This document shows, piece after piece, positions 1-12,505 of a stretch of DNA of 12,505 bases. The notes under the pieces are model-generated. The model did not search any database and was not told the DNA's origin. It saw nothing but the letters and a program-made list of their open reading frames with translations. The position numbers were made by a program, and so were the translations under genes. The DNA comes from Clostridia bacterium. GTDB lineage: Bacteria > Bacillota > Clostridia > Oscillospirales > CAG-272. Numbering within the stretch: the first letter of the stretch is position 1; the number at the start of each line of letters is the position of its first letter. The DNA lies in contig JAKSPW010000021.1 of assembly GCA_024404435.1 (NCBI GenBank), forward strand, positions 1-12,505, read 5' to 3'.

Positions 1-1
1 C

Positions 2-1594
2 GACAATACTAACATTATGGCGGCATTGGTTGGCGACAAGGCTGACGCTGGCACGGTGGAATACTATTTCTCGTGGGACGAGGAGCACGGACTCAATCTC
101 GCCGTGAGATGCAAGCCGATCGAGACTCCGCATCAGGAATTCGATATCGACGGAGTGGCGGAGGCGGCGGGCAGCCACGATCCCGACGCGTTCATGTTCC
201 AGCTCGGCATGACGGTCGAGCTCGCGAAGGTCACAAAGTGGACGACGAAGAAGGACGGCAGAGTCATTCCCGACATGAACTCGAAGGAAAACGAGTTCTA
301 CCGTTCCTTTACGCGCAGAACGAACGACGGGACGTACATTATCGGACGCTGGGGACAGGACGGAGCTCCCGCGGAGGATGCGGCAGGCAGAATGAGGAAC
401 TACGCGGACGCCTCTGACGTGTCTTTCAACGATGAGGGCACGCAGACGCAGACCTACACCTCTGCTCCCGACAATCTCGTGATCTCGTATTCCGACGACG
501 GATACGTCACCTACGAGGTCTCGTTTCCGTTTGAATGGTTCCTTGACGGCGGACAGCTGACGGACGGACTCCCGACGGCGGGCGAAAAGACCTACATGAA
601 CGTATCCAACATGGCGGGCGGAGCCGGCAACGGACGCGGCGGCGATTTTGCGACGTACGGCGTCGGACTCGGTGACAGCGGTTACCTCAGCATCTGGGCG
701 AAGATGACCTCGAAGCAGTCTCCGAACTGCTGCGTCGGCACGTTCTCGGACGGTTATCTGACCGATAAGAAGCCCGGCCACGAGCACTCGTACGACGACG
801 TCGTCGTAACGCCTCCGACGTGCACGGAAAAGGGTTACACGACTCACACCTGCAGATGCGGTGACTCGTACGCCGACACTTACGTCGACGCGAAGGGACA
901 TGACTTCGCTGCCGAATGGACCGTCGACGTTCAGCCGACCGTCGATCACGTCGGTACCGAATCCCGTCACTGCTCGAGATGCTCCGAGGTCACGGACTCC
1001 CGCATCGTTAAGAAGCTGCTGAAGCCCCTCATCGACACGTCGAAGCTCTTCAAGGACGTTTCGGCAAAGGGCTGGTACAAGGAAGCGGTAGATTACGCTT
1101 ACACTTACGGCCTTATGAACGGCATGTCCGCCGACACCTTCGTTCCGAACGGCACGATGACGAGATCTATGCTCGTGACGGTGCTGTGGAGACTTGAGGG
1201 TGAGCCGGCGTCCTCCGTCACGGTCCCGTTCACCGATCTGAAGCAGGATTGGTACAAGCCCGCAGTCGCATGGGCATACGAAAACCGGATAGTCAACGGA
1301 ACGTCCGCAGACAAGTTCTCACCGAACGGAAGCATCACCCGCGAGCAGATGGCGGCTATCCTCTTCAGATACTCACAGTTCAAGGAATACGACACGTCGG
1401 CATCGGCTTCGCTTGCGAAGTTCCCCGATCAGAGCAAGGTCCACGATTACGCGATCGAGCCCATAAAGTGGGCAGTCGGTGAAGAGATCATCGGCGGTGT
1501 CGCAAAAGACGGCAAGAGTTATCTCGATCCGAGAGGCAGCGCAACGAGAGCGCAGGTCGCGACGATCCTCGAAAGATTCTGCCTTACACACTGA
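2..1594 (+). CDS. SLH-domain cell-surface protein (5' end outside the window)
   Basis: This is the C-terminal part of a secreted protein held on the cell wall by three S-layer homology repeats. Counting from the ATG at 17, the repeats span about residues 343-396, 403-456 and 468-522, with the usual cores such as FKDV, FTDL, WAYENRIVNG and SPNGSITREQMA. Residues 10-230 form a beta-rich region with a FSWDEEHGLNLAV stretch and a later YVTYEVSFPFEW strand, reminiscent of CBM9/DOMON-like sugar-binding folds; this is a tentative match. Residues 254-330 hold a linker with CxC and CxxC pairs (C279/C281, C319/C322) of the 'PPTCTEKGYTTHTC' type common in clostridial surface proteins. The frame is open to the window edge, the ATG at 17 has no ribosome binding site, and no signal peptide follows it, so the true start lies upstream. 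Its own terminator separates it from the phage-like genes, so it is probably a host gene. Confidence 0.88.
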   Translation, partial: DNTNIMAALVGDKADAGTVEYYFSWDEEHGLNLAVRCKPIETPHQEFDIDGVAEAAGSHDPDAFMFQLGMTVELAKVTKWTTKKDGRVIPDMNSKENEFYRSFTRRTNDGTYIIGRWGQDGAPAEDAAGRMRNYADASDVSFNDEGTQTQTYTSAPDNLVISYSDDGYVTYEVSFPFEWFLDGGQLTDGLPTAGEKTYMNVSNMAGGAGNGRGGDFATYGVGLGDSGYLSIWAKMTSKQSPNCCVGTFSDGYLTDKKPGHEHSYDDVVVTPPTCTEKGYTTHTCRCGDSYADTYVDAKGHDFAAEWTVDVQPTVDHVGTESRHCSRCSEVTDSRIVKKLLKPLIDTSKLFKDVSAKGWYKEAVDYAYTYGLMNGMSADTFVPNGTMTRSMLVTVLWRLEGEPASSVTVPFTDLKQDWYKPAVAWAYENRIVNGTSADKFSPNGSITREQMAAILFRYSQFKEYDTSASASLAKFPDQSKVHDYAIEPIKWAVGEEIIGGVAKDGKSYLDPRGSATRAQVATILERFCLTH

Positions 1595-1611
1595 AAATCA
1601 ATAATAATTGA

Positions 1612-1637
1612 CCGCACCCGGAAGGGTGCGGCTTTTT
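1612..1637 (+). terminator. Intrinsic terminator after the SLH gene
   Basis: An 8-bp GC-rich stem (ccgcaccc / gggtgcgg) with a GGAA loop is followed by CTTTTT, starting 18 bases after the SLH stop codon. It should insulate the phage-like operon from read-through and marks its left edge. Confidence 0.93.
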
Positions 1638-1692
1638 CAGTTCGGGCTTTTGTCACTCTTTTTCTTATTTCGGTGCAAAATTTTACAAACGC

Positions 1693-1721
1693 TTGACAGA
1701 ACAAACGTTCGGTGATATAAT
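1693..1721 (+). promoter_or_regulatory. Consensus sigma-A promoter of the phage-like operon
   Basis: TTGACA at 1693-1698 and TATAAT at 1716-1721 both match the housekeeping consensus exactly and are separated by the ideal 17 bases. Transcription should start near 1728. Such a strong promoter would need tight repression, which the two LexA boxes at 1698-1711 and 1735-1748 can supply. No other promoter of comparable quality was noticed before the closing terminator at 12277-12302. Confidence 0.9.
1698..1711. promoter_or_regulatory. LexA/SOS box 1, inside the promoter spacer
   Basis: GAAC-AAAC-GTTC (core 1699-1710) fits the Gram-positive LexA (DinR) consensus CGAACNNNNGTTCG except for the outermost left base. 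It fills most of the spacer between -35 and -10, so bound LexA would block RNA polymerase. Confidence 0.8.
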
Positions 1722-1734
1722 CATGTGCAAGAAA

Positions 1735-1748
1735 CGAACAAATGTTCG
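1735..1748. promoter_or_regulatory. LexA/SOS box 2, just downstream of the expected start site
   Basis: CGAAC-AAAT-GTTCG is a perfect match to the Gram-positive LexA consensus CGAACNNNNGTTCG. It begins about 7 bases after the expected transcription start. Its centre lies 37 bp from that of box 1, about three and a half helical turns. Confidence 0.85.
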
Positions 1749-1767
1749 GATTTTGAGGAGGATGCGG

Positions 1768-1965
1768 ATGACTGACACCGAACGGCACGGAGTGCCCGTG
1801 ACGCGCTGCAACGGATGCAGCGAGCCCGTCTATTCGGGCGATCTTGCTTACCTGATAAACGACGGCACTTACTGCACCGCCTGCGTTGCCGACTCTCTTT
1901 ACGTCGTCGATGCGGCCGACTTCGCTGACTTCTCCGAAGAAGCAGTATCGTATTCTGACGTTTAA
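1768..1965 (+). CDS. Small Cys4 zinc-ribbon-like protein
   Basis: A 65-residue protein with CxxC at C14/C17 and CxxC at C36/C39. The layout CNGC-x6-GDLAYLINDGTYC-x2-C is that of small single-zinc proteins often seen in clostridial prophages; their function is unknown to me. The tail (residues 45-65) is acidic. The start is set by GAGGAGG at 1755-1761, six bases before the ATG at 1768; the ATG at 1762 touches the Shine-Dalgarno and is unlikely. It is the first gene after the SOS promoter, with a leader of only about 40 bases, so it should be made early and strongly on DNA damage. It could bind nucleic acid or a protein partner; the sequence does not decide. Confidence 0.75.
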   Translation: MTDTERHGVPVTRCNGCSEPVYSGDLAYLINDGTYCTACVADSLYVVDAADFADFSEEAVSYSDV

Positions 1966-1984
1966 CGAATGAAAGGAGATCAAT

Positions 1985-2320
1985 ATGAACTATATGATGA
2001 GAAGCGCAAGGGAGTCCCTCAGGGGACACGCCTGCAGGAAGAATTCACTTGAATGCATGAAGCGTCTGATGGACGGCGGAGACACCTCTCTCGCCGACAG
2101 ACTCAAATCGGCAAAGGCTCAGGTCGACGCTGTCGAGTACGCGATGTCCTCTCTCTCGGAGGAGAACCGCGACGTGCTGCGCGAGTTCTACGTCGCGCAC
2201 GACGGCGAGTCGATCGACAGACTGTGCAGGAAATACTGCTGCAGCGTCAGCACGGTCTACAGGATGTGCCGCGATGCGCTTCGCACCTTCACGATGACGC
2301 TGTACGGCAGGGCGGAATGA
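1985..2320 (+). CDS. Sigma-region-4-like / ArpU-type phage regulator
   Basis: A 111-residue protein with an N-terminal basic helix, a central helix around residues 40-65 containing a 'VEYAMSSLSEENRDVL' segment, and a C-terminal helix-turn-helix at about residues 76-100 (IDRLCRKYCCSVSTVYRMCRDAL). This layout is shared by sigma-70 region 4 and the short ArpU/RinA-type late-gene activators found just upstream of terminase genes in Firmicutes phages, which is exactly its position here. AAAGGAG at 1972-1978 gives a well-spaced start. By analogy it may bind the host polymerase or DNA and raise late transcription, but here it lies inside the same operon, so a direct role on the operon promoter would be feed-forward. 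It could instead be a DNA-recognition partner of the terminase. Function is inferred from fold and position only. Confidence 0.72.
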   Translation: MNYMMRSARESLRGHACRKNSLECMKRLMDGGDTSLADRLKSAKAQVDAVEYAMSSLSEENRDVLREFYVAHDGESIDRLCRKYCCSVSTVYRMCRDALRTFTMTLYGRAE

Positions 2321-2327
2321 GGTCGCC

Positions 2328-2693
2328 GTGAACGGAAATATCACGAAAAAGCAGAAGAAGGTCGCGCTGCGGCTCGTGTTCGACGATCCGTCGCTCAGCC
2401 TTGAGGGCATCCTTGCCGACGAGGGCGTGACGACGGAGAAATACGCCGCATGGCTCGCTGACTCCGACTTCACCCGCTTTCTCGGGACGGTCTCGAAGAA
2501 CGCCGCCGAGGCGGGAGGCGCGAGGATCGTCGCCTCTCTCAGCGAAAAATGCCGCTCCGGCGAGACGAGTGCGCTCAAGGCGTATTTCGACGTTCTCGCC
2601 AAGCTGAAGGCGCACGGAGAGGACGCCTGTGCCGCCGACGACGGGATAGAAGCCGTGCGGCGCGAGATCTGGGGGGACGTGAGCTCTCCGTGA
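2328..2693 (+). CDS. Terminase small subunit (TerS)
   Basis: A 121-residue protein that probably recognises the DNA to be packaged and hands it to the large terminase. Residues 5-20 are basic, about 24-48 form a likely helix-turn-helix (SLEGILADEGVTTEKYAAWL), and 52-95 are helical, ending in a GETSALKAYFDVLAKL segment typical of phBC6A51-type small terminases. It starts at a GTG eight bases after the previous stop, with GAGGT at 2319-2323 as ribosome binding site, and its stop overlaps the start of the large terminase (GTGA), suggesting translational coupling. Assignment rests on helical pattern, size and the adjacent TerL; small terminases diverge quickly, so family naming is less secure than the role. 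Confidence 0.8.
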   Translation: MNGNITKKQKKVALRLVFDDPSLSLEGILADEGVTTEKYAAWLADSDFTRFLGTVSKNAAEAGGARIVASLSEKCRSGETSALKAYFDVLAKLKAHGEDACAADDGIEAVRREIWGDVSSP

Positions 2694-4036
2694 GTGCGTA
2701 CCTCTTCGGTGAGAAGCACAAGTCGTACATGAGGCGGTGCTTCGAGTGCACCGTGAACGTCGCCGAGGGCTCGGTCCGCGCGGGAAAGACCGTCGACCAC
2801 GTCTTCGTCTTTGCGGCGCTGCTCGAGACCTCACCGGACAGACTTCACCTTGCGACCGGAGCGACGGCGGCTTCCGCAAAGCTCAATATCGGCGACTGCA
2901 ACGGCCTCGGGCTCGAGGCGATCTTCGGCTCCCGCGCCTCGTGGGGGAAATACCGCGGGAACGAGTGCATGAGGATCAGGACGAGGACGGGCGAGAAGAT
3001 CGTCATTTTTGCGGGCGGCAAGAACGCCGACTCGTTCAAGAGGATCCGCGGAAACTCCTACGGGATGTGGATCGCGACGGAGATAAATCTCCATCACGAC
3101 ACGATGATAAAGGAGGCGTTCAACAGACAGCTCGCCGCGAAGGGAAGACGCATTTTCTGGGACCTCAACCCGTCCTCGCCGGACTCCTTTATCTACACGG
3201 ATTATATCGACCTGTACGCGAAGAAGGCGGAGCGCGGCGAGGTGGGCGAAAACTTTTTCAATTACGGGCATTTCACGATCTTCGACAATCCCGCGGTGCC
3301 GCGGGAGAGAGTCGCGGAGATCGTCTCGCAGTACGACGGGGATTCCGTCTGGTACAGACGCGACATCCTCGGAGAGAGGTGCGCCGCTGACGGGCTCGTC
3401 TATCCGTTCTTTGCAAACAACAGGGAGAAGATCGTCGTGAGCGGCGTGCCTTCGGAGGACTTTGAGTTCATCAACGTCGGAGTCGACTTCGGCGGCAGCA
3501 GATCGAAGACGACCTTCGTCGCGACGGCGTTCACTCATTCGATGTCGCTGTACGTCGTCGCCGAGCACGCCGTGGCGGGAGGAAAGGGCGAGATCGACCC
3601 GTGCCGGGTAGACCGCGAATTTGAGGAATTTATCAAAGAACTGTCGGAAAAATACGGCGAAGCCTGTCTGCGGTACGCCTTCTGCGACAGCGAGGCGCAG
3701 TACCTCATCAACGGTCTGCGGGCTCACGCGAGGCGCGCCGGGCTCGGCATCACGGTCGGCGAGTGCGCCAAGCGGAGGATAAGAGACCGTATCGACTGTA
3801 CCGGGAAGCTCATGGCATCCGGCAGGTTCTTCGTGAAGGACGACTGCCTGCTCGTGCAGAAAGGGCTTGCCGAGGCACTCTGGGACAGAAGCTCCGCCGT
3901 CGACAAGCGGCTCGACAACTTCACCTCCGACATCGACATCCTCGATGCGATGGAGTATTCTTTCGAGCGATACATGACAAAGCTGGCGGGAAACCCGCCG
4001 GCGGATAATCTGAAAGGAAAGACATGGACAGACTGA
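2690..4036 (+). CDS. Terminase large subunit (TerL), packaging ATPase and nuclease
   Basis: A 448-residue motor that pumps DNA into the procapsid and cuts it. The ATPase half has a Walker A motif GSVRAGKT at residues 27-34, a Walker B-like strand MWIATE ending in catalytic Glu131, and a DLNPSSP coupling motif at 158-164. The C-terminal RNase H-like nuclease has the expected acidic residues: Asp266 (VDFGGSRSKT), Asp333 (FCDSE), and Asp416/Asp419 in SDIDILDAMEY. All catalytic positions look intact and length is normal for SPP1/PBSX-type large terminases. The GTG at 2690 was chosen because it overlaps the TerS stop as GTGA and begins the conserved part; the open frame runs further upstream inside terS, but that stretch is an arginine-rich shadow. 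The 3' end overlaps the portal gene by 13 bases. Confidence 0.95.
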   Translation: MSAYLFGEKHKSYMRRCFECTVNVAEGSVRAGKTVDHVFVFAALLETSPDRLHLATGATAASAKLNIGDCNGLGLEAIFGSRASWGKYRGNECMRIRTRTGEKIVIFAGGKNADSFKRIRGNSYGMWIATEINLHHDTMIKEAFNRQLAAKGRRIFWDLNPSSPDSFIYTDYIDLYAKKAERGEVGENFFNYGHFTIFDNPAVPRERVAEIVSQYDGDSVWYRRDILGERCAADGLVYPFFANNREKIVVSGVPSEDFEFINVGVDFGGSRSKTTFVATAFTHSMSLYVVAEHAVAGGKGEIDPCRVDREFEEFIKELSEKYGEACLRYAFCDSEAQYLINGLRAHARRAGLGITVGECAKRRIRDRIDCTGKLMASGRFFVKDDCLLVQKGLAEALWDRSSAVDKRLDNFTSDIDILDAMEYSFERYMTKLAGNPPADNLKGKTWTD

Positions 4037-5436
4037 TACTTGACTATCTTGAAGCAAAATACAAGGTCACGCCTCCACGCGCGTTCTACGCCGAGATCGC
4101 GAAGTGGGATGCGTGGCGGCGCGGCTTCTTTAAGCCGTTCCACGAATTTTCCGAGAACGGCGCGGGCGGCTTTCCGGTAAAAAGGGAGCTGTACCGCCTC
4201 AACATGGCGAAAAAGATCTGCGAGGACTGGGCGACGCTCATCCTCGCGGACAAGACCGTCGTCACCTCCTCCGACTCCGCCGTCGCGGAATGGCTCGGCG
4301 GCGCGGACGGCGAGCACGGCTTCCTCGGAGAGCAGAAATTCATCAAAAATGCCGCAAGGCTCGTCGAGAAGGCGTTCTCGCTCGGCACGGGTGCGGCGAT
4401 CCTGCGCATCGACGGCGTGACGCTCGACGGCGGGTACCTCACGGGGTGTCCTGAGGCACGGCTCGGCACGGTCTTTGTCGACGCGGAGCACATCGTGCCG
4501 ATCAGCACAGAAAACGGAAAGATCACCGAGGCGGCGTTCATTTCCGAGTCGATGCGGGACGGCATCCCGACGGTCTACGTCGAGATCCACCGCAGGGGCG
4601 CGGACGGCTACGTCATCACGAACGAGCTTCTGAAGAGAGAAAACGGCGAGCTCATACCGGACAAGCTGCCGCGCGGCGTGGCGGGAGAGGTCAGAACGGG
4701 CACCTTCGTCCCGTTCTTCGCGATCCTGAAGCCGAATCTGACGAATCACGTCGACGAGTCGTGCGGCCTCGGCGTTTCGGTCTATGCCCAGGCGACGGAC
4801 TGCCTCAAGGGAGTCGACCTCGCCTTCAACAATTTCTGCCGCGACCTCAAGCTCGGCGGCAAAAAGGTCTTCATGAACAGAAATCTCGTGATGCGCGACG
4901 GAAACGGGACGCTCTACACTCCCGACGACGTGGCGCAGCAGCTCTTCGTGACCGTCGGCGACGGCGATCTCGCGGAGGAGACGATGATCACGGAGCACAA
5001 TCCCGATCTCCGCACGAAGGAGAACGCCGAGGCGGTGCAGAGTCAGCTCGACTATCTGTCGTTCAGATGCGGCATGGGCACGAGGCAGTACCTCTTCTCG
5101 GGCGTGCAGGGAAAGGCGCAGCTCACGGCGACACAGTACACGGGCGAGAGGCAGGACCTCATCCAGACGACGGCTCACCACCGCATCAACGCCTGCGAGT
5201 TCATCTCGGATTACGTCCGCGCGGCGCTCACGGCGGCAGTGAAGGTGCTTTGCCTTCCGCTTGACGCATCGGCTCCCGTCACGGTGAACTTCGACGACAG
5301 CTATTTCATCGATTCCGAGTCGCAGAGGGCCCGCGACAGAGAGGAAGTGGCGGCGGGGCTCATGAAGCCGTGGGAATTCAGGATGAAATGGAGAGGCGAG
5401 AGCGAAGAGCGCGCCAGAGCCATGACGGAAGAATAA
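4024..5436 (+). CDS. Portal protein, SPP1 gp6-like
   Basis: A 470-residue subunit of the dodecameric ring at one capsid vertex, through which the terminase pumps DNA and to which the neck attaches. Family hallmarks include RELYRLNMAKKICEDWATLI near residues 54-73, a 'GLGVSVYAQATDCLKGVDLAFNNF' region near 248-271 followed by RDLKLGGKKVFM, and a late FRCGMGTRQYLF...TATQYTGERQ segment at about 347-377, matching the conserved 'GLG...TATE' stretch of gp6-like portals. AAAGGAAAG just upstream of the ATG at 4024 supports the start, and the 13-base overlap with terL suggests coupling. No SPP1 gp7-like minor head gene follows, which is unusual for this family. Confidence 0.92.
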   Translation: MDRLILDYLEAKYKVTPPRAFYAEIAKWDAWRRGFFKPFHEFSENGAGGFPVKRELYRLNMAKKICEDWATLILADKTVVTSSDSAVAEWLGGADGEHGFLGEQKFIKNAARLVEKAFSLGTGAAILRIDGVTLDGGYLTGCPEARLGTVFVDAEHIVPISTENGKITEAAFISESMRDGIPTVYVEIHRRGADGYVITNELLKRENGELIPDKLPRGVAGEVRTGTFVPFFAILKPNLTNHVDESCGLGVSVYAQATDCLKGVDLAFNNFCRDLKLGGKKVFMNRNLVMRDGNGTLYTPDDVAQQLFVTVGDGDLAEETMITEHNPDLRTKENAEAVQSQLDYLSFRCGMGTRQYLFSGVQGKAQLTATQYTGERQDLIQTTAHHRINACEFISDYVRAALTAAVKVLCLPLDASAPVTVNFDDSYFIDSESQRARDREEVAAGLMKPWEFRMKWRGESEERARAMTEE

Positions 5437-5534
5437 TTACCGAGGGATATGCGTCAGGACGGTTTCGGACCGGGAAAAAGATGGGACGGGCGGGCATCGG
5501 ACGCAGAAAAACGAAAAAGCGAAAGGAGAAGAAA

Positions 5535-5981
5535 ATGACGAAAATCAGTGAGATCTTCGGGGGAAGATCGCTGAGCGCGGAGGAATTCGAGGCGGCTCTC
5601 GCCGGATCGGGGTATTCTCTCTTCGGCGCGGAGGAAAAACGCGCGCTCGAAAAACGCCTCGAGGAGCAGAAGGCCGAGTTCGAGTCGGAGCTGACGCGCT
5701 CCCGCGTGAGCGCCGCCCTGAAGTACGAGCTGAAGCGCCGCGGAGCGCACAACGTGTCCCTTGCGGCTGCCGCGATCGGGATCGACGGCTTTGCAGGGGA
5801 CGAAAAAGATGCAGAAGCCTTTGCGGAAGAAAAGGTCGAAAAATTCAGGCGCGAGGAGCCTTATATGTTCGCGGATGCGAAGGGCTCTCCCGTGTCCACG
5901 GGCGCCTCTCACGGTGAGAGCGCACCCGACACAGACAGTATGAGCGACAGCGAATACTACAACTACATCAAAATCAACTGA
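5535..5981 (+). CDS. Capsid scaffold protein (GP20-like)
   Basis: A 148-residue highly charged protein expected to fill the procapsid and guide coat assembly, then leave. Residues 32-56 form a likely coiled coil (EEKRALEKRLEEQKAEFESE), followed by a segment with ALKYELKRRGAHNV at 61-74 typical of phage GP20/scaffold proteins, a disordered Ser/Asp/Gly stretch at 115-137, and a C-terminal MSDSEYYNYIKIN. A 'MSDxEYY' tail recurs at the end of Firmicutes scaffolds, probably the coat-binding helix. The ATG at 5535 has AAAGGAG six bases upstream; the open frame runs back into the portal gene but that part is a shadow. Placement right before the coat gene supports the role. Confidence 0.85.
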   Translation: MTKISEIFGGRSLSAEEFEAALAGSGYSLFGAEEKRALEKRLEEQKAEFESELTRSRVSAALKYELKRRGAHNVSLAAAAIGIDGFAGDEKDAEAFAEEKVEKFRREEPYMFADAKGSPVSTGASHGESAPDTDSMSDSEYYNYIKIN

Positions 5982-5995
5982 GAAAGGAAAATACA

Positions 5996-7102
5996 ATGTC
6001 AAACTCGTTTATTTCAGTAAAGCAGATCGCGCGTGAGACTCTCCCGAGACTCATCGACAACCTCGTCTTCCCGAATCTCATTTACAGAGACACGGCAGGC
6101 GCGGGCGCTGCAAAGAAGGGCGACACGGTCGCGGTACGCCGTCCCGTGAAGCTCACCGCAAGAGAGTTCTCCGAGAACGACGGCGTCACCGCCGAGGGCA
6201 TCACCGAGGAATGCGTGAACGTGAAGCTCGACAAGATCGCGACGGTCGACGCGGAGGTCTCCGCACTTGAGAGTGCGCTGAGCTTCGACTCCGTCACGCG
6301 TCTTTTCATCGAGCCCGCGGCTGCGGCTCTCGCAGAGAAGATCAACAACGACGGTCTGTCCCTCTATGCCGACGTACCGTACGTCGCCGGAACGGCAGGC
6401 ACGACTCCCGATGCTCTCGCGGACTTCTCCGCGGCGGCTCTCGCGCTTGACAACAACCGCGTGCCGACCTCGAAGAGATGCGCGGTCTGGGACCCGACGG
6501 CAAGCGCCGCCTTCAAGCAGATCCCCGCTCTCGTGAACGCCGAGAAGTGCGGCACGACGACGGCTCTCAGAAGCGGCTCCATCGGTGAGGTCTTCGGCAT
6601 CTCCAACTACATGACTCAGGCGGTAAAGAGCCACACCGCCGGCACTCTCGCTCCCGCGAGCGGAAACATGACGCTCTCGGAAGCGGCGAGCGCATCAAAC
6701 AGCGTCAAGATCACCGGCACCACGCTCACCGGAACGCTCAAAAAGGGCGATATCCTCACCGTCGGCGGCAAGACCTGCACCGTCACCGAGGATGCGGCGG
6801 TCGCCGACGGCACGATCACGGCGAAGGTATATCCCGCGATCACCGCGTCCTCCGGCGCTACCGTAACGCTCACCGGAAGCCACAAGGCCAACCTCGTCTT
6901 CCATCCGGACGCATTCGCGTTCGTGACGCGTCCGCTTTCCACTCCCGCCGGAGTCGAGAGCTACGTCACGACCTACAACGGCATCTCGCTGAGAGTGGTC
7001 CGCGGCTACGACATGAAGTACAAGAGAGAAATGCTCTCCATGGACGTGCTTTATTCGTTCGCAACGCTCTATCCGGAGCTTGCCTGCCGTTACCTCGGCT
7101 GA
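5996..7102 (+). CDS. Major capsid (coat) protein, P22-like
   Basis: A 368-residue HK97-fold coat subunit of the P22 coat-protein family. The N-terminal region has IARETLPRLIDNLVFPNLIY and KKGDTVAVRRP, equivalent to the N-arm and E-loop region. Residues 211-297 form a beta-rich insertion (ILTVGGKTCTV, ATVTLTGSH) in the place of the P22 'I-domain'. The C-terminus has MLSMDVLYSFATLYPELACRYLG, close to the 'DVLYG...P..A.R' ending of P22-type coats. There is no protease gene and no cleavable N-terminal region, consistent with P22-like assembly on a separate scaffold. AAAGGAAAA before the ATG gives a good start, 14 bases after the scaffold stop. This should be the most abundant product. Confidence 0.92.
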   Translation: MSNSFISVKQIARETLPRLIDNLVFPNLIYRDTAGAGAAKKGDTVAVRRPVKLTAREFSENDGVTAEGITEECVNVKLDKIATVDAEVSALESALSFDSVTRLFIEPAAAALAEKINNDGLSLYADVPYVAGTAGTTPDALADFSAAALALDNNRVPTSKRCAVWDPTASAAFKQIPALVNAEKCGTTTALRSGSIGEVFGISNYMTQAVKSHTAGTLAPASGNMTLSEAASASNSVKITGTTLTGTLKKGDILTVGGKTCTVTEDAAVADGTITAKVYPAITASSGATVTLTGSHKANLVFHPDAFAFVTRPLSTPAGVESYVTTYNGISLRVVRGYDMKYKREMLSMDVLYSFATLYPELACRYLG

Positions 7103-7110
7103 TAGGAAAA

Positions 7111-7473
7111 ATGGCACGGTTTGATTACTCGTACTATAAGGAGATCTACGGCGGCGAGCTCTCCGAGAGGGAATTCGATCGCTTTTCGCTTACCGCCGCC
7201 GACGTCGTGTCCGTTCTCACGGGCACGGACGTCACCGAATCCGACGACGAGTGCGTGATCCGCGCTCTCTGCATCGAAACGGACGAATGTGCCGGATTTG
7301 CCGGAGGCAATCCGTGGACGGAGGCCGAATCCGCGGGAGACTACTCCGCGTCGTACGACACGTCGCGGGTGAAGGACGTCTGCGGCATGCCCGTCTCCGC
7401 AGGAGCGATAGCGGCGCTTACGAGATGCGGACTGCTCACGAGGTGGTCGGGATGGGGAAAAGAGAAACCGTGA
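7111..7473 (+). CDS. Head-tail connector / DNA-packaging adaptor
   Basis: A 120-residue adaptor expected to bind under the portal ring and close the packaged head. The pattern YYKEIYGGELSEREFDRFSLTAADVV at the N-terminus, a helix with CVIRALCIETDEC at 48-60, a YSASYD strand near 78-83, and an ending LTRCGLLTRWSG matches the short helical connectors (gp6/gp15-like) that follow coat genes in Firmicutes phages. GGAAAA precedes the ATG, eight bases after the coat stop. Its end is overlapped by the next gene, pointing to coupled translation. Family naming relies on pattern and position. Confidence 0.82.
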   Translation: MARFDYSYYKEIYGGELSEREFDRFSLTAADVVSVLTGTDVTESDDECVIRALCIETDECAGFAGGNPWTEAESAGDYSASYDTSRVKDVCGMPVSAGAIAALTRCGLLTRWSGWGKEKP

Positions 7474-7799
7474 CGCTTTTCTGCCCCGTGGGTGAGGCGG
7501 ATTTCGGAACGGTCTGGAAAAGATACGTCCTGCGCGGCGTGATCTATGAAGAAAAACGGCTCCTCTCGGGGTGCGAGGCGACTCTGTACGCGGACGGATG
7601 TACCAAGTCCTTCTGCGGCGGCGGTGTCTCGCCGTTCCCCGCGATCGTGCCGGGATGCGCGGTGTCGAGAGGAGTTGTCGGGGAAAAAGAGCGCTATTCG
7701 GGCGCTCTCCCCGACGCCGAAGTGCTGAAGGTCGTGTCGGTGAGCTCTCACCGGCGCGGCACTCCGCGCCTGTGGCACGTCAGGGCGGATCTCGGATAA
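7452..7799 (+). CDS. Minor capsid / head-closure protein
   Basis: A 115-residue protein of the minor capsid family found after the connector in clostridial and lactobacillal prophages. It has the family's start, VTLF...GTVWKRYVLRGVIYEE, and its typical ending, VSVSSHRRGTPRLWHVRADLG (compare 'RGS..MRHW.V' in relatives). It probably forms the head-closure ring between connector and tail. Two starts are possible. The ATG at 7452 has GAGGTGG at 7440-7446 with five-base spacing and was chosen. The GTG at 7470 overlaps the previous stop as GTGA with GGGGAAA nine bases upstream, and would drop six residues. The ATG overlaps the preceding gene by 22 bases. Confidence 0.78.
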   Translation: MGKRETVTLFCPVGEADFGTVWKRYVLRGVIYEEKRLLSGCEATLYADGCTKSFCGGGVSPFPAIVPGCAVSRGVVGEKERYSGALPDAEVLKVVSVSSHRRGTPRLWHVRADLG

Positions 7800-7813
7800 C
7801 GGAGGTGAGCGAA

Positions 7814-8539
7814 ATGACGGATAATTACGACGGCATCCTCGAAGAGCTCTGCGCATCTTTTTCGGAGGAGCTCGGAGCAGACGGTGCCGTGAAGCCCTGC
7901 GCCGTCCCGTTCCACGGGAACGGAAGATGCCTCTTTATCGGGCTGTCAGGCGTCGGAGAGGAAAAGCGGAAGTATATCGACGGTTCTTCGTCGGTGGATA
8001 TCCCCTTTGATCTGAAGCTGCGCTTCCGCGATCTTTCTCCGTCCGACAGACTCGACGCGGAGGCGTTCATCGAGAACTTTCCTCTGCCCGACGGCGTGAG
8101 TCCCGCGGGAAGCCCGACGATCAGGTCGGGGGCGGGGAGCCTTTCCGAGTGCTCCCGACGCTTCACGGCACGTCGGCTGACGGCGGGCGACACGGACGTC
8201 GGCTTCGAGCTCGGGCTTCAGAGCGGGACGTGGACGGCGCCGGGCGCGGGATTCATCGCTTTTTCGCTCACCGAAAAGGCCGACACGTCCTCTCACAGAT
8301 ACGTCGGGGAGGACGAGACGCTCACAAGCGTCGACGGAGTCGCGTACTATGCTGACGCCGAGATCGTGCCGGTGACGGCAGCGGCGGCGGAGGTAGCATC
8401 TCTCACGGTCGGAGGCACGCTCCCCGTCAGGAGAGCGGGAAAGATCATCACTCTCGTGTGCATCTTCCGTGAGGAGGAAGCGGGAAAAGTGAAGATGAAA
8501 TTTGCGTCAGGCGCAAAAACGGAGGAGGAAAATGAATAA
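7814..8539 (+). CDS. Tail-completion-like protein with unusual C-terminal domain
   Basis: A 241-residue protein with two parts. Residues 1-95 resemble tail terminator/completion proteins: an N-terminal helix, a strand pair with CLFIGLSGVGEEKRKYIDGS, then VDIPFDLKLRFRDLSPSDRLDAEAFIENF, matching the 'YIDGS...PFEL.LR...D..R.DA' pattern. Residues 110-230 are beta-rich, with SGTWTAPGAGFIAFSL near 137-152, a motif more like those in tail fibre or virion-decoration proteins. I do not recognise this half. GGAGGTGA at 7801-7808 fixes the start. The gene overlaps the distal tail gene by eight bases. In ordinary siphoviruses the tail tube, chaperone and tape-measure genes lie between these two; none fits here. 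It may be a natural fusion, a deletion joint or a short-tail neck protein. Confidence 0.68.
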   Translation: MTDNYDGILEELCASFSEELGADGAVKPCAVPFHGNGRCLFIGLSGVGEEKRKYIDGSSSVDIPFDLKLRFRDLSPSDRLDAEAFIENFPLPDGVSPAGSPTIRSGAGSLSECSRRFTARRLTAGDTDVGFELGLQSGTWTAPGAGFIAFSLTEKADTSSHRYVGEDETLTSVDGVAYYADAEIVPVTAAAAEVASLTVGGTLPVRRAGKIITLVCIFREEEAGKVKMKFASGAKTEEENE

Positions 8540-9395
8540 GGTCTACTGCATAACGGTGAAAAACTCCGTCGCGGCGCTGAATCTGTCTCCGCTTTCCGTC
8601 TGCCGCCCGATCGAGGGAGGGCTCGTCGGCTTCGACGCTCCCGAAACGGGCGCCCGTTTCGCTTCGGACGGATTCGGAGACGGAGGGTATGCGCTCGACA
8701 CGGGGATACCTCCGCGGGAGCTTTCGCTGACCTTCGAGGTCACGGACAAGGCGTACTTTGAGTCTGTGAGAGCGAGCGCGATAAGGCTGATGAATCCGCA
8801 CGAGGAGGCAACGCTGACGGTCACGCTCACCTCGAGGCACAGAAGCATCAGGGCTTATCCGTGCGGTGTACCGGAGTTTTCGACGGGTGGCACGGGCTGT
8901 CCGCTGAAAATAAAAATGAGCTTCACCGCTCCGTCACCGTTCTTCTCGGACGGCGAGTGGATAAGACTGAGCCTTCCCACGAATGTGCCGCTGCTCTCCT
9001 TCCCGTTCAGCCCGATGGCGGGCGCGGGAACGGTGTGCGCCATGGCGCAGAGCAGCACGTACACGGCGAAGATCACGAATCCCGGCGACGTTTCCTGCGG
9101 ATTCATCGCCTCGCTCAGGGCGGTGCACGGATCCGTCGACTCGCCGTACGTCTCGATGAACGGCCACTTCGTGAAATTCGACGACGTGATGCTTCGCGGA
9201 GACAGCCTGACCGTCGACACGCGCCGCGGCTCGAAGGGGCTGATCTGCAACGGCACGCGCAGGTATTCGTTTACACGCGACAGCACGTTTTTCTCCCTCG
9301 GGCCGGGAGAGAACACGCTCACGTTCTCGGCTGAGGACAACCTTCAGAATCTCGAGGTGTCGGTCAGATTCGTGCCGCTTTATCTCGGCGCGTGA
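8532..9395 (+). CDS. Distal tail protein (Dit, Sipho_tail family)
   Basis: A 287-residue protein expected to form the hexameric ring at the tail tip that carries the hub and adsorption proteins. The N-terminal barrel has IPPRELSLTFEV at about 59-70, and the domain ends with LKIKMSFTAPSPFFSDGEW at 125-143, the signature 'F.A.dPf' of Dit proteins. The C-terminal galectin-like domain (about 175-285) shows YTAKITNPGDVSCGF, LRGDSLTVDTRRGSKGLICNG and FFSLGPGENTLTF, all in the family order. The ATG at 8532 has GGAGGAGG three bases away and overlaps the previous gene by eight bases. In long-tailed phages Dit sits on a tube; no tube gene is present in this cassette. Confidence 0.87.
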   Translation: MNKVYCITVKNSVAALNLSPLSVCRPIEGGLVGFDAPETGARFASDGFGDGGYALDTGIPPRELSLTFEVTDKAYFESVRASAIRLMNPHEEATLTVTLTSRHRSIRAYPCGVPEFSTGGTGCPLKIKMSFTAPSPFFSDGEWIRLSLPTNVPLLSFPFSPMAGAGTVCAMAQSSTYTAKITNPGDVSCGFIASLRAVHGSVDSPYVSMNGHFVKFDDVMLRGDSLTVDTRRGSKGLICNGTRRYSFTRDSTFFSLGPGENTLTFSAEDNLQNLEVSVRFVPLYLGA

Positions 9396-9404
9396 GGAGG
9401 GAAA

Positions 9405-10406
9405 ATGGAGCTTTATTTTCTTGATTCCGCCTTTGAGTGCGTCGGGATCGCGGAGCGCATCACTTATCTGCGCCACGCGAGGCGGTTTTTCGCTCCGTCG
9501 GAGCTTGAGATGACGCTTGACTGCGGAGTGTCCGACGTGCCCGCGGAGGCGAAGTACGTTTTCGACACGGAAAGTGCGGAGTGTACCGTCATCGACGGGA
9601 TGACGGTCGAGGCCGGAGTCGGCGTCACCGTTTTCGGCAGAGGCGCGGAGTCTCTGCTCGAGAGGCGGATCGTCGCCGCGGAGGACGTGTATTCCGGACC
9701 CGTGGAGTCCACGGTGAGAGGCGCCGTCTCCGCCGCCTTTTCGGGAAGCCGCTCGTTCCCCGGCATCATGCTCGGGGACGAGTGCGGGATAAGCGATTCC
9801 GTGGTCATCCCGGTCTGCTGGGACGGGCTGTCGGAGTTCGCGTACTCGACGCTGCTCCCATTCGGCGCGTCTTACAGAGTCAGGCTTCCCGTGGGCGGCA
9901 CGAAGCTCGTCTTCGAGGTCGTGCGCGGGACCGACAGAAGTCTCTCTCAAAACGCCGTCGCGCCGGTCGTGTTTTCGGATGCTTCCGACGGGCTCGCAAA
10001 CGGCAGATTTACGAGAGACTTAAAAAAACATAAGAATACCGCGATAGTCGTCGGCAGCGACGGGACCGCGGTCACGGTGAGCATCGGCTCGCCCACGGGG
10101 GAGAACCGGCGTGAGCTCTTCGTGAGCGCGAAGGACCTATTCCCTGCGAGCTTCGGAACGTCGGGCGCGTATCAGGAGGCGCTTCGCTTCCGCGGCAGGA
10201 GAGAGCTTTACAAAAAGCTTGCTGAAAGCGAGTATCGCGGAGACGTCGTGAACGGGCCGGACGCCGTGTTCGGAGCCGATTATTTCCTCGGAGACACGGT
10301 GGAGCTCGTCATCGGCGGCGTCTCGAACGCGGTGAGGATGACCTGCGCGACTCTCACCGTAAAAGACGGAGTAAGGACGCTCGTGCCGTCGTTCGGCACG
10401 GTGTGA
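9405..10406 (+). CDS. Tail hub, ReqiPepy6 Gp37-like protein
   Basis: A 333-residue protein of the Gp37-like tail family, expected to form the trimeric hub below Dit that opens for DNA release. Family features in order: FLDSAFECVGIAERITYLRHARRFFAPSELEMTL at the N-terminus, VTVFGRGAESLLERRIV at about 74-90, a central CWDGLSEFAYSTLLPFGASYRVRL region, then LVFEVVRGTDRS, and a C-terminal FGADYFLGDTVELVIGG domain. GGAGGG at 9396-9401 precedes the ATG, nine bases after the Dit stop. No peptidoglycan hydrolase domain is attached, unlike many Tal proteins, so local wall degradation at infection is not encoded here. A run of seven A's at 10022-10028 is in frame and does not break the gene. Confidence 0.85.
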   Translation: MELYFLDSAFECVGIAERITYLRHARRFFAPSELEMTLDCGVSDVPAEAKYVFDTESAECTVIDGMTVEAGVGVTVFGRGAESLLERRIVAAEDVYSGPVESTVRGAVSAAFSGSRSFPGIMLGDECGISDSVVIPVCWDGLSEFAYSTLLPFGASYRVRLPVGGTKLVFEVVRGTDRSLSQNAVAPVVFSDASDGLANGRFTRDLKKHKNTAIVVGSDGTAVTVSIGSPTGENRRELFVSAKDLFPASFGTSGAYQEALRFRGRRELYKKLAESEYRGDVVNGPDAVFGADYFLGDTVELVIGGVSNAVRMTCATLTVKDGVRTLVPSFGTV

Positions 10407-10419
10407 CGGAAAGGAAAAA

Positions 10420-10920
10420 ATGAACGTATTTTCAAATGAGACAATAACCGGAGGACCGTACGACTCGACGTCCGTCGTCGGGACCGTGAACGGCTTTCCG
10501 CGAGGCAACAACGCCGTCGACTCGGCTTTCGTCGCGTCGATGATAGACAGTCTTATCACGGGCGGCGTCGTCGGAGACGGATTCTCCGTATACGCCGCCG
10601 GCGGGCTCGGCGTCACGGTCAGCCCGGGCGTCGCCTGGGGAAGAGGACGCATGTCACGGCTCGATTCGGCGAAGCGATACGAGCTCGTCGCGGGATACAC
10701 CTACAGCTTTGTCGTGAGGTTTGCCGCCGACGACAACACGTCGCGGCTCGTCGTCATCGCGGACAGCGTTCCGTTCTCTCCGCTTCGCACGGAGTCGACC
10801 TACGACCTCGTGATCGCAAGCGTGAGAGTGCCTGCGGGGACGGAGACGGTCACGTCTTCCATGATCACCGACAGGCGCGCGGCCGCCTCGTCCTGCGGAC
10901 GCGTGACCTCAAAGATTTAA
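10420..10920 (+). CDS. Short baseplate/fibre adaptor protein
   Basis: A 166-residue protein corresponding to the N-terminal adaptor domain of Firmicutes tail-tip or receptor-binding proteins. It has GFPRGNNAVDSAFVASMIDSL at 25-45, a turn with ITGGVVGDGFSVYAAGG, the strand VTVSPGVAWGRGRM at 65-78, and an ending YDLVIASVRVPAGTETVTSSMITDRR, the usual 'LA.V.VPAGA..I....I.D.R' pattern. In many relatives this block is followed by a long receptor-binding or fibre region. Here the protein stops right after the 'SSCGRVTSKI' segment, so no receptor-binding domain is visible. The role as adaptor attaching something to the hub is inferred. AAAGGA upstream of the ATG supports the start; the hub gene ends 13 bases before it. 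Confidence 0.75.
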   Translation: MNVFSNETITGGPYDSTSVVGTVNGFPRGNNAVDSAFVASMIDSLITGGVVGDGFSVYAAGGLGVTVSPGVAWGRGRMSRLDSAKRYELVAGYTYSFVVRFAADDNTSRLVVIADSVPFSPLRTESTYDLVIASVRVPAGTETVTSSMITDRRAAASSCGRVTSKI

Positions 10921-10932
10921 ACGGCATATAAT
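10903..10932 (+). promoter_or_regulatory. Possible weak promoter before the lysis genes
   Basis: A perfect TATAAT at 10927-10932 lies in the longest intergenic gap of the late part of the operon. GTGACC at 10903-10908 is a poor -35 (four matches of six) with an 18-base spacer. It could give extra transcription of holin and endolysin, but the -35 overlaps the end of the upstream gene and may be chance. Confidence 0.25.
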
Positions 10933-10935
10933 GTT

Positions 10936-10962
10936 CACGGGAGAGCTTCGTACTCTCCCGTG
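10936..10962 (+). other. Stable hairpin in the holin leader
   Basis: A perfect 10-bp stem (cacgggagag / ctctcccgtg) with a seven-base loop CTTCGTA. It is not followed by a U tract, so it is not a standard intrinsic terminator. It ends seven bases before the holin Shine-Dalgarno (GGAGG, 10970-10974). It may set mRNA processing, stability or holin translation. Confidence 0.7.
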
Positions 10963-10977
10963 TCGGGACGGAGGACA

Positions 10978-11418
10978 ATGAAAAAAACGGTAATCGGTGC
11001 CGCGGGCGCCGTCGGAGGCTTTATCATGACGCTTTTCGGCGGCTGGACGACGGCGATGACGACTCTCGTCATCTTCATGGGGATCGACTGGATCTCCGGC
11101 ATGATATGCGCGGGTGTCTTCAAAGCGTCCGACAAGACGGAAAACGGCGGACTTTCGAGCAAGGTCGGCTTCCGCGGACTTTCAAAAAAATGTATGATCC
11201 TTCTTTTCGTGCTCGTCGGAACGAGGCTCGACCTCATATTCGGAACGCCGTTCGTCAGGGACGCGGTCTGCATCGCGTTCATCCTGAACGAGCTCATTTC
11301 GATAATCGAGAACGCGGGACTCATGGGAGTCCCCGTGCCGAAGGTGATGGCGCGGGCGCTCGACATTCTGCAGGACGATAAGAAAATCGGAGGAAACGAA
11401 AATAAAAATAATGCTTGA
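10978..11418 (+). CDS. Phage holin, Holin_4 / Cp-1-like family
   Basis: A 146-residue membrane protein that permeabilises the cell membrane and lets the endolysin reach the wall. Hydrophobic segments lie near residues 5-21, 24-47, 72-90 and 95-112. Family features are the VIFMGIDWISGMICAGVFKA segment, then LSSKVGFRGLSKKCMILLFV, and the C-terminal FILNELISIIENAGLMGVPVPKVMARAL block, all in the usual order for clostridial holins of this family. The ATG at 10978 with GGAGG three bases upstream was chosen; the GTG at 10960 would place the start inside the leader hairpin. The last eight bases overlap the endolysin's first ATG, so the two are probably translated together. Confidence 0.9.
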   Translation: MKKTVIGAAGAVGGFIMTLFGGWTTAMTTLVIFMGIDWISGMICAGVFKASDKTENGGLSSKVGFRGLSKKCMILLFVLVGTRLDLIFGTPFVRDAVCIAFILNELISIIENAGLMGVPVPKVMARALDILQDDKKIGGNENKNNA

Positions 11419-12277
11419 TCCCGGTCATGCGGGCAACACTTACAATCAGTCCACGGTCATCGCGGACTATTACGAATCGAACATGACGTGGACGCTCGCC
11501 GCGAAGCTGAAAAAAGCCCTTGAAAAGCACGGCTTCGAGGTGGGGCTGACGAGGGGAACGAAGGACGAGGATCCGGAGCTGACGGAGAGGGGAAGACGTG
11601 CCCGCGGGTACGATCTTTTTCTCTCGCTCCACTCGAACGCGTCGTCCGACCCCGCGTCGCGCTCGCCGTGGCTCATCCACTTCTCTCCCGACGGGAAGAC
11701 CGATCTCGACGAGAGAAGCGAGGCGGCGGCGAGGGCTCTCGGCCCCGTGATCTCGCAGGTCATGGGGACCACCGCACCGTTTTACTACACGAAGCCGACG
11801 GACTTTGACCGCGACGGCAACGGATACGTCGACGACGAGTGGTACGGAGTTCTGTTCGGAGCGAAGAGCGTCGGAGTGCCGGGCGTGATACTCGAGCACA
11901 GCTTCCACACGAACGCCGAATCGACTCTGTGGCTGATGGATGAAAAAAACCTCGACGCTCTCGCGGAGGCAGAGGCTGAATGTCTCGCAAAACTGTTCAA
12001 AACGGAGGACGAAGAAATGACGGAAGCCGAAAAAAAGGCTTTTTCGGAGCTTTCCGCGAAGGTGGATAAGCTCGAAAAGAGAGTCACGGCTCACCACGAC
12101 CAGATCGGCGTGAAGTGGGCATACGTCGACGAAAATCTGCCCGACTGGGCGGCGCCGACGGTGAAAAAGCTCGTGCAGTCCGGCATCATCAAGGGGAACG
12201 GAAAGAACTCGTTCGAGCTGTCTTACCTCCTCATGAGGATACTCGTGATGCTCGACCGCGCGAAAATATTTGACTGA
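11411..12277 (+). CDS. N-acetylmuramoyl-L-alanine amidase endolysin (Amidase_3)
   Basis: A zinc amidase that cuts the bond between N-acetylmuramic acid and L-alanine in peptidoglycan, releasing particles after holin action. Numbering from the ATG at 11411, zinc ligands are His6 (LDPGH), Glu22 (ESNMTW) and His74 (LSLHSNA); the catalytic Glu is Glu162 (LEHSFHTN). Residues 202-226 form a likely coiled-coil linker, and 240-288 are an SLH-like half repeat (LPDWAAPTVKKLVQSGIIKG...LLMRILVMLDRA) common at the end of clostridial phage amidases and probably wall-binding. There is no signal peptide, so export depends on the holin. The ATG lies 17 bases after the only Shine-Dalgarno (GGAGG, 11389-11393); in-frame ATA at 11402 has ideal spacing and would restore the first strand as MKIMLDPGH, so the true start is uncertain. 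Confidence 0.92.
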   Translation: MLDPGHAGNTYNQSTVIADYYESNMTWTLAAKLKKALEKHGFEVGLTRGTKDEDPELTERGRRARGYDLFLSLHSNASSDPASRSPWLIHFSPDGKTDLDERSEAAARALGPVISQVMGTTAPFYYTKPTDFDRDGNGYVDDEWYGVLFGAKSVGVPGVILEHSFHTNAESTLWLMDEKNLDALAEAEAECLAKLFKTEDEEMTEAEKKAFSELSAKVDKLEKRVTAHHDQIGVKWAYVDENLPDWAAPTVKKLVQSGIIKGNGKNSFELSYLLMRILVMLDRAKIFD

Positions 12278-12302
12278 AAAACCACCCGAAAGGGTGGTTT
12301 TT
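12277..12302. terminator. Intrinsic terminator closing the phage-like operon
   Basis: A 7-bp GC-rich stem (accaccc / gggtggt) with a GAAA loop is flanked by A's on the left and TTTTT on the right, directly after the endolysin stop. The A/T symmetry means it could also stop transcription arriving from the minus-strand gene suspected at the right edge. Confidence 0.93.
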
Positions 12303-12307
12303 AGGAG

Positions 12308-12416
12308 TTAAGCGGGCGGCGATGCCGCCCGTTAAGGAGTGAAGCCGCGGGCGCGCCCGCTGTGAAGTTGTGTGCGAGCACACAGATAAGGAACACTTTT
12401 GCCGATGGCAAAAGTG
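12308..12416. repeat. Cluster of four consecutive hairpins
   Basis: Four perfect inverted repeats stand in a row with no gene: cgggcggc-GAT-gccgcccg (12313-12331, extended by flanking TTAA on both sides with one bulged G), the 14-base palindrome at 12347-12360, tgtgtgc-GA-gcacaca (12369-12384), and cacttttgcc-GAT-ggcaaaagtg (12394-12416). Spacers contain related words (ggagtgaag, tgtgaag). Such multi-hairpin intergenic elements occur in many clostridial genomes; whether this copy is a mobile MITE-like element cannot be told from one copy. Confidence 0.7.
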
Positions 12417-12432
12417 AACTCTATAAAAGCTT

Positions 12433-12460
12433 AAGGCTTAAGACTTAAGGCTTAAGACTT
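12433..12460. repeat. Tandem 14-mer, two full copies
   Basis: The unit aaggcttaagactt occurs twice in direct succession (12433-12446 and 12447-12460), preceded by a partial copy (aagctt). Each unit also contains the CTTAAG palindrome. It adjoins the hairpin cluster and touches the stop codon of the suspected minus-strand gene. With the hairpin cluster it fills the gene-free strip from 12303 to 12458. Confidence 0.8.
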
Positions 12461-12505
12461 ATCTCCCGATATGGTACTTGTCGCTTTCCTCGAGGCCGAG
12501 GATGT
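12459..12505 (-). CDS. Possible 3' end of a convergent gene
   Basis: On the minus strand, one frame gives 14 residues ending in LEESDKYHIGR and a TAA stop at 12459-12461. Its codons (CTC, GGC, GAG, GAC, AAG, TAC, ATC) match the usage of the other genes, and the other two minus frames give less protein-like sequence. I do not recognise the protein. It would be the first neighbour beyond the phage-like cassette and is likely a host gene. Confidence 0.35.
   Translation of the reverse strand, partial: ILGLEESDKYHIGR

Follow-up and report, generated by a model that had tools for sequence, protein, structure and literature searches.

A Clostridia cassette behind LexA-type boxes as a probable prophage remnant for a gene-transfer-agent-like particle with a siphovirus tail reduced to a stub

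PBSX of Bacillus subtilis is a damage-inducible, host-borne defective phage with a long tail; other described systems to which the locus analysed here can be compared are the gene transfer agent (GTA) RcGTA of Rhodobacter, temperate siphophage prophages and tailocins. The locus is a cassette in a 12,505-nucleotide stretch of DNA from a Clostridia bacterium (hereafter the window), which is the entire contig C124 of a genome 80% complete, so that the flanks can be read in this genome as far as the contig extends. Like PBSX the cassette is host-borne, and the SOS-type control of PBSX may have a counterpart in two conserved LexA-type boxes, here read from sequence together with the genes, whereas the long tail with a tape measure that characterizes PBSX is missing. 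The cassette differs from RcGTA in its P22-type coat in Clostridia, in the LexA-type boxes at its promoter and, in the window's lineage, in a fusion of tail terminator and tail tube without tape measure or chaperones; its GTA-like nature is putative, and the comparison of folds with solved structures covered the protein g10. Tailocins lack head and packaging genes, whereas the cassette encodes terminase, portal, scaffold and coat. In contrast to temperate siphophage prophages, no integrase or replication genes were matched in the window, and tape measure and chaperones are absent there and occur in shortened forms in relatives. Two full-tailed prophages share the coat family, one in Mogibacterium pumilum (L086, 58% identity) and one in Clostridium nigeriense (L089, 56% identity). 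The former has the same order (connector-gp10-terminator-tube-chaperones-tape measure-Dit-hub) but has a tape measure of 958 aa, and in the latter a 795-aa protein without a label takes the corresponding position; both have an integrase about 21-22 kb away (for C. nigeriense on a contig assigned by size and position), unlike the cassette contigs described below. Coat matches were found in 72 phage records, all below 60% identity, and the top-ranked, from Gordonia phages, reached 39%.

The cassette comprises 15 plus-strand genes (1762-12277). By gene calls no intergenic gap exceeds 98 bases and 98% of the span is coding, and the block is bounded by hairpin terminators whose stability was equalled by none of 200 shuffles for either (Table 1). 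Gene calls, folding and motif matching thus bore out the first-pass annotation, which had described a same-strand block of this size with two terminators and one consensus promoter, and an 8-base overlap between the reading frames of the terminator gene, g10, and Dit (8532-8539). Family searches with Pfam (all 15 proteins), PHROGs (ten, including Dit, hub and bpp) and NCBIfam (nine) identified terminase, portal, scaffold, P22-type coat, connector, Dit, hub of the Sipho_Gp37 type, holin and amidase; in agreement with the earlier claim, no family of tape measures, chaperones, integrases or replication proteins was recognized in the window. Five proteins that are small or unnamed had no PADLOC match, and single hub and Dit sequences matched no solved structure at E 0.1 or better. 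In the large terminase, D266, D333, E335, D414, D416 and D419 are each at least 95% conserved across 40 loci including the window.

Table 1. Features of the cassette, with positions in the window.
Feature	Position	Strand	Basis or remark
Terminator hairpin of upstream S-layer-domain gene; left border	1612..1631	+	-19.6 kcal/mol, z -4.0
Promoter TTGACA-17-TATAAT, LexA-type box in spacer	1693..1721	+	12/12 consensus match; box GAACN4GTTC at 1699
Second LexA-type box, 37 bases 3' of first	1736..1747	+	GAACN4GTTC
Small protein with Cys pairs, zinc-ribbon-like	1762..1965	+	weak matches below cut-offs; labelled in 7/7 genus loci
Small helix-turn-helix protein, sigma-region-4-like; possible regulator	1985..2320	+	weak, below cut-offs
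Small terminase subunit	2328..2693	+	position and PF13022
Large terminase	2690..4036	+	Pfam, PHROGs and NCBIfam searches
Portal	4024..5436	+	phrog_533, E 2e-82
Scaffold	5535..5981	+	PF06810
P22-type major coat protein; possible Ig/TIG-like insertion (weak match)	5996..7102	+	
Head-tail connector (ad1)	7111..7473	+	phrog_541
Neck/stopper-like g9	7452..7799	+	named by position; no significant Pfam or PHROGs match
g10, tail terminator fused to tail-tube domain	7814..8539	+	profiles and AlphaFold model of G005 copy
Distal tail protein Dit	8532..9395	+	PHROGs, Pfam
Baseplate hub, Sipho_Gp37 type	9405..10406	+	PHROGs, Pfam
bpp, virion structural protein, tail-tip adaptor by position	10420..10920	+	phrog_9534, E 1e-16; no Pfam match
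Holin	10978..11418	+	PF05105
Endolysin, amidase_3 with C-terminal S-layer-homology-like stretch	11411..12277	+	Pfam
Terminator hairpin; right border	12278..12302	+	-18.8 kcal/mol, z -4.8

The first-pass annotation had proposed that a real system should recur as the same block in related genomes, and we found the block in the same gene order in six other genomes of the genus, making 7 of 12 with the window. The window contains exactly two copies of the motif GAACN4GTTC, both at the cassette promoter. A promoter with a box in its spacer is found in all seven genus loci, in which the spacer box is exact in six (with one mismatch in L019) and the second box is exact throughout, 36-37 bases from the first. 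Judging from these motifs, LexA would regulate the cassette and so place it under DNA-damage control.

The product of g10 had been taken for a neck protein in a cassette devoid of a tail tube gene. Its assignment as a terminator stands and there is no separate tube gene, but g10 has more than a neck function: both the profiles built from seven fused proteins and the AlphaFold model for the G005 copy (L019; pLDDT 85, 27 rows) show a tail terminator joined to a tail-tube domain, one ring's worth of tube being left. The AlphaFold model of the window's own g10 (7 rows) was poor (pLDDT 46), and the structural statement therefore rests on the G005 copy. Taken alone, the window's tube half gives a short, weak match (hhalign 22%, E 1e-3; phrog_3099 at residues 136-184, E 0.12). 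Compared singly by hhalign, the fused proteins of the window, L017, L014, L018 and L019 scored 22, 21, 0.3, 95 and 98% against the tube profile and 96, 43, 27, 55 and 93% against the terminator profile, and four fused proteins pooled without L019 scored 75% and 95%, respectively; the profiles used as controls (a chaperone, two neck proteins and a minor capsid protein) remained at or below 0.7%, except for L019 with ad1 (8.9%). A sequence search of the terminator profile against solved structures found none. The two halves share the folds of siphophage terminator and tube proteins (lambda gpU, SPP1 tail tube, PDB 11ok), which are separate proteins there but a single polypeptide in g10. We rejected an assembly artefact because five species, and again L071, L147 and L148, have an open fused frame (the coat proteins of L071 and L148 being identical), and a contig gap at the g10/Dit junction because the frames overlap there.

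Conservation of this junction was also proposed at first pass as a mark of a real system. The fusion is present, and chaperones and full tape measure are absent, in five of the seven genus loci, so that four of the six other loci have no intervening tube, chaperone or full tape-measure gene, whereas L015 and L016 retain a tape measure of 147 residues and encode tube and chaperones in genes of their own. These two relatives thus carry tube and tape measure exactly where the annotation had reckoned they might lie if the window were a lone deletion, but we reject a lone deletion, as five species share the reduced state and the trees described below fit old vertical descent. Across relatives the tape measure differs stepwise (about 260, 147, about 115, 47-53 residues, or none), and the 47-53-residue remnant retains the C-terminal tip peptide only. 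Parsimony requires five long/short changes of the tape measure (seven with L058 and L098 coded short, five without both or with L058 coded long), a count that cannot separate loss from gain, and two changes for the fusion; we infer that the direction was loss. Graded, repeated reduction and fusion of tube to terminator both go beyond the first-pass annotation. A functionless prophage decayed by one internal deletion could account for the absence of tube, chaperone and tape-measure genes from a single spot at which two relatives have them, yet this explanation is very improbable and largely refuted, considering that five species share the state with open frames, that the reduction is graded and repeated with the fusion arising twice by parsimony, and that related pairs give dN/dS ratios far below 1. 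A long non-contractile tail was probably dismantled stepwise in host-owned DNA-packaging particles, the tape measure passing through the lengths given above to none, the chaperones being lost and terminator and tube merging into one protein twice independently, to leave a podovirus-like stub that is made of siphovirus parts and on which selection still acts. Such dismantling would mean that particles of the gene-transfer type can function with no tape measure.

A GTA should be host-chromosomal, vertically inherited and free of an integrase, with its particle genes kept intact by selection; its particles should carry random host DNA more than their own gene cluster and pass DNA to recipient cells. 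The 43-row tree covers 43 of 179 sequences (58 with all five genes, minus 19 with identical coats, plus four with fewer genes); G326 was dropped as it has no rpoB, and G327 was dropped from the 56-row tree for its short rpoB. For 25 carriers the cassette tree agrees well with the rpoB tree, with a Mantel r of 0.947 and 15 of 22 splits shared, which is consistent with old vertical descent mostly matching that of the host. Two supported splits conflict (at least 86 on both sides): G086+G137+G295 (97 against 93) and G000+G010 (86) against G009+G010 (95). No tyrosine integrase or resolvase (PF00589, PF00239) was found on any of the 17 checkable cassette contigs (12 to 151 kb); the window's own flanks end with the contig. 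The dN/dS ratio, predicted at first pass to be well below 1 in a real system, does not exceed 0.44 for any labelled gene across nine pairs of related loci (0.03 for the helix-turn-helix gene in the L015/L016 pair), indicating purifying selection that is shown in the relatives' pairs; in the fused lineage to which the window belongs, divergence is saturated. The genes for terminase and portal rank among those most conserved. A small phage without an integrase, or a satellite dependent on a helper, that still moves between hosts would explain the two conflicts, the presence of the cassette in three genera with gaps between them and the many coat relatives in viral_contigs (95 confirmed, 80 kept, some full-tailed), although these contigs may be host DNA called viral; we regard it as improbable given the overall agreement of the trees, the single, base-composition-matched copy per genome, the lack of recombinases on the 17 contigs and a yidC/jag neighbourhood shared in two species. 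In the sister genus the coat gene is absent from 9 of 25 genomes and the rpoB tree sampled carriers only, so the cassette may have been gained or lost independently there, and g76 is placed elsewhere in the rpoB tree, which implies more than one acquisition or many losses.

We consider it likely, with a probability of roughly 65%, that the cassette is a non-mobile, vertically inherited, host-used prophage remnant for a DNA-damage-induced, GTA-like particle whose siphovirus tail is reduced to a stub. The conserved block and the reduced state in five species thus favour the compact damage-induced, short-tailed or putatively GTA-like element first suggested for this DNA. DNA damage would inactivate LexA and free the promoter, so that the 15 genes are all expressed; the head and packaging proteins (terminase, portal, scaffold and coat) would assemble heads and fill them with any DNA on which the terminase acts, probably that of the host; a single ring of the g10 fusion would close the neck, with Dit, hub and adaptor seated directly on it and no tape measure; and holin and amidase would release particles that may deliver their cargo. 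Counting against this reading, a tail so short may fail to deliver DNA, the window's g10 is weak in its tube half and poorly modelled, and the tree conflicts, the coat-less sister-genus genomes and the placement of g76 fit it less well. Loss of the tape measure would also suit particles that need not inject, such as those of a defective phage of the PBSX type that serves its host as a weapon, in which SOS-induced particles pack host DNA and deliver no genes, but kill relatives by binding to them or damaging their walls. The repeated shortening of the tape measure, the conservation of both LexA-type boxes and the tail-tip module in the genus, an endolysin in all seven genus loci (with a separate holin called in four) and a terminase nearest to the PBSX-family NCBIfam model, albeit below cut-off (97.6 against 105 bits), speak for such a weapon, which we nevertheless find unlikely: PBSX keeps its long tail, whereas the tail is the part lost here, and strong conservation of terminase and portal would be odd for a weapon.

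If the GTA-like reading is correct, GTA-like elements under LexA-type control extend to a group of uncultured gut Clostridia, and one family spans, in natural intermediates, the range from a measured tail to no tail. The need for tape measure and tube once a particle need not spread itself, and the route from a siphovirus tail to a podovirus-like stub, would then become testable, the family offering a natural test of the minimal tail for a DNA-carrying particle. At the tail tip, bpp is conserved across the genus loci; its best PHROGs are classed as head and packaging.

The window spans contig C124 (12,505 bases) from end to end, and the genome it belongs to is 80% complete. Fifteen genes occupy 98% of the cassette span and are flanked by hairpins of -19.6 and -18.8 kcal/mol, each equalled in 0 of 200 shuffles. 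Family models (Pfam for all 15 proteins, PHROGs for 10 and NCBIfam for 9) identified a terminase, portal, scaffold, P22-type coat, connector, Dit, hub, holin and amidase, and no window protein was recognized as a tape measure, an integrase or a replication factor; a small helix-turn-helix gene may encode a regulator. In the large terminase, D266, D333, E335, D414, D416 and D419, which we take to be its nuclease residues, are at least 95% conserved across 40 loci. An S-layer-homology-like stretch occurs both in the endolysin and in the upstream S-layer-domain gene.

Coordinates of features in the window and in related loci
Feature	Locus	Position	Strand
S-layer-domain gene	window	17-1594	
Sole perfect sigma-70 match (12/12)	window	1693-1721	
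First GAACN4GTTC box, within promoter spacer	window	1699	
Second GAACN4GTTC box	window	1736	
15-gene cassette	window	1762-12277	plus
Terminator-tube fusion, before Dit	window	7814-8539	plus
Endolysin	window	11411-12277	plus
End of possible convergent gene, contig edge	window	12459-12505	minus
Terminator-tube fusion	L071	11757-12608	
Terminator-tube fusion	L147	5608-6399	
Terminator-tube fusion	L148	5458-6309	
Tape-measure region in three short frames	L058	12732-14196	
Dit directly after tube	L098	12394-13712	
Even smaller block	L123	6784-14075	

The window has just two copies of the LexA-type motif GAACN4GTTC. The promoter (TTGACA-17-TATAAT) is present in all seven loci of the window's genus (g1), with the spacer box exact in six and carrying one mismatch in L019, and the second box, 36-37 bases downstream of the first, exact in all seven. 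Four loci of g76, a third carrier genus, have exact boxes upstream of the terminase (L049, L054, L056 and L058), and the remaining six have only imperfect ones there. From these motifs we infer that the cassette is probably under LexA control.

Terminase matches (64-69% identity) were found in six of the 11 other g1 genomes, and the same six have coat matches at 71-75%; a seventh coat match, in G004 (E 8.5e-5, 25% identity), was left out of the count, and the assembly of G003 reaches only 55% completeness. The six carriers all keep the gene order of the window, a separate holin not being called in three (L014, L018 and L019). Coat matches occur in 24 of 295 genomes of the family (16 strong, one at 30% in G264 and seven weak), the strong ones being confined to g1, its sister genus g64 and g76, where 7/12, 16/25 and 7/9 genomes, respectively, carry a single copy. 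L014 and L017, from two species, share yidC- and jag-like upstream neighbours; a yidC homologue lies about 9 kb away on the cassette contig of G005 and on a different contig in G000.

Tree distances of cassette and rpoB were strongly correlated across 25 carriers (r 0.947, reached in 0 of 2000 permutations; rpoB partial in G000 and G327), and 15 of 22 splits are common to both. Third-position GC also correlated (r 0.91, n=25), the largest departure being the window (0.81 versus 0.68, rpoB partial). In a 56-genome rpoB tree, g1 and g64-like carriers form a single clade (support 100), the g64 side comprising chosen carriers only (the coat is absent in 9 of 25 g64 genomes), and the four cassette-less g1 members form one clade adjoining L015/L016, consistent with one loss. 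Since g76 is placed elsewhere in the family, either it acquired the cassette independently or the lineages in between lost it. Two conflicts have support of at least 86 on both sides: G086+G137+G295 (cassette 97, rpoB 93 against), and G000+G010 (cassette 86) versus G009+G010 (rpoB 95); the larger 43-row cassette tree joins L014 and L018, in agreement with rpoB. The two conflicts slightly lower our confidence in a host-kept, damage-induced particle and slightly raise the standing of a mobile form, which we nonetheless regard as improbable. Of the 26 carrier genomes searched, 25 have tyrosine integrases and 21 have resolvases, and neither lies on any of 17 cassette contigs with known number (12-151 kb), a check that covers 17 of the 26 genomes. 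Of three full-tailed relatives (Mogibacterium, C. nigeriense and C. tertium), the first two, which could be placed, carry an integrase at a distance of about 21-22 kb from their coat gene. Every labelled gene has a dN/dS of at most 0.44 in nine pairs of related loci, values being rough for some genes with dS above 1, and the 147-residue tape measure of L015/L016 gives 0.14; window versus L017 is saturated, with no usable value.

The tape measure has 958 residues in Mogibacterium (L086), about 258-262 in many g64-like loci and 236-237 in a few, 213-330 in g76 (the 213 of L050 coming from one gene call, another merging it with Dit), 147 in L015 and L016, 113-121 in L064, L105 and L160, 48 in L071, L147 and L148, and 47 in L049; those of L105, L160, L071, L147 and L148 were assigned through position and C-terminus, with no profile label. 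A C-terminal pattern like SPYxxAxxxRRxSE is kept in short tape measures, and L019 retains a 53-residue remnant, with TPYGRIRRIRKQGEE. A pattern search of the junction detected a peptide of this kind in L019, L015 and L049; the window, L014 and L018 had none, and the looser matches seen in L017 and L019 were interrupted by stops. The three frames of L058 lie ahead of Dit and reflect a frame break or sequencing error, and L098, a distant relative, has neither chaperones nor tape measure between tube and Dit.

On a 43-locus tree from five other genes, two-state parsimony gave five changes between short and long tape measures across 41 loci (without L058 and L098), seven with both coded short, and two for the terminator-tube fusion. 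The second fusion, in the g64 clade (L071, L147 and L148), stands alongside one retained chaperone and the 48-residue remnant; the compared proteins of L071 and L148 are identical. Parsimony itself gives no direction; because full-tailed relatives exist, we infer loss. Loss of tube length and tape measure in cassettes whose head, neck, Dit and hub genes remain open and conserved implies a particle function that would not need a measured tail. Judging by the gene families, particles would pack host DNA, be released and deliver it. We favour gene transfer as the probable function over its rival, killing. We put the probability that the cassette encodes a host-kept, damage-induced, gene-transfer-agent-like particle at about 0.65.

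An even smaller block lies outside the three genera, in L123. It runs from terminase through tube to a 360-aa tail-protein-like gene, with no Dit, chaperone or tape-measure match, and the next genes in L123 are a DUF6273 gene and acetate kinase; L128, L130 and L135 gave similar calls. Related compact blocks in L124, L127, L129, L131, L132 and L121 have no Dit match and contain terminator, tube and then a protein of about 350 aa (tail-protein-like in L124), preceded in five of six by a 138-157-aa chaperone-like gene. L084, L090, L099, L104 and others share the coat family, with tape measures of about 190-214 aa and a different distal module with proteins of about 115 and 700 aa.
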